DNA of 51,434 nt from Deltaproteobacteria bacterium. GTDB lineage: Bacteria > UBA10199 > SPLOWO2-01-44-7. This document shows, in pieces, positions 1 to 51,434 of the stretch. The position numbers were made by a program, and so were the translations under genes. Below the pieces are notes generated by a model. The model ran no database searches, was not told where the DNA came from, and was given only the letters and a program-made list of their open reading frames with translations. The number at the start of each line of letters is the position of its first letter. The first letter of the stretch is position 1. The DNA is taken from NCBI GenBank assembly GCA_023265595.1, contig JAHFSU010000013.1:1-51434 (forward strand), in the 5' to 3' direction.

Positions 1-21
1 AATAATTTTTTGTGCATGATG

Positions 22-39
22 GTTTCTATACTTAGAAAC
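22..39. promoter_or_regulatory. Inverted repeat just upstream of the CPBP protease gene
   Basis: A perfect 7-bp inverted repeat (GTTTCTA, 4-nt spacer TACT, TAGAAAC) ends 4 bp before the ATG at 44. It could be an operator or a leader hairpin. No T-run follows, so a terminator is less likely. The function is not known. Confidence 0.35.
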
Positions 40-43
40 GCTA

Positions 44-790
44 ATGAGGCAACAACCGAAATACATCCCCTTCATCGCCTTTGCAGTTCTGGTTTTGTTG
101 CAATGGCCGGCGAGCTATCTTATCCAGTTTTACTCTTTGGCCGGCGGTATTTTGCTCAATGAAGCGGCACTCGTTTTGGGCATTCCCCTTTTGATCTCCG
201 TCTGCTGGCGCCTCCCGAAGTCGGATTGTTTTCCTTTCAAAAAACCGGTTTTGAAAGATATTTTTTGGCTTGTCATCATGACCGTGGCACTGGCCGTCAT
301 CATCGACTATCTCACTTTTTTGAGCGAAAAAATCTGGCCCTTGCCGGAAGCGGTGCGCCAGATGCTCGAAAAAATCATGGCGATTTCTTCTTTTGAGGAC
401 GGGGTATTTCGTCTCGTCTTAATCTGCGCCCTCCCCGCTTTCTGCGAAGAATTTTTCTTTCGCGGCTATTTTCAAAACAGTTTGGCACGATTTTGGAACC
501 CAAAAATCGCATGGGTTGTAACTGCGGTGGCCTTTACTCTCATCCATGGCATCCCATGGTATTGGCATCTCTATTTTATTTTGGGACTTTATTTAAGCTG
601 GCTGATGTGGATAAAAAATAATTTGTGGTTTCCGATTTTGGCTCATTTTATCAACAACAGCTGGACTTTTTTGAATCATCTGGCGGGGCATAAGCAAGAA
701 ATTTGGCAAACGACAGACAATTTGGTCATGCTGATTTCTGTTTTTGCATTTGGTCTAGCCACGGCCCGGTTTGCGCAAAAGAGAACCTAG
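44..790 (+). CDS. CPBP-family intramembrane metalloprotease
   Basis: This is a 248-residue polytopic membrane protein with the three CPBP (Abi/CAAX-protease-like) signatures. They are EE followed by R at E135-E136...R140 (EEFFFRG), a second motif with histidine in TLIHGIPWYWH, and a third at AHFINNSW. The conserved Glu and His residues are the expected metal ligands of a protease buried in the inner membrane. Hydrophobic segments occupy most of the chain. Family members process prenylated or membrane peptides, or protect against bacteriocins; the substrate here is unknown. The gene starts at an ATG without a clear Shine-Dalgarno sequence, and its 3' end overlaps the convergent SprT-like gene by 36 bp. 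The family call is firm and the role is open. Confidence 0.9.
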   Translation: MRQQPKYIPFIAFAVLVLLQWPASYLIQFYSLAGGILLNEAALVLGIPLLISVCWRLPKSDCFPFKKPVLKDIFWLVIMTVALAVIIDYLTFLSEKIWPLPEAVRQMLEKIMAISSFEDGVFRLVLICALPAFCEEFFFRGYFQNSLARFWNPKIAWVVTAVAFTLIHGIPWYWHLYFILGLYLSWLMWIKNNLWFPILAHFINNSWTFLNHLAGHKQEIWQTTDNLVMLISVFAFGLATARFAQKRT

Positions 791-1432
791 ATTTTTTTCC
801 TCCCACTTTTGGACTTTTTGGAGATGCGGATACCTCGCTTCCAACTTTTTGAATACCAATGGATGAATCTGCTTTCGGCCGTTTATTTTTTTAACCGGAA
901 TCATGGCGTGGCACATTTCATGAAAAATCGTCGCCTCTACCACATGACGGGGGACCCATTTTTGATCTAACGAAGGATGGATGGTGATAAGACGGCGCGA
1001 AGAAGAGTAACTCCCCATTTGCAACTGCTCATAGGAACGGCGGGCCGCACTTTTTCCCCAAGTAATTTTGGCCTTTATTTTTCCTTTAAGAAATAGCCGA
1101 TTCAGACGATCAAAAATTTTCTGCAAATCGTAAACTTTGCCCTTTGTCACAATCGACGGCAGAGGATGACGTACCCAGTGCCAATGTTCTTCAATAAATT
1201 GGTCGATCACCTTGGAGCTTTTTTTATTGTGATTCAAAATATAGCGGGCCACATGATGCTGGATAGGCGATGGCGCTTTTGTAAACATCCAATGCAGACG
1301 CACATGCCACATTTTCTTGCGATAGCTCGCATTGAGAAAAACGTGTGTGTTGTCGGTGATGGTAAGATGGATCGACTCGCACAGAATTTTTTTCAAAACT
1401 GCATACAATTTTTCAGCTCTTTTCTTGGACAT
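755..1432 (-). CDS. SprT-like zinc metallopeptidase
   Basis: The 225-residue protein carries a zincin motif HEMCH at 171-175, with further histidines downstream (H190 is a candidate third ligand), in the arrangement of SprT/Spartan-like and WSS1-like proteases. Upstream the segment LFLKGKIKAKITWGKS fits the SprT N-terminal strand pattern. No signal peptide is seen, so it should be cytoplasmic. The ATG directly follows the TAA stop of the HTH gene, and an AAGG Shine-Dalgarno lies inside that gene, so translation is probably coupled. It is the third gene of a kinase-HTH-protease operon, which suggests a regulatory or stress role such as cleaving a regulator or DNA-bound protein (inference). SprT-like domains also occur in phage and mobile loci. 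Confidence 0.82.
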   Translation of the reverse strand: MSKKRAEKLYAVLKKILCESIHLTITDNTHVFLNASYRKKMWHVRLHWMFTKAPSPIQHHVARYILNHNKKSSKVIDQFIEEHWHWVRHPLPSIVTKGKVYDLQKIFDRLNRLFLKGKIKAKITWGKSAARRSYEQLQMGSYSSSRRLITIHPSLDQKWVPRHVVEATIFHEMCHAMIPVKKINGRKQIHPLVFKKLEARYPHLQKVQKWEEKNLGSLLRKPGRG

Positions 1433-1996
1433 TTATTGAACCTTCAGACTCAAACCCAAGGCAGATGTTATTTTTAAAAAACTGGAAAGCCGTATATCGC
1501 TTTTCCCCGATTTAAAATTACTTAACGCCGCCTGTGTCAGACCCGTTTTGTGAGAAAGTTCTCGTAACGTTAGTTGCCGATTCTCCACAAACTTAAAAAT
1601 AAACAAAGCGGCATCTTTTAAATTGTTGATATGTGAAACACGTTTTTCCTTCAGACCCAACTTGCTTAAAAAAGTGGCATAGCCGGCATCCAACTCCGCC
1701 AGTTTTTGAATATTTCGATCTTCTAGGCGTGTCAGCAAAAGAAATGTTGTTAGTTTTTTACAGACATCACTTTTAAAAAAATCCAATTTGATTTTGAACC
1801 CCAGCTCATATCCCTCTTCCAGAGGCAGCAAGCGTTTTATTTTAGCCAATTTTTCATCTTTTTCTTCAGCAGATTCAAAACCTATTGAAAGGGTCTCTTT
1901 TGAAGAATCCCATATCACACCGCTGACCCTGCTTGAAATGCACAACTGGACTGCATTCACAAATTCATCGACCCTATCCGAATGAGGGGGCTTCAT
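1433..1996 (-). CDS. HTH (XRE-like) protein, probable antitoxin or regulator of the kinase operon
   Basis: The protein has 187 residues. The last ~50 form an XRE/Cro-type helix-turn-helix (LRELSHKTGLTQAALSNFKSG, then DIRLSSFLKITSALGLSL), as in HipB- and HigA-type antitoxins. Residues 1-130 are not recognised; they are acidic and lysine-rich and may bind the partner kinase. An AAAGGA Shine-Dalgarno lies at the end of the kinase gene, whose stop is 2 bp upstream, and the next gene starts directly after its TAA. It is the best candidate for binding the inverted repeat over the operon promoter (2755-2772). The gene order is toxin-like gene first, unlike classical hipBA. The antitoxin role is inferred from context. 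Confidence 0.78.
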   Translation of the reverse strand: MKPPHSDRVDEFVNAVQLCISSRVSGVIWDSSKETLSIGFESAEEKDEKLAKIKRLLPLEEGYELGFKIKLDFFKSDVCKKLTTFLLLTRLEDRNIQKLAELDAGYATFLSKLGLKEKRVSHINNLKDAALFIFKFVENRQLTLRELSHKTGLTQAALSNFKSGKSDIRLSSFLKITSALGLSLKVQ

Positions 1997-1998
1997 AT

Positions 1999-2730
1999 TT
2001 ATCCTTTCCGATAAAGCTGAATGATGTCAGCAATGGTATCCCTATTTTTCAACTGCTGTTGTCGATCCAACAGTGCATTTTTTTCTTCCACATTCCAAAG
2101 AGGAACGAGTTTTTCCAATTGATCTCGGGAACATTTGTTAATTCTATCCAATAGCGTTGAAGCGCGTTTTCTATGAAGCTCATGGATGTAGGCAGCCTCA
2201 AAAATACGAAGATAATCGGGCAGGCTGCCATTGTATTTCAAAAAGGCATGACCGGAATCAATTAAAATAATCTCTTGTTTGACAAAATCATACAAATAAT
2301 TTGCATCGTGCCGGTCCACCTGTGCCGTCAGCCAATCAAAGAGGGCACAATTAAAAACATTATCTCCTTGCAACTCCAAAGGCTTTTGAGCCGTTGTGTA
2401 TTGTCGGCCATCCGGCAAGTCGAACCAAATTTGAACGGTTGTCAAAGAATCCAGCAAAATCAGTTCCGGCACCTTTAGCTGTAAAAAAGAGGCCAGACAA
2501 AAAGCCCAATATTCTCTCTCTGCCAAGGTTCCGCTTTTGGGATCGATCTGGCATTCTTGGTGATTCCTTTGAGAAACTTTTTTAAGAAAAAGTTTGCCGA
2601 TCTTTGTTTGATAGAGTTCCTGAATTGCCGTTTGGCCGCGGGATGGGTAATTTTGCGTGGCGAGAGGGAGTTTTTTTCCTTTCTCAATCCACTGTCGCAC
2701 CTGATTTTTATCGCGCAGCCGAGGCATCAT
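1999..2730 (-). CDS. HipA/PI3-4-kinase-like protein kinase, putative toxin
   Basis: This 243-residue protein has the minimal pattern of a HipA/PI3-4K/Fam20-type kinase. A lysine-bearing strand lies at GKLFLKKV (K50/K51) and a helix-C glutamate is likely in LAEREYWAF (E71/E73). The catalytic loop is DRHDANYL (D139, N144), and the metal-binding Asp is in LIDSGHAF (D158). This loop (D-R-H-x-x-N) is typical of PI4K-like and HipA-like folds, not of Hanks kinases. HipA kinases phosphorylate translation factors such as GltX; the target here is unknown. It is shorter than HipA (about 440 residues) and lacks an obvious N-subdomain, like the short HipT or other minimal kinases. The first two codons are both ATG, with almost no 5' leader. 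It heads an operon with an HTH gene and a SprT-like protease. Confidence 0.72.
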   Translation of the reverse strand: MMPRLRDKNQVRQWIEKGKKLPLATQNYPSRGQTAIQELYQTKIGKLFLKKVSQRNHQECQIDPKSGTLAEREYWAFCLASFLQLKVPELILLDSLTTVQIWFDLPDGRQYTTAQKPLELQGDNVFNCALFDWLTAQVDRHDANYLYDFVKQEIILIDSGHAFLKYNGSLPDYLRIFEAAYIHELHRKRASTLLDRINKCSRDQLEKLVPLWNVEEKNALLDRQQQLKNRDTIADIIQLYRKG

Positions 2731-2738
2731 GGATATAA

Positions 2739-2767
2739 AGAATACTTAATAAACTATACTTTATCAA
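2739..2767 (-). promoter_or_regulatory. Predicted sigma70-type promoter of the kinase-HTH-SprT operon
   Basis: On the minus strand TTGATA (2762-2767) and TATTCT (2739-2744) are separated by exactly 17 bp. The expected transcription start falls within a few bases of the ATG at 2730. No Shine-Dalgarno is visible, so the mRNA is probably leaderless or nearly so. Confidence 0.6.
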
Positions 2768-2772
2768 GTATA
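2755..2772. promoter_or_regulatory. Operator-like inverted repeat over the -35 box
   Basis: TATACTT (2755-2761) and AAGTATA (2766-2772) form a perfect 7-bp inverted repeat with spacer TATC. It covers the -35 element of the kinase operon. A further ATACTT half-site lies at 2742-2747 over the -10. This layout is typical of autoregulated toxin-antitoxin promoters; the HTH protein encoded in the operon is the likely ligand (inference). It also lies just upstream of the divergent LD-carboxypeptidase gene. Confidence 0.55.
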
Positions 2773-2815
2773 ATTTATATTTGTGCCTGAATTACTTTAT
2801 TGCTATGAAATCCGT

Positions 2816-3715
2816 ATGGTTAAGCCTTTGAAAGCGGGGGATGTGGTAGGCATTGCGGCGCCGTCGAGCCCTTTCGATCGGAACCTTTTCAAGCATGGGC
2901 TCTCTCAACTTCACAAAATGGGTTTTGAAACTTGGCACCGTGACGATATTTTTCAGCAAGAGCGCTATCTCGCAGGCTCGGATGAACGAAGAGCCGAAGA
3001 ACTCACCGAACTTTTCACGAAAAAAGAAATCAAAGCCATACTTTTTGCCCGCGGCGGCTACGGTTCGCAAAGAATCATCAGATATCTCAAAATCGATACC
3101 ATCAAAAAACACAAAAAGCCGGTAGTCGGTTTCAGCGATATCACGGCCCTCCTTAATTTTTTAAACCAAGAGACCCTGATGCCGACTTTTTATGGGCCGG
3201 TGATCACACAACTCGGAAATCATCCGACCTCCAGAACGATCGAGTCTCTTAAAAATTGTCTGACGCAAAATGAGCCCCCTCCTCCAATCGATTTATCAAA
3301 CTGCCGCGTTTTAAAAGAAGGAAAAAGTGAGGCGAAGTTGGCCGGCGGTTGTCTCTCGCTCATCGCCAGCAGTGTCGGCACCCCTTATGAACTGAAAACA
3401 AGTGGGGTGATTCTTTTTTTTGAAGATACCGGCGAGAAAATCTATGCGCTGGATAGAATGCTTACCCATCTGAAAAATGCCGGAAAGTTTGAAGGGGTGA
3501 ATGGAATTCTTGTGGGGGCATTGGAGCCGAGAGAAGGGGAGGTTCACTCGATGGATGGGATGTTTGGCGATATCTTCAAAGATTTTGACGGCCCCATCGT
3601 CACCCATTTTCCCGCCGGACACACCAACGATTTTGTAACACTCCCTTTGAATTCGCGAATCGTATTAGATACCCAAACTAGACGGTTGGAATTTAAAGAA
3701 TCTCTACTGAAATGA
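2816..3715 (+). CDS. LD-carboxypeptidase / MccF-like serine peptidase (S66 family)
   Basis: LdcA-type enzymes remove the terminal D-alanine from murein tetrapeptides during recycling; MccF relatives cleave acyl-sulfamoyl adenylates. The chain begins MVKPLKAGDVVGIAAPSSPF, the typical N-terminus, and has the nucleophile loop RGGYGSQR with Ser84. It continues with GFSDIT, the FFEDTGE segment (expected catalytic Glu) and PAGHTND with the catalytic His. Its length of 299 residues is normal. The ATG at 2816 is chosen because the family N-terminus starts there; an in-frame GTG at 2783 would add 11 unrelated residues. The stop overlaps the next start (ATGA), so it is translationally coupled to the beta-lactamase-family hydrolase. 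With Mpl at 14.2 kb it points to murein tripeptide salvage. Confidence 0.9.
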   Translation: MVKPLKAGDVVGIAAPSSPFDRNLFKHGLSQLHKMGFETWHRDDIFQQERYLAGSDERRAEELTELFTKKEIKAILFARGGYGSQRIIRYLKIDTIKKHKKPVVGFSDITALLNFLNQETLMPTFYGPVITQLGNHPTSRTIESLKNCLTQNEPPPPIDLSNCRVLKEGKSEAKLAGGCLSLIASSVGTPYELKTSGVILFFEDTGEKIYALDRMLTHLKNAGKFEGVNGILVGALEPREGEVHSMDGMFGDIFKDFDGPIVTHFPAGHTNDFVTLPLNSRIVLDTQTRRLEFKESLLK

Positions 3716-4881
3716 CTAATGCCATCGATCAGATGATGAAAGAAGCAATCGAGAAAGGGGTTTTTCCATCCGCCAGTCTCCTTGTCGCCAAAGAGGGAAC
3801 CATTCTTCACGAAAAAAATTACGGGAAAGCGCGCGCGGGGACCTGTTTCGATATCGCCAGCCTTACCAAGCCGATCGCCACCGCAACACTGGCGATGGAA
3901 TTTGTGCAAGAGGGATTGCTGAAGCTGGAAGATACTGTTTATCAATGGTTGGGGGGGGCCAGACAGCCAGCACATCGCAAGATGACGGTGGCTCATTTAT
4001 TATCACACACTGCGGGGTTGACAGCATGGCGTCCTTTTTATCGCGAGCTCCCCATCGATCAAGTGGGAACGCCGGCCGGAAAACAACACATCATCTTATC
4101 CACACTCAACGAGCTTGTGTTGAGCGAGCCGGGGTCTCAATGTGTTTATAGCGACTTGGGATATATTCTTTTGGGTGAAATTTTGGAGCAGGCCGGTTTG
4201 GCGAACCTTGACGCTCTTTTTCAAACCCGCATCGCAGGCCCTTTGGGACTCAAAGACACTTTTTTTGTACGGAATATTGGATTGTCACAGGGATCCTTCG
4301 ACCCTTCGGCAAGCTCAGGGCTCAGGATGACCGGTGTCTCAACCGCTCATGGTGAGTCTTCAATGCCCGCTCATGGTGAGCTTGTCGAACCACAAAGACG
4401 CTTCGCCCCGACCGAAGATTGTCCATGGCGCGGGCACGTGCTGCACGGCGAAGTTCACGATCAGAATTGCTATGCGATGGGAGGGGTTGCCGGACACGCA
4501 GGATTATTTTCAACGACACAAGATATTCACAAATTTGTCGTCGCGTTCTTGAAATGTTATCGGGGCGAATCCAACTGGCTCTCGCAAGACATCGTCAAAC
4601 AATTTATTGAACCGGACTTCCACACTTCTACACTTAAACACTCCTACACTTACGTACTAGGCTGGGATACACCAACATTTGGAAGCTCCAGCGCCGGCCG
4701 CCATTTTTCGCCCCACTCGATCGGGCATCTGGGTTATACCGGCTGTTCGGTCTGGATCGATCTTGACAAGGATTTTTGGATTATTTTGCTGACGAACCGG
4801 ATCCATCCCGCAACCACCAACGAAAAAATCCGCGCCTTTAGACCGAGGATTCATGATTTGTGTTGGAAAGAGTTTGTGTAA
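3712..4881 (+). CDS. Serine hydrolase of the beta-lactamase / class C penicillin-binding family
   Basis: The 389-residue protein has the SxxK motif SLTK (S50, K53), a Tyr motif YSD at 146-148 and an HLG triad at 339-341 (HLGYTGCSVWID). The fold fits esterases, D-aminopeptidases and PBP4*-like enzymes. No signal peptide is evident. Its start overlaps the LD-carboxypeptidase stop by 4 bp, which suggests a murein- or peptide-related role. Residues about 193-231 (SFDPSASSGLRMTG, then AHGELVEP) are encoded by a dispersed palindromic repeat that entered the gene without breaking the frame. They sit between the Tyr motif and the HLG motif in what is probably a surface loop. The final 73 bp up to near the stop are duplicated at 5673-5745, on the far side of the HEPN-MNT pair. 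Confidence 0.88.
   Translation: MTNAIDQMMKEAIEKGVFPSASLLVAKEGTILHEKNYGKARAGTCFDIASLTKPIATATLAMEFVQEGLLKLEDTVYQWLGGARQPAHRKMTVAHLLSHTAGLTAWRPFYRELPIDQVGTPAGKQHIILSTLNELVLSEPGSQCVYSDLGYILLGEILEQAGLANLDALFQTRIAGPLGLKDTFFVRNIGLSQGSFDPSASSGLRMTGVSTAHGESSMPAHGELVEPQRRFAPTEDCPWRGHVLHGEVHDQNCYAMGGVAGHAGLFSTTQDIHKFVVAFLKCYRGESNWLSQDIVKQFIEPDFHTSTLKHSYTYVLGWDTPTFGSSSAGRHFSPHSIGHLGYTGCSVWIDLDKDFWIILLTNRIHPATTNEKIRAFRPRIHDLCWKEFV
4295..4402. repeat. Family-I palindromic repeat inside the hydrolase gene
   Basis: The stretch holds the dispersed core CCTTCGGCAAGCTCAGG and its inverted counterpart CGCTCATGGTGAGCTTGTCG, with a second partial copy between. The same family occurs at 9198-9293, 21615-21645, 30944-30990 and as an array at 31848-32142. 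Here it is read through in frame. Confidence 0.8.
4802..4874. repeat. 73-bp direct repeat, left copy (end of the hydrolase gene)
   Basis: An exact 73-bp match to 5673-5745. This copy encodes the last residues of the hydrolase before its FV-stop end. The two copies bracket the HEPN-MNT pair and look like boundaries of an inserted cassette, comparable to att sites or a large target duplication (inference). Confidence 0.9.
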
Positions 4882-4947
4882 GGTAATGGGCACTTCATTC
4901 GGCCGTGGTTTTGTTTTTTTGGTGCTGGATTTTTGATCAGTCTTGGA

Positions 4948-4953
4948 TATACT
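4948..4953 (+). promoter_or_regulatory. Possible -10 element of the HEPN-MNT cassette
   Basis: TATACT lies 9 bp before the ATG at 4963. A start site about 7 bp downstream would give a leaderless mRNA. No good -35 hexamer was found at 16-18 bp. Confidence 0.35.
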
Positions 4954-4962
4954 TTGACCTTA

Positions 4963-5352
4963 ATGAAGAGAACATCAAAAAATTGGATGGCCACTTCCGA
5001 GTATGATCTCGATACTGCAGATCATATGTTAAAAAGCGGAAGGTATCTTTATGTTATCTATATGTGTCATCTTTCGCTTGAGAAGCTGTTAAAGGCCGTT
5101 GTGGCAGAGACTCAAGAGGATCTGCCGCCCAAAACACATAATCTGTATCATCTGACAAAATGTATCGACCTCGATATTCCTTCGCAATTTAAACAGCTTT
5201 TTGCGGATCTGAATGCCGCCAGTTTGCCAGTGCGTTATCCTGAAGATCTGGAAAAATTGGCGATCCAGTATAGTAAAGAAGTAGCGCAAACTTATTTAAA
5301 ACAGACAAAGGAGTGTCTCCAATGGCTGAAGCAACATCCGAAGTTGAAATGA
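4963..5352 (+). CDS. HEPN-domain protein, partner of an MNT nucleotidyltransferase
   Basis: A 129-residue all-helical HEPN protein beginning MKRTSKNW, with the characteristic first helix (ASEYDLDTADHMLKSGRY-like), a central helix CHLSLEKLLKAVV, and the late motif VRYPEDLEK. HEPN proteins of this group (COG2250/PF05168 type) pair with minimal nucleotidyltransferases as toxin-antitoxin modules, the HEPN part being a potential RNase. The RX4-6H catalytic motif of HepT is not visible; after the Arg of VRYPED no His follows at the right distance, so RNase activity is doubtful. The ATG at 4963 is preferred over an upstream start at 4933 because the domain starts there. Its 3' end overlaps the MNT gene by 31 bp. 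The pair lies between 73-bp direct repeats. Confidence 0.85.
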   Translation: MKRTSKNWMATSEYDLDTADHMLKSGRYLYVIYMCHLSLEKLLKAVVAETQEDLPPKTHNLYHLTKCIDLDIPSQFKQLFADLNAASLPVRYPEDLEKLAIQYSKEVAQTYLKQTKECLQWLKQHPKLK

Positions 5353-5657
5353 TTTTACGGCAATATGTCCGCGAGCTGATTAAAAATCATGTGCATCCTG
5401 CCAAATTGATTTTGTTCGGGTCTCATGCAAGAGGGACGGCGACGACGTGGAGTGATATTGATATTTCAGTCATTTCTGATGATTTAGAGGGCAAAGGCAT
5501 CTTGGAGCGACAGCTCATTTTGGGAAGAGCCAATCAGGATCTGCAGGCCCCTCTGGATGTCGTTGGCTATACCACGGAAGAATGGGCTCACTCCGAACCC
5601 GGCACGCTTTTGCATCAAATTTTAAAAACAGGAAAAGAAATTTCTTTTAGCGCGTAA
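5322..5657 (+). CDS. MNT-type minimal nucleotidyltransferase (antitoxin-like)
   Basis: A 111-residue protein with the nucleotidyltransferase signature GS-x10-DxD (GSHARGTATTWSDID). MNT partners of HEPN toxins can AMPylate and silence them, as known for MntA-HepT. The start is set at the ATG at 5322: it has an AAAGGAG Shine-Dalgarno 8 bp upstream, which an in-frame GTG at 5313 lacks. The gene overlaps the HEPN reading frame, so the pair should be co-translated. It closes the cassette, ending 15 bp before the right 73-bp repeat. The family call is firm; the antitoxin role is inferred from pairing. Confidence 0.88.
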   Translation: MAEATSEVEMILRQYVRELIKNHVHPAKLILFGSHARGTATTWSDIDISVISDDLEGKGILERQLILGRANQDLQAPLDVVGYTTEEWAHSEPGTLLHQILKTGKEISFSA

Positions 5658-5672
5658 AAGTGAAAAGGATTC

Positions 5673-5745
5673 TCCATCCCGCAACCACCAACGAAAAAAT
5701 CCGCGCCTTTAGACCGAGGATTCATGATTTGTGTTGGAAAGAGTT
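5673..5745. repeat. 73-bp direct repeat, right copy (duplicate hydrolase 3' end)
   Basis: Identical to 4802-4874. Read in the hydrolase frame it would continue WKEL-HQSVIVA to a TAG at 5768-5770, a possible original gene end that the insertion displaced. It stops 7 bp before the end of the convergent transglutaminase-like gene. Confidence 0.9.
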
Positions 5746-5752
5746 GCATCAA

Positions 5753-8700
5753 TCAGTAATCGTTGCGTAGCGTGGCAGGCAAGACAGCGCCGCCGAAACG
5801 TTGTTGCAAAAGTCCTTCAAGAGAACGGTAAGAGGCGGTTTGCATCTGGATATCCATCCCGATGCTGCTTTTTTGGTGCATGCTGGCAATGACCACCTCT
5901 TTTTTGCGCGTGAGGATCGCGCGCAAGGCATCGGTCAAAATATCCTCATCGACAAACTCGAGTTGGGGAATTTTTTCCGGCGTCACAAGGGCGCTCTCCA
6001 TGAGATCAACCACCGCTTCGGCCGCTTGATCGGGATTCAAGGCAACCATTTTTTTGAAAAGATTTTTGGCATCATCGCTGCTTTTGGATAAAACCGCTGC
6101 CGCTAAAACATAGGCCCAACCCTTGGCGGCCACCACTGTATTTTTAAAATGAGCCGTCTCCTCGAGTTTCGGAAGAAGATGGTCCACCAGCTCGCCTCCA
6201 TGCCATCGGATATTTTGAAGTTGCCGGCTCATTTTTTCGCTGCAATCGAATCGGGCGCTGCTATCGGCACATTCTTCATCATCATTAAAAAGGGAGGCAG
6301 AACCGAGAAGAATCCAGTCAGAAAAAATATCGGCCTTGGGATCTCCCATCGCTGACCAGAAAAAGAGTTCCGTATTTTCAAGATCGCCCCGCAATATCGC
6401 ATCTCTTAGTGCCAGCTCAAACGGATTGCGAAAGGAAAGCACAGCTGATTCGTTCGGAAAAGCATCGCCATTATTATTATTTGCACTATAATGTTTGACC
6501 TGCCACGCCGCAAATTTGTTTCGTTTCTCCTGCTCAATATCGAAATCGCCTCCAGCAAAATATCGTCCCGCCTGCATAGCCTTATCTCCCCCTATGTAAA
6601 CAGATCTTCCCTCGGCATTGTGTGTCTCGGGATAGGAGGGTTCAAAACAGCGGATCGCCCCCTCTTTTGCAAAGCAGGATTGGGCGTTGTGCAGCTCTCC
6701 CTGAACCAAATTTTTTCCATCTTTTAAATAAACCGGCAGCGATGCTTTTCCGTCCGACAATACCAGATGATCCTGATCTAAAATCTCCGCAACGATAGCG
6801 ACATTGGAAATATCCTGTAGTTCCATGAACAGACTACTTCTGATCGGTTGTGTAATGTGCAGCCCATCTTCTTCAGACCCCAAGAGGAGATCGACATCCA
6901 CCCTTCCCCCTTCCTTCACATCCCACGACCATGAGCGCCTTTTAGAAATATCTTCTTCTCCATCAGGATTGATGTGCCGCAACGCCGCACGTTGAGACTC
7001 TATTGATTTGAAATCGAGAGAGCCATCATTGGCCAAGCTTATGTTATGAAGTAAAGGAGTCTCTATTCCCAGAGAATATATTTTTTTATCCCCTTTAAAA
7101 ACAGATCCCCAAAATCGTTGGCCATTAGAGCCATGCACAATAAAATGGGAACCATCGGGACTGAATTTATGTGTAACACCAACAAGTTTATCGTCTTGCG
7201 CTGGAAACTCCATCAAGGGATTCTCGAGGCGGGTCAAATCCAAAAGATACGATCCATTTTTAATTTCTGACCACTCTATTTTAGTTTTATACAAACGGAT
7301 CGTCCCTTTTTGATCGAACACCGTTGTCGCCACCAAAATTCCCCCCTCGGTCTCTTTGTAAGAGGCTCTCCAGTTCTTGGCATCCCCCGCATTCACTTTC
7401 GTGTGGAGAACATAAGGGGGCCTTGAGAGGGTCAAAAAATTGGTACCAGAAGCCCAATATAACTGTTTTCCATCTTGGTCGATCACTTTGTGTATCGGAT
7501 CTGGGCAGTAGGAATTTGCTGGCGACGGAAATTGCATTCCATGTTTATTGGCAATGTTATCATTTCCCTCCTGTGGAATAATATTTGTACATTCGAGATC
7601 GATTGAAAATCCGTCCAGAGTTTCCTGAACTGAGTTGACCACCGCCGCGCATTTCGACTGATCAAACGGAACAGAGGACATCCGGTCATATTCCAAATCA
7701 TAAACAGAAACGGTTTTCTCATCGGAACTTTGTCCTACCAGATAGCGGCCGGAGGGGCGCGACAAAACTGAAGTCCGATTTTCGCTTTCACCCAAAAAAA
7801 CACGGTACGATTCGACAAAGGGGGTAACGCTCCTATCTTTTGCCTCCAAAAATTCGAGAGGGGTTATTTTGATAGGGAATATCTGTTTTTCTTTCGACTT
7901 TTTTTCCGTCATCGGCGGCGTCACATCGCCTCGCACCCAATGTCCCAAATGATCATCCCAATATTCAAGCCAGCCGTGGCGACCGATTCCTCTCTCGTCG
8001 AGATAAAACCCCACCACCAATCGCGCCGGTACTCCCAGCTTGCGGAGCAACACCACACCGTAGCCGTTGGCCACATCGCAATCGGCCAGATGCATTTCGG
8101 ATAGGCCACCATAAAATTCTTTTCCATTCGCTTCAGGATAGTCGGCATGGCCGTTCAAAATATCCTTCATCTCGGGATATTGAAATTCCTTGGAGATAAA
8201 ATTATGAATCGCTTCATATTTTTCTTGGGCTCCATAAACTTGGGTTTGGTTTTGAAGACTGGCAACAAGCGGAGGAAGCGACACTCCGGGCAATATATCG
8301 CCTACGGCCTCTGCCGCATCGGAGACCAAAATGCCCGGCTCCTCTTTCAAATCAAACTCGACTTCGGTGCGGTTAGTAAAAACAATTCCCTCATCCCCGT
8401 TGAGGCGCAAATAGATGATGCCATTTTTGTCGCGCACCAGATCAAACCCCTCGTAGGAGTCATTCAGCCGAACACTCTTTGCATCGAGGACAAACCCATC
8501 GGGGACAGGAAGAATGAAGAGGGCGTCTTTTCCATAATAAATTTTAGCCCTGTCTTGCGGCTCCATAATCCCCCGATAGTGATGAGTCGTTTCTTGAAGA
8601 TTATCGGAGTAGCTTTGAAAACCGGAAGGGGTGGAGACCCACTCATTATGATCTGCATTGTAATGATCCAAAACATGCTGGCGGATGTAGTGGGAGCCAT

Positions 8701-9178
8701 GAAAAAGATCGGGGGTGAATTGCATTTTTGTTTTTAGAGATTTATCAAATTTGGTTTGAATAATATCCAATCTGAAATTGTCGGTCTTATGCTTGAACTC
8801 TTTCGCCGCCAGTTTCCCAAAACGGGAAACACCTCTCTTCAAAGCCTCGCAATCATAATCGTAGCCATAGACATTGCCATCGGATGGATCCCGATAAACG
8901 GCGATGAAAACTTCATCTTCGGGGCACGATTGATTTTTGAGGATGCCGTCAAACTTGTCGCCGTCTTGAATGCGAAGAGAGATATAGTCAGCAAGCGCTT
9001 TTACTTCGCTGCTCTGGGTCTCTTGGGCCGCGGCTTGCGCCTTTTCAAGGGCCTCTTTTTTGTCCCCATTGGAAAAGGCGATCATCGCCTCGCCCAGCTT
9101 TAAACTCCATTCGGTGCGTCGGCTACTCATATAGGTATTATCGGCAGAAGGAGGGGGCAAAGTTGCTTTAAAAAACAT
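5753..9178 (-). CDS. Large protein with a transglutaminase-like domain
   Basis: About 1141 residues from the ATG at 9178. A transglutaminase-like (papain-fold) core lies near 7.9-8.15 kb: the Cys in LADCDVANGYG, then LLRKLGVPARLVVGF, the His in GRHGWLEYW and the Asp in GDVTPP. These make a plausible Cys-His-Asp triad, so a peptidase or cross-linking activity is possible. The N-terminal ~100 residues resemble short helical repeats (GEAMIAFSNGDKKEALEKAQAA). The long C-terminal part is unrecognised, with beta-rich stretches and a final helical region. No signal peptide is apparent. The open frame extends upstream to 9244 through a palindromic repeat (MTGHPELVEG), which I exclude; an ATG at 9130 is another possible start. 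No good Shine-Dalgarno marks either. The gene lies downstream of the acyl-CoA synthetase on the same strand. Confidence 0.75.
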   Translation of the reverse strand: MFFKATLPPPSADNTYMSSRRTEWSLKLGEAMIAFSNGDKKEALEKAQAAAQETQSSEVKALADYISLRIQDGDKFDGILKNQSCPEDEVFIAVYRDPSDGNVYGYDYDCEALKRGVSRFGKLAAKEFKHKTDNFRLDIIQTKFDKSLKTKMQFTPDLFHGSHYIRQHVLDHYNADHNEWVSTPSGFQSYSDNLQETTHHYRGIMEPQDRAKIYYGKDALFILPVPDGFVLDAKSVRLNDSYEGFDLVRDKNGIIYLRLNGDEGIVFTNRTEVEFDLKEEPGILVSDAAEAVGDILPGVSLPPLVASLQNQTQVYGAQEKYEAIHNFISKEFQYPEMKDILNGHADYPEANGKEFYGGLSEMHLADCDVANGYGVVLLRKLGVPARLVVGFYLDERGIGRHGWLEYWDDHLGHWVRGDVTPPMTEKKSKEKQIFPIKITPLEFLEAKDRSVTPFVESYRVFLGESENRTSVLSRPSGRYLVGQSSDEKTVSVYDLEYDRMSSVPFDQSKCAAVVNSVQETLDGFSIDLECTNIIPQEGNDNIANKHGMQFPSPANSYCPDPIHKVIDQDGKQLYWASGTNFLTLSRPPYVLHTKVNAGDAKNWRASYKETEGGILVATTVFDQKGTIRLYKTKIEWSEIKNGSYLLDLTRLENPLMEFPAQDDKLVGVTHKFSPDGSHFIVHGSNGQRFWGSVFKGDKKIYSLGIETPLLHNISLANDGSLDFKSIESQRAALRHINPDGEEDISKRRSWSWDVKEGGRVDVDLLLGSEEDGLHITQPIRSSLFMELQDISNVAIVAEILDQDHLVLSDGKASLPVYLKDGKNLVQGELHNAQSCFAKEGAIRCFEPSYPETHNAEGRSVYIGGDKAMQAGRYFAGGDFDIEQEKRNKFAAWQVKHYSANNNNGDAFPNESAVLSFRNPFELALRDAILRGDLENTELFFWSAMGDPKADIFSDWILLGSASLFNDDEECADSSARFDCSEKMSRQLQNIRWHGGELVDHLLPKLEETAHFKNTVVAAKGWAYVLAAAVLSKSSDDAKNLFKKMVALNPDQAAEAVVDLMESALVTPEKIPQLEFVDEDILTDALRAILTRKKEVVIASMHQKSSIGMDIQMQTASYRSLEGLLQQRFGGAVLPATLRNDY

Positions 9179-9197
9179 TTGTGATTTCAAGTGGTTA

Positions 9198-9293
9198 ATT
9201 GGATTGCCTCGTCGTCCTTCGACAAGCTCAGGATGACCGGTCATGGTGAGCCTTCAATACCCGCTCATGGTGAGCCTGTCGAACCACGCAATG
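9198..9293. repeat. Family-I palindromic repeat at the synthetase/transglutaminase junction
   Basis: It contains TCCTTCGACAAGCTCAGGATG and the inverse GGTGAGCCTGTCGAACCA, flanked by GGATTGC and GCAATGAC. It supplies the last ~20 codons of the upstream acyl-CoA synthetase (VRQAHHERVLKAHHDR) and the spacer to the next gene. Confidence 0.8.
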
Positions 9294-11204
9294 ACAAAGT
9301 GCCTCCGGATTTTCGATGCTGGAGATGTCGCCCAAGGGCTGGCCCAGATATTTTTTACGGATCGCGGCGCGGACGATTTTTCCGGAACGGGTTTTGGGGA
9401 GGGCCGGAGCAAAGCAGATTTTTTCAGGAACAAATGTTTTTCCCAAAACGTAAATGACTGCTTTTTTTAATTCCTCTTTCAATTCTTCAGAAGGCGAAAA
9501 ATCATTTTTTAAAACCGCAAAACAGACGAGCGTTTCTCCTTTTACCGGATGTGGTATGCCAACCGCCGCTGATTCGGCAACGGCTGCGTGTGCATTCAAC
9601 GCCGACTCGACCTCTGCCGGCCCCACGCGTTTCCCGGCAATCTTGATCGTGTCATCGGCTCTCCCCTGCAAAAACCAGAAACCTTCTTTATCGACCATCG
9701 CCCAATCTCCGTGAAACCAAACGCCGGGAAATTTTGAAAAATAGGTGTCGAGATAACGCTCGCGGTCTTTCAAAAATCCGCGCGTCATCGAGGGAAACGG
9801 TTTCTTGCAAACCAGATAGCCGACCTCACCCTTGACCGACTTCCCCTCCTCACTAAAAACATCGACATCCATCCCCAAGCCCGGCCCCTGAAGTGTGCAC
9901 GGTTTCAACGGCGCCACCGGATAAGGAGACAAAAGACAGCCGACCAACTCTGTTCCCCCCGAAATATTGATGATGGGGCAACGTCTCTTGCCGACATGAT
10001 CAAAAAACCATCGGTACGATTCAGGGTCCCAAGCTTCCCCCGTGGAGCCGAGGAGACGCAACGTTTTCATCGCATATTTTGTTGCAAAACCTTCAGAAAA
10101 TTTTTTCAAGAGGCGAATGACGGTGGGAGAAATTCCAAGATGGGTTAATTGATGGCGCTCCACCATTTTCCAAATACGGTCCGGTTGCGGGTAATCGGGC
10201 GCTCCTTCATAAATAAAAAGTGTTGCCCCTTGAAACAAAACGCCGATCACCTCCCATGGCCCCATCATCCAACCCATGTCGGTGAACCAGAAAAATTTAT
10301 CAGAAGGTTTTACGTCAAAGGCAAATTTTAATTCCTTTGCTATATTAATGAGGGCCCCGCCGTGGACATGAACACAACCTTTCGGTTTTCCGGTGGTGCC
10401 GGAGGTGTACAAAACCATCGCGGGGTGTTCGGAATCGACGGGAGAGGTTTCGCACAATGGAGAATGCGATTGCATCACATTCTCCCACCAGAAATCGCGG
10501 CCCTCTTTCCATGCGACATCGGCGCCGGTCCGTTTCACCACAATCTGCATCTTGAGCGATTTCAAATTTTCAATCGCTTGATCGGCATTCGGTTTGATGA
10601 AAATAGTTTTACCGCGGCGGAAACAGCCATCTGCGGTGATCAAAACTTTGGCCTCGGAATCTTCCAACCGCACGCGAAGCGCCTCGGGCCCAAAGCCCGA
10701 AAAAACCGGAATCGCCACGGCGCCGATTTTGAAACAGGCCAAAAGAGAGATCACCACTTCGGGAATCATGGGGAGATAGAGCCCCACCGCATCTCCTTTT
10801 TTGACACCGGCACCGAGTAAAACATTGGCCAGTTTTTTGACCTCGGCATTGAGAGCGGAGTAATCAAACGATTTTGTTTCCTCATCGTCTCCTTCCCAAA
10901 TCAATGCCAGATTTTCAGGGGCGGCGACCGCATGGCGGTCGAGGCAGTTGGCAACAATATTGAGTTGGCCACCGACAAACCACTTCGTCCAAGCAAACCC
11001 TTCTGAATCGTCATACAATTTTGTGTACGGCTTGGCCCATGCCACACCCAAATCTTCAACACAGGCTTTCCAAAACCAGTCGATATCCTCGGTGGAGCAC
11101 CGAACCAATTCTTCAAACGAATTGATCCGCTGTTTGCGCATGAATAATGCGACGTTGCTGTTTTCCAAAAAATAAGCGGAGGGTTTCCAAATAATTTCTT
11201 GCAT
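9228..11204 (-). CDS. AMP-forming acyl-CoA synthetase (AcsA-like)
   Basis: A 658-residue ANL-superfamily ligase that activates a carboxylate as acyl-AMP and transfers it to CoA. It has an acetyl-CoA-synthetase-type N-terminal region, the phosphate loop YTSGTTGKPKGCVHVHGG, the hinge region GDWAMVDKEGFWFLQGRADD and the C-terminal catalytic lysine motif TRSGKIVR. True acetyl-CoA synthetases carry WWQTETG at the acyl pocket; here the position reads NISGGTELVG, so the substrate may be a different or larger acid. The C-terminal tail VRQAHHERVLKAHHDR is translated palindromic repeat and is not part of the family. The start is 31 bp from the divergent EamA gene. Confidence 0.88.
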   Translation of the reverse strand: MQEIIWKPSAYFLENSNVALFMRKQRINSFEELVRCSTEDIDWFWKACVEDLGVAWAKPYTKLYDDSEGFAWTKWFVGGQLNIVANCLDRHAVAAPENLALIWEGDDEETKSFDYSALNAEVKKLANVLLGAGVKKGDAVGLYLPMIPEVVISLLACFKIGAVAIPVFSGFGPEALRVRLEDSEAKVLITADGCFRRGKTIFIKPNADQAIENLKSLKMQIVVKRTGADVAWKEGRDFWWENVMQSHSPLCETSPVDSEHPAMVLYTSGTTGKPKGCVHVHGGALINIAKELKFAFDVKPSDKFFWFTDMGWMMGPWEVIGVLFQGATLFIYEGAPDYPQPDRIWKMVERHQLTHLGISPTVIRLLKKFSEGFATKYAMKTLRLLGSTGEAWDPESYRWFFDHVGKRRCPIINISGGTELVGCLLSPYPVAPLKPCTLQGPGLGMDVDVFSEEGKSVKGEVGYLVCKKPFPSMTRGFLKDRERYLDTYFSKFPGVWFHGDWAMVDKEGFWFLQGRADDTIKIAGKRVGPAEVESALNAHAAVAESAAVGIPHPVKGETLVCFAVLKNDFSPSEELKEELKKAVIYVLGKTFVPEKICFAPALPKTRSGKIVRAAIRKKYLGQPLGDISSIENPEALCHCVVRQAHHERVLKAHHDRSS

Positions 11205-11235
11205 AATGTCGCCTGTTTAGCGACAACGTTGAGGC

Positions 11236-12180
11236 ATGTCAAACCCATTGCATCTACTCTGTTTCCTTCTGATCTCTCTTTTCTGGGGCGGATCCTTTTT
11301 GGCTATCGGCATTTCCGTTCAACATTTCCCCCCCATTTTTTCAGCATTTTTAAGAAGCCTCGTCGGCATGACCGGCATTCTTTTTTATCTTTTGTTAAAA
11401 CGGAGGTCTTTTTATTCCAAAGTTTGGCTCCAATCGATGGGGGCCGGCGTCTTTACGATGGGGATTGCATGGGTTTTTGTTTTTTGGGGAGAAAAATTTG
11501 TGGCGCCGGCATTGGCCTGCGTTTTGAATGCCGCCGTCCCGATTTTTTCTGTTTTGCTGATACCGCTCATGACCCCCCATGACAAACTGACCCGCAATAA
11601 AATTTTAGGGGTTTTAATCGGATTTGCAGGTGTCGTCTTAATTTTCTGGCCAGAACTGATTGTCGGGATAACACCGGAGCTAAAAGGATTGGCGTCTATT
11701 TTGATGATGTCTTTGAGTTATGCAATCGGCGTTTTATGGACACGCCGTTTTGTTCATCGCACCCATAATGCGATCAACATCTTTTATCAGTGTTTTGGCT
11801 CGGCCATCATCCTTCTTCTTTTCACCCTTTTTTTTGAACGGCCACACACCTCCTTACAATGGTCTTGGACCGGATTTGCGGCCATTTTTTATCTCGGATT
11901 TTTTAGCACGGCCATTGCGTGGCTCTTATTTTTCAAACTACTCAAAGAGGTGGGAACACTACAAACCACGGCGGTCACCTATTGCATGCCGCTCGTTGCT
12001 ATCTTGCTCGATTTTTTTGTTTTGCACAAAGTGATGCTGCCGATTCAAACTTTAGGAACCGTCATCATCCTGTGCGGCGTATTTTTGATTAATAAGCGAA
12101 AGGCGCTGGATTCCCGCTTTCGCGGGAATGACATGCGCGGCCGGAATGACAATCCTAAACCTCAACCGAAAACGGCGTGA
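11236..12180 (+). CDS. EamA/DMT-family transporter
   Basis: A 314-residue inner-membrane protein with about ten hydrophobic helices arranged as two EamA repeats, beginning LISLFWGGSFLAIG, with the second repeat from LKGLASILMMSLSYAIGVLW. DMT transporters export metabolites or amino acids; the substrate cannot be told. A weak GAGG precedes the ATG. The last ~25 residues (ALDSRFRGNDMRGRNDN...) are encoded by a second repeat family (TTCCCGCTTTCGCGGGAATGAC) and replace the native end. The 3' end overlaps the convergent YhhQ-like gene by 26 bp. Confidence 0.88.
   Translation: MSNPLHLLCFLLISLFWGGSFLAIGISVQHFPPIFSAFLRSLVGMTGILFYLLLKRRSFYSKVWLQSMGAGVFTMGIAWVFVFWGEKFVAPALACVLNAAVPIFSVLLIPLMTPHDKLTRNKILGVLIGFAGVVLIFWPELIVGITPELKGLASILMMSLSYAIGVLWTRRFVHRTHNAINIFYQCFGSAIILLLFTLFFERPHTSLQWSWTGFAAIFYLGFFSTAIAWLLFFKLLKEVGTLQTTAVTYCMPLVAILLDFFVLHKVMLPIQTLGTVIILCGVFLINKRKALDSRFRGNDMRGRNDNPKPQPKTA
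12105..12152. repeat. Family-II palindromic repeat at the EamA gene end
   Basis: CTGGATTCCCGC TTTC GCGGGAATGAC hairpin followed by GGCCGGAATGAC. Related copies lie at 30027-30078, 33215-33270 and inside the giant gene near 39720-39770. Confidence 0.7.
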
Positions 12181-12841
12181 AATCGGTTTGGGTGTCGTAA
12201 TAATCTTCGTTCTCTTTTTTTTTCAGAAAATGGACTACTTTATAGGTAACCGGCGTCATCACCACTTCGGTCAGAACTTTGATACAATAATTGGTGCACA
12301 TCACCGTTAAAACCAGTTGCGGCTCCCACAATCCGAGAAAAGCGAGCGGATAGAAAATCAGAGAGTCGACCCCTTCGCCGACAACGGTGGAGCCGATCGT
12401 CCGACTCCAGAGATAGCGTCCTTTGGTGAAAATTTTCATCTTGGCCAAAATGAAAGAGTTGGAAAATTCGCCGGCAAAAAAAGCGATGAGCGAGGCCAAA
12501 GCGATGCGGGGTGTGCTCCCGAGCACAGCCTCATATTCTTTTTGCATGTGCCAATCCTTCGCGGCAGGGAGTGCCAGAATAAACCAGCACATGAAAGAGG
12601 CGAAGATGAGGGCTGCAAAGCCGGACCAGACGACGCGGCGCGCGCGGGCGTAACCGTAAACCTCTGTCAGCACATCTCCAAAAATGTAGCTCAACGGAAA
12701 AAAGACAATGCCGGCGCCGAATGTGAAACCGTGAACGGTCGCCACCTTGCCGGCCCCGATGATATTTGCGCAAAGCAGAATTGTGACAAACGCCGCCACG
12801 AGAAAATCGTAATATTTAAAAGCCCTGTGGGTCTGTTGCAT
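12155..12841 (-). CDS. yhhQ: Queuosine precursor transporter, YhhQ/VUT family
   Basis: A 228-residue polytopic protein of the DUF165/VUT family, which imports queuine precursors such as preQ0 and preQ1. Diagnostic stretches are FPLSYIFGDVLTEVYGYARARRVVW and FFAGEFSNSFILAKMK, followed by GSTVVGEGVDSLIFYPLAF. About six membrane helices are seen. It follows a small membrane-protein gene on the same strand after a 25-bp perfect palindrome. No preQ1 riboswitch was recognised in the short upstream gap. Its 3' end overlaps the convergent EamA gene. The family assignment is strong; transport specificity is from family knowledge. Confidence 0.9.
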   Translation of the reverse strand: MQQTHRAFKYYDFLVAAFVTILLCANIIGAGKVATVHGFTFGAGIVFFPLSYIFGDVLTEVYGYARARRVVWSGFAALIFASFMCWFILALPAAKDWHMQKEYEAVLGSTPRIALASLIAFFAGEFSNSFILAKMKIFTKGRYLWSRTIGSTVVGEGVDSLIFYPLAFLGLWEPQLVLTVMCTNYCIKVLTEVVMTPVTYKVVHFLKKKENEDYYDTQTDFTPFSVEV

Positions 12842-12851
12842 AAATTGCGTT

Positions 12852-12876
12852 GCAGAATGTAGCGGCTACATTCTGC
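12852..12876. promoter_or_regulatory. Perfect 25-bp palindrome between the small membrane protein and yhhQ
   Basis: GCAGAATGTAGC, one central G, GCTACATTCTGC. It lies 4 bp after the upstream stop and 10 bp before the yhhQ start. No T-run follows on the minus strand, so it reads as an operator or an intercistronic RNA hairpin, not a standard terminator. Confidence 0.5.
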
Positions 12877-12880
12877 CATG

Positions 12881-13477
12881 TCAAATGCCGATGGGGACCA
12901 AAACCAACATGCCTCCGACAACAAGCGCCACTCCGACCATCCCTGCAGCGTTGCGCATGGCTGTATCTTCATCTTTTGCTGCTTTTCTCACTTCGACAGG
13001 AGAGAGTTTGCGCGAGCCACCAGAATTATCCATACAATTATCCCGAAGATATCGAACCGAATCTCTGATGTTTAAATTGCCGAGATTAGTAATCCTGGAG
13101 TCTCCCATCAATTCTTGAAGTCCTTTCGAAAAAAGCGGTACGCCTGCTCTCGGCCCAACAACCGCTATACCTGCCGCTAAAATACTAAAAATTCTATTAC
13201 GTCTGGCTTCTTCTTTATCCTTAATGTAAAAAGATCGATAAAAAATGTACCCACTTCCGGCAAGGAGCATCAAACTAATCGACTTGTTCAACAAATTGAA
13301 GGCTACAACCCCACATCTTCCCAAATTCCTTTTTCCAAGATTGGTTGCCGCACCCAAGACAAAGACATCCGAAGGATCCGACCAATAAGTAGCTACTTTC
13401 TGGTCGGCGACCGGCACGGCGACACATTGACCATCGACCGTCGACATCCCGACTGTTTTGACAGAGTTGATTTCCAT
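12881..13477 (-). CDS. Hypothetical membrane protein
   Basis: A 198-residue protein of unknown family. Hydrophobic segments lie around residues 65-84 (NKSISLMLLAGSGYIFYRSF), 95-113 (IFSILAAGIAVVGPRAG) and 178-196 (AAGMVGVALVVGGMLVLVP), with a basic stretch IKDKEEARRNR between the first two. The N-terminus (residues 1-55) is polar. It is divergent from the winged-HTH nucleotidyltransferase gene and shares its AT-rich, palindrome-bearing control region, so the two may be co-regulated. Function cannot be assigned. Confidence 0.6.
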   Translation of the reverse strand: MEINSVKTVGMSTVDGQCVAVPVADQKVATYWSDPSDVFVLGAATNLGKRNLGRCGVVAFNLLNKSISLMLLAGSGYIFYRSFYIKDKEEARRNRIFSILAAGIAVVGPRAGVPLFSKGLQELMGDSRITNLGNLNIRDSVRYLRDNCMDNSGGSRKLSPVEVRKAAKDEDTAMRNAAGMVGVALVVGGMLVLVPIGI

Positions 13478-13522
13478 TATTTAAGTTATCGGCCGACCAT
13501 AAATAAAGTTGCTAAAATTGAC

Positions 13523-13567
13523 CATATTAATTAATATGACAGTTGTCAGAATAATTAGACATTTGTC
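13523..13567. promoter_or_regulatory. Operator cluster in the divergent control region
   Basis: A 16-bp perfect palindrome CATATTAATTAATATG (13523-13538) is followed by TGACAGTTGTCA (13537-13548) and GACATTTGTC (13558-13567). The last two share GACA-N2-TGTC and begin about 20 bp apart, near two helical turns. They lie upstream of the winged-HTH nucleotidyltransferase, which is the likely binder (inference). Confidence 0.5.
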
Positions 13568-13602
13568 ATATTTTATATATAACTTAACTTATTGATAAAA
13601 AT

Positions 13603-14241
13603 ATGGAAAATATAATATCTGAATCTTTTGGCAACAAATCAGCTTTTAAGCTCCTTAAATACTTGGCCAAAAACAGGGTCTCTTTATCGGGCAGGCAAAT
13701 CGCTAAAAAGACCCGCCTCTCCCCTCAAACTGTCCACCAAATTCTCCAAAAACTGGCCCGATTAAAAATTGTCCGCTTGGAAAAAATCGGATCTTCTTTT
13801 GTTTATCAGTTAAACCAAGAGCATCTTTTCATACAAAAATGTCTCTTGCCCACTTTGGAACTGGGAGGTTCATGGACAGAGATGATCGGACAATATTACA
13901 TGAATGCGCTTAGTCCAAAACCGGTCTGCATTATCCTTTTCGGCAGTCATGCAAAAGGGAAAGCAACGGCATCCAGCGATCTGGATCTTCTCTTTTTATA
14001 CAAAGACAAAGATTTTTCCGAAAATCACTTATCTGAGATCAACCGATTCAGTTCACAAGTCTCCAAAATGTGCGGCTATCAGCCGATTCCTATCGTTGCA
14101 AAATTGTCCGATTTCAAGCAACAAGCTAAACAAGGCGCAGGCCTCATGCGCACGGTTGTTAGAGAGGGAAATGTCATCGCCGGGGCCTTGATGAGCGAGG
14201 TCATTATTAATGACACCGAACCGGTTTTTAGAGGTGCCTAA
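13603..14241 (+). CDS. Winged-HTH nucleotidyltransferase (MNT domain fused to a DNA-binding domain)
   Basis: In this 212-residue protein, residues ~10-65 form a winged helix-turn-helix (LKYLAKNRVSLSGRQIAKKT, then LSPQTVHQILQKLARLKIV). Residues ~105-190 form a Pol-beta-type nucleotidyltransferase with GS-x10-DxD (GSHAKGKATASSDLD). This architecture is known as transcriptional regulators or antitoxins of MNT systems; no HEPN partner is adjacent. The palindromic boxes upstream suggest autoregulation. The stop is 10 bp before mpl, whose Shine-Dalgarno overlaps it, so this gene appears to head the mpl-tamB-tamA operon. What it modifies is unknown. Confidence 0.82.
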   Translation: MENIISESFGNKSAFKLLKYLAKNRVSLSGRQIAKKTRLSPQTVHQILQKLARLKIVRLEKIGSSFVYQLNQEHLFIQKCLLPTLELGGSWTEMIGQYYMNALSPKPVCIILFGSHAKGKATASSDLDLLFLYKDKDFSENHLSEINRFSSQVSKMCGYQPIPIVAKLSDFKQQAKQGAGLMRTVVREGNVIAGALMSEVIINDTEPVFRGA

Positions 14242-14251
14242 AGGTGACAAT

Positions 14252-15691
14252 ATGAAACACATTCATCTGATCGGAATTTGCGGCACGGGGATGGGCTCTT
14301 TAGCGGGGCTTTTCAAAGAGGCCGGTTTTCAAGTCACCGGTTCTGATACTCAATTTTATCCCCCGATGGGAGATCAGCTCAAGGCGATGGGAATTCCGCT
14401 GATGACCGACTTTGATCCAAAAAATCTGGAGAAAAAACCGGACATCGTCATCATTGGCAATGTCTGTCGCAAAGAAAATCCGGAAGCGGTTCGAGCGCTC
14501 GAATTGGGAGTGAAGTATTATTCGCTCCCTCAAGCCTTGCAGGAATTTTTTCTGAAAAATAAAAAGGCCCTTGTGGTTGCCGGCACGCATGGAAAAACAA
14601 CGACTTCCAGCCTGCTCGCATGGGTCTTAACCGATGCCGGCTTGGACCCCGGTTTTATGATTGGCGGTGTCGGATTGAATTTGGAAAAAAGCTATCATTT
14701 GGGCAAGGGCGATTTTTTTGTCGTCGAAGGAGATGAATATGACAGCGCCTTTTTCGACAAAGGCCCCAAATTTGCCCATTACCGTCCTGCCGGCGCTATT
14801 TTGACCTCGATCGAATGGGATCATGTCGATATTTATCCGACTTTCGAGAAAATGATCGGGGCTTTTGAAAAATTTGTCGGCACCCTTTCGGACAAAGCAC
14901 CTCTTTTGGCATGGGCCGATAGCCCTAAAATTACCGAGCTCACTCACATTCACAACTATCCCCTCTTTCGTTACGGACTCAAACAGGGTCACTACACGGC
15001 ACAAGAGATTCAATTTTCACCGGAAGGAACCTCTTTCAAACTCTGTTTCGATGACCAACAAATCCCGCTGTCGACACAAATGTGCGGCAAGGCCAATCTG
15101 GAAAACAGTGTCGCTGTGGCAGGACTTTGTCACCAGATGGGACTCGGTTGGGAAAAAATCGCCCATGGTTTGAAAACATTCAAAGGGGTTAAACGGCGTC
15201 AGGAAATTAAGGGTGTCGTCAAAGGGATTACCGTGATTGACGATTTTGCCCATCACCCGACGGCGATTCATTGTACTATTGAGGCGCTCAAAGAACGGTT
15301 CAAAAATCGGAGGCTTATTGTTGTTTTTGAGCCCCGCTCCAATACCTCGCGCCGCAATGCCCATTACGATGCCTATCTCAAGGCATTCAAAGGAGCCGAT
15401 AAGGTCATCCTTGCCCCGGTCTATCATCCTGAAAACATTCCGGAGGCGGAACGTCTGAACACAGCCAAATTGGCGGACGATCTGATGAAACGAGGTATTG
15501 ACGCCTATGCTATTGATGGAACCGATTTCATCATTGAATTCATTATTCGCGGCATCGGCCCCAATGAAGTGGTCGCTTTTTTCTCAAACGGCGATTTTGA
15601 CAATATCCATCAGAAATTTTTGGACAAATTGGATCGACGTAAAATTTTCGAAGACAAAAAACAGGTTCGTTCCATCAAAATCCGATCATGA
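14252..15691 (+). CDS. mpl: UDP-MurNAc:L-Ala-gamma-D-Glu-meso-DAP ligase, murein recycling
   Basis: This Mur ligase, 479 residues, reattaches recovered murein tripeptide to UDP-MurNAc. It has the nucleotide-binding N-terminus HIHLIGICGTGMGSLAGLF, the ATP loop GTHGKTTTSSLLAW near residues 110-123 and the central VVEGDEYDSAFFD motif typical of Mpl rather than MurC. The C-terminal domain includes IDDFAHHPTAI and FEPRSNTSRRN. The ATG at 14252 is chosen because AAAGGTGA precedes it and the family N-terminus begins there. It follows the winged-HTH nucleotidyltransferase gene by 10 bp and overlaps tamB by 4 bp. With the LD-carboxypeptidase at 2.8 kb it supports a tripeptide-recycling pathway. Confidence 0.93.
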   Translation: MKHIHLIGICGTGMGSLAGLFKEAGFQVTGSDTQFYPPMGDQLKAMGIPLMTDFDPKNLEKKPDIVIIGNVCRKENPEAVRALELGVKYYSLPQALQEFFLKNKKALVVAGTHGKTTTSSLLAWVLTDAGLDPGFMIGGVGLNLEKSYHLGKGDFFVVEGDEYDSAFFDKGPKFAHYRPAGAILTSIEWDHVDIYPTFEKMIGAFEKFVGTLSDKAPLLAWADSPKITELTHIHNYPLFRYGLKQGHYTAQEIQFSPEGTSFKLCFDDQQIPLSTQMCGKANLENSVAVAGLCHQMGLGWEKIAHGLKTFKGVKRRQEIKGVVKGITVIDDFAHHPTAIHCTIEALKERFKNRRLIVVFEPRSNTSRRNAHYDAYLKAFKGADKVILAPVYHPENIPEAERLNTAKLADDLMKRGIDAYAIDGTDFIIEFIIRGIGPNEVVAFFSNGDFDNIHQKFLDKLDRRKIFEDKKQVRSIKIRS

Positions 15692-18600
15692 AACGTTTTA
15701 GAAAAGTAAGGCGTCACATTATTATCGCGGTTCTCCTTCTTTTTGCCGTTTTTCAAACACCGATTTTGCTGGTCAACAATCCGAGATTCCAGCAATGGTT
15801 TTTGGAGACATACAAACCGTTCCAACCATGGAGTATTACTGTCGGATCGTTACGGCTCAAACCGTGGCTTTTTGAGTTGAACATCCATGATCTCCGTTTG
15901 CAACATCCATCGGGACATCATCTCTCTTTTGACACTATTCATATTGCTTTAAATCCCTTTCGCCTGCTTCGGGGACAAGTGGGCATCAGTAATCTGATCG
16001 TCCAGTCGCCGACTCTTGCTCTGGCCAAAAGTGTCCTCTCAAAAAAAGAGGCTCCCAAGAAAAAATTCAAGATTCGGACTCTGATTTTGCTTCAAAATCT
16101 GGTGGTGAGCAAAGGCACTCTGGAAGATATCACGCTCCGTTTTCCGGATGAAACCGATCTCAAAATTACCCATTTGGGATTGAAACTCAAACCCTCTATC
16201 CGAAGAGGGACCCAGCTGGACCTGCAACTGCAAAATGCTCTTTACACCAATCCGGATCAAACAACAAAAGAGATTGAAAATCTGAATGTGGAAGTCGCCA
16301 CCAATTTCAGCCGCTGGTCCAAAACATTCCCGTACATCGATGATATTGACGGCCTGCTCACATTACGCAATGCCCGTCTCGACAAACTGCACATCCACCG
16401 TTTTGAAACCCATTTGAGACTGGACAAATCCAAAATCCGTTCCAAAAAATTTGTGATTCAAATTGATGAAAATGAAATTTTAGGGAAACTCGATGCCGAT
16501 TTGTCTTCCGAAAAATTTTCTTTTCATATGGAAACCCCAAAAGGGGTTGTGATTCCCGAATTGGGCGATGAGACCAGAACATTCAACGTGGCGGGGCTGC
16601 TCACCGCCAAAATAGACCTCGAAGGAGAAGGTTTTGACATCCCAACATCAAAAGGGAAAGGAAACATTTCAGCCCAACACATTTTTGAACATTTTGAAGA
16701 ACATCCGGCCAAGGTGGATACCCGTTTTGAATGGCAACATGGAAAATTAACACTCTACGAAACCAATATAACAACCGATGAAGCCGTGTTACAGGCAAAA
16801 GGGACCATCGATCTGAAACCTTTTTCGTTCCATTTGCAAATGCAAACCGACCATTTTCCTCTCGAGCGATTGTTTGAAAAATTTGAGGATAAAAATTTGC
16901 ATCCGATTCACGGCAAGGCCCATGCAGAAGGAAAGCTGGAAGGGGCCGGAAAAACCATTCACCTTTCCCTCATTGGCGAAGCAACCGAAGGGGGCTATGG
17001 CCCCGTGCTTGCCCAAAAGGCAAAAGTGACTCTCGACTTGACACACCCACAACTCAAGCTCGACGGCAAAATAATTACCGATGAAAAAGAGACCGGAAAA
17101 GCCCTTTTCCTGATCCAATACGGTGAAAAAAAAGCGTCGGACAAAACACGTCCCAAAAAAATAACGCTGGATACCCAATTTGAGAATCATCCCATCGCCA
17201 CATCACTCCCGGACCTGCCGCTGGATGGAAATTTGACGGCCCAACTAAAATTGAAAGGGGCTCCCGAAAATATTCAGGGAGAATGTCATTTTGTTGCAAC
17301 CGACGGTAATTTTCTAAAAGAGGGTTTTGAAAATATTACAGGTCATTTCACACTCAATGCAAAAAGTCTCAAAATAGACAAGGCCGACTTCCTTTTTTCC
17401 AACGGCGACGAATCGCATTTCATCCGGCCTCTTGTTTTGGACTTCAAACCGGAAGGATTAAGACTGTCGGGCCAACCGCTCGAAGGTTTGAATATTGATG
17501 TAAATTATTTCAGCAAGAACACATCATGGCAAATCAGTAAATTAACCATTGCCGACCAAACCAACCCCTCTCTCAAAACACAAATCAGCGGAAGAATCGC
17601 GCCGGAAGGACTTGATTTAAAAGGAAATGGCGATCTGGATCTGGCAAAACTCAAATTTTTGTCCCGCATCCTGCGTGATGCCTCGGGTCCGGCCTATTTT
17701 CAGCTCGCCGTAAGAGGAAAAATGCCAAACATCCAGATGAATGGCAAGGTCGACTTCAAAGGGAACCGAATTTATTTGCGGGCTTATCCCTACGCAGCCG
17801 AAAATCTGGAGGGAACGATTTTGTTCGAGGGCAATCGCATTCGTGCAACAAAGTTGACGGGGGAAATTGAGTCAGGCGCTTTTGAACTGAACGGAATGAT
17901 GCTCCATGCAGGGGGAAAACCGTCATCGGTCGACCTTAATTTGTCGGGACATCAAATTTCCTATCGCGATAAGGCGGGCGATTTGAGAATGGAATTCGAT
18001 GCCGATTTGTCACTGAAAGGCCCGGCAGAAGCTCCCGAACTTGCCGGAACCATTACCGTCGTGGACGGCCGCTATACTAAAGATTTCAATATTATTGAGG
18101 AACTCAAGCGAGCCCCTTCCGCTTCGCGCGAAATCAAAAAAGCGGCTTTGGAGGAACAGCCATGGAAACTCAATCTAAAAGTAAAAAATTTGGGGGATCT
18201 GGTCATCGACAACAATGTCGGAAAAATTGATTTGATCGCCGATCTAAAAGTAAAAGGAACCTTGCAACAACCGATACTTTCCGGAACGGTCAATACCACC
18301 GAAGGAGAAATTCACTATCTGGGACTTGATTTTGATATCACGCGCGGTTTTATCGAATTTCGGGAATATGCAAAAGCCCCTTATCTGGAGGTGGATGCGG
18401 AGCAGGAACTCGAAGATGCGCATATCGTGGCAAAATTGCATGGCCCAACGAATAATCTGGCTATCGACTTGTCCGGGAATTCCATTCGGGAAGGTCCGCT
18501 CGATAAAAAAGAGGTTTTATCTCTCATCCTCTTTGGAACAACCGGAAAAACAGAACAACCGAATTATTTTGAACAACGGGCCGGCACAGGACTGGCCGCA

Positions 18601-18894
18601 GAACAGGTTGCGGCCGCCTTTCAACGTCCTTTTGCAAGGGCAACGCATCTGGATGTCTTTCGTCTGGAATCGGTTGCCGACCAACACGGGGAAGATCAGG
18701 CCAGCAAGCTGACGGCCGGAAAACGCCTGAACGACCGCCTCACTGTTGAATTTGCTTCCGAATTAAAGCAAGACGATGCGGTCCAATCCTTCCAATTGGA
18801 ATACTGGTTGACCGATTTTTTTATTCTTAAAGGGGCGCAAAGCACCGATGAAAGCTACCAGATGGGTGGCGGTTTTAAAATTAGGAGCCGATGA
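15688..18894 (+). CDS. tamB: TamB-like translocation and assembly module protein
   Basis: A 1068-residue periplasm-spanning AsmA-like protein. One N-terminal membrane helix (about residues 11-29) anchors it in the inner membrane. It is followed by a long beta-rich region with repeated hydrophobic-groove strands and the DUF490/TamB C-terminal domain (about 700-1068). That domain contains GTITVVDGRYTKDFN, then LDFDITRGFIEF and the terminal GGFKIRSR. TamB proteins bridge the envelope and work with TamA or BamA in barrel assembly and lipid transport. It overlaps mpl and the following Omp85 gene by 4 bp each. Family identity is strong. Confidence 0.9.
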   Translation: MKRFRKVRRHIIIAVLLLFAVFQTPILLVNNPRFQQWFLETYKPFQPWSITVGSLRLKPWLFELNIHDLRLQHPSGHHLSFDTIHIALNPFRLLRGQVGISNLIVQSPTLALAKSVLSKKEAPKKKFKIRTLILLQNLVVSKGTLEDITLRFPDETDLKITHLGLKLKPSIRRGTQLDLQLQNALYTNPDQTTKEIENLNVEVATNFSRWSKTFPYIDDIDGLLTLRNARLDKLHIHRFETHLRLDKSKIRSKKFVIQIDENEILGKLDADLSSEKFSFHMETPKGVVIPELGDETRTFNVAGLLTAKIDLEGEGFDIPTSKGKGNISAQHIFEHFEEHPAKVDTRFEWQHGKLTLYETNITTDEAVLQAKGTIDLKPFSFHLQMQTDHFPLERLFEKFEDKNLHPIHGKAHAEGKLEGAGKTIHLSLIGEATEGGYGPVLAQKAKVTLDLTHPQLKLDGKIITDEKETGKALFLIQYGEKKASDKTRPKKITLDTQFENHPIATSLPDLPLDGNLTAQLKLKGAPENIQGECHFVATDGNFLKEGFENITGHFTLNAKSLKIDKADFLFSNGDESHFIRPLVLDFKPEGLRLSGQPLEGLNIDVNYFSKNTSWQISKLTIADQTNPSLKTQISGRIAPEGLDLKGNGDLDLAKLKFLSRILRDASGPAYFQLAVRGKMPNIQMNGKVDFKGNRIYLRAYPYAAENLEGTILFEGNRIRATKLTGEIESGAFELNGMMLHAGGKPSSVDLNLSGHQISYRDKAGDLRMEFDADLSLKGPAEAPELAGTITVVDGRYTKDFNIIEELKRAPSASREIKKAALEEQPWKLNLKVKNLGDLVIDNNVGKIDLIADLKVKGTLQQPILSGTVNTTEGEIHYLGLDFDITRGFIEFREYAKAPYLEVDAEQELEDAHIVAKLHGPTNNLAIDLSGNSIREGPLDKKEVLSLILFGTTGKTEQPNYFEQRAGTGLAAEQVAAAFQRPFARATHLDVFRLESVADQHGEDQASKLTAGKRLNDRLTVEFASELKQDDAVQSFQLEYWLTDFFILKGAQSTDESYQMGGGFKIRSR

Positions 18895-21587
18895 AAAAAC
18901 AGATCGCACAGTGGATTGGATTCCTTCTTTTTTTATCGACTCCGTATTGCGTTTTGTCCGCCTCCAACAAAATTGTCGCCGTTGAGATTGAGGGGGCTGT
19001 CACCATTTCCAAAGAACAAGTTTTGGGTCTGCTTCCGTTGAAAATCGGAGACGATTACGATCCTCAAAAATTGGAGATTGGGGTGGAGCATTTAAAAAAA
19101 TGGGGCATCTTTGACAGCATACAAACAACCCTCAAAGAGGGAGATGGGGGAATGATTATTCATCTGGATTTGCATCAAGGCGAAATTGTGAGTCAACTCT
19201 CCATATCGGGGCATTATCCTTATGTGGCCACTAAAATTCGAAAACGCCTTAGTCTGCATGTGGGCGATATGATCGAACCGGAAAAGATGGCGGAACAAAA
19301 AGACCGCATCAAAAGTTTTTACACAAAAAAAGGTTATTACAACACCGGTGTACAATCTTTTTTGACACCGGGGGCAGAGGAGCTGACAACCGATGTCGAC
19401 TTTCATATTATTAAGGGAGAACGTCTTCGCTATGAATCTGTTGAGTTTAAGGGGGTCAGCTCCTTGCGCAAAGGGAGAGTCTCTTCCTTTATCAAACCCA
19501 TGGATATTTATACCGAGAAAAGGCTGAAGGAGGCAATTCGCGGTCTGGAAAAATTCTATCGTGCGAAGGGATATTTAAAAGTGCGTGCCAAGGTGCTCGA
19601 CAAACAGATCGATTGGAAAAAAAGACGTGTTGCCATTGTGATACAGATCTCCGAAGGGCCCAGAATGAAAATCTTTTTTAAAGGCTTGAAAAAATACCGG
19701 CTCAAATCTCTCAAAGAAGCTTCGGGTCTTTACGAAGAGGTGAACTTCGATGTGGTCGAGATGGAATCGGCCGTCGAAAAACTGAAGGAATATTTTAAGA
19801 AAAAGGGTTATCTCGAAGCCCAAATCACCTTCAAAAAAGAAAAAATCAACCCGAATCTTTATCATATCTCCTTTTTTATCAATCCGGGGCCGCGCAGTTT
19901 TATCTATTCTGTCGATTTTGAAGGCAATCCATCGCTTTCAAGCCGTAAATTGAAAAAACAGATTTTTACAAAAGAACGCTCTCTAACACAAAGGGGTGTT
20001 TTGGATGAATCGCTGATTGAAGAGGATCAAAAAATCGCAACAAAATTTTATCAAAGTAAAGGATTTTTAGATGCAACAGTAGGCAACCCGGAAATGATTA
20101 AAAATCCTGAGAGAACACGGCTTGACATGGTATTTCCAGTGGATGAGGGACCTCAGGTTTTTGTCGACAAAGTGGTTTTTATCGGTAATCTCGTTCAATC
20201 AGAAAAAAAATTGGTAAAAGTCCTCAAAAATGTTGAGGGAAAACCGGTCGATCAATCTTTTCTTTCCGTCGATGCCGAACAGGTGAAATTATATTATGCA
20301 AACAACGGTTTTCCCTATGCCGAAGTCGCACAAACCGTTTCCAGAACAGAAAACAGATTGACTATCACTTACAATATTATTGAGGGTGATTTCGTCAAAA
20401 TCGGTGAGGTCCTGATTGTCGGAGACGTTTTGTCCGGTGTCCGGGCTATAAAACAGGCAATGGAAATAAAAGAGGGGGATCCTTACAGCTATCAAAAAAT
20501 CATCAACAGCCAGCTCAACCTGCGACAGTTGGGCGCTTTCAATTCGGTCAATATCACCACTATCGGACTTGAAGAAAAAGCAACAACGGTTCATTTGAAA
20601 GTAGAAATAGAAGAGAGAGAACCGTTCACATTTTCCGTTGAAGCCCAATATAGCACCGATCTCAAATACGCCGGCACCGTCCGATTCAACAATCTGAATG
20701 CATTTGGATGGGCAAAACAGATATCCCTTTTGTTGCGCGGAGGCCCTAAAACAGACCGGGCGGAACTCTCGTGGTACGATCCTCGTTTTGCCGGACATGA
20801 TTTGCAAATGACGGTCGCTTCATGGATGGATTATTTTGCAAACCCGTTGGAAACCTCCTTACAGGGAGGCGGGGCTACTTCTTTCTTTCGTCAATTTCAT
20901 CGATTTGGATTTTTGACCCGTTACGAATTGGCGCGTACTTATAACATCCGCGGTCAAGCCATCAATCCGCAAAATTTGCGTGACAACACCCTCTCCAAAA
21001 TGACCCTTTCAGGAAGTTTTGACACACGAGATAGCTATTCCGATCCCAAAAATGGATTATTCAGCCTTGGCAGAACAAGTTTTTTCAATGAAATTAAAGG
21101 CCTTCGCGCTAATTTCGCAAAATTGAGAGGGGCCTTCAGCCAATATTACACCCCTTTCAAATTTCTGACATTTACCTATCTGCTCCGACTCGACAGCATT
21201 CAAAACATCGGCGCCAATATTAGCATTCCCCAACGGGAACTTTTGGTGTTAGGCGGTGATGATACCATTCGCGGTTTCCGGGAAGATGTATTAGGGCCAA
21301 CAAGTGCCCAAGGCAATCCTGTCGGAGGCCGTGCCCGATTTATCTTCAATGGTGAAGCACATATTCGGTTGATTGACAGCGTGCAGGGCGCCCTCTTTCT
21401 TGATCTCGGCAGTCTTCAAAACTCTTTCAGTGAGATGAACAATAATAATATCCGACGCAGCGCCGGTTTTGGACTCCGGTATATCACACCGGTTGGACCT
21501 GTGCGTGCCGATTATGGTATTATTCTCGATCGCAAAACGGGCGAAAATTTTGGACGTCTTCACATTACCTTTGGATATCCTTTTTAA
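18891..21587 (+). CDS. Omp85-family outer-membrane assembly protein (TamA/BamA-like)
   Basis: An 898-residue protein. A signal peptide lies at residues 1-24 (to VLSA). Successive POTRA-type repeats, which I count as about seven, fill residues ~27-580, followed by a 16-strand-type beta barrel with the lid-loop motif DTIRGFRED and the end GRLHITFGYPF with terminal Phe. Omp85 proteins insert barrel proteins into the outer membrane. Adjacency and 4-bp overlap with tamB favour a TamA role. More POTRA units than TamA (three) and a BamA-like length mean it could be BamA or a BamA-derived partner. No skp, lpxD or rseP neighbours are present, which argues against the standard bamA locus. Confidence 0.88.
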   Translation: MKKQIAQWIGFLLFLSTPYCVLSASNKIVAVEIEGAVTISKEQVLGLLPLKIGDDYDPQKLEIGVEHLKKWGIFDSIQTTLKEGDGGMIIHLDLHQGEIVSQLSISGHYPYVATKIRKRLSLHVGDMIEPEKMAEQKDRIKSFYTKKGYYNTGVQSFLTPGAEELTTDVDFHIIKGERLRYESVEFKGVSSLRKGRVSSFIKPMDIYTEKRLKEAIRGLEKFYRAKGYLKVRAKVLDKQIDWKKRRVAIVIQISEGPRMKIFFKGLKKYRLKSLKEASGLYEEVNFDVVEMESAVEKLKEYFKKKGYLEAQITFKKEKINPNLYHISFFINPGPRSFIYSVDFEGNPSLSSRKLKKQIFTKERSLTQRGVLDESLIEEDQKIATKFYQSKGFLDATVGNPEMIKNPERTRLDMVFPVDEGPQVFVDKVVFIGNLVQSEKKLVKVLKNVEGKPVDQSFLSVDAEQVKLYYANNGFPYAEVAQTVSRTENRLTITYNIIEGDFVKIGEVLIVGDVLSGVRAIKQAMEIKEGDPYSYQKIINSQLNLRQLGAFNSVNITTIGLEEKATTVHLKVEIEEREPFTFSVEAQYSTDLKYAGTVRFNNLNAFGWAKQISLLLRGGPKTDRAELSWYDPRFAGHDLQMTVASWMDYFANPLETSLQGGGATSFFRQFHRFGFLTRYELARTYNIRGQAINPQNLRDNTLSKMTLSGSFDTRDSYSDPKNGLFSLGRTSFFNEIKGLRANFAKLRGAFSQYYTPFKFLTFTYLLRLDSIQNIGANISIPQRELLVLGGDDTIRGFREDVLGPTSAQGNPVGGRARFIFNGEAHIRLIDSVQGALFLDLGSLQNSFSEMNNNNIRRSAGFGLRYITPVGPVRADYGIILDRKTGENFGRLHITFGYPF

Positions 21588-21599
21588 CTCAACGATGAA

Positions 21600-21652
21600 A
21601 ATTAACTGGATTGCTTCCCCCTCGACAAGCTCGGGGTGCAATGACAAATAAG
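21600..21652. repeat. Family-I-type repeat downstream of the Omp85 gene
   Basis: CTGGATTGC, then CCCC-TCGACAAGCTC-GGGG, then GCAATGAC. It may act as a hairpin ending the mpl-tamB-tamA transcript. Confidence 0.55.
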
Positions 21653-21668
21653 AGTTTTTAGAGGTACT

Positions 21669-22544
21669 CTAAGAAGTTTTTCGGATTTTGAAGGCCTCTT
21701 TACGCCCTTCGGGGGTGGAGAGTTTGTGTAAAATTTGTGGGATGGTTTCTTCTTTGGATCTTTTTTCCCGCGTGTCGAGTTCATTCATCACATAAACCAT
21801 CCTGTAAATGGAAGTGATATTTGTCATCACACCGATCAATACAATAGCGGCGATGACCAAAACGGGAGGCGGCAGCGGCCAAACAAAATTCAGCAAATAA
21901 GAGGTCATTGGTTCAAAAATGGAGGCACAACCTAAATAGACAATCCGCTCCGGGCGCTGCATCGACCCCTTGCGGACATCGACACCGACTGCCTCTCCGC
22001 GCGCCCTTGTATAAGACACGCCGGTCGATCCGATCATCCCCAAGATCAGAAAAAAGAGGACCCATGAATCTTTGAAAAACCAGACAAGTCCCAAAAATAA
22101 AATCCCCTCACTGAAACGATCCATGACCGAATCAAAAAAAGCCCCCGATTTGGAGACATTCTCGGTCAGCCTTGCCACCTGACCATCAAAAAGATCAAAG
22201 GTGGCGCCAAATAACATGAGCCAGCCTGCATATCCGAAAAGCCCCTTGGAAAAGAAAAAAGCGGCGGCAATGCTGAAAAGAAATCCGATGAAGGTCAGCG
22301 TATTCGGAGTCATTTTGAGTTTCACAAAAAATTTGGCGATGGGGGCGTTGTTCCAGTACCACCAATGCTTCAAGGTGCCGCTTAAAAAGCGCGAATTGTG
22401 CCGAGTTTCTACCTCCGGAGGGACAGGATAACGGTGTTTGGTCGCCAAAAAGTAGAGGAGAGAGGTGACCAAAATAATATTGATCACCACGATGGGTCCC
22501 AAACTGATCCAGATGGGATCGAGCTGCCTCAAAAAATCGATCAT
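21669..22544 (-). CDS. CDP-alcohol phosphatidyltransferase
   Basis: A 291-residue inner-membrane phospholipid synthase. The family motif D-xx-DG-xx-AR-x8-G-xxx-D-xxx-D is complete: D117, D120-G121, A124-R125, G134, D138, D142. Six hydrophobic helices and a long polar N-terminal stretch (residues 34-80) are present. Such enzymes transfer a phosphoalcohol or inositol-type head group from CDP-lipid or CDP-alcohol; the acceptor cannot be inferred. It follows the two porin genes on the same strand, but a hairpin separates them. The C-terminal tail is basic. Confidence 0.9.
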   Translation of the reverse strand: MIDFLRQLDPIWISLGPIVVINIILVTSLLYFLATKHRYPVPPEVETRHNSRFLSGTLKHWWYWNNAPIAKFFVKLKMTPNTLTFIGFLFSIAAAFFFSKGLFGYAGWLMLFGATFDLFDGQVARLTENVSKSGAFFDSVMDRFSEGILFLGLVWFFKDSWVLFFLILGMIGSTGVSYTRARGEAVGVDVRKGSMQRPERIVYLGCASIFEPMTSYLLNFVWPLPPPVLVIAAIVLIGVMTNITSIYRMVYVMNELDTREKRSKEETIPQILHKLSTPEGRKEAFKIRKTS

Positions 22545-22598
22545 AAAATTTTATGGTATTTTAACTTTCTGATAATACATCATGGAGTTAAAAACCAT

Positions 22599-22654
22599 AA
22601 GTATTTCTAACATTTGATCCGCACCTTCGGTACGTCTCAAATGTTGAAATACTT
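22599..22654 (-). terminator. Long hairpin after the second porin gene
   Basis: AAGTATTTC(T)AACATTTGA (22599-22617) pairs with TCAAATGTTGAAATACTT (22637-22654) with one bulge. It begins at the stop codon of the porin gene. On the minus strand a TTTTTAA run follows after ATGG, so termination is likely. Confidence 0.6.
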
Positions 22655-23880
22655 TAGAAAGCATAAGCAAAAATTCCGGCGACGCCAAAAACCTGCTGAC
22701 TCTCTAGCAAAGCAGGACTCATATAGCTGTAACCGAATTCAACCCGAAAATAGGTATTATCGGCAATGGCATATTGTCCATCCAACACAGCCTCATGTAT
22801 CTGCTGTTTTGCACCCGTCAAGGAAATAGTTGGCGTACCGGTCGTAGAGGTAATCGGGATCACTAAAATGCCACTGTTGGTCGGGCCATTTATATCATTG
22901 GTGTAATCGTAACGGAAATTCAGATAAAAAACATCGCTTAAATCATAATGAAAATTAGCAAGGGCCCCATAATATTTCCCATTTTTTCGCCGGCCTGCTG
23001 TGCTTGAAGTCGTATTCACCTGCCGGTAAATCCCCTCCCCGCCAAAAGAAAAAGAGTCGGTTATCCACCATTGCCAATCGACATCCCCTAAAAAACCGAC
23101 GTGGGTTTTTCCATTGGGATGATCGTTTCCGTAAATCCCGGACAACCCCACCGTGCTCTTTTTCCCCTCGTCTCCCCAATTGATTCCAAAACGGGTCCCG
23201 GCGCCCGGAACATCGGTACTCTGAAAAGTCATATCCCCATGGTCATAAGTCAGCGTGGAATTGACAACATAGATGTGCCAGTCGAATGCATCGCTAAAAG
23301 CCTTATAAAATTTAACTCCGGTCAATGTATTTGGGCGAAGTGAGCGATAAATGGCGCTTCTGGAGATTGTAAAATTGTCGATCACATCGACTTTTTCAAA
23401 ACCGATGGGGGCATTGAACCGACCCAAAAGAAACTCGGCCCCAAAAAAATTGGCTACCGCATAAGCCTGCTCAACCACAATACCAACCGCGGCTCCACCG
23501 CCCGCACCGTTAGTAAATCGAGGACCACTATTTAAGGTGTTGGAGCCAAAATCGAGATCGGAACGAATGCGAACATTTTCGCCAAATGACTTTGCCAAAT
23601 CGAGTTCAGCCTGATCGAGAAAAAATTTAAATTCATCTTCTCTGTTAATGCGTATGGCATTAGAATATCCACCGATGACACCGGGAACGGCTCCATTCAC
23701 ATCCGTAGGTATGATATTGGTCGGAGTCCCTTTAATCCGATAACGCTGCCAACCGGCGCCGGCTACAATATTGCCGAAGGCTTCAAAACCTCCCTTAACG
23801 AAATTGGCCCTCGCCGAGAAAAAAGGGCAATAAAGAGTGACTGCAAAAAGGATACTACAAAACAAAAAACGGATTTTCAC
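22654..23880 (-). CDS. Porin-like outer-membrane beta-barrel protein, paralog 2
   Basis: A 408-residue protein with a signal peptide (about residues 1-25, to SARA), then alternating strands ending in FAYAF, the terminal Phe of barrel proteins. It closely resembles the neighbouring paralog at 24024-25256: both share GGFEA-GN-VAGAGWQR, DQAELD-AKSFGEN-RIR and FLLGRFNAPIGFEK. The pattern fits the BBP2/OmpL-like putative porin group. The start is a GTG at 23880, supported by GGGAGG 4 bp upstream. Its substrate is unknown. It was probably made by tandem duplication, followed by marked divergence. Confidence 0.85.
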   Translation of the reverse strand: MKIRFLFCSILFAVTLYCPFFSARANFVKGGFEAFGNIVAGAGWQRYRIKGTPTNIIPTDVNGAVPGVIGGYSNAIRINREDEFKFFLDQAELDLAKSFGENVRIRSDLDFGSNTLNSGPRFTNGAGGGAAVGIVVEQAYAVANFFGAEFLLGRFNAPIGFEKVDVIDNFTISRSAIYRSLRPNTLTGVKFYKAFSDAFDWHIYVVNSTLTYDHGDMTFQSTDVPGAGTRFGINWGDEGKKSTVGLSGIYGNDHPNGKTHVGFLGDVDWQWWITDSFSFGGEGIYRQVNTTSSTAGRRKNGKYYGALANFHYDLSDVFYLNFRYDYTNDINGPTNSGILVIPITSTTGTPTISLTGAKQQIHEAVLDGQYAIADNTYFRVEFGYSYMSPALLESQQVFGVAGIFAYAF

Positions 23881-23958
23881 TTTGCCTCCCTCCCCCTTGT
23901 CGGTTTTTCTACTACGCGCTCTATTTTTTTTGTCAAGAAGAGGAGACTATTAAAAACA

Positions 23959-23992
23959 AAACCCCGCTTGCCATTTCTGACAAGCGGGGTTT
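23959..23992 (-). terminator. Rho-independent terminator after porin paralog 1
   Basis: A perfect 12-bp stem AAACCCCGCTTG / CAAGCGGGGTTT with a 10-nt loop, followed on the minus strand by TTTGTTTTTA and on the plus strand by TTTT. It ends the 24024-25256 transcript. Confidence 0.88.
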
Positions 23993-24023
23993 TTTAAACC
24001 ACTTCAAGCCTTCATAAGTTCAA

Positions 24024-25256
24024 TTAGAACTCATAGGCAAATGCGGCGGCAAAACCGAAGACCTGTTGCTTGGAAGCACCGGTCGGTTTGTAGAGGGAGT
24101 AATCCCCTTCCAATTTCAGTTTTGCACCGTCAGCAATGGCGTAGTTGCCGGCCAAAGCAAATTCATAAATACTTTGCTTGGCGCCGGTTAAGCTCTGCAA
24201 GGCAGCTCCACCAAAATTGCCTCCAACAAGCGCACCGGTTGCATTTGCACCATTGACATCTTTGGCCCAAGCAAAACGGAGTGTCCCATCCCACACGTCA
24301 CTGAAGTCGTAGTGGAAATTGGCCAATGCTCCGAAATACTTGCCATTTTTTCTATTTTGCCCAGCTACGGTATTGCGGGTATCAATCTGGCGATAGACCG
24401 CTTCGCCACCGAAGGCGAAGTTGTCGGTAACCCACCATTGCCAATCGGCATCACCCAAGAAGCTCAAATGCTTCTTCATGTTGCCGGGGTTGGTATGATC
24501 TTGCCCGTAAGCACCGGAAACACCCAACGTGCTCTTTTTTCCCTCTTCACCCCAGTTGAAACCGATACGTGTACCGGCTCCGGGGATATCGGTCTTGAGG
24601 GCAACAAAATCACCCATGTCGTTGGTCAATCCTGTATTGACAACGTAGAGATGCCAATCGACCATATCGCTGAATGCATAGTAAAACTTTGCACCCGTAA
24701 AGGTGTTCGGACGCAAAGCGCGATAGACGATACTGTGGGAGATCGTATCGTTATAGATGATATTGATTTTTTCGAATCCGATCGGGGCGTTGAAACGTCC
24801 CAACAGGAATTCAACCCCATTCCCTAATGCCAAATTGGCCGTGGCATACGCTTGTTCCACAAGGACACCAACAGCGGCACCGGGACCAGCACCGTTATTG
24901 AATCTCGCACCACCATTCATGGTGTTGGAACCGAAATCCAAGTCGGCACGGATACGGATGTTTTCACCAAATGATTTGGCGACATCCAATTCTGCCTGAT
25001 CGACAAAGAATTTGAAGACATCTTCTTTGTTCACGGCTCCGGCCGTCGTGTCATTGGAACCGATTGGGCCGGGAAGATTACCATTCACATCACGGGTTAC
25101 TACTGCAGCACCCGTGGTTTTAAAACGCTGCCAACCGGCACCTGCTACGACGTTACCGGATGCCTCAAACCCACCGGCGACAGAGCTTTCTGCTGCAAAG
25201 CTGACTGCCGAGGCGAGCAGGGCAATGGCAAATACTGCAATAAATGATTTTTTCAT
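24024..25256 (-). CDS. Porin-like outer-membrane beta-barrel protein, paralog 1
   Basis: A 410-residue protein with a clear signal peptide (KKSFIAVFAIALLASAVSFA, then AESS) and a C-terminal FAAAFAYEF. Barrel-type alternating strands fill the chain. It shares long blocks with paralog 2, such as VEFLLGRFNAPIGFEKI and GEEGKKSTLGVSGAYGQDH. It is likely a general or solute-specific porin of the BBP2/OmpL-like type. The ATG at 25256 has GGAGAG at good spacing; the open frame upstream adds ten residues before the signal peptide and is rejected. It has its own terminator and a long 5' leader with hairpins, suggesting high and regulated expression. Confidence 0.87.
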   Translation of the reverse strand: MKKSFIAVFAIALLASAVSFAAESSVAGGFEASGNVVAGAGWQRFKTTGAAVVTRDVNGNLPGPIGSNDTTAGAVNKEDVFKFFVDQAELDVAKSFGENIRIRADLDFGSNTMNGGARFNNGAGPGAAVGVLVEQAYATANLALGNGVEFLLGRFNAPIGFEKINIIYNDTISHSIVYRALRPNTFTGAKFYYAFSDMVDWHLYVVNTGLTNDMGDFVALKTDIPGAGTRIGFNWGEEGKKSTLGVSGAYGQDHTNPGNMKKHLSFLGDADWQWWVTDNFAFGGEAVYRQIDTRNTVAGQNRKNGKYFGALANFHYDFSDVWDGTLRFAWAKDVNGANATGALVGGNFGGAALQSLTGAKQSIYEFALAGNYAIADGAKLKLEGDYSLYKPTGASKQQVFGFAAAFAYEF

Positions 25257-25274
25257 GCTTTCTCTCCTTATCCA

Positions 25275-25390
25275 ACCTTGAAACATTCAAGGTCGTACTT
25301 CAATCCACCCTTAAAATATGCAGATAGCCTTTTGGAGAGACACCCCCTTTCCGACTGTAGATTCTGCTCCACCCTCCACCATAATGGTGG
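25275..25390 (-). promoter_or_regulatory. Porin 5' leader with two hairpins
   Basis: Two perfect stems lie upstream of the porin Shine-Dalgarno: ACCTTGAA-ACA-TTCAAGGT (25275-25293) and CCACCAT-A-ATGGTGG (25376-25390). The gap to the next gene is about 290 bp. If transcription begins beyond 25390 these lie in the mRNA leader and could tune stability or small-RNA pairing. No clear promoter hexamers were fixed. Confidence 0.4.
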
Positions 25391-25547
25391 CGGGTTTCGG
25401 GTTGGCTAATTGTTAATGACTACTCCCCCCCTTTAAGTCAGGCGGGCCAAATGAAAATCGGCGAAAGTATAGGGAAAGTTGGATTTTTAGGCAACCATAA
25501 AAATCGATGCTTGACCCATCCGGCGCATAAAGTTAACGTATTGAAAA

Positions 25548-25922
25548 ATGAAAGAAAAAATTCTTATTGTCGACGATGAGCCCCAAATCCATACCGTTTT
25601 GGGCAAATTGCTTGAAAAAGAGGAATATACCGTTTCGCATGCCCATAATGCTGAAGAGACATTCAAAGAGATCGACCGGCAAAAACCGGATCTTATTTTA
25701 CTCGACATTATGATGCCTAAAGTTTCCGGCATCGAAGTTTGCAATCGATTGAAGGAAAATCCGGCCACAAAAGATATTTTGGTCCTTATTTTATCGGCAA
25801 AAGATGCTCAGGCCGACCGGATTGAGGGATTTACCCATGGCGCCGATGATTACGTCTCCAAACCGTTCCATCTCCGCTCTCTCGTCCGCAAAATCCAGCA
25901 TATGTTGCAGAAAAAAACCTAA
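25548..25922 (+). CDS. CheY-like single-domain response regulator
   Basis: A 124-residue receiver domain with all active-site residues: acidic pair D9-D10, phospho-acceptor D53 (LLDIMMP), switch Ser S83 and K105 (SKPF). There is no output domain, so it signals by protein contact or phospho-relay. No histidine kinase lies nearby in the window. The 5' gap is AT-rich with TTGACC at 25511-25516 but no clear -10. It is convergent with the RidA-family gene. Confidence 0.93.
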   Translation: MKEKILIVDDEPQIHTVLGKLLEKEEYTVSHAHNAEETFKEIDRQKPDLILLDIMMPKVSGIEVCNRLKENPATKDILVLILSAKDAQADRIEGFTHGADDYVSKPFHLRSLVRKIQHMLQKKT

Positions 25923-25937
25923 AAGTTGCCATTCTAT

Positions 25938-26396
25938 TTATTTTACCTCTACAAGAAGCGCCAGTTCCAGACAGGCATTCTGCGGTAGACTCATTACACC
26001 GGCAATACGACGTGTATGTTTTCCCGCCCCGCCAAAAATGTCATATAATAAGCTGGAGGCCCCATCGACAACCCGTTCATGATCTTTAAAATCACCACCG
26101 ACCGCCAAAAAAGAATGGAGTTGAACGATTTTTTCAACCTTATTCAAACTCCCGCAATGCTCCTTCACCACACTCAATGCATTGATCAAAGCATAGCGGG
26201 CCGCCATTATCCCCTGATCCAAAGAAATTTCGATCCCCAATCTCCCCTTAAAAGCCACTTTCCCATCCCAAAAGGGAAGCAGTCCCCCGACATAAATTTG
26301 TTTCCCAACCGAAACAGCCGGCACAACCCCCTTCAATGTTTTGGGGATATCCGGCAATTCGATAAACAATTCGGCCAGTTTTTTTTCAAAATCCAT
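25938..26396 (-). CDS. RidA/YjgF-family protein
   Basis: A 152-residue protein of the YjgF/YER057c/UK114 superfamily, which removes reactive enamine or imine intermediates or acts in related catabolic steps. Seen are VPAVSVGKQIYVGGLLP near the N-terminus, a LDQGIMAARYALINAL helix and the C-terminal RRIAGVMSLPQNACLELALLVEV. Length and pattern fit the larger COG0251 subfamily, not classic 128-residue RidA, so deaminase activity is uncertain. Its ATG is 1-2 bp from the methyltransferase stop, suggesting an operon. Confidence 0.85.
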   Translation of the reverse strand: MDFEKKLAELFIELPDIPKTLKGVVPAVSVGKQIYVGGLLPFWDGKVAFKGRLGIEISLDQGIMAARYALINALSVVKEHCGSLNKVEKIVQLHSFLAVGGDFKDHERVVDGASSLLYDIFGGAGKHTRRIAGVMSLPQNACLELALLVEVK

Positions 26397-26397
26397 G

Positions 26398-27171
26398 CTA
26401 CCCTCTTTTTTTCGTCACCTGTAAAAATAAAACCAACGGTGTCCCTTTGATTTCGCGAAACGCATTCATCTCTTCGGACGCTGCGAATTGGTTTCGCAAC
26501 GTATCATCGATGAAACCTTCATGCATATCCGTAATGGAGAGCGAAGCCACACGGCACATCTTGTAATAATCTTCCAAACCGCGAATCGTTGCCTGAATGG
26601 AACGCATCCGTCCTGTTCCCGATTTGGCGTAGAGTCCAAAGGGATGGTAATCGAGAATAAAACCGGTGCCGCCGGGAACTAACACCCTTCCGATTTCTTT
26701 GAACGCACTGACCACATCCCCCTGATGGGGTGTGGCAATATGGGCAACCACACAATCAAAAAAATCGTTTTCAAACGGAATGGATTTCAGATTTCCCTTT
26801 AGAACAAGAGAAGAAGCCGGCGCCAAAAGGGTCGGCAGATTGTCATCGACAACCATGCCACAAAAAACTTTCGGTTTTTTTTCAAGAATCGTTTTTTGGA
26901 AACGGAGCGGGTTTTCCCCCAGTTCCAAAACGGTTTTCTCCCGCAATGGGGGAAGTGTCTGCATCATGAACCGGTCTCCGACGAGATCAATCAATTGTCT
27001 GATTTTGGCAAGAGAGAGCCGCGACTCCAAAGCCATGATCGGATGCAATCCGCTCGTTTCGGTGCCGACTTTTTCTTTTGCCTTTTTGGCCTGTCCCACC
27101 AATTTTTCAACCACGCGTCCTAAAAACCCGACGCCCTTTTCAAGCCCTTTGGTCAACTTTTGTTGCGGCAT
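26398..27171 (-). CDS. Class I SAM-dependent methyltransferase
   Basis: A 257-residue protein. A Rossmann-type core has motif I as VLELGENPLRF, which lacks the usual second and third glycines. Motif II-like FCGMVVDDN follows, then NDFFDCVVAHIATPHQ and the VLVPGGTGFILDYHP strand of Methyltransf_11 enzymes. The first ~60 residues are basic and helical. The substrate is unknown. The ATG at 27171 (MPQQKL) is preferred over an in-frame start 12 codons upstream, because it leaves 44 bp for a divergent promoter with pepA. It forms a pair with the RidA-family gene downstream. Confidence 0.78.
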   Translation of the reverse strand: MPQQKLTKGLEKGVGFLGRVVEKLVGQAKKAKEKVGTETSGLHPIMALESRLSLAKIRQLIDLVGDRFMMQTLPPLREKTVLELGENPLRFQKTILEKKPKVFCGMVVDDNLPTLLAPASSLVLKGNLKSIPFENDFFDCVVAHIATPHQGDVVSAFKEIGRVLVPGGTGFILDYHPFGLYAKSGTGRMRSIQATIRGLEDYYKMCRVASLSITDMHEGFIDDTLRNQFAASEEMNAFREIKGTPLVLFLQVTKKRG

Positions 27172-27215
27172 ATAATTGACAATATCGAAACATTCCCTTA
27201 AGAACAACCAAAAAT

Positions 27216-28736
27216 ATGGAATTTCGACTTATCAAAGAGACTCTTTCGTCGGCCGATGCCGATCTGGTTTTTATCTGCTGTTTTGCAAAAGAGGGAGAAA
27301 AACCCTCCACCCCTTCTTTATCGAAAGACGATCAAGGGCTGGAATTGGACAAAATCCTGGAGGGGCAAATTTCCAAAACGATGCAGGCCAGACAATTTTT
27401 CGGCAAAGAGGGGGAAACGCTTGTCATCAATACGTTTGGAAAAATAAAGGCAAAAACAATTTTAGTGGCAGGCGCCGGATTACAAAAAGATTTTTCACTC
27501 GAAACCGTGCGCCGCATAGGCGGAAAAGTGGCACAAGTTGCCAATGCCCTAAAGGCGGCATCCGTTTCAGGCGTTCTGGAAACGGTGCGGCTTAAGGGCC
27601 TCTCGCCACAAGATCGTCTTCAGGCTTTTGTAGAGGGTGCCCTCCTCGGCAATTATAATTTCGTCCGTTTCAAGAAAAAAGAGACACCGCCCGCCAAAAC
27701 GCTCAAACGATTTTTGATTCATGTCAAAGGGGCAACGGCCCCATTCGAAAAAGCGGCGGCCCTTGGCGATATTTTAGGCAACGCCGCCAATCTCACGCGG
27801 GATTTGACGAATACGCCGCCGAGCGAACTCAACCCGACCGATCTGGCCAAGGCCGCTCTCGCGGTCTCCAAAAAATACAAAAACATCCGCTGCAAAATTT
27901 TGGGACTTGATGAAATCAAAAAAGAAAAAATGGGGGCTCTTTTGGCCGTGGCTCAAGGATCCGAGCAACCCCCCTCTTTCATTCATTTTTCCTATAAACC
28001 ACCTAAAAAATCAAAAACGAAAGTGGCGCTGGTCGGAAAAGGGATTACGTTCGACAGTGGCGGTCTCAATTTGAAAACGAGGGATCAAGAATTTATGAAG
28101 ATGGATATGGCCGGCGCCGCAACGGTGATCGGCGTTTTTGATGCCATCGCGCAATTAAAACCGAATGTCGAGGTGGACGGTTTCATCGCCGCCGCTGAAA
28201 ATCTTCCGTCGGGGAGTGCGATCAAGCCGGGAGACATCATCACCACGCGCGCGGGGAGAACCGTTGAGATCATCAACACCGATGCCGAAGGCCGCCTTGT
28301 GCTGGCTGATGCGCTCGACTACGCCGCCGATTTGAATCCCCATTACATCATTGATATGGCGACACTAACCGGTGGAGCCGCTTATGCGCTTGGCGAATTG
28401 GTCACACCCATTTTGGGAAATGACAAAAAACTGATCGAAAAAGTTCTGGCGGCCGGGAAAAAAGCGGGAGAGCCGGCGTGGGAACTGCCCCTCGTCAAGG
28501 AATATAAAAAAGGTTATCTTAAAGGGCCGGCCGACTTGAAAAATTCCGGGAGCGGTTCCAAAGCTTCGACGATTTCGGGCGCCCTTTTCCTGGAAGATTT
28601 CGCGCGTAAAAACAAATGGGTCCACATGGATATCGCCTCGACCGCATGGGCCGATGAACCGATGCACTATTATGCGGAAGTTGGCGCCACCGGCAATCCG
28701 GTCCGCACAATTGTTCATTTTTTGATGTCTCTATAA
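27216..28736 (+). CDS. pepA: Leucyl aminopeptidase (M17)
   Basis: A 506-residue cytoplasmic aminopeptidase that needs two metal ions. The C-terminal catalytic domain has VGKGITFDSGGLNLK with metal-binding Lys and Asp, KMDMAGAATV, and the M17 signature NTDAEGRLVLADAL near residues 354-367. The N-terminal ~170 residues are the variable M17 regulatory domain. Full length is normal. In some bacteria PepA also binds DNA in recombination and regulation; that cannot be judged here. It is transcribed away from the methyltransferase gene. Confidence 0.94.
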   Translation: MEFRLIKETLSSADADLVFICCFAKEGEKPSTPSLSKDDQGLELDKILEGQISKTMQARQFFGKEGETLVINTFGKIKAKTILVAGAGLQKDFSLETVRRIGGKVAQVANALKAASVSGVLETVRLKGLSPQDRLQAFVEGALLGNYNFVRFKKKETPPAKTLKRFLIHVKGATAPFEKAAALGDILGNAANLTRDLTNTPPSELNPTDLAKAALAVSKKYKNIRCKILGLDEIKKEKMGALLAVAQGSEQPPSFIHFSYKPPKKSKTKVALVGKGITFDSGGLNLKTRDQEFMKMDMAGAATVIGVFDAIAQLKPNVEVDGFIAAAENLPSGSAIKPGDIITTRAGRTVEIINTDAEGRLVLADALDYAADLNPHYIIDMATLTGGAAYALGELVTPILGNDKKLIEKVLAAGKKAGEPAWELPLVKEYKKGYLKGPADLKNSGSGSKASTISGALFLEDFARKNKWVHMDIASTAWADEPMHYYAEVGATGNPVRTIVHFLMSL

Positions 28737-28798
28737 ATCCACTCCCACATTCTTTACGGAAATAATCTTATCTGGATTGGGAGAAGAACCTTTTTGTT

Positions 28799-28993
28799 TT
28801 AACATTTGCAAACCGCCGACAAGGGTATCAAAATTTTTTGTGTCCTAATCAGATATTTTACAAAAAATTCTTTTTCAAGATCAGATTGCATCAATTTGTT
28901 TGCATATTTTTCAGTCGGGTCGAAAAGGACTGGGTCTTTTGCCTCCTTTTCGTAGGGGACATGAATATCGCTTGTGAATCTAATTTCGGTCAT
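28799..28993 (-). CDS. Small hypothetical ORF
   Basis: A 64-codon frame from an ATG at 28993 (MTEIRFTSDIHVPYEKE...), charged and ending with CKC. No Shine-Dalgarno is seen and no family was recognised. It is the only plausible frame in the ~400-bp gap between pepA and the MNT gene. Whether it is translated is uncertain. Confidence 0.25.
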   Translation of the reverse strand: MTEIRFTSDIHVPYEKEAKDPVLFDPTEKYANKLMQSDLEKEFFVKYLIRTQKILIPLSAVCKC

Positions 28994-29048
28994 AAATCGG
29001 CTCTTATATATCGACGGCAGGAGCCCTAAAGTTATTTGACCAGAAAGG

Positions 29049-29081
29049 CGCCCCTCCAAAGGCGGAGGAGCGTTATATTTT
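29049..29081 (+). terminator. Terminator-like hairpin before the MNT-HEPN pair
   Basis: CGCCCCTCC and GGAGGAGCG form a 9-bp stem with one mismatch and a 6-nt loop, followed by TTATATTTT. It insulates the MNT-HEPN operon from upstream transcription. Confidence 0.5.
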
Positions 29082-29096
29082 CATAAAATAGATATT

Positions 29097-29123
29097 GTTA
29101 AATTATACTAAATATAGTTAAAT
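29097..29123. promoter_or_regulatory. Promoter/operator region of the MNT-HEPN pair
   Basis: GTTAAAT occurs as direct repeats at 29097-29103 and 29117-29123, 20 bp apart, around a TATACT box (29104-29109). The encoded protein starts with an excisionase-type HTH and may bind here (inference). Confidence 0.4.
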
Positions 29124-29133
29124 ATGTTTAGAT

Positions 29134-29673
29134 ATGAACAAAATATATACACCGGAAGAGCTGGCAGCCACTTGGAAAGTCTCGCTTTTAACCATTTATA
29201 AGCTCTTGGGTCAGAATAAAATCCCTCATTTTAAAGTGGGGAGGGCCTATCGGATCCCCGAAGATTTTTTGCAATCGTACATGGAGCGGGAGGGAAATCT
29301 TTCCCAATTTTTAAAAAAACCGGAAAAAATGTTGCCGAAGGTGGCCCAATATTTCATCGATTTTCTCCAAAAAGAACCAAAAGAAAAACAGGAGAACGTT
29401 TTGGAAATCCGTCTTTTTGGATCGTATGCAAGGGGAGAGGCGACCAAAGATTCGGATGTGGATCTCATAATGATAATGGAAAATTATGATTTTGATGCCG
29501 ATCGTTGGGTTGCTTCTTTAAGCGATCTTGCTATGGAGAAGGGCGATTACAACGATCTGCTATCTGTATTGCGCATGTCCAAAGAGCATTGGGAGAAACA
29601 ACAGCAATTAAAAACCCCGTTATATGAAGAGATAGAAAAGGATGGGATTTTATTATGGCCGATATCGAAGTGA
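29134..29673 (+). CDS. Excisionase-type HTH fused to MNT nucleotidyltransferase
   Basis: In this 179-residue protein, residues 1-52 form an excisionase/MerR-like DNA-binding domain (YTPEELAATWKVSLLTIYKL, then PHFKVGRAYRIPEDFLQSY). Residues ~85-160 form a minimal nucleotidyltransferase with GS-x10-DxD (GSYARGEATKDSDVD). It probably acts as antitoxin and autorepressor for the HEPN protein encoded next, whose start overlaps its end by 19 bp. The fusion differs from the stand-alone MNT at 5.3 kb and from the winged-HTH fusion at 13.6 kb. No Shine-Dalgarno precedes the ATG. Confidence 0.87.
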   Translation: MNKIYTPEELAATWKVSLLTIYKLLGQNKIPHFKVGRAYRIPEDFLQSYMEREGNLSQFLKKPEKMLPKVAQYFIDFLQKEPKEKQENVLEIRLFGSYARGEATKDSDVDLIMIMENYDFDADRWVASLSDLAMEKGDYNDLLSVLRMSKEHWEKQQQLKTPLYEEIEKDGILLWPISK

Positions 29674-30080
29674 TTCAATCGTATCAAAAACGGGCAGAAG
29701 AAGATTTAAAAGCGGCGGAACAGATGCTTGCTTCCAAATTTCATTTAGCCGCTGTTTCTCTGGCTTATTACGCCGTATTCTATGCGATTACCGCTGCTTT
29801 GCTCGCAAAAGGAATCAAGGCCCGTAAACATAAACAACTGGGTATTGAATTTCGCAGGGTGTTTATTAAAACAGAAATACTGCCGAAAAAATACAGCGCA
29901 ATTTTGGATGCATTATTTCATGCTCGGCAAACAGCAGACTATGATGCTGTCCCCAAAATTGAACAAGAAGATGTCCAAAAACTTTTAGAGGATGCCAAAG
30001 AATTTGTAACAGTTTTGAATAAACTGGATTCCGGCGCCTGCCCCGTACTGCGATACGGGGGCCGCCGGAATGACGGCTAA
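29655..30080 (+). CDS. HEPN-domain protein, partner of the HTH-MNT protein
   Basis: A 141-residue helical HEPN protein. Seen are SYQKRAEEDLKAAEQMLAS, a central SLAYYAVFYAITAALLAKG and the late FHARQTADYDA motif typical of COG1895/COG2250-type HEPN. The strict RX4-6H RNase motif is not seen. It follows the HTH-MNT gene with overlapping frames, in the reverse order of the first pair (HEPN then MNT). The last ~18 residues (LDSGACPVLRYGGRRNDG) are encoded by family-II palindromic repeat sequence, so the native C-terminus was probably nearer residue 123. The stop is directly followed by polX. Confidence 0.85.
   Translation: MADIEVIQSYQKRAEEDLKAAEQMLASKFHLAAVSLAYYAVFYAITAALLAKGIKARKHKQLGIEFRRVFIKTEILPKKYSAILDALFHARQTADYDAVPKIEQEDVQKLLEDAKEFVTVLNKLDSGACPVLRYGGRRNDG
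30027..30078. repeat. Family-II palindromic repeat at the HEPN gene end
   Basis: CTGGATTCCGGCG, CCCCGTACTGCGATACGGGG hairpin, CCGCCGGAATGAC. It encodes the C-terminal tail of the HEPN protein and ends 3 bp before polX. Confidence 0.7.
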
Positions 30081-31844
30081 ATGACCAAAGAAGAAATCGC
30101 GCAAAAATTGGAAGAGATTGCCGCAATTTTGGAAATCAAAGGTGAAAATCCGTTCAAAGTCAGGGCCTATTACAATGCGGCGCGCGTGGTAAGCGGCATT
30201 ACGGAAGATTTAGGCGCATTGATCGGAAAAAATCAGTTGGTTGCGATCAAAGGGATCGGAAAAAATCTCGCAGAGCATATCCAAGAATTGTACGAGACCG
30301 GACATCTGAAAGAATACGAAAAAATCATTGCGTCGGTGCCTGCAGGTGTTTTGGAGATGCTGCGTATTCCCGGCGTCGGGCCCAAAAAAGTCAAAGTGCT
30401 TTGGGGAAAATTGCGCATCACGAGCATTTCCGGTCTGGAACATTCCTGTCATGCCGGCCGCGTGGCCACGCTCGAAGGTTTTGGCGAAAAAACACAGACA
30501 AAAATTCTGGAGGGGATTGCCCAGATCAAAAAGCATGAGGGAAAATTTTTGTATGCGATGGCCCTCTCCGCCATTGAGCCTATTTTTGAAAAAATGGCAA
30601 AACACCCGAAGGTAAAAATAGCGGAAGTTTGCGGGAGTTTAAGGCGGTGCAAAGAGATCGTCGGCGACGCCGATATTCTGTTAGCCACCGCATCTCCAAA
30701 AGAGGTGAGCGATTTTTTTGTGAAATTGCCACAAGTGGAAAGGGTGTTGGCGCACGGTGAAACAAAATCTTCTGTGATGCTAAAAATGGGGATGCAGTGC
30801 GATTTGCGCTGTGTCACTGTCGAAGAATTTCCATCGGCCCTGCATTATTTCACCGGCTCCAAAGAGCATAATGTCGCCATGCGCCAGATCGCGCAGGAGA
30901 AGGGGATGAAGATGAATGAGTATGGGTTGTTCACCCTTCGACCCTTCGACCCTTCGACAAGCTCAGGACTCAGGGTGAGCGGGGCTGGGGGTGAACGGTT
31001 GATTCTTTGCAAAGATGAAGCCAAACTTTTTGAAAAATTGGGGATGGAATACATCCCTCCGGAAATGCGTGAAAATATCGGAGAAATAGAGGCCGCCAAG
31101 GCCCACAAAATTCCAAAGTTGGTGGAGGTCAAAGATATTCGCGGCGTTTTTCATTGTCACTCCACGTGGAGCGACGGAACGGCATCGATCGAAGAGATGG
31201 CGCTGGGCGCCAAAGCGCTGGGGCTTGAATTTATCGGAACCGCCGATCACAGCGAAGCCGCACATTATGCGGGCGGCCTCAACGCCAAACGGGTGCAAGA
31301 GCAATTCAAAGAAATCGACAGGCTCAATAAAAAATTAAAAGGGATTCATATTTTTAAAGGGATCGAGGCCGATATTCTGCCCGACGGCGAAGTCGATTTG
31401 GGCGAAAAGGTTTTGAGCACGTTTGATTATGTGGTGGCCAGCGTCCATTCCAAATTCAATATGACGGAAGAAGAAATGACTAAAAGAATTATCAAAGCCA
31501 TTAAAAATAAAACTGTGAGAATTTTAGGCCACATGACCGGCCGCCTTTTGCTTTCGCGCGAAGGGTATCCGGTGAATCTGGCCGATGTGGTGAAGGCCTG
31601 CGTCGATTATGATGTGGCTATTGAAATCAACTCGAGCCCGATGCGGCTCGATATCGACTGGCGCAACATCCCCTTTGCCAAAGAAAAAGGGGCGATGTTT
31701 GTGATCAACCCCGATGCCCATTCTGTGAGCGGCATCGCCAATTATCGTTATGGGGTGGGGATTGCTCGCAAGGGATGGTTGACCGCAAAAGATATTTTGA
31801 ATACGCGGTCGATTGAGGAAATAGCAAAATGGTTGAAAAAATAA
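30081..31844 (+). CDS. polX: PolX-family DNA polymerase with PHP domain
   Basis: A 587-residue base-excision repair polymerase with a 3'-5' exonuclease PHP domain. HhH elements lie at residues 55-65 (AIKGIGKNLAE) and 93-101 (MLRIPGVGPKK). The polymerase site has GSLRR (185-189), D196, D198 and D241. PHP metal motifs are HCHSTWSDG (358-366), TADHSEAAH, HMTGRLL and DAHS. Between the fingers/palm region and the PHP domain, residues ~285-306 (TLRPFDPSTSSGLRVSGAGG) are encoded by a family-I palindromic repeat that keeps the frame. Normal PolX proteins have only a short linker there. It directly follows the HEPN gene and lies upstream of the repeat array. Confidence 0.93.
   Translation: MTKEEIAQKLEEIAAILEIKGENPFKVRAYYNAARVVSGITEDLGALIGKNQLVAIKGIGKNLAEHIQELYETGHLKEYEKIIASVPAGVLEMLRIPGVGPKKVKVLWGKLRITSISGLEHSCHAGRVATLEGFGEKTQTKILEGIAQIKKHEGKFLYAMALSAIEPIFEKMAKHPKVKIAEVCGSLRRCKEIVGDADILLATASPKEVSDFFVKLPQVERVLAHGETKSSVMLKMGMQCDLRCVTVEEFPSALHYFTGSKEHNVAMRQIAQEKGMKMNEYGLFTLRPFDPSTSSGLRVSGAGGERLILCKDEAKLFEKLGMEYIPPEMRENIGEIEAAKAHKIPKLVEVKDIRGVFHCHSTWSDGTASIEEMALGAKALGLEFIGTADHSEAAHYAGGLNAKRVQEQFKEIDRLNKKLKGIHIFKGIEADILPDGEVDLGEKVLSTFDYVVASVHSKFNMTEEEMTKRIIKAIKNKTVRILGHMTGRLLLSREGYPVNLADVVKACVDYDVAIEINSSPMRLDIDWRNIPFAKEKGAMFVINPDAHSVSGIANYRYGVGIARKGWLTAKDILNTRSIEEIAKWLKK
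30944..30990. repeat. Family-I palindromic repeat inside polX
   Basis: CCCTTCGACCCTTCGACAAG, then GCTCAGGACTCAGGGTGAGC. It is inserted in the coding frame, encoding PFDPSTSSGLRVSG. Confidence 0.8.
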
Positions 31845-31847
31845 CCG

Positions 31848-32142
31848 GTCATGGTGAACTTTAGAGATCGCTCATGGTGAGCTTGTCGAACCACCCTTCG
31901 ACAAGCTCAGGGTGAGCGGGTTGTTTTCCGCTCATGGTGAACTTTAGAGATCGCTCATGGTGAGCTTGTCGAACCACCCTTCGACAAGCTCAGGGTGAGC
32001 GGGTTGTTTTCCGCTCATGGTGAATTGTAGAGACCGCTCATGGTGAGCTTGTCGAACCACCCTTCGACAAGCTCAGGGTGAGCGGGTTGTTTTCCGCTCA
32101 TGGTGAATTTTAGAGACCGCTCATGGTGAGCTTGTCGAACCA
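31848..32142. repeat. Tandem array of an 83-bp palindromic unit
   Basis: About 3.5 copies with exact 83-bp period: matching points fall at 31851, 31934, 32017 and 32100. Each unit carries a near-perfect hairpin with 12-bp arms GAGCTTGTCGAA / TTCGACAAGCTC plus flanking CGCTCA and TGAGCG, and a linker GGTTGTTTTC. Variation is limited to a few bases (CTTTAGAGATC versus TTGTAGAGACC). No gene is contained. It lies between polX and the GIY-YIG gene. Confidence 0.9.
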
Positions 32143-32155
32143 TGAGTACACCCCT

Positions 32156-32437
32156 ATGCTATCTTTTTGGCTATACATGTTGAAGTGTTCAGATGGGTCT
32201 TACTACATAGGACACACAGACGACTTGGAAAAAAGAATTAATGAACATCAGAAAGGAATTTATAAAGGATATACTTGCTCTCGATTACCCATTCAATTGG
32301 TTTGGTTTCAAGAGTTTTCAAATCGCAATGATGCTTTTATCCGAGAGAGACAATTAAAAGGATGGTCCAGAGCTAAAAAGGAGGCCTTGATTCATGAAGA
32401 TTGGCAGACGATACAAAGACTCTCGAAAAAAAGGTAA
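32156..32437 (+). CDS. GIY-YIG single-domain nuclease
   Basis: About 93 residues from ATG 32156. It has the GIY-YIG features FWLYMLKCSDGSYYIGHTDD (Tyr residues, YIG), EKRINEHQKG with the catalytic Arg, and the later helix NDAFIRERQLKGWSRAKKEA with the metal-binding Glu. This matches the COG2827 type (YhbQ-like). These small proteins are putative structure-specific endonucleases. The frame extends upstream into the palindromic array (MVSLSNHEYTP); that extension is excluded. Its end overlaps the upstream part of the nth frame. Confidence 0.85.
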   Translation: MLSFWLYMLKCSDGSYYIGHTDDLEKRINEHQKGIYKGYTCSRLPIQLVWFQEFSNRNDAFIRERQLKGWSRAKKEALIHEDWQTIQRLSKKR

Positions 32438-32439
32438 CG

Positions 32440-32608
32440 CGCATCCTTCGACAGAGCTCAGGATGAGCGTTGGTCGTGTTAGGATGAGCGTTAGTCGCAG
32501 CAGGATGAGCGTTGGTCGTGTTAGGATGAGCGTTAGTCGCAGCAGGGTGAGCGTTGGTCGTGTTAGGATGAGCGTTAGTCGCAGCAGGATGAGCGTTAGT
32601 CGCATTAT
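32440..32608. repeat. 21/42-bp minisatellite at the start of nth
   Basis: Alternating 21-bp units (AGGATGAGCGTTGGTCGTGTT and a variant ending AGTCGCAGC) give a 42-bp period, about four times. They are preceded by the family-I core CATCCTTCGACAGAGCTCAGG. In the nth frame each unit reads RMSVGRV or RMSVSRS. Confidence 0.85.
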
Positions 32609-33206
32609 ACAAATTCTCCGCAAAACGTATCCTGATGCCGAGTGCGCCTTGCATCATGACGATCCGTTGCAGCTTTTGGTGGCGACGATTCTGTCGGCAC
32701 AATGCACCGATAAGCGGGTGAATAGGGTGACGCCCGCATTATTCAAAAAATATCCTAATGCCAAATCGTTTGCCGAGGCCAATTTAAAAGAGTTGGAACA
32801 AGATATTCACTCCACCGGTTTTTACAAAAACAAGGCGAAGGCGATCAAAGGGTGTTGCCAGTTGATTCTCGTCAATCATGGTGGCCAAGTTCCAAAAACA
32901 TTAGAAGAGTTGGTACATTTGCCGGGGATCGGCCGCAAAACCGCAAATGTCGTGCTGGGGGTAGCCTTTGGTGTTCCGGGTATCGTGGTCGATACCCATG
33001 TAAAGCGACTCACATACCGAATGGGGCTTACAAAGCAGACCGACCCCGAAAAAATTGAAAGGGAGATGATGGAGATAATCCCCAAAAAAGACTGGACCGA
33101 CTTTGGACTTCTCCTGATTGCTCACGGACGCGCCATTTGCGAGGCGCGCAAACCGAAATGTGAAATCTGTCCTCTCAACCGCCTCTGCCCCAAAGTAGGC
33201 ATCTAG
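32589..33206 (+). CDS. nth: Endonuclease III (DNA glycosylase/AP lyase)
   Basis: 205 residues from ATG 32589, close to the usual Nth length. It has the catalytic Lys in LSAQCTDKRVN, the HhH motif LPGIGRKTANVVL, the catalytic Asp in VDTHVKRLTYRMGL and the four-cysteine iron-sulfur loop CEARKPKCEICPLNRLC (C-x6-C-x2-C-x5-C). It removes oxidised pyrimidines. The frame is open back to 32394, and would add an arginine-rich repeat tail (RMSVGRV/RMSVSRS) encoded by the minisatellite. As each repeat carries an ATG, several starts are possible. I choose the last ATG because it matches the family N-terminus. Confidence 0.9.
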   Translation: MSVSRIIQILRKTYPDAECALHHDDPLQLLVATILSAQCTDKRVNRVTPALFKKYPNAKSFAEANLKELEQDIHSTGFYKNKAKAIKGCCQLILVNHGGQVPKTLEELVHLPGIGRKTANVVLGVAFGVPGIVVDTHVKRLTYRMGLTKQTDPEKIEREMMEIIPKKDWTDFGLLLIAHGRAICEARKPKCEICPLNRLCPKVGI

Positions 33207-33214
33207 CATAAAAC

Positions 33215-33270
33215 GTGTCATCCCCGTGAAAACGGGGATACATGGATTCCTGCTTCCGCAGGAATGACAA
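33215..33270. repeat. Family-II palindromic repeat
   Basis: GTCATCCCCGTGAAAACGGGG and ATGGATTCCTGCTTCCGCAGGAATGAC form two hairpins between nth and the ferredoxin gene. They may end nth transcription. Confidence 0.75.
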
Positions 33271-33291
33271 ACTGATCCACTCTCCCATAAC

Positions 33292-33319
33292 TTGACAAAC
33301 AAAAAGATTTGGCTATGTT
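33292..33319 (+). promoter_or_regulatory. Promoter of the ferredoxin gene
   Basis: TTGACA (33292-33297), 16-bp spacer, TATGTT (33314-33319). The predicted start lies about 3 bp before the ATG at 33329, and no Shine-Dalgarno is visible, so a leaderless mRNA is likely. Confidence 0.6.
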
Positions 33320-33328
33320 GCACCCGCT

Positions 33329-33562
33329 ATGGCTAATAAAGACGACAAAGTTACTGAAAATATCTCCGGCAAGTTTTATGTCGATCATCAGTGCATCGAC
33401 TGCAATCTCTGCCGTGATACCGCCCCCAGCAATTTCAAACAACATCCCGACGGAGGGTATTCTTTCGTCTACAAACAGCCCGAAACGCCGGAAGAAGAGG
33501 CCCAATGCAAAGAGGCCAAAGAGTCGTGTCCGGTAGAGGCCATCGGCGACGATAACAGCTAA
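33329..33562 (+). CDS. Single-cluster ferredoxin
   Basis: A 77-residue acidic electron carrier with CIDCNLCRD (C-x2-C-x2-C) near the N-terminus and ESCPVEAIG near the C-terminus, the pattern of monocluster [4Fe-4S] or [3Fe-4S] ferredoxins. The first ~15 residues are lysine- and aspartate-rich. Redox partners are not evident from the neighbours. The TAA overlaps the first base of a fold-back element that separates it from the convergent DUF3047 gene. Confidence 0.92.
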   Translation: MANKDDKVTENISGKFYVDHQCIDCNLCRDTAPSNFKQHPDGGYSFVYKQPETPEEEAQCKEAKESCPVEAIGDDNS

Positions 33563-33755
33563 GAACCTATCCTAAAATCTACTGCGCGGCCCAATGGCTG
33601 CGTTGGGGCACCCCAAAATCCTCACGAATATTGTACTGACGCGGCGGTTTGCCTTGGTCCACTGGACCAAGTTTTCCCGCCTTGTCTGTTCCGGTTTTGG
33701 GGGCCCCGCCCCGCCTTGCCCTTGGGCCGCTCGTAACGGTTTTAGAATAGGTTCT
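33562..33755. repeat. MITE-like fold-back element between convergent genes
   Basis: A 194-bp element. Its ends form an 18-bp inverted repeat with two mismatches: AGAACCTATCCTAAAATC and the complement of GGTTTTAGAATAGGTTCT. Inside are GCGGCCCAA / TTGGGCCGC arms (near 33586 and 33722) and a perfect CTTGGTCC-ACT-GGACCAAG hairpin (33653-33671). It fits exactly between the stop codons of the ferredoxin and DUF3047 genes. No coding content was seen. Confidence 0.7.
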
Positions 33756-34389
33756 AAGGATTCGCGGAAATTTCAAAATCGGCGTAATCGCAGGCGGCAG
33801 GCGAGTGGGTTGCGTTGCCGTCGGTCAAGAGGGCAAAGCCGGTCGGATTTTTCTTCATCGGCTGTTTCAATAATTCCTGAACCATTTGCGGAATATTCAA
33901 AGAGTGAAAACGCCATTGGTTTAATTTTTTGGGCCCGCTATCCAAAACTTGGATAACCATTTCGCCCGGTCTTTTTTCGAAAACAGTTCCGACAGGCAAT
34001 GTGGTCGACCAGACAAATTTCAAGGCTTTGCCGGAAGTTTTTCCAAAAATAATATAGACGCCGCAGGCGCTGTCATTTGTGGCGCCATTATTTTCCGCCG
34101 CATTTTTGGGGAGCGTGCGCGCGCGCCATTTCCATTTGAAGTAGGGAAAGGCCTCGACGTTCCATGAAAATTCCCTGAAAACCTGTTCTGAAAAATCGCG
34201 ATCATCAAATGCGGCGAGATATTTTTTCCCATCCTCCTCTTGGACACGATAAACTTCTTTTGCATCGCCGCGCTGAAAAGGCCATGTTTTGAAATAGGTC
34301 GGAAATTGATTCGGTTTATATTGGTCAAAGTCTTCAATCACTTTGGATTGAATCATCGCCGCCAAAATGGAGACAAGAATAAGGATCAT
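33754..34389 (-). CDS. DUF3047-family exported protein
   Basis: A 211-residue protein. A hydrophobic N-terminus (MILILVSILAAMIQS) suggests export or anchoring. The body has the DUF3047 pattern: FPYFKWKWRARTLP, NDSACGVYIIFG, LKFVWSTTLPVGT and a C-terminal ALLTDGNATHSPAACDYADFEI. The family is beta-rich, periplasmic, and of unknown function. It lies 7 bp downstream of the isocitrate dehydrogenase gene on the same strand, so it could be co-transcribed with it. Confidence 0.82.
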   Translation of the reverse strand: MILILVSILAAMIQSKVIEDFDQYKPNQFPTYFKTWPFQRGDAKEVYRVQEEDGKKYLAAFDDRDFSEQVFREFSWNVEAFPYFKWKWRARTLPKNAAENNGATNDSACGVYIIFGKTSGKALKFVWSTTLPVGTVFEKRPGEMVIQVLDSGPKKLNQWRFHSLNIPQMVQELLKQPMKKNPTGFALLTDGNATHSPAACDYADFEISANP

Positions 34390-34396
34390 TAAAATT

Positions 34397-35614
34397 TTAT
34401 CCCATGTTGGCTACAATCTGACCTGCGTATTCGGAGCATTTTAATAGTTTGGCGCCGGACATCTGCCTTTCCAAATCATAGGTGACTGTTTTTTGTGAAA
34501 TGGTTTTTTCAATTCCGTTGATAATCAGTTTTGCCGCTTCATTCCAGCCCAAATATTCCAGCATCATAACCCCCGACAAAATGAGCGAGGTGGGGTTGGC
34601 CTTGTCTTTGCCGGCGTGGATCGGCGCGGAGCCGTGGGTTGCCTCGAAACAAGCGGCGGTATCGCCGACATTGGCGCCGGGCGCCATGCCCAAACCGCCG
34701 ACTTGCGCGGCACAAGCATCCGACAAAAAATCGCCATCCAGATTAGGGGTGATAATCACGCTGTATTCTTCGGGGCGGAGCAACACCATCTGGAACATGG
34801 CATCGGCGATTCGGTCATTGACCAAAATTTTTCCCGGAGGGACCTTTCCCCCCATTTCTTTCAGTTTGGATTCGAGAACGGTGTCTTCTCCAAATTCATT
34901 TTCGGCCACTTCATAACACCATTGGCGAAAAGCCCCTTCGGTAAATTTCATAATATTGCCTTTATGCATGAGCGTTACCGTTTTGCGCCCGCGCGCCTTG
35001 GTGTAGTTGAGGGCCATGCGGGCCAAGCGTTTGCTGGCAAAAGGGCTCATCGGTTTAATGCCGATGGCAGAGCCTTCGCGGATGGTCACTTTCATTTCAT
35101 TCACCAAAAAATTTCTGACCCTTTCGGCTTCGGGTGTGTAAGAGGCCCACTCGATGCCGGCATAAACATCTTCGGTATTTTCACGAAAGATGACGACATT
35201 CAATTTTTCAGGATTTTTGAGAGGAGAGGGGACGCCGCCAAAATAACGAACGGGGCGGATGCAGGCGTACAAATCGAGCAACTGGCGCATGGCCACATTG
35301 ATAGAGCGAATACCGCCGCCAACCGGCGTGGTGAGAGGGCCCTTGATTGCCACGACATATTCGCGGATGGCCTGCAGCGTTTCATTGGGAAGCCAGTTGC
35401 CGGTCATTTTGTAGGCTTTTTCCCCTGCGAAAATTTCTTTCCACGCGATTCTTCTTTTTCCTTTGTAGGCTTTTTGAACGGCCCCTTCCAAAGCCAGCTG
35501 GGTTGCTCGCCAGATGTCGGGTCCGATGCCGTCACCTTCTATGAATGGAATGATGGGGTTGTTCGGGACTTTCGGTTTGCCATTCTCGATAATAATTTTT
35601 TCACCGGTCAGCAT
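34397..35614 (-). CDS. icd: Isocitrate dehydrogenase
   Basis: A 405-residue homodimeric bacterial IDH converting isocitrate to 2-oxoglutarate. Family stretches include [25 protein letters not shown] with the Ser equivalent to the E. coli phosphorylation site, [14 protein letters not shown], and [20 protein letters not shown]. The cofactor loop reads HGSAPIHAG, while E. coli NADP-IDH has HGTAPKYAG; the usual K-Y pair is I-H here, so NADP preference is not assured. ATG 35614 is chosen for its AAGGAGG Shine-Dalgarno at good spacing. The open frame continues upstream to 35941 but that part is not IDH-like. Isocitrate lyase and malate synthase at 49-51 kb compete for the same substrate. Confidence 0.93.
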
Positions 35615-35639
35615 GGACATCCTCCTTAGGGAACGTCCT

Positions 35640-35668
35640 CTAGTATTACGGTGGGAGTTCTTTGACAA
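35640..35668 (-). promoter_or_regulatory. Predicted icd promoter
   Basis: On the minus strand TTGTCA (35663-35668) and TACTAG (35640-35645) are spaced by 17 bp; a GGAGG follows before the start codon. Confidence 0.45.
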
Positions 35669-35704
35669 GCAACTTTTTGGAGAGGTTGCCGAATAGAGTT
35701 TAGG

Positions 35705-36193
35705 ATGGATGATAAACCGGTACAACGCGGAGGGATTGAGGGATATGGGGCGGCCCTTCGAGCGGTGGCATTGGATTTTCATAATGCGCCGGAGAGAATT
35801 GTGGCGCCGCAAGTGGAGGCGATCTATTATGGCGGCGACGCGGGCTTGGAGCAAATTATTTCCGGCGTCGTCAGCGTTGAATATGTCGAGAGACGCCTTC
35901 CCGTTTTTTTTGGGGTTCATTTTCGCCAGCGTTTTTCGCATTTTGACGATTTTGATTGTTATTGGAATGTCGTTGCAAAAGCAGGCCCGATCTTTGCCAA
36001 AAATCTTGGAGTCAAAAGCGGCGGGCGTTTTGAGACCGGTTTGGGTATTTTAACGCCCATTGCCGGTCAAAAAGTTTTTTGGGATTTCAATTTGGCTTCC
36101 CATCTCTTTTACAATGCCGAAGCTCATGGCAATGTCTTTCACAAAGTAGAAATCACACCTGCCCTCATCAGCGGCGCAACCTTTTATTTTTGA
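35705..36193 (+). pseudogene. Hypothetical ORF or gene remnant upstream of the giant gene
   Basis: A 162-codon frame whose last ~75 residues ([20 protein letters not shown] to SGATFYF) look like the end of a small outer-membrane barrel, with alternating strands and terminal Phe. The first half does not look like a protein. The minus and other plus frames over 35.7-36.05 kb are also open without family resemblance. It may be a degraded gene. Confidence is low. Confidence 0.3.
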
Positions 36194-36207
36194 AAAATAG
36201 TTATGAA

Positions 36208-36466
36208 CCAGAATTCGTCAGCAAAAATTCCCTCCCCCTTGATGGGGGAGGCTATTATAATTCACCCCCTCCTTTTAATTCCTCCCCCCTCGAGGGGGAG
36301 GATGTAAGGAGAGGGGGCTTATCATAGGGGAGAGGGTGAACATCACCGACCGGGTGAGATAATTTTCAAGATCACCCTCCCCCCCCGCCACACTACCGGC
36401 GGACAGGCAACCCCCTCCCATCAAGGGAGGGGGAAAAGTAAGAAACATTTAAAGGACGAATTCTGG
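36208..36466. repeat. Family-III GC-rich repeats nested within an inverted repeat
   Basis: Several copies of the motif CCCTCCCCCTTGATGGGGGAGG and relatives (36229-36303, 36388-36433), including CCACACTACCGGCGGACAGGC, are bracketed by a 12-bp inverted repeat CCAGAATTCGTC (36208-36219) / GACGAATTCTGG (36455-36466). No gene is contained. The same repeat family recurs inside the giant gene. Confidence 0.7.
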
Positions 36467-36507
36467 ATGAAAATAGTAGGCAACTTTTTTTGAGACCTGC
36501 CGATAAC

Positions 36508-36567
36508 TTTCATGAGGAACCGGATGCTTCACGGTGGCTTGCGCGAGGTATCCGGTTCCTCGTGAAA
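36508..36567. promoter_or_regulatory. Long hairpin abutting the giant gene start
   Basis: TTTCATGAGGAACCGGAT (36508-36525) pairs with ATCCGGTTCCTCGTGAAA (36550-36567) with one mismatch, leaving a 24-nt loop. The 3' arm ends 1-2 bp before the ATG at 36569. No Shine-Dalgarno is seen. If transcribed, it could hold back translation initiation. Confidence 0.55.
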
Positions 36568-36568
36568 A

Positions 36569-39500
36569 ATGGCTGAAATTATTGGAAAATTTGGCACTTT
36601 TGGGTTTTTTAATCCTACCCCATTGGGGCAGGATCTGGCCGGTGGTGTAGGCGGCGGTGGGCTTGATGCCGAAACGCTCACACATTTAGAGGTGCTCGAT
36701 TCTGCCATGCAGTTTGCTCAGCAGCAGAAAGCCGACACACTTTTGTCCCATAATCAGCCGCCACCCAACAAATTATTGGCCTTGATTCCCAACGGTTGGC
36801 TCACCGGAAATGGTTTTGCCAAAAAAGAGCTTCCGGATATTCCCCTTCCACACACTTGGGCCACCTCTACTCGCCTTCATTTGGCGGACTTCATTGCGGA
36901 GCAAGCCAAAGTCCACTCTTTTACACTGGATCCCGACTCCCGTATCGCAGTATGGGACAAGTTTCGTCGGGATGACGGAAGCAAAATGATTGCGGCCGCG
37001 GGCGCCAACGGAAATGGTTCGCAAGTGGGTGCATGGATAGCAGAGGCGACGAAAGCCTATGTTGGACTCAAGCAGCACGAGTTTAAAAATATTTTGATCG
37101 ATGCTTTCAGCAATTTGCGAGACGGTTTCCGCCCGGAAAAAGAATCTCTCGGTCGCGGCCCTAGTGAACAAAAGATGCAAGCGGCGCTGAGAAAAGCGGT
37201 CAAAGATGTTGAAGATATTCCACAACCGACCAATTCCGATCTCGATCCTTACCTCGATATTTTTCGCCGCCTCGTTTTGGACCATTTTCAGGAGTTGGGT
37301 CTTGTCGGGACAAAAACAGCCCTCCCCAAAACGCCCCCTCCCCCCAAAGCCAGATGGAGCAGCGATCATATCGATAGTCAGGTGAAGGCGGCCCTCCAGT
37401 TGGAAAAAACTTTTATCGACACTCTGACGACACTTCCGGCCGGAGATCCACAAAGTGAAGCACAAACCATTATCAATCAGGTTAAAGAGGCCGTTGCACT
37501 TTTACAATCTCTCCCAACAGACGATGCCAAAAGAAAAGCGATGCTTGCGGACAAGGATAAACAGGAAAAAATTTTGGCGGCCATCAAAACCGTTTTCGAT
37601 GTCTCTTTGGAGCTGGAGACTCTCCGCATCCGCGAAATTTCGAGCGGCATCGACGCAGAAGAGGTTAAAAACTATTTGCAAATTATTGCAGCCCGTCTTG
37701 CAGAGCTTCTTAGAAAACCCTCCATCGCCTTGGCCGGAATTGATCCCAATGCTCTTCAAGAGATGGCCAAAATTTATATTCGCAACTGGATCGGTCTTCA
37801 TAAAAATGCAAGGCCTGAAATGCTCACCCTATCGTGGCAAGCGCTGAACGCTGCTGCCTTTGAGGCCCTTCAAAAAGTTTTAGAGCTGCAAAAATTTGCC
37901 GATGAAGCGGCCCAAGAACTTTTCAAAGTCAATTTTTTGCGCGAGGCGCGCCAGCTCATCTACGGCATTGTCACTTGGGAAGAACTCCGCAAGCCGAAGG
38001 ACAAAAGTGGCAAAGTAAGGCTCACCCCCAGCCATTTAAGTTACGCAGAGCGTGTCGCCCTTTTGGGAGAGATGTACCCACTCATGCAGATGCATTATGA
38101 CGATTTGGTCAAGGCGGGGCGGCTTGCCGACGCCAATATTTTTCAGGAATTGCTTTATCGCTATGTCGATTTTGCGCATCTCCGTCCGGATGCCCTGCTC
38201 ACTTTAGAACCCGAAATCGTCCATGCCATTTTGGAGCAGACTGAAAATCCCCATCTTTATACCGATGGCGGATTGAATGCCTTGAGGGAATTTTTTGAAA
38301 TCGCCACGGGAAAACAAATTGCACCTTTAACCCCCCTCCCCCTTCCCCCTCCCTCGAGGGGAGGGGGTTGCCTGCCCGCCGGTTGTTTGGCGGGGGGGAA
38401 GGGTGAAACTTCCTATCTCCCCTATCAATCAGGATCGGGTTTGGAACAACTCTTGCAACATCCCGCTTTTGAAGTTTTGAAAGACGATTTGGGAAGAGAG
38501 GCTTTTCGCAACACGACCGGCCTTACACTCGATGCCGTCAAGTCGTGGGGCAAAAAAAGAAAAATAGAATTTGTGCACGACGATGTGGCCCACGAACCGA
38601 AAGACCACCAGCAGATGCTCGATGTCTATTATTATCTCAATCAGTTGGCCGGCTTTCATAATATGCAGATCGATTTTTGGGATTTTCTCGCGGCCGTTTT
38701 CCCTGCGGCCGGTCAGATGCGGGATGCCGCGCAGATGGGAAAAAATAGTTCTCGGGATATTGTTGTCCGCATTCCCCACGTTGTTGAAAATATCGCCTTC
38801 GCCAATTTGAGTTATCAGCAATTGGCGGTGGGGATTCGTGCAAAAGGTTTTTTGGATTTACCAAGTGTTTTAAAGCAGCATGCGGCATCGGGTGTGCAAA
38901 GGCCCCATTGGGATACGCTCGAGGGGATTGCGCGCTATCTTTCTGAAAAAGCGGGGGGCGATGAAGCGCATCAAAAACAGGTCTATTATTTTCTCATTTT
39001 GCTCCGTCTGATTGATGTGATCCCTTCGGCGACAGAAATTCGTGATACGTTTGATACCATTTTATCCAATCACGACCGCTCTCTCTTGTCGCGTTATCGC
39101 CTTTTGGTTTTGCCGGAAGACCCCGAGATTACCTACGAAGCCACCGAAGATGAAACAGAGGCGACCGCCAGAAAATGGCCCATCTCGGAGATCAAGTCGG
39201 GCTATTTTGATACTGCGTTAGAATGGATGGAGCGCCGTGTGGCCTCGCTGAAATTTATTTTGAATGGCCAACAGGCGATGATTTTTTCTGATGGGACGCA
39301 AAAAACGGTTGCCGATATCCAAAAAGAGGTCGGAATTTTAAGACAACAGCACAGTATCTACAAAGGAGATTTAAACGCGGTCGCCACTGAGTCTCCTCTG
39401 CGCAAAGAGGGGCGGCAAGATTATGTCCGCCGGATGCGCCAGTTTTATCGTCATTTTTTGCTGGAATTTAAAAAGATTATTTTGATGGCTCATTCGCCTC

Positions 39501-42500
39501 AAGCCCAACAGGTGGGCTTTCTTTGGATTCGCTATGAAATCGTTCCGGTAATCAAAGGGCTTCGGATCAAACCGGCGGGCGCCGATAGCGTCGCCGTGGG
39601 CTTGGATGATATTTTAGAATTAGCTCAGCAGGAAAATTGGGCGCCGGAAAGAATCCGAAACATTTTTCATCTCCGTCTTGTCACCGAAGAACTTTTGAGA
39701 CAAGGGCTGAGCGCCGACGTCATTCCGTCCCCGTGTCAGAGCACGGGGCAGGCTCCAGCGGGAATCCAGAAATATTTTTTGGGTGACATTTCTCAATCCA
39801 TTGATGATGAAAAACAGCTGGCGGCTAAGACCCAAGCAAAACAGACCCAACTGACGCTTAACGAAAAAGATTTGTTAAAAAGTTTTGAAACCCCTTTGGC
39901 CAGACACTCCGCCACACGCAAACCCTATTATCTTTCTATCCCCAATTGGGAAGAGAGCTTGAGCGATCTCTTCAAGGACGCTGGTCGGGATGGTTTTGTC
40001 GCCAATGATATTGCCGTCGCGAAAAGATATTTTGCCGCCGTTGTGACGCCGCAAAGCCATTTTAGTGAAGAGGTGTTGCACGATGCGGCCCTTGCCATTT
40101 ACGCAAAAGAAGAGGATGCCGGTGAGGCTTGCAGGCGGCTCAAGATATTTTTTCCCACAATCTTGGTCGATTGCGGTCTTGAATATCCAAAAACGGCCAA
40201 GGAAGATGCAGCCGACTTGAGCGTCCTTCTGGAAGAGGCGCTAACGCGCTATCTCGATCTTTTCCCCTCCTTAAAATTTATCAAAAATGGGGGCCAAGCC
40301 ATCGAAGAGATTGTTGTAGATGAAGATCTTTTGATCAAAGTGGTCGATGATTTGTTAAGGGAAAAACCGGAGGCGAGGGGATACAGAAGTTATCTCATCA
40401 AAAATCTGCGCCCGCAAATTGGGGAATATGTGGAGGCCGCCGACAAAACCGGCCTGCGCCGTTTTCAGGAAGAATCAACCGCATTGCCGACCGCAGGGCT
40501 TTTTGCGGAGAGGTTTAGATCTTTTTTTCCCTCTCCCTCCGCCACACTACCGGCGGACAGGCGACCCTCTCCCACAGGGGGAGGGGGTAAGGGGGAGGGT
40601 GAACTTCGCAACGCCTATTTTCGGCTTACCTCTTTGTATCAGGGCAAAATGCCGCCCGATGCGGAGATTGCAGAAGGGCTGAAACATTTTGTGCAATATC
40701 AGTGGGAAGCCATCAGCCGATTGGCCAGTCTCCTTAGCGATTCCGAAAAGGGGATAAAAAGTTATCTGGCAAGAAATTTCAAGGCCCCTCTCATTGATGC
40801 CGGTGCCATGGAGAGGATCGCCATCCAATATATGCGTTGCCGCATTTTGGGGGTCCTCCCGTTTGATATGGAAGAGGCCTGTTTGACAGAGGCCAAGGCC
40901 CATTTCGGTTCGTATCCAAAATTGTTGGGGCAGGCGGCGCAAATGTATCGCGCCATTCTTTCACGCTATTTTACAGATTTGGAGAACTATTTCAGTGCAC
41001 TTTACGATTTGATTTTAAATGAAATGGAAACCGTCGCTGCCAATTCTGTCACCGAAACAAGGGAAGAATTTTTGGAAGAGGTGACAAAAAGATATCCGAC
41101 ATTGGAAGAGGCTAAAACTGCTTTCGATTTGTCTCAATTATTGGGGACAAGGAATCTGCGCGATTTTTCAGCCGTTGTCGATGACAGCTATGCGCGAGTG
41201 GTAAAGCGCCTTGTAGGACAAAGAAGACTTGAAGAGATGGCAAGGGCGCATGATGAAGAAGAGGCAAAAAGGGCGGCCGCCGTTTTGGAAGCCCAACTTG
41301 CCGAAGAGGCCAAAAGAAGAGAAGAATTGGAAAGAAAAATCGATGCGGTTCCATTCCCAAAAATTCCCGAAGTTGCAATTTTAGAAGAAAATATTTGGCG
41401 GGCCTCGCCCGACGCGCGGGAAAGATATTTTAATACTCTCTTAGCCGTAAAAACCGGCATGGAGGCTTTGAAGGGTGAGCTGGAAGCTGTCGAAGTTGTC
41501 ATTGCGAGCCCCATGAGTTTGTTAAATGGGGCGAAGCAATCCAGCATCATTACCGCGAAACAATCGGCCTTCGCCCAATTCAAAAAAGAAGCCCTCAAAC
41601 GTCGCCACGATTTTTTTGCCTCTCTCACTGCCGTCATAGACAGTCAAAAAGCCGATGAAGAGGCCAAACTCCTTTTGGCAAACGCGCAAAAAAGAGCCGA
41701 ACTCGATAGTTCCTTTGTTCAAGCGTATCAAAAGATGGCCGGGGCCATTTGGGATTATTTTACCGTTGCGAATGCTATTTTGGATGTACAACCGGAAGGG
41801 GTCACTTGGCAGAGCCTCGGTGAGTTGAGACAGCAAGCATATAAAGTAAGTCTATTATTTATCCAACGGCGTGATGAGGTAAATCAGGAATCTCTCCGGT
41901 TGAGTTCCATAGACAGATCTCTCCCCCCTGCCGATGCGATTCGGCAACAGGCTGAAAAGTTGGCAAAGAGGACCCTCTCACAAAAAGAGGCCATCGAAAA
42001 ATGGTTGCAATCAGATAGAGAGTTTTCTGTCACACTCGAAGACCTTTCTGCTTTAATGAAGCATGAAGTCGCTTGTGATGTTGCCCAAGATCAAGTCTAT
42101 GAACATATTACAACGCTTTTCTCTCATCTGCCGATAACTCATTTTGTTCCCGTGCAGGTCTCTCTCCCCGATCTCCCCTCTGGCCCCTTTTTGAATAAAG
42201 ATGGAAAAGAGATTTTGGTTCTCAACCCTGTGACAGTGTCAGAAACAGACCGTACAGAGTATAGTGAAGCAGTCGAACATACCCTTAATATTTTTAATAC
42301 AGCAGAAGGGGCTTATCTTTTGGATGCCCGCGGAGTTCAACGACTGTTCCGTCAACCTGTTGCAAAGGGCGCCAGATTTAAGGATATATTGGGGAATGAA
42401 TTTATCCTCCCCGAGCTAGTCAGTACCGCCATGGACGCGGTCGATCTGTCTAAAGAACACCCCTATGCCCATTTTGTTGTCAATCTGAGACGGTTGATGA

Positions 42501-45500
42501 AAGAGGGGCACCCAGCTACGATGATGATAGTAGCCCGCATCTATGACAAGAGTTCTGACGATCCTGTTGCGGTAAAACTCTGGAAAGAGATTGCCCAAAT
42601 TTTGGCCGGTGTGGATTCGGCCTCTCCTCTTCAAACATTGGTCGATTTTATCGATGGGTGGGGGCAGGCAAACTACGAAACCATTGTTTCTGCTCCCGGT
42701 CTAAAAGAAATCCACGGCCTTTTTGTCCTTCAGACAAAATATTTTTATACACGATCTGTTTTGGATGCTGAATCCGATGCAATGCGGAAAAAAATGAAGG
42801 AGGGAAAAAATGTCATTGAAGAGATGGGGCTCCCCATGGGGGAGATTTCCGCAAAAAGGATGGATGCCATTTTCGCAAAGGGGATTCTACGTCCGCAAGG
42901 GATGCCGACTGAGGTGGGCAAAAAAGTGATTGAGGCCCTTTGGGTGATGAGACCCAAGTTTGGGCGTCTTTTTGAATATCTCTCTACAATAGCCCCCGGC
43001 TTTTTGGATCACTTCACAGCAAAAATGCTCGAGGTGATGTGGCAGAACCAGACACAACTGGGGCAGAAGAGCAATTGGGATTGGAATGACACGAATCAAG
43101 TGACCGGCGCCATTCATTTCTATACAGCTTTGATGCTACGCCATTTTGAAGCGCAAATTTTCTATCCCGATATCTTTAAAAATTATCGCCCGATGGATTG
43201 GTATCAGCTTTACTTCGATACCGGCGCAAAAATTTATCAGGAACTCTCCAAATGGCCAAGTCATTTTGGTTTGCGGATTGTCGGTTGGAAGCGGTTTGAA
43301 GGTAAATCCTATGCCGTTTCTTCCGCTGAGCGGGAGAAAATTTTGAATGGGGTTTTAGAATTTGAGGCGATCGATTTGGAAACCGGTGAGACAGTGCAAA
43401 TCAAACCCCCGGCAAAAATCACACCCGATCAATTTCGGTGGACATGGCCAAGCAATGCCCATGCGAATAACCACTGGGAACGCTTAGGAAAAATGTATGC
43501 CGATCCCCGTTATATGGTTGTCGCTAAAATTTATGAAGAGGCTTTTTATTTGGCAACGCGTGATATCAAACCCGATCCGAGATTGACGACGGTTTTGCTG
43601 GACAGTCTTGTAGGGCCCTATTTTGAAGATATTGAAGAGGTAAAAAAACATTTTGTTTTAATCTACCGCGAATACGTTTCCGAAAGTTCCCGGTTTTCAG
43701 CGGCTTATGAAAAGATATCTTCCGGTATGAGAGGAGACTGCTCCGAGGCCTATCCAAGCGAGCAGGCATCCCCCGAAGATTGGGAAAAATATATTGGTGA
43801 AAGACGTGTCAATCTCCTTGTTCGTCATCTGAATGGCTACGACCGCCGCCTCGATGAAGCGTATGAAAGTTATTATAATGTTGTGACATCTCCCTCTCCC
43901 CCTGTGCCTGCCCGCCGGTTGTTTGGCGGGGGAGAGGGTGAAAAAATCCTCCGCGAGTGGCTCGAATTTTTGGCCGAGTCGGTTGCCAATATGGATATCG
44001 GCAAAATGATGTCGATGGATGAGGCAAAAGCCAAGAGTTATGTCCACCGGTTTTTCACTGTTTTTGACAAGTTGTACGAACGGCTTAAGGCCGAAAATCG
44101 AATGGATGAAATCGATGAAATACGGGAACTTCTTTTTGATGTGTTTTTCAAACAGGGTATCAAAACGTGGATAGGACCCTCTTTTGAAAAATATTTGGAA
44201 TTTAGACAATGGTTTCAGAGAGAATTGATTGTGAGATTGGGTGAAGAGGAAGAATGGCAAGCGGTGCTAAACCGGCTGAAAGCCGCCGGCAAAATTATTT
44301 TTCCTTATAATAGTGATATTGGCGTTCGGGAATATGACGCTCTTTTTAGAGACTGTTTGAAAAAGACGGCCCCCTTGATGAAAAAGGCCAAGTTTAAAAA
44401 ACCGCCGGAGGCTTTTTTAAGCGCGTTTGATCGCTTGCGGAAATTGCAACATGCCCACCCGAAGCTATCGTCAACAATATTGTTCTCATTGATGATTGAA
44501 GAAAAGACCCTTCATCCGTCGGACAAAGATGCCTTTGGATTTTTATATAGTTCCGTTTCTCAAGCGCTCTATAAAACCCATTCCGCGGCAGAAGAAAAAT
44601 TCGAAGTGGCATTGGTGGCTGATTTTCCGCAACTCGCCGTCGGCAACCTCATCTACCACGAAACGCCGCCGGGGCTGGGGGGGACTATGGACCTGGGGAT
44701 GGGAGCGGATATCATTCTGGATGACAAGCCGTGGGAAATCCTTCTGCGTGAGGCCAATGCCGAGACCGATCGTCTGATGCACAAGGAAGAGCCGGCAGTG
44801 GTTTCAGATGGCATCAAAGTAACCCCTCCTTTGTTTGAGGCTCTCCAAAAAATCCCGGGTGATTATGTTTCCAAGACTCTTCAATCCACCTTGAAATTTC
44901 TTGACGATATCGGCCTGAAGCAGGTTCAAGTTGACCCCCGTATTCCGGCCGCCGACGGACAGAAAGAGATTAACAATTATTGTCTCCGTCTCCTCTGGGC
45001 CTATGACAAGTTTGGATTTGAGTTTGAGGCTCTGCAAAAAGGTTCGTTTGCTGACATCTATCGCGATTTCAAGGCGGCCAAACAATTGCCGATCCATTCC
45101 GCGGAACGCTTTGATGCGATGATGAAAATGGGGCGTCGACTCGCAGAAACAATGGGGATTAAAAGAATGACAGAAGTCGAGTTTGGCAAGATCAGGGATG
45201 CTCATAACGCATATCTTCACTTTATAGCCGGTGTCGCAGAAGAGCTGGATGTCGATGAGATATTGCAAAACAAACTGGTTGGGTGGATCGTCGGACATCG
45301 GCGAGATCCTTTTTTTCCGCTTTCACTGGCTCTATTTCGTGACTCCGATTTGAATCGCCGTTTTTCAGAAGCCAAAGAAAAACTTCTGGCCCATCTTAAA
45401 ACATTGCCGGCAACTCGGATGCAGCCTTTTGCCGATGATTTGCAAATCGATTTTCCGGAACTTTCTTGGGAGAAGAAATCTCCCTCACCCCCCGCCACAC

Positions 45501-47923
45501 AATCCGCGGGCAGGCAGCCCTCTCCTCCTTCGACTTCGCTCAGGACAGGCTCCAGGGGAGAGGGAGATATGGTTCCCTCCCCCTTGATGGGGGAGAGTCA
45601 GGGAGAGGGTGAAGGTGAAAATATTTATGATGCCCGGATGAGAGAGGCACTGGCAAAAGCCACTTGGCATGTGGGAGGAACGGATCCAAAGGGAGACCGG
45701 CTCTCTTTGATCACGGCATTCAATTCCCTGTTTGAAGCGTTCCGCGGAACCCCCTCAAACCACACTTTTACTCCGGCCATGAGGGTAAAAGAAATGCTCG
45801 ACCAACATGGCCGGATGATCGTCGGCATATATAATGATCTGGATGCAGATTTACAAAAAGAGGCAAATCAATATTTTTTCCGCCTCTTGTGGGCCTACGA
45901 CAAGTTTGGATTTGAGTTTGAGGCCCTTACAAAAGAGCCTTTTGCCGGCATTTATCAGCCATTCAAGGCGGCCAAACAATTGCCGATCCATTCCGCGGAA
46001 CGCTTTGATGCGATGAGAAAAGTAAGATATCAACTCGCAGAAAAAATGGGGATTGGAAGGTCGACAGAAATCGAGCTTGGTAAGATCAAGAATGCTTATA
46101 TCACATATCTTCACTTTATAGCCGGTGTCGCAGAAGAACTGGATGTCGATGAGGCATTGCAAGAAAACTTGCTCGGGTGGATCATGTTACATCGGCGAGA
46201 TCCCTTTTTTCCGGTTTCGTTATTACTATTTCGTAAATTCGACATGCATCGCCATTTTTTAGCAGCCAGAGAAAAACTTCTGGCCCATCTTAAAACATTG
46301 CCGGCAACTCGGATGCAGCCTTTTGCCGATGATTTGCAAATCGATTTTCCGGAACTTTCTTGGGAGAAGAAATCTCCCTCACCCCCCGCCACACAATCCG
46401 CGGGCAGGCAGCCCTCTCCTCCTTCGACTTCGCTCAGGACAGGCTCCAGGGGAGAGGGAGATATGGTTCCCTCCCCCTTGATGGGGGAAAGTCAGGGAGA
46501 GGGTGCAAATTACGACACTCTTTTGCAAAAAGCGATGGATAAGGCGTTGGCAGAGGGTGAAAAGGCAAAAAGAGGGGTTGGAATATCATCGGAAAGACCC
46601 GTTGGAAGTGTGGCCCCGGTTTTCGAAGTTTTGAAAACAATTCCATCAGATCATCGCTCGGAAACTCTGGATGCGAGTTTCAGAATATTAAATAATGGAT
46701 TGAATGGCATAATGGGGATGGATGACAGGATGCGTTCACAGGTGCAAGCGACCATTAACCGAAAATCCCTCCAAGCTCTTTGGGCCTACGACAAATTTGG
46801 GCATGAGTTCGACATCTTTCAAAAATGGCCTTTCAGAAGATTGATGGCGGATATTCGCTTTTTAAGAGAGGTCCGTTTGCATCCGGAAGAGGTTGATCAG
46901 GCAAGATGGCAGAAGGCACTGCAACATGTCCATCGGGAATTAACACGGCACGGTATTGTGACAAGTCCCCTCCCCCCCCGCCATACAACCGGCGGGCAGG
47001 CATCCCCCTCCCCCGCCACACAACCGGCGGGCGGGCAAGGCAAAGTGGAGGGGGAAGTTTATCCATGGCTAGAGTGGGAAACCAAACCCGATTTTGATGC
47101 GATTTTGCGAACAGGTCTGGATGAAAGACATCGTGTTGAGAGAGAAATTTTTGGGGCCAATGGTGATCACGCAACGCATGTTGTGACAGGGAAGGCGTAT
47201 GTCATGACCCCCGCCAAATGGATCGAACAGCTTTTGCCGACGGAAGACCCCCTCTTTGAGGCTTTTAGAATGATACCCCCCGATTATCGCTCCGACCGTT
47301 TTGCAGAAGACTTGAAAAACAGGGATGGTGAGGGGATGCAGCTCATCAAGGCATGGAACGATCTGAACGGAGAGCAGAAAGAAGTCGCCGAGCAATATTT
47401 TTTGCGCTTGTTGTGGACCCACGACAAATTTGGATTTGAGTTTGAGGCGCTTCAAAAAGGCCCGTTTGCCGACATCTATCACGATTTGAAGGCGGCCAAA
47501 CAACTTTCCATAGGCTCTACAGAACGGGTAGTTGCAATACAAACCATTTATGATCCGTTAATTGAAAGGGAAGTGGTAAAACGCGTTGATAACTCTGAAG
47601 GGATAAAGATTCTACAATCTCCATCCGGCTATTTTAGATTTATTAAATATGGAGCAGAAAAAACTGGTATGGCCGAAGGCATGCAAGGCATTTTACATGT
47701 TAGGGCCGTTCATAGGCGTTTGAACCCGTTTTTCCCTGAATGCTTGTTTCATGTTTTTTCATCATCAAGAGACCTTGAAGCAAATTTTGAGGAGAAGTTT
47801 TTGGAATCTCGCGAAAAACTCCTCGCCCACTTAAAAACCCTGCCGGCCGACCGCCTGCAACCCTTCGCCAAAGAACTCCTCCTCGACTTTCCTGAATTAT
47901 TTTGGGAGGGAGTTGTTAACTAG
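36569..47923 (+). CDS. Giant protein of unknown function (3784 residues)
   Basis: One uninterrupted frame of 11.4 kb. No known domain, signal peptide or membrane helix was recognised; the chain is mostly alpha-helical, rich in Glu, Lys, Ala and Leu. A charged coiled-coil-like stretch lies near residues 1550-1600 (EEEAKRAAAVLEAQLAEEAK). The last ~1030 residues hold four degenerate units: A ~2750-2968, B ~3025-3267, C ~3316-3466 (partial) and D ~3498-3784. They share LRLLWAYDKFGFEFEAL, FKAAKQLPIHSAERFDAM and EKLLAHLKTLPA. Units A and B keep an exact 894-bp period. About eight short proline- and glycine-rich segments are translated dispersed repeats. Codon use and long in-frame divergence between units argue for a real gene. 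A Fis-like HTH gene follows. Cytoplasmic location is likely, but the role is unknown. Confidence 0.72.
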   Translation: MAEIIGKFGTFGFFNPTPLGQDLAGGVGGGGLDAETLTHLEVLDSAMQFAQQQKADTLLSHNQPPPNKLLALIPNGWLTGNGFAKKELPDIPLPHTWATSTRLHLADFIAEQAKVHSFTLDPDSRIAVWDKFRRDDGSKMIAAAGANGNGSQVGAWIAEATKAYVGLKQHEFKNILIDAFSNLRDGFRPEKESLGRGPSEQKMQAALRKAVKDVEDIPQPTNSDLDPYLDIFRRLVLDHFQELGLVGTKTALPKTPPPPKARWSSDHIDSQVKAALQLEKTFIDTLTTLPAGDPQSEAQTIINQVKEAVALLQSLPTDDAKRKAMLADKDKQEKILAAIKTVFDVSLELETLRIREISSGIDAEEVKNYLQIIAARLAELLRKPSIALAGIDPNALQEMAKIYIRNWIGLHKNARPEMLTLSWQALNAAAFEALQKVLELQKFADEAAQELFKVNFLREARQLIYGIVTWEELRKPKDKSGKVRLTPSHLSYAERVALLGEMYPLMQMHYDDLVKAGRLADANIFQELLYRYVDFAHLRPDALLTLEPEIVHAILEQTENPHLYTDGGLNALREFFEIATGKQIAPLTPLPLPPPSRGGGCLPAGCLAGGKGETSYLPYQSGSGLEQLLQHPAFEVLKDDLGREAFRNTTGLTLDAVKSWGKKRKIEFVHDDVAHEPKDHQQMLDVYYYLNQLAGFHNMQIDFWDFLAAVFPAAGQMRDAAQMGKNSSRDIVVRIPHVVENIAFANLSYQQLAVGIRAKGFLDLPSVLKQHAASGVQRPHWDTLEGIARYLSEKAGGDEAHQKQVYYFLILLRLIDVIPSATEIRDTFDTILSNHDRSLLSRYRLLVLPEDPEITYEATEDETEATARKWPISEIKSGYFDTALEWMERRVASLKFILNGQQAMIFSDGTQKTVADIQKEVGILRQQHSIYKGDLNAVATESPLRKEGRQDYVRRMRQFYRHFLLEFKKIILMAHSPQAQQVGFLWIRYEIVPVIKGLRIKPAGADSVAVGLDDILELAQQENWAPERIRNIFHLRLVTEELLRQGLSADVIPSPCQSTGQAPAGIQKYFLGDISQSIDDEKQLAAKTQAKQTQLTLNEKDLLKSFETPLARHSATRKPYYLSIPNWEESLSDLFKDAGRDGFVANDIAVAKRYFAAVVTPQSHFSEEVLHDAALAIYAKEEDAGEACRRLKIFFPTILVDCGLEYPKTAKEDAADLSVLLEEALTRYLDLFPSLKFIKNGGQAIEEIVVDEDLLIKVVDDLLREKPEARGYRSYLIKNLRPQIGEYVEAADKTGLRRFQEESTALPTAGLFAERFRSFFPSPSATLPADRRPSPTGGGGKGEGELRNAYFRLTSLYQGKMPPDAEIAEGLKHFVQYQWEAISRLASLLSDSEKGIKSYLARNFKAPLIDAGAMERIAIQYMRCRILGVLPFDMEEACLTEAKAHFGSYPKLLGQAAQMYRAILSRYFTDLENYFSALYDLILNEMETVAANSVTETREEFLEEVTKRYPTLEEAKTAFDLSQLLGTRNLRDFSAVVDDSYARVVKRLVGQRRLEEMARAHDEEEAKRAAAVLEAQLAEEAKRREELERKIDAVPFPKIPEVAILEENIWRASPDARERYFNTLLAVKTGMEALKGELEAVEVVIASPMSLLNGAKQSSIITAKQSAFAQFKKEALKRRHDFFASLTAVIDSQKADEEAKLLLANAQKRAELDSSFVQAYQKMAGAIWDYFTVANAILDVQPEGVTWQSLGELRQQAYKVSLLFIQRRDEVNQESLRLSSIDRSLPPADAIRQQAEKLAKRTLSQKEAIEKWLQSDREFSVTLEDLSALMKHEVACDVAQDQVYEHITTLFSHLPITHFVPVQVSLPDLPSGPFLNKDGKEILVLNPVTVSETDRTEYSEAVEHTLNIFNTAEGAYLLDARGVQRLFRQPVAKGARFKDILGNEFILPELVSTAMDAVDLSKEHPYAHFVVNLRRLMKEGHPATMMIVARIYDKSSDDPVAVKLWKEIAQILAGVDSASPLQTLVDFIDGWGQANYETIVSAPGLKEIHGLFVLQTKYFYTRSVLDAESDAMRKKMKEGKNVIEEMGLPMGEISAKRMDAIFAKGILRPQGMPTEVGKKVIEALWVMRPKFGRLFEYLSTIAPGFLDHFTAKMLEVMWQNQTQLGQKSNWDWNDTNQVTGAIHFYTALMLRHFEAQIFYPDIFKNYRPMDWYQLYFDTGAKIYQELSKWPSHFGLRIVGWKRFEGKSYAVSSAEREKILNGVLEFEAIDLETGETVQIKPPAKITPDQFRWTWPSNAHANNHWERLGKMYADPRYMVVAKIYEEAFYLATRDIKPDPRLTTVLLDSLVGPYFEDIEEVKKHFVLIYREYVSESSRFSAAYEKISSGMRGDCSEAYPSEQASPEDWEKYIGERRVNLLVRHLNGYDRRLDEAYESYYNVVTSPSPPVPARRLFGGGEGEKILREWLEFLAESVANMDIGKMMSMDEAKAKSYVHRFFTVFDKLYERLKAENRMDEIDEIRELLFDVFFKQGIKTWIGPSFEKYLEFRQWFQRELIVRLGEEEEWQAVLNRLKAAGKIIFPYNSDIGVREYDALFRDCLKKTAPLMKKAKFKKPPEAFLSAFDRLRKLQHAHPKLSSTILFSLMIEEKTLHPSDKDAFGFLYSSVSQALYKTHSAAEEKFEVALVADFPQLAVGNLIYHETPPGLGGTMDLGMGADIILDDKPWEILLREANAETDRLMHKEEPAVVSDGIKVTPPLFEALQKIPGDYVSKTLQSTLKFLDDIGLKQVQVDPRIPAADGQKEINNYCLRLLWAYDKFGFEFEALQKGSFADIYRDFKAAKQLPIHSAERFDAMMKMGRRLAETMGIKRMTEVEFGKIRDAHNAYLHFIAGVAEELDVDEILQNKLVGWIVGHRRDPFFPLSLALFRDSDLNRRFSEAKEKLLAHLKTLPATRMQPFADDLQIDFPELSWEKKSPSPPATQSAGRQPSPPSTSLRTGSRGEGDMVPSPLMGESQGEGEGENIYDARMREALAKATWHVGGTDPKGDRLSLITAFNSLFEAFRGTPSNHTFTPAMRVKEMLDQHGRMIVGIYNDLDADLQKEANQYFFRLLWAYDKFGFEFEALTKEPFAGIYQPFKAAKQLPIHSAERFDAMRKVRYQLAEKMGIGRSTEIELGKIKNAYITYLHFIAGVAEELDVDEALQENLLGWIMLHRRDPFFPVSLLLFRKFDMHRHFLAAREKLLAHLKTLPATRMQPFADDLQIDFPELSWEKKSPSPPATQSAGRQPSPPSTSLRTGSRGEGDMVPSPLMGESQGEGANYDTLLQKAMDKALAEGEKAKRGVGISSERPVGSVAPVFEVLKTIPSDHRSETLDASFRILNNGLNGIMGMDDRMRSQVQATINRKSLQALWAYDKFGHEFDIFQKWPFRRLMADIRFLREVRLHPEEVDQARWQKALQHVHRELTRHGIVTSPLPPRHTTGGQASPSPATQPAGGQGKVEGEVYPWLEWETKPDFDAILRTGLDERHRVEREIFGANGDHATHVVTGKAYVMTPAKWIEQLLPTEDPLFEAFRMIPPDYRSDRFAEDLKNRDGEGMQLIKAWNDLNGEQKEVAEQYFLRLLWTHDKFGFEFEALQKGPFADIYHDLKAAKQLSIGSTERVVAIQTIYDPLIEREVVKRVDNSEGIKILQSPSGYFRFIKYGAEKTGMAEGMQGILHVRAVHRRLNPFFPECLFHVFSSSRDLEANFEEKFLESREKLLAHLKTLPADRLQPFAKELLLDFPELFWEGVVN
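38325..38406. repeat. Family-III repeat in the giant gene, site 1
   Basis: CCCCCCTCCCCCTTCCCC, then GGGGAGGGGG, CTGCCCGCCGGTTGTTTGGCGG. Translated as PLPLPPPSRGGGCLPAGCLAGG at residues ~586-613. Confidence 0.75.
39719..39769. repeat. Family-II-like repeat in the giant gene
   Basis: GTCATTCCGTCCCCGTG, then CACGGGGC and GCGGGAATCCAG. Translated in frame as VIPSPCQSTGQAPAGIQ. Confidence 0.65.
40527..40602. repeat. Family-III repeat in the giant gene, site 2
   Basis: CCCTCTCCCTCCGCCACACT, ACCGGCGGACAGGC, then CCCACAGGGGGAGGGGGTAA. Translated as PSPSATLPADRRPSPTGGGG in residues ~1321-1346. Confidence 0.75.
41498..41552. repeat. Another dispersed-type repeat in the giant gene
   Basis: GTCATTGCGAGCCCC ... 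GGGGCGAAGCAATCC, resembling a common bacterial intergenic repeat whose arms GGATTGC/GCAATGAC also flank the family-I copies here. Translated as VIASPMSLLNGAKQSS. Confidence 0.5.
43887..43942. repeat. Family-III repeat in the giant gene, site 3
   Basis: TCTCCCTCTCCCCCTGTGCC, TGCCCGCCGGTTGTTTGGCG, GGGGAGAGGGTG. Translated as SPSPPVPARRLFGGGEGE. Confidence 0.75.
45377..45611. repeat. Near-identical 235-bp block, copy 1
   Basis: Matches 46271-46505 with one visible mismatch at offset 894 bp. It covers the end of unit A (KLLAHLKTLPATRMQPFADD) and a family-III/family-I linker (SPSPPATQSAGRQPSPP). Confidence 0.85.
46271..46505. repeat. Near-identical 235-bp block, copy 2
   Basis: The second copy of the block at 45377-45611, covering the end of unit B and the same linker. 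Flanking parts of units A and B are clearly more diverged, which suggests gene conversion. Confidence 0.85.
46966..47056. repeat. Family-III repeat in the giant gene, site 6
   Basis: CCCCTCCCCCCCCGCCATAC, AACCGGCGGGCAGGC, then CCACACAACCGGCGGGCGGGC and GGAGGGGGAAG. Translated as PLPPRHTTGGQASPSPATQP between units C and D. Confidence 0.75.
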
Positions 47924-47958
47924 TGTAGTGTCTCACAAATAACTTGTCATTCCGGAAT

Positions 47959-48029
47959 TTTTGCGGGCCACTCCCATTTTGCTGAGGCTTTTGAGATTCT
48001 CGCCGGCCGGCGAGAATCCTCCCCGCAAA
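47959..48029. repeat. Fold-back repeat between the giant gene and its downstream gene
   Basis: A perfect 24-bp palindrome GATTCTCGCCGG-CCGGCGAGAATC (47995-48018) is flanked by TTTGCGGG and CCCGCAAA arms. It follows TGTCATTCCGG, a family-II-type edge. It could end or attenuate the giant-gene transcript. No T-run is present. Confidence 0.55.
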
Positions 48030-48086
48030 CCCTTACAGGGTGCGAATGTTGAGCAACTTTTTTTGAGGGGAGACGATAAAAGGATT

Positions 48087-48989
48087 ATGATGATTGCCGA
48101 TGTTTTTTCATCGATGGTGCCGTGGGTGGTTGGAGGGGTACCGCTCGCCATCTCTTTGTTCGAAATGGTCGATCAGTTTGAGATGGACGGCAAAATGCCT
48201 AACCCGGACGATTTTGCCAAAGAGCTCGAAGCAAAAGGGCTCCCCGTGCATGCACAGGGTGTGCGGGCCGCCTGCCGGTTTGACTCCAAAACGATTCTAG
48301 ACATGCTCAAAAATGCCATCTATGCCTTGCGTGAAAAAGGGACTCTTCCTCGGAGAGAGACACTCCCTTCTGCAACATTGGCCGAAATTTTTACAATCGA
48401 CCCCGACCTTGTCGACGTTGTGAGGACCCCCACCCCGCCGCAATGGTCGGCTTATGGCATTGAAGGGCCAACACCGGGTTATAGCCTCGATCCCGAAACC
48501 CGTCTCGGCTGGTTTGTCTCCTTTCTTATTATTTCAAGGCACGGTGACAATTTGAAAGAAGCTCAAAAGGCTTCCGGCATTTCTTATCGAAGACTGGTTG
48601 AAATCCGGGACCGAAAATTTCCACGCAGCCTGCAGCGTATGCAGGGGCTTCGGGGGAAGCTGATTGATTGGGCAAAACAAGGGGAAGCTTCTTACGGAAC
48701 ACTCATGGCCCATCTTTTTGACGATTTTTTGGCGTTACGCTTGGGGTGGCTTGGGCTTACAGAAGAGACTGCATGGCAAAAAGATTTCGTGCGCAGTGCC
48801 AGGGCCCATCTTTTTTCAAACTATGGGGTCTGGCCTCCGGAAGAACTGGAAAACCGGCTTGCCGCCATCATTAATATCGCGACCGGCTATGTTCATTGGA
48901 GAAGGGCGCAGAGTCATCCCCTCTTTGCAATAGCCAAGAAAACGGTTATCCCCGCAAAGATGGGGGACCCTATTTCGAAGCCAGTTTGA
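48087..48989 (+). CDS. Unknown protein with Fis-like helix-turn-helix
   Basis: About 300 residues from ATG 48087, with AAAAGGA just upstream. The middle (about 150-178) reads [20 protein letters not shown], close to the Fis-type HTH in which a glycine turn links two helices, so DNA binding is plausible. The N-terminus has a mildly hydrophobic stretch ([20 protein letters not shown]) and the C-terminal half is helical ([18 protein letters not shown]). The open frame extends upstream to 47961 through a palindromic repeat; that part is excluded. It lies 163 bp after the giant gene on the same strand and may belong with it. The 3' end overlaps the convergent aceA gene by 20 bp, and the last ~15 residues ([14 protein letters not shown]) may be repeat-derived. 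Confidence 0.6.
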
Positions 48990-50256
48990 GGAGATGTTCT
49001 TTGCCGATATCGGCATTAAATTGTTCTGTTTCTGTTGAGCCGGCCAAAGCCTTTGTCGAAGAACAACCGCCTGAAATAATCTCGGCTACCGCATCAAAAT
49101 AACCGGTCCCCACTTCTCTTTGATGCTTCGTTGCCGTGTAGCCCTCTTTTTCAGCGGCGAATTCACCTTGTTGCAAACGAACGTAGGCCGACATTCCCTC
49201 TTCTTTATAATGTTTGGCGAGTTCAAAGATCGAATAATTCAGCGCATGAAAACCGGCCAGTGTTACAAAGAGAAATTTGTAACCCATTTCACCCAACATT
49301 TCTTGAAATCGGGCGATGGTCGCGTCGTCCAGATTTTTCTTCCAGTTGAACGACGGTGAGCAATTATAGGCCAAAAGTTTTCCGGGAAATTTGGAGTGAA
49401 TCGCGTCGGCAAATTCTTTGGCCTCTTTGATATCGGGGTGGGCCGTCTCGCACCAGACGACATCGGCATAGGGGGCATAGGCCAACCCGCGTGCGATGGC
49501 GGCCTTGAGCCCGCCGCGCATCCTGAAAAAACCTTCCGGTGTCCGCTCGCCGGTCAAAAATTCTTTATCTTTGGGATCGATATCGCTCGTGATGAGTTGG
49601 GCGCCGTTGGCATCGGTGCGGGCAATAATAATGGTGGGGACTTCCATCACATCGGCCGCCAGTCTTGCCGCAACGAGTGTCCGAATAAAGTGGGAGGTGG
49701 GGATCAAAACTTTTCCGCCCAAGTGACCACATTTTTTTTCGGAGGAAAGCTGATCTTCAAAATGGACGGCGGCGGCGCCGGCTTCGATCATCCCCTTCAT
49801 CAGTTCAAAGGCATTCAAGGGGCCGCCAAATCCGGCTTCGGCATCGGCCACAATCGGCAAAAACCAATCGGTTTTATTTTTTCCTTCGGCATGATCGATC
49901 TGATCGGCGCGTTGCAATGTCTGATTGATTTTTTTGACGACGGAGGGGACGCTGTTGGCCGGATACAAACTCTGGTCGGGATACATCTGTCCCGCCAAAT
50001 TCGCATCGGCCGCCACTTGCCAGCCGCTCAAATAAATTGCTTTGAGCCCGGCTTTGGCCATCTGCATCGCCTGATTTCCGGTCAAGGCGCCGAGGGCGGA
50101 GACGTAGGGCTCCGTGTGAAAAAGTTTCCAGAGTTTTTCGGCCCCCATTTTGGCGAGCGTGTATTCAATAGGGATGGAGCCTTTCAGTTTTTCGACATCT
50201 TTAGGTGTGTAAGGTCTCGTGATGCCATTCCAACGATTTTCCGGTTTGTGTTGCAT
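48970..50256 (-). CDS. aceA: Isocitrate lyase
   Basis: A 428-residue glyoxylate-bypass enzyme that splits isocitrate to succinate and glyoxylate. It has the catalytic motif KKCGH at 174-178 (C176), the metal-site region [23 protein letters not shown] and the C-terminal [14 protein letters not shown]. Length matches the short bacterial form. The ATG has a G-rich Shine-Dalgarno and lies 9 bp after the aceB stop, so aceB-aceA form an operon. With icd in this window, carbon flow at isocitrate is probably controlled at this branch. Confidence 0.96.
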
Positions 50257-50265
50257 GATCCCCCC

Positions 50266-51434
50266 CTATAAATAATCATACGCGATGAGTGTCAAAAAAT
50301 CGGCGCAACCTTCTGCCGTCATCATTTGATCGAATAATTCACCTGCCAGCGTGTAGCGACCATTTTTAAATTTTTCCTCTCCCACAGTCTCTTTAATTTT
50401 TCCCAATTCCTCTTTGAGCGTCTGCCTTACCTGATTTGCGGTGACTTTGCCATGACGAATCCATTGCCAGACTTGTGTCCTCGAAATTTCAGCGGTCGCC
50501 GCATCTTCCATCAAATTATAAAGCGGCACGCAACCGAAACCGCGGAGCCACGCCTCCAGATACAAAACACCCACATTGATATTGGTGCGGAGCCCCTGTT
50601 CGGTGATGGTTCCTTGGGGAACTTTCAGTAAATCATCCGGCGTTACATTTACCTCTTCACGCAACTTGTTCAACTGATTGGACGTTGGCATCGCTCGGTC
50701 AAAAATTTCCATGGCGACGGAAACGAGCCCCGGGTGAGCGACCCATGTTCCATCGTGTCCCGCTTTGACCTCCCGTTCTTTATCGGCGCGGACTTTATTG
50801 ATGGCGGCATCATTGGCCGCCGGATCATTCTTGATCGGAATCTGCGCCGCCATCCCCCCCATCGCATGGGCCCCGCGCTTGTGACAAGTTTGGATCAGCA
50901 GATCGACATAGGCCTTCAGAAATGCCTTGTCCATGGTCACCTGCGCACGGTCGGGCAAAACAAATTCAGGGTGATTTCGAAATTTTTTGATGAAGCTGAA
51001 AATATAATCCCATCTTCCGCAATTAAGCCCCGCCGAGTGCTCGCGCAACTCGTAGAGTATTTCGTCCATTTCAAACGCGGCCAAAATCGTTTCGATCAAA
51101 ACGGTTGCCTTGATTGTGCCGTTGGGAATTCCCAATTCTTTTTGCGCGAAAACAAAAACATCGTTCCATAATCGAGCCTCCAGATGACTCTCCAATTTGG
51201 GGAGATAAAAATAAGGCCCCGTTTTACGGGCGAGCAATTCTTTGGCATTGTGGAAAAAATAGAGGCCAAAATCGAAAAGAGATGCCGATATCGGTTTGCC
51301 ATCGACCGAAAAGTTTTTCTCGACGAGATGCCAACCGCGCGGACGAACCATCAATGTGGCTGTTTTTTCATTCAATTTGTATTCTTTGCCTTCGGGACTT
51401 TTAAAGGTGATGGTGCGGCGGACGGCATCGCAGA
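50266..51434 (-). CDS. aceB: Malate synthase A, 5' end outside the window
   Basis: The visible part is about 389 codons of a ~530-residue enzyme that condenses glyoxylate and acetyl-CoA to malate. The reading frame stays open to the window edge ([20 protein letters not shown]), so the true start lies beyond 51434. Recognisable are [63 protein letters not shown] and the C-terminal region ending LTLIAYDYL, typical of the plant/E. coli AceB type and not GlcB. It is the first visible gene of the aceB-aceA operon. Confidence 0.96.

Follow-up and report, generated by a model that had tools for sequence, protein, structure and literature searches.

A gene pair that lies between two identical copies of its neighbour's end raises the question of how it arrived there, all the more when no integrase accompanies it. 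Such a pair is found in the window, by which we mean the whole 51,434-nucleotide stretch of contig JAHFSU010000013.1 analysed here (assembly GCA_023265595.1, Deltaproteobacteria bacterium). Transposase-free movement of chromosomal toxin-antitoxin (TA) modules is a long-standing gap. A duplicated host gene end is a readable scar, which marks the site and the recency of a unit's arrival, and any bacterial genome can be screened for it.

A HEPN-MNT pair between copies of a hydrolase gene end

The first-pass annotation had described exact 73-bp repeats at the hydrolase end and after the MNT gene, and the two copies indeed match at 73 of 73 positions with a spacing of 871 bp (Table 1). A search of the whole assembly (1.87 Mb in 70 contigs, 97% complete) found these two copies in total and no further ones, and the repeat is thus unique in the genome. 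By chance, an exact repeat of at least 26 bp is expected about 1e-9 times per 3.4-kb stretch. The left copy stops 4 nt short of the hydrolase stop codon (4879-4881), and the intact gene ends in KEFV-stop. The orphan copy runs on in frame as KELHQSVIVA-stop, with the stop at 5770, and this confirms the HQSVIVA end that had been read earlier.

Table 1. Features of the hydrolase locus (window coordinates) and further bracketed inserts in the same genome
Feature	Location	Strand	Evidence or remark
Host gene, serine hydrolase, 389 aa, end ..LCWKEFV-stop	3712-4881	+	PF00144, Pfam; orthologues in relatives
Left repeat copy, on the intact hydrolase gene; final 73 bp before the stop region	4802-4874	+	Repeat match
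HEPN-domain toxin candidate, 129 aa	4963-5352	+	PF05168, E=1.8e-20
MNT antitoxin candidate, 111 aa, GSX10DXD motif (GSHARGTATTWSDID)	5322-5657	+	PF01909, E=2e-11
Right repeat copy, an orphan gene end 15 bp past the MNT stop	5673-5745	+	Repeat match
Transglutaminase-like gene, convergent, 1163 aa; 3' end overlaps the orphan hydrolase end	5753-9244	-	
RelBE pair and HEPN-MNT pair in an array	C35 (L041)		Three separators, copies of one DUF35/ChsH2-type gene's 3' end
Gp49-HTH pair, next to another HEPN-MNT	C23		139/141-bp repeat
HicAB			Flanked by copied gcvPB ends
199-aa protein			Flanked by rlmN-end copies; second copy at contig end, less certain
Fic and truncated DUF1016	C58 (L267:12636-15448)		Flanked by SNase-like gene-end copies

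The HEPN and MNT genes are the only genes between the copies. They are adjacent, intact and Pfam-supported, and their ORFs share 31 bp. The earlier description of a small TA unit without an integrase, behind a gene whose end is copied, therefore holds. The catalytic motif of MNT was read from the sequence, and the protein scored 40.6 of 60 bits against the MntA antitoxin model, which is under the cut-off. No R followed by H at the spacing of the RX4-6H RNase motif was found across the 129 residues of the HEPN protein. Judged from its sequence, the pair is a putative toxin-antitoxin system in which HEPN is without the RX4-6H motif. A second pair in the window, an HTH-MNT fusion with HEPN at 29122-30080, has no bracketing repeats.

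Relatives that lack the cassette had been proposed as a comparison by the first-pass annotation. Four genomes of the same family (G001, G003, G004 and G005) carry a single hydrolase end, without repeat and without cassette, in a comparison that is between species. Among 29 hydrolase loci, none showed a comparable repeat. As the genome is derived from a metagenome, two copies of a gene end could also be produced by mixed strains or by contig ends that were duplicated; this assembly is fragmented, and two other arrays run up to the end of their contig (C23, C52). Such an artefact is very improbable, because 73 bp is shorter than the usual read length and because the pattern recurs, with copies that have diverged, in more than ten genomes, some assembled into about 20 contigs, whereas control loci do not show it.

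The window also contains other kinds of repeats. At 4300-4400, the hydrolase gene contains in frame a dispersed element (TCATGGTGAGCTTGTCGAA and its complement), which adds a stretch near residues 194-227, unlike in G001. The element is also found at 9217-9284 and 31872-32140, and forms an 83-bp tandem array at 31849-32140. In 927 kb of the genome it is present in about 20 copies. At 32459-32620, an endonuclease III-like ORF has a 42-bp minisatellite read into its start. The repeats at 45005-47503, in a large ORF with an 894-bp period and a 235/236-bp near-identical block, were set aside as a probable intragenic duplication.

Other bracketed inserts in the same genome

We surveyed about half of the genome (G000; 927,546 bp) in 20-kb stretches and found five more inserts that lie between copies of the 3' end of the gene before them (Table 1). 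Three of the five are TA units, namely RelBE with HEPN-MNT, Gp49-HTH, and HicAB; the genome has eight HEPN loci. The separators were traced to the 3' end of the adjacent host gene at every locus except C23, where the parent gene is off the contig and the repeat reads as a gene end (..DLLKEVDKKS-stop). At the far edge of the L267 insert, the DUF1016 gene is truncated at the copied SNase gene end. Several other direct repeats were set aside. Those of L049 and L055 (read directly) and of L238, L240 and L265 (from repeat spacing only) are intragenic or belong to tandem paralogues, those of L045, L234 and L259 are REP-like or of low complexity, and the one at L041:16614 is a scaffold gap.

The DUF35/ChsH2-type 3' end (L041:6815-8377 in C35, with orthologues L150-L162) lies beside thiolase and mutase genes. 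In six of 13 orthologues in the class, this gene end carries TA-type genes, whose kinds differ by species; a REP-type transposase is located at it in G043. It is a landing place for varied TA pairs across the class. Between G000 and G001, the RelBE pairs share 78% identity, and the HEPN-MNT pairs at the site are of different HEPN types. In both genomes, the orphan copy adjoins the same ancestral flank, the region upstream of relBE. Because this flank is common while the HEPN types differ, two unrelated HEPN-MNT units probably entered the site independently, each leaving a copied gene end.

Bracketing in other genomes and anatomy of the cassettes

Across 46 genomes of the class, we listed every HEPN locus found and retrieved most of them together with their flanking sequence; each genome contributed its best family matches, so that the sample is non-random. 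With a fixed rule (at least 26 matching bases in repeats on either side of the gene), 12 of 92 HEPN loci in the class and three of 24 in other phyla were bracketed. The search for further repeat-flanked HEPN-MNT pairs, which had been suggested at the outset, therefore gave a positive result. None of the control loci was bracketed (0/24 for acetyltransferase and 0/27 for hydrolase, 0/51 together), and the difference from the HEPN loci is significant (Fisher p=0.003). RelBE, HicAB and HigA-type units also occur bracketed. The families are unequal, with HEPN-MNT over-represented, since PIN/VapC loci were bracketed in 0 of 24 cases and RelE loci in one of 22. These rates may be underestimates, because repeats longer than reads break assemblies. 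Comparison at the protein level added L074 and showed some copied ends to be diverged yet protein-like; the CRISPR repeats of L113 were excluded. Thus the pattern goes beyond the first-pass annotation in being widespread, in involving several TA families and in forming arrays.

Most repeats copy a gene 3' end or a terminator (kinase, ABC permease, MYXO-CTERM-like protein, guaA, SCP2-like), and in L127 and L136 gene 5' parts are copied instead. Repeat lengths range from 26 to 428 bp, and the sequence differs at every locus. The cassettes are trimmed closely to their genes. Among 19 units, the distance from the last stop codon to the repeat has a median of 16 bp and is at most 42 bp in 16, and that from the repeat to the first start codon has a median of 54 bp. 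Cassettes vary in their orientation with respect to the host gene, and a search for terminal inverted repeats or for ends common to the cassettes found none. Arrays with three repeat copies are present in L041 and L142. In the latter (L142:2643-4419, G005), copies of one terminator separate MNT-HEPN from a DUF4258/DUF2283 pair, which suggests that this pair is itself a TA-like unit. Cargo other than TA genes was seen in G029 (L135:6138-8062), where the end of an alpha/beta-hydrolase gene, copied over 195+74 bp, brackets an NYN-domain RNase gene.

The first-pass annotation had likened the locus to site-specific integration at a gene 3' end, possibly acting in trans. The inserts would then be remnants of integrative elements, or non-autonomous ones, with attL and attR at a gene 3' end, which had lost their interior or integrase (CIME-like) and were served by a tyrosine recombinase in cis or in trans. 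Such elements typically rebuild gene 3' ends and form arrays, and one locus in the class (L062) uses the end of guaA, which we take to be a known island site. However, each locus has its own gene and its own repeat, the inserts hold little besides TA genes, and the repeats of L127 and L136 copy gene 5' parts. A search of the window's own genome for recombinases gave two XerC/XerD-like tyrosine recombinases only, with no serine recombinase or resolvase and no non-Xer tyrosine recombinase such as an IntI integrase. As the loci have no core in common, each uses a different gene and only XerC/XerD-like proteins are encoded in this genome, site-specific integration is disfavoured, also in trans, and we consider this origin quite unlikely.

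How the gene ends may have been copied

We give roughly even chances to the reading that the HEPN-MNT pair is an addiction cassette and that insertion with long target duplication (PMC1643837) brought it to the hydrolase locus. A trimmed piece of DNA with only the HEPN and MNT genes would have become attached where the hydrolase gene ends, and copying of the 73-bp target segment would have left one copy on the gene and one past the cassette. A recombinase encoded by the cassette would not be necessary. The duplication would most plausibly come from repair DNA synthesis, either by capture of the fragment in a staggered break that is then filled in, or by a template switch out and then back. Surviving events would be those that keep the host gene intact, and gene ends would be favoured in this way. 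Most inserts between long direct repeats would be deleted by ordinary recombination, and TA addiction may retain the ones that we see; a stabilising role has been proposed for both TA and restriction-modification (RM) units (PMC3031569), with which this agrees. This gives a testable reason for the dominance of addictive genes, as the sole survivors between long direct repeats. Arrays could come from later events or from unequal recombination at the same gene end.

Target duplication accounts for the identity of young repeats, for their variable length and for inserts being trimmed, and also for the ancestral flank next to the orphan copy. This flank, seen at the DUF35 locus in G000 and G001, is what target duplication requires. 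Against pure duplication, the two copies in L131, L229 and L267 have different stop codons at the same position. The probability of this coincidence in three of seven cases is p=0.003 by chance, or 0.04 if stops are 2.5-fold favoured. Furthermore, the copies of L074 differ at 10 synonymous and 4 non-synonymous codons, and its orphan end looks functional and of another lineage. The middle DUF35 copy retains ancestral residues that are absent from the current gene. These comparisons of the copies suggest donor gene ends over pure duplication. Codon-position counts in diverged pairs were tried as a test of donor versus decay and discarded, as they give no discrimination when one copy is under selection.

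Donor ends are expected if the units were captured through homology. Donor DNA with a TA unit behind an orthologous gene would recombine with the recipient where the gene end is conserved, by a single crossover of a circularised fragment or by one-sided homology-facilitated illegitimate recombination (HFIR), and the two repeat copies would be the gene ends of donor and recipient. Both HFIR and the single crossover of linear DNA that has been circularised are known to occur (PMC3240628), and the genome that carries the window has a ComEC DNA-uptake gene. The natural in-frame stops on both copies, together with the differing stop codons, favour this explanation, as do the diverged ends with conserved protein in L074, L107, L225 and the middle DUF35 copy and the varied TA-type genes at the DUF35 gene end. 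On the other hand, many repeats are 97-100% identical, so donors would need to be conspecific, and the first insertion is left unexplained; random fragments are also expected to be untrimmed, whereas the cassettes are trimmed to their genes. We regard capture through homology as a serious rival, though at well below even chances. The 73/73 repeat of the window is compatible with both routes.

A dedicated process of cassette mobility could also be considered. It would recognise the ends of genes in the cassette as well as in the target, move TA units that are trimmed to within tens of bases of their start and stop codons, and insert them at the stop codons or terminators of other genes with duplications of 26-428 bp. 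In many bacterial lineages, arrays like those of integrons would then arise with no integrase. We think it rather unlikely that such a process exists.

Comparison with known systems

Makarova et al. 2009 (PMC2701414) described recent MNT-HEPN insertions in gene clusters and operons that are absent in sister genomes, but gave no direct repeats or mechanism. Several mobile systems share part of the anatomy described here. In genomic islands, IMEs and CIMEs, direct repeats likewise rebuild a host gene 3' end and tandem arrays occur, whereas here there is no integrase, common core or shared target, and only about 0.5-1.2 kb of TA genes is carried. Integron gene cassettes are also trimmed one- or two-gene cassettes in repeat-separated arrays; in contrast to these, our cassettes have no integron integrase and their repeat is the local host gene end, specific to each locus. 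The pdif/XerCD modules of Acinetobacter plasmids hold TA modules between recombination sites and lack their own recombinase, but dif modules have one conserved Xer site, while the repeats found here are mutually unrelated.

The closest likeness is to RM genes. Insertion of RM genes with long target duplication was reportedly described by Nobusato et al. in 2000 (Gene 259:99) and by Furuta et al. in 2010. It is reviewed in PMC3874152. Both cases have an addiction-type pair, a long, variable and locus-specific target repeat of about 100 bp, no transposase and empty relatives. They differ in that the cargo here is TA (HEPN-MNT, RelBE, HicAB, Gp49-HTH) with no RM unit, and in that mostly gene 3' ends are used, arrays have up to three copies and cassettes are trimmed to genes. 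Our literature search found no report that links insertion with long target duplication to TA cassettes. The mobility of MNT-HEPN and the long target duplication of RM genes were known beforehand; what appears to be new is that both are joined for TA cassettes. The scar around several TA units suggests a way to spread without a mobility enzyme of their own and ties TA modules to the insertion mode of RM genes. Compared in this way, the bracketed cassettes look like the TA counterpart of RM insertion with long target duplication.
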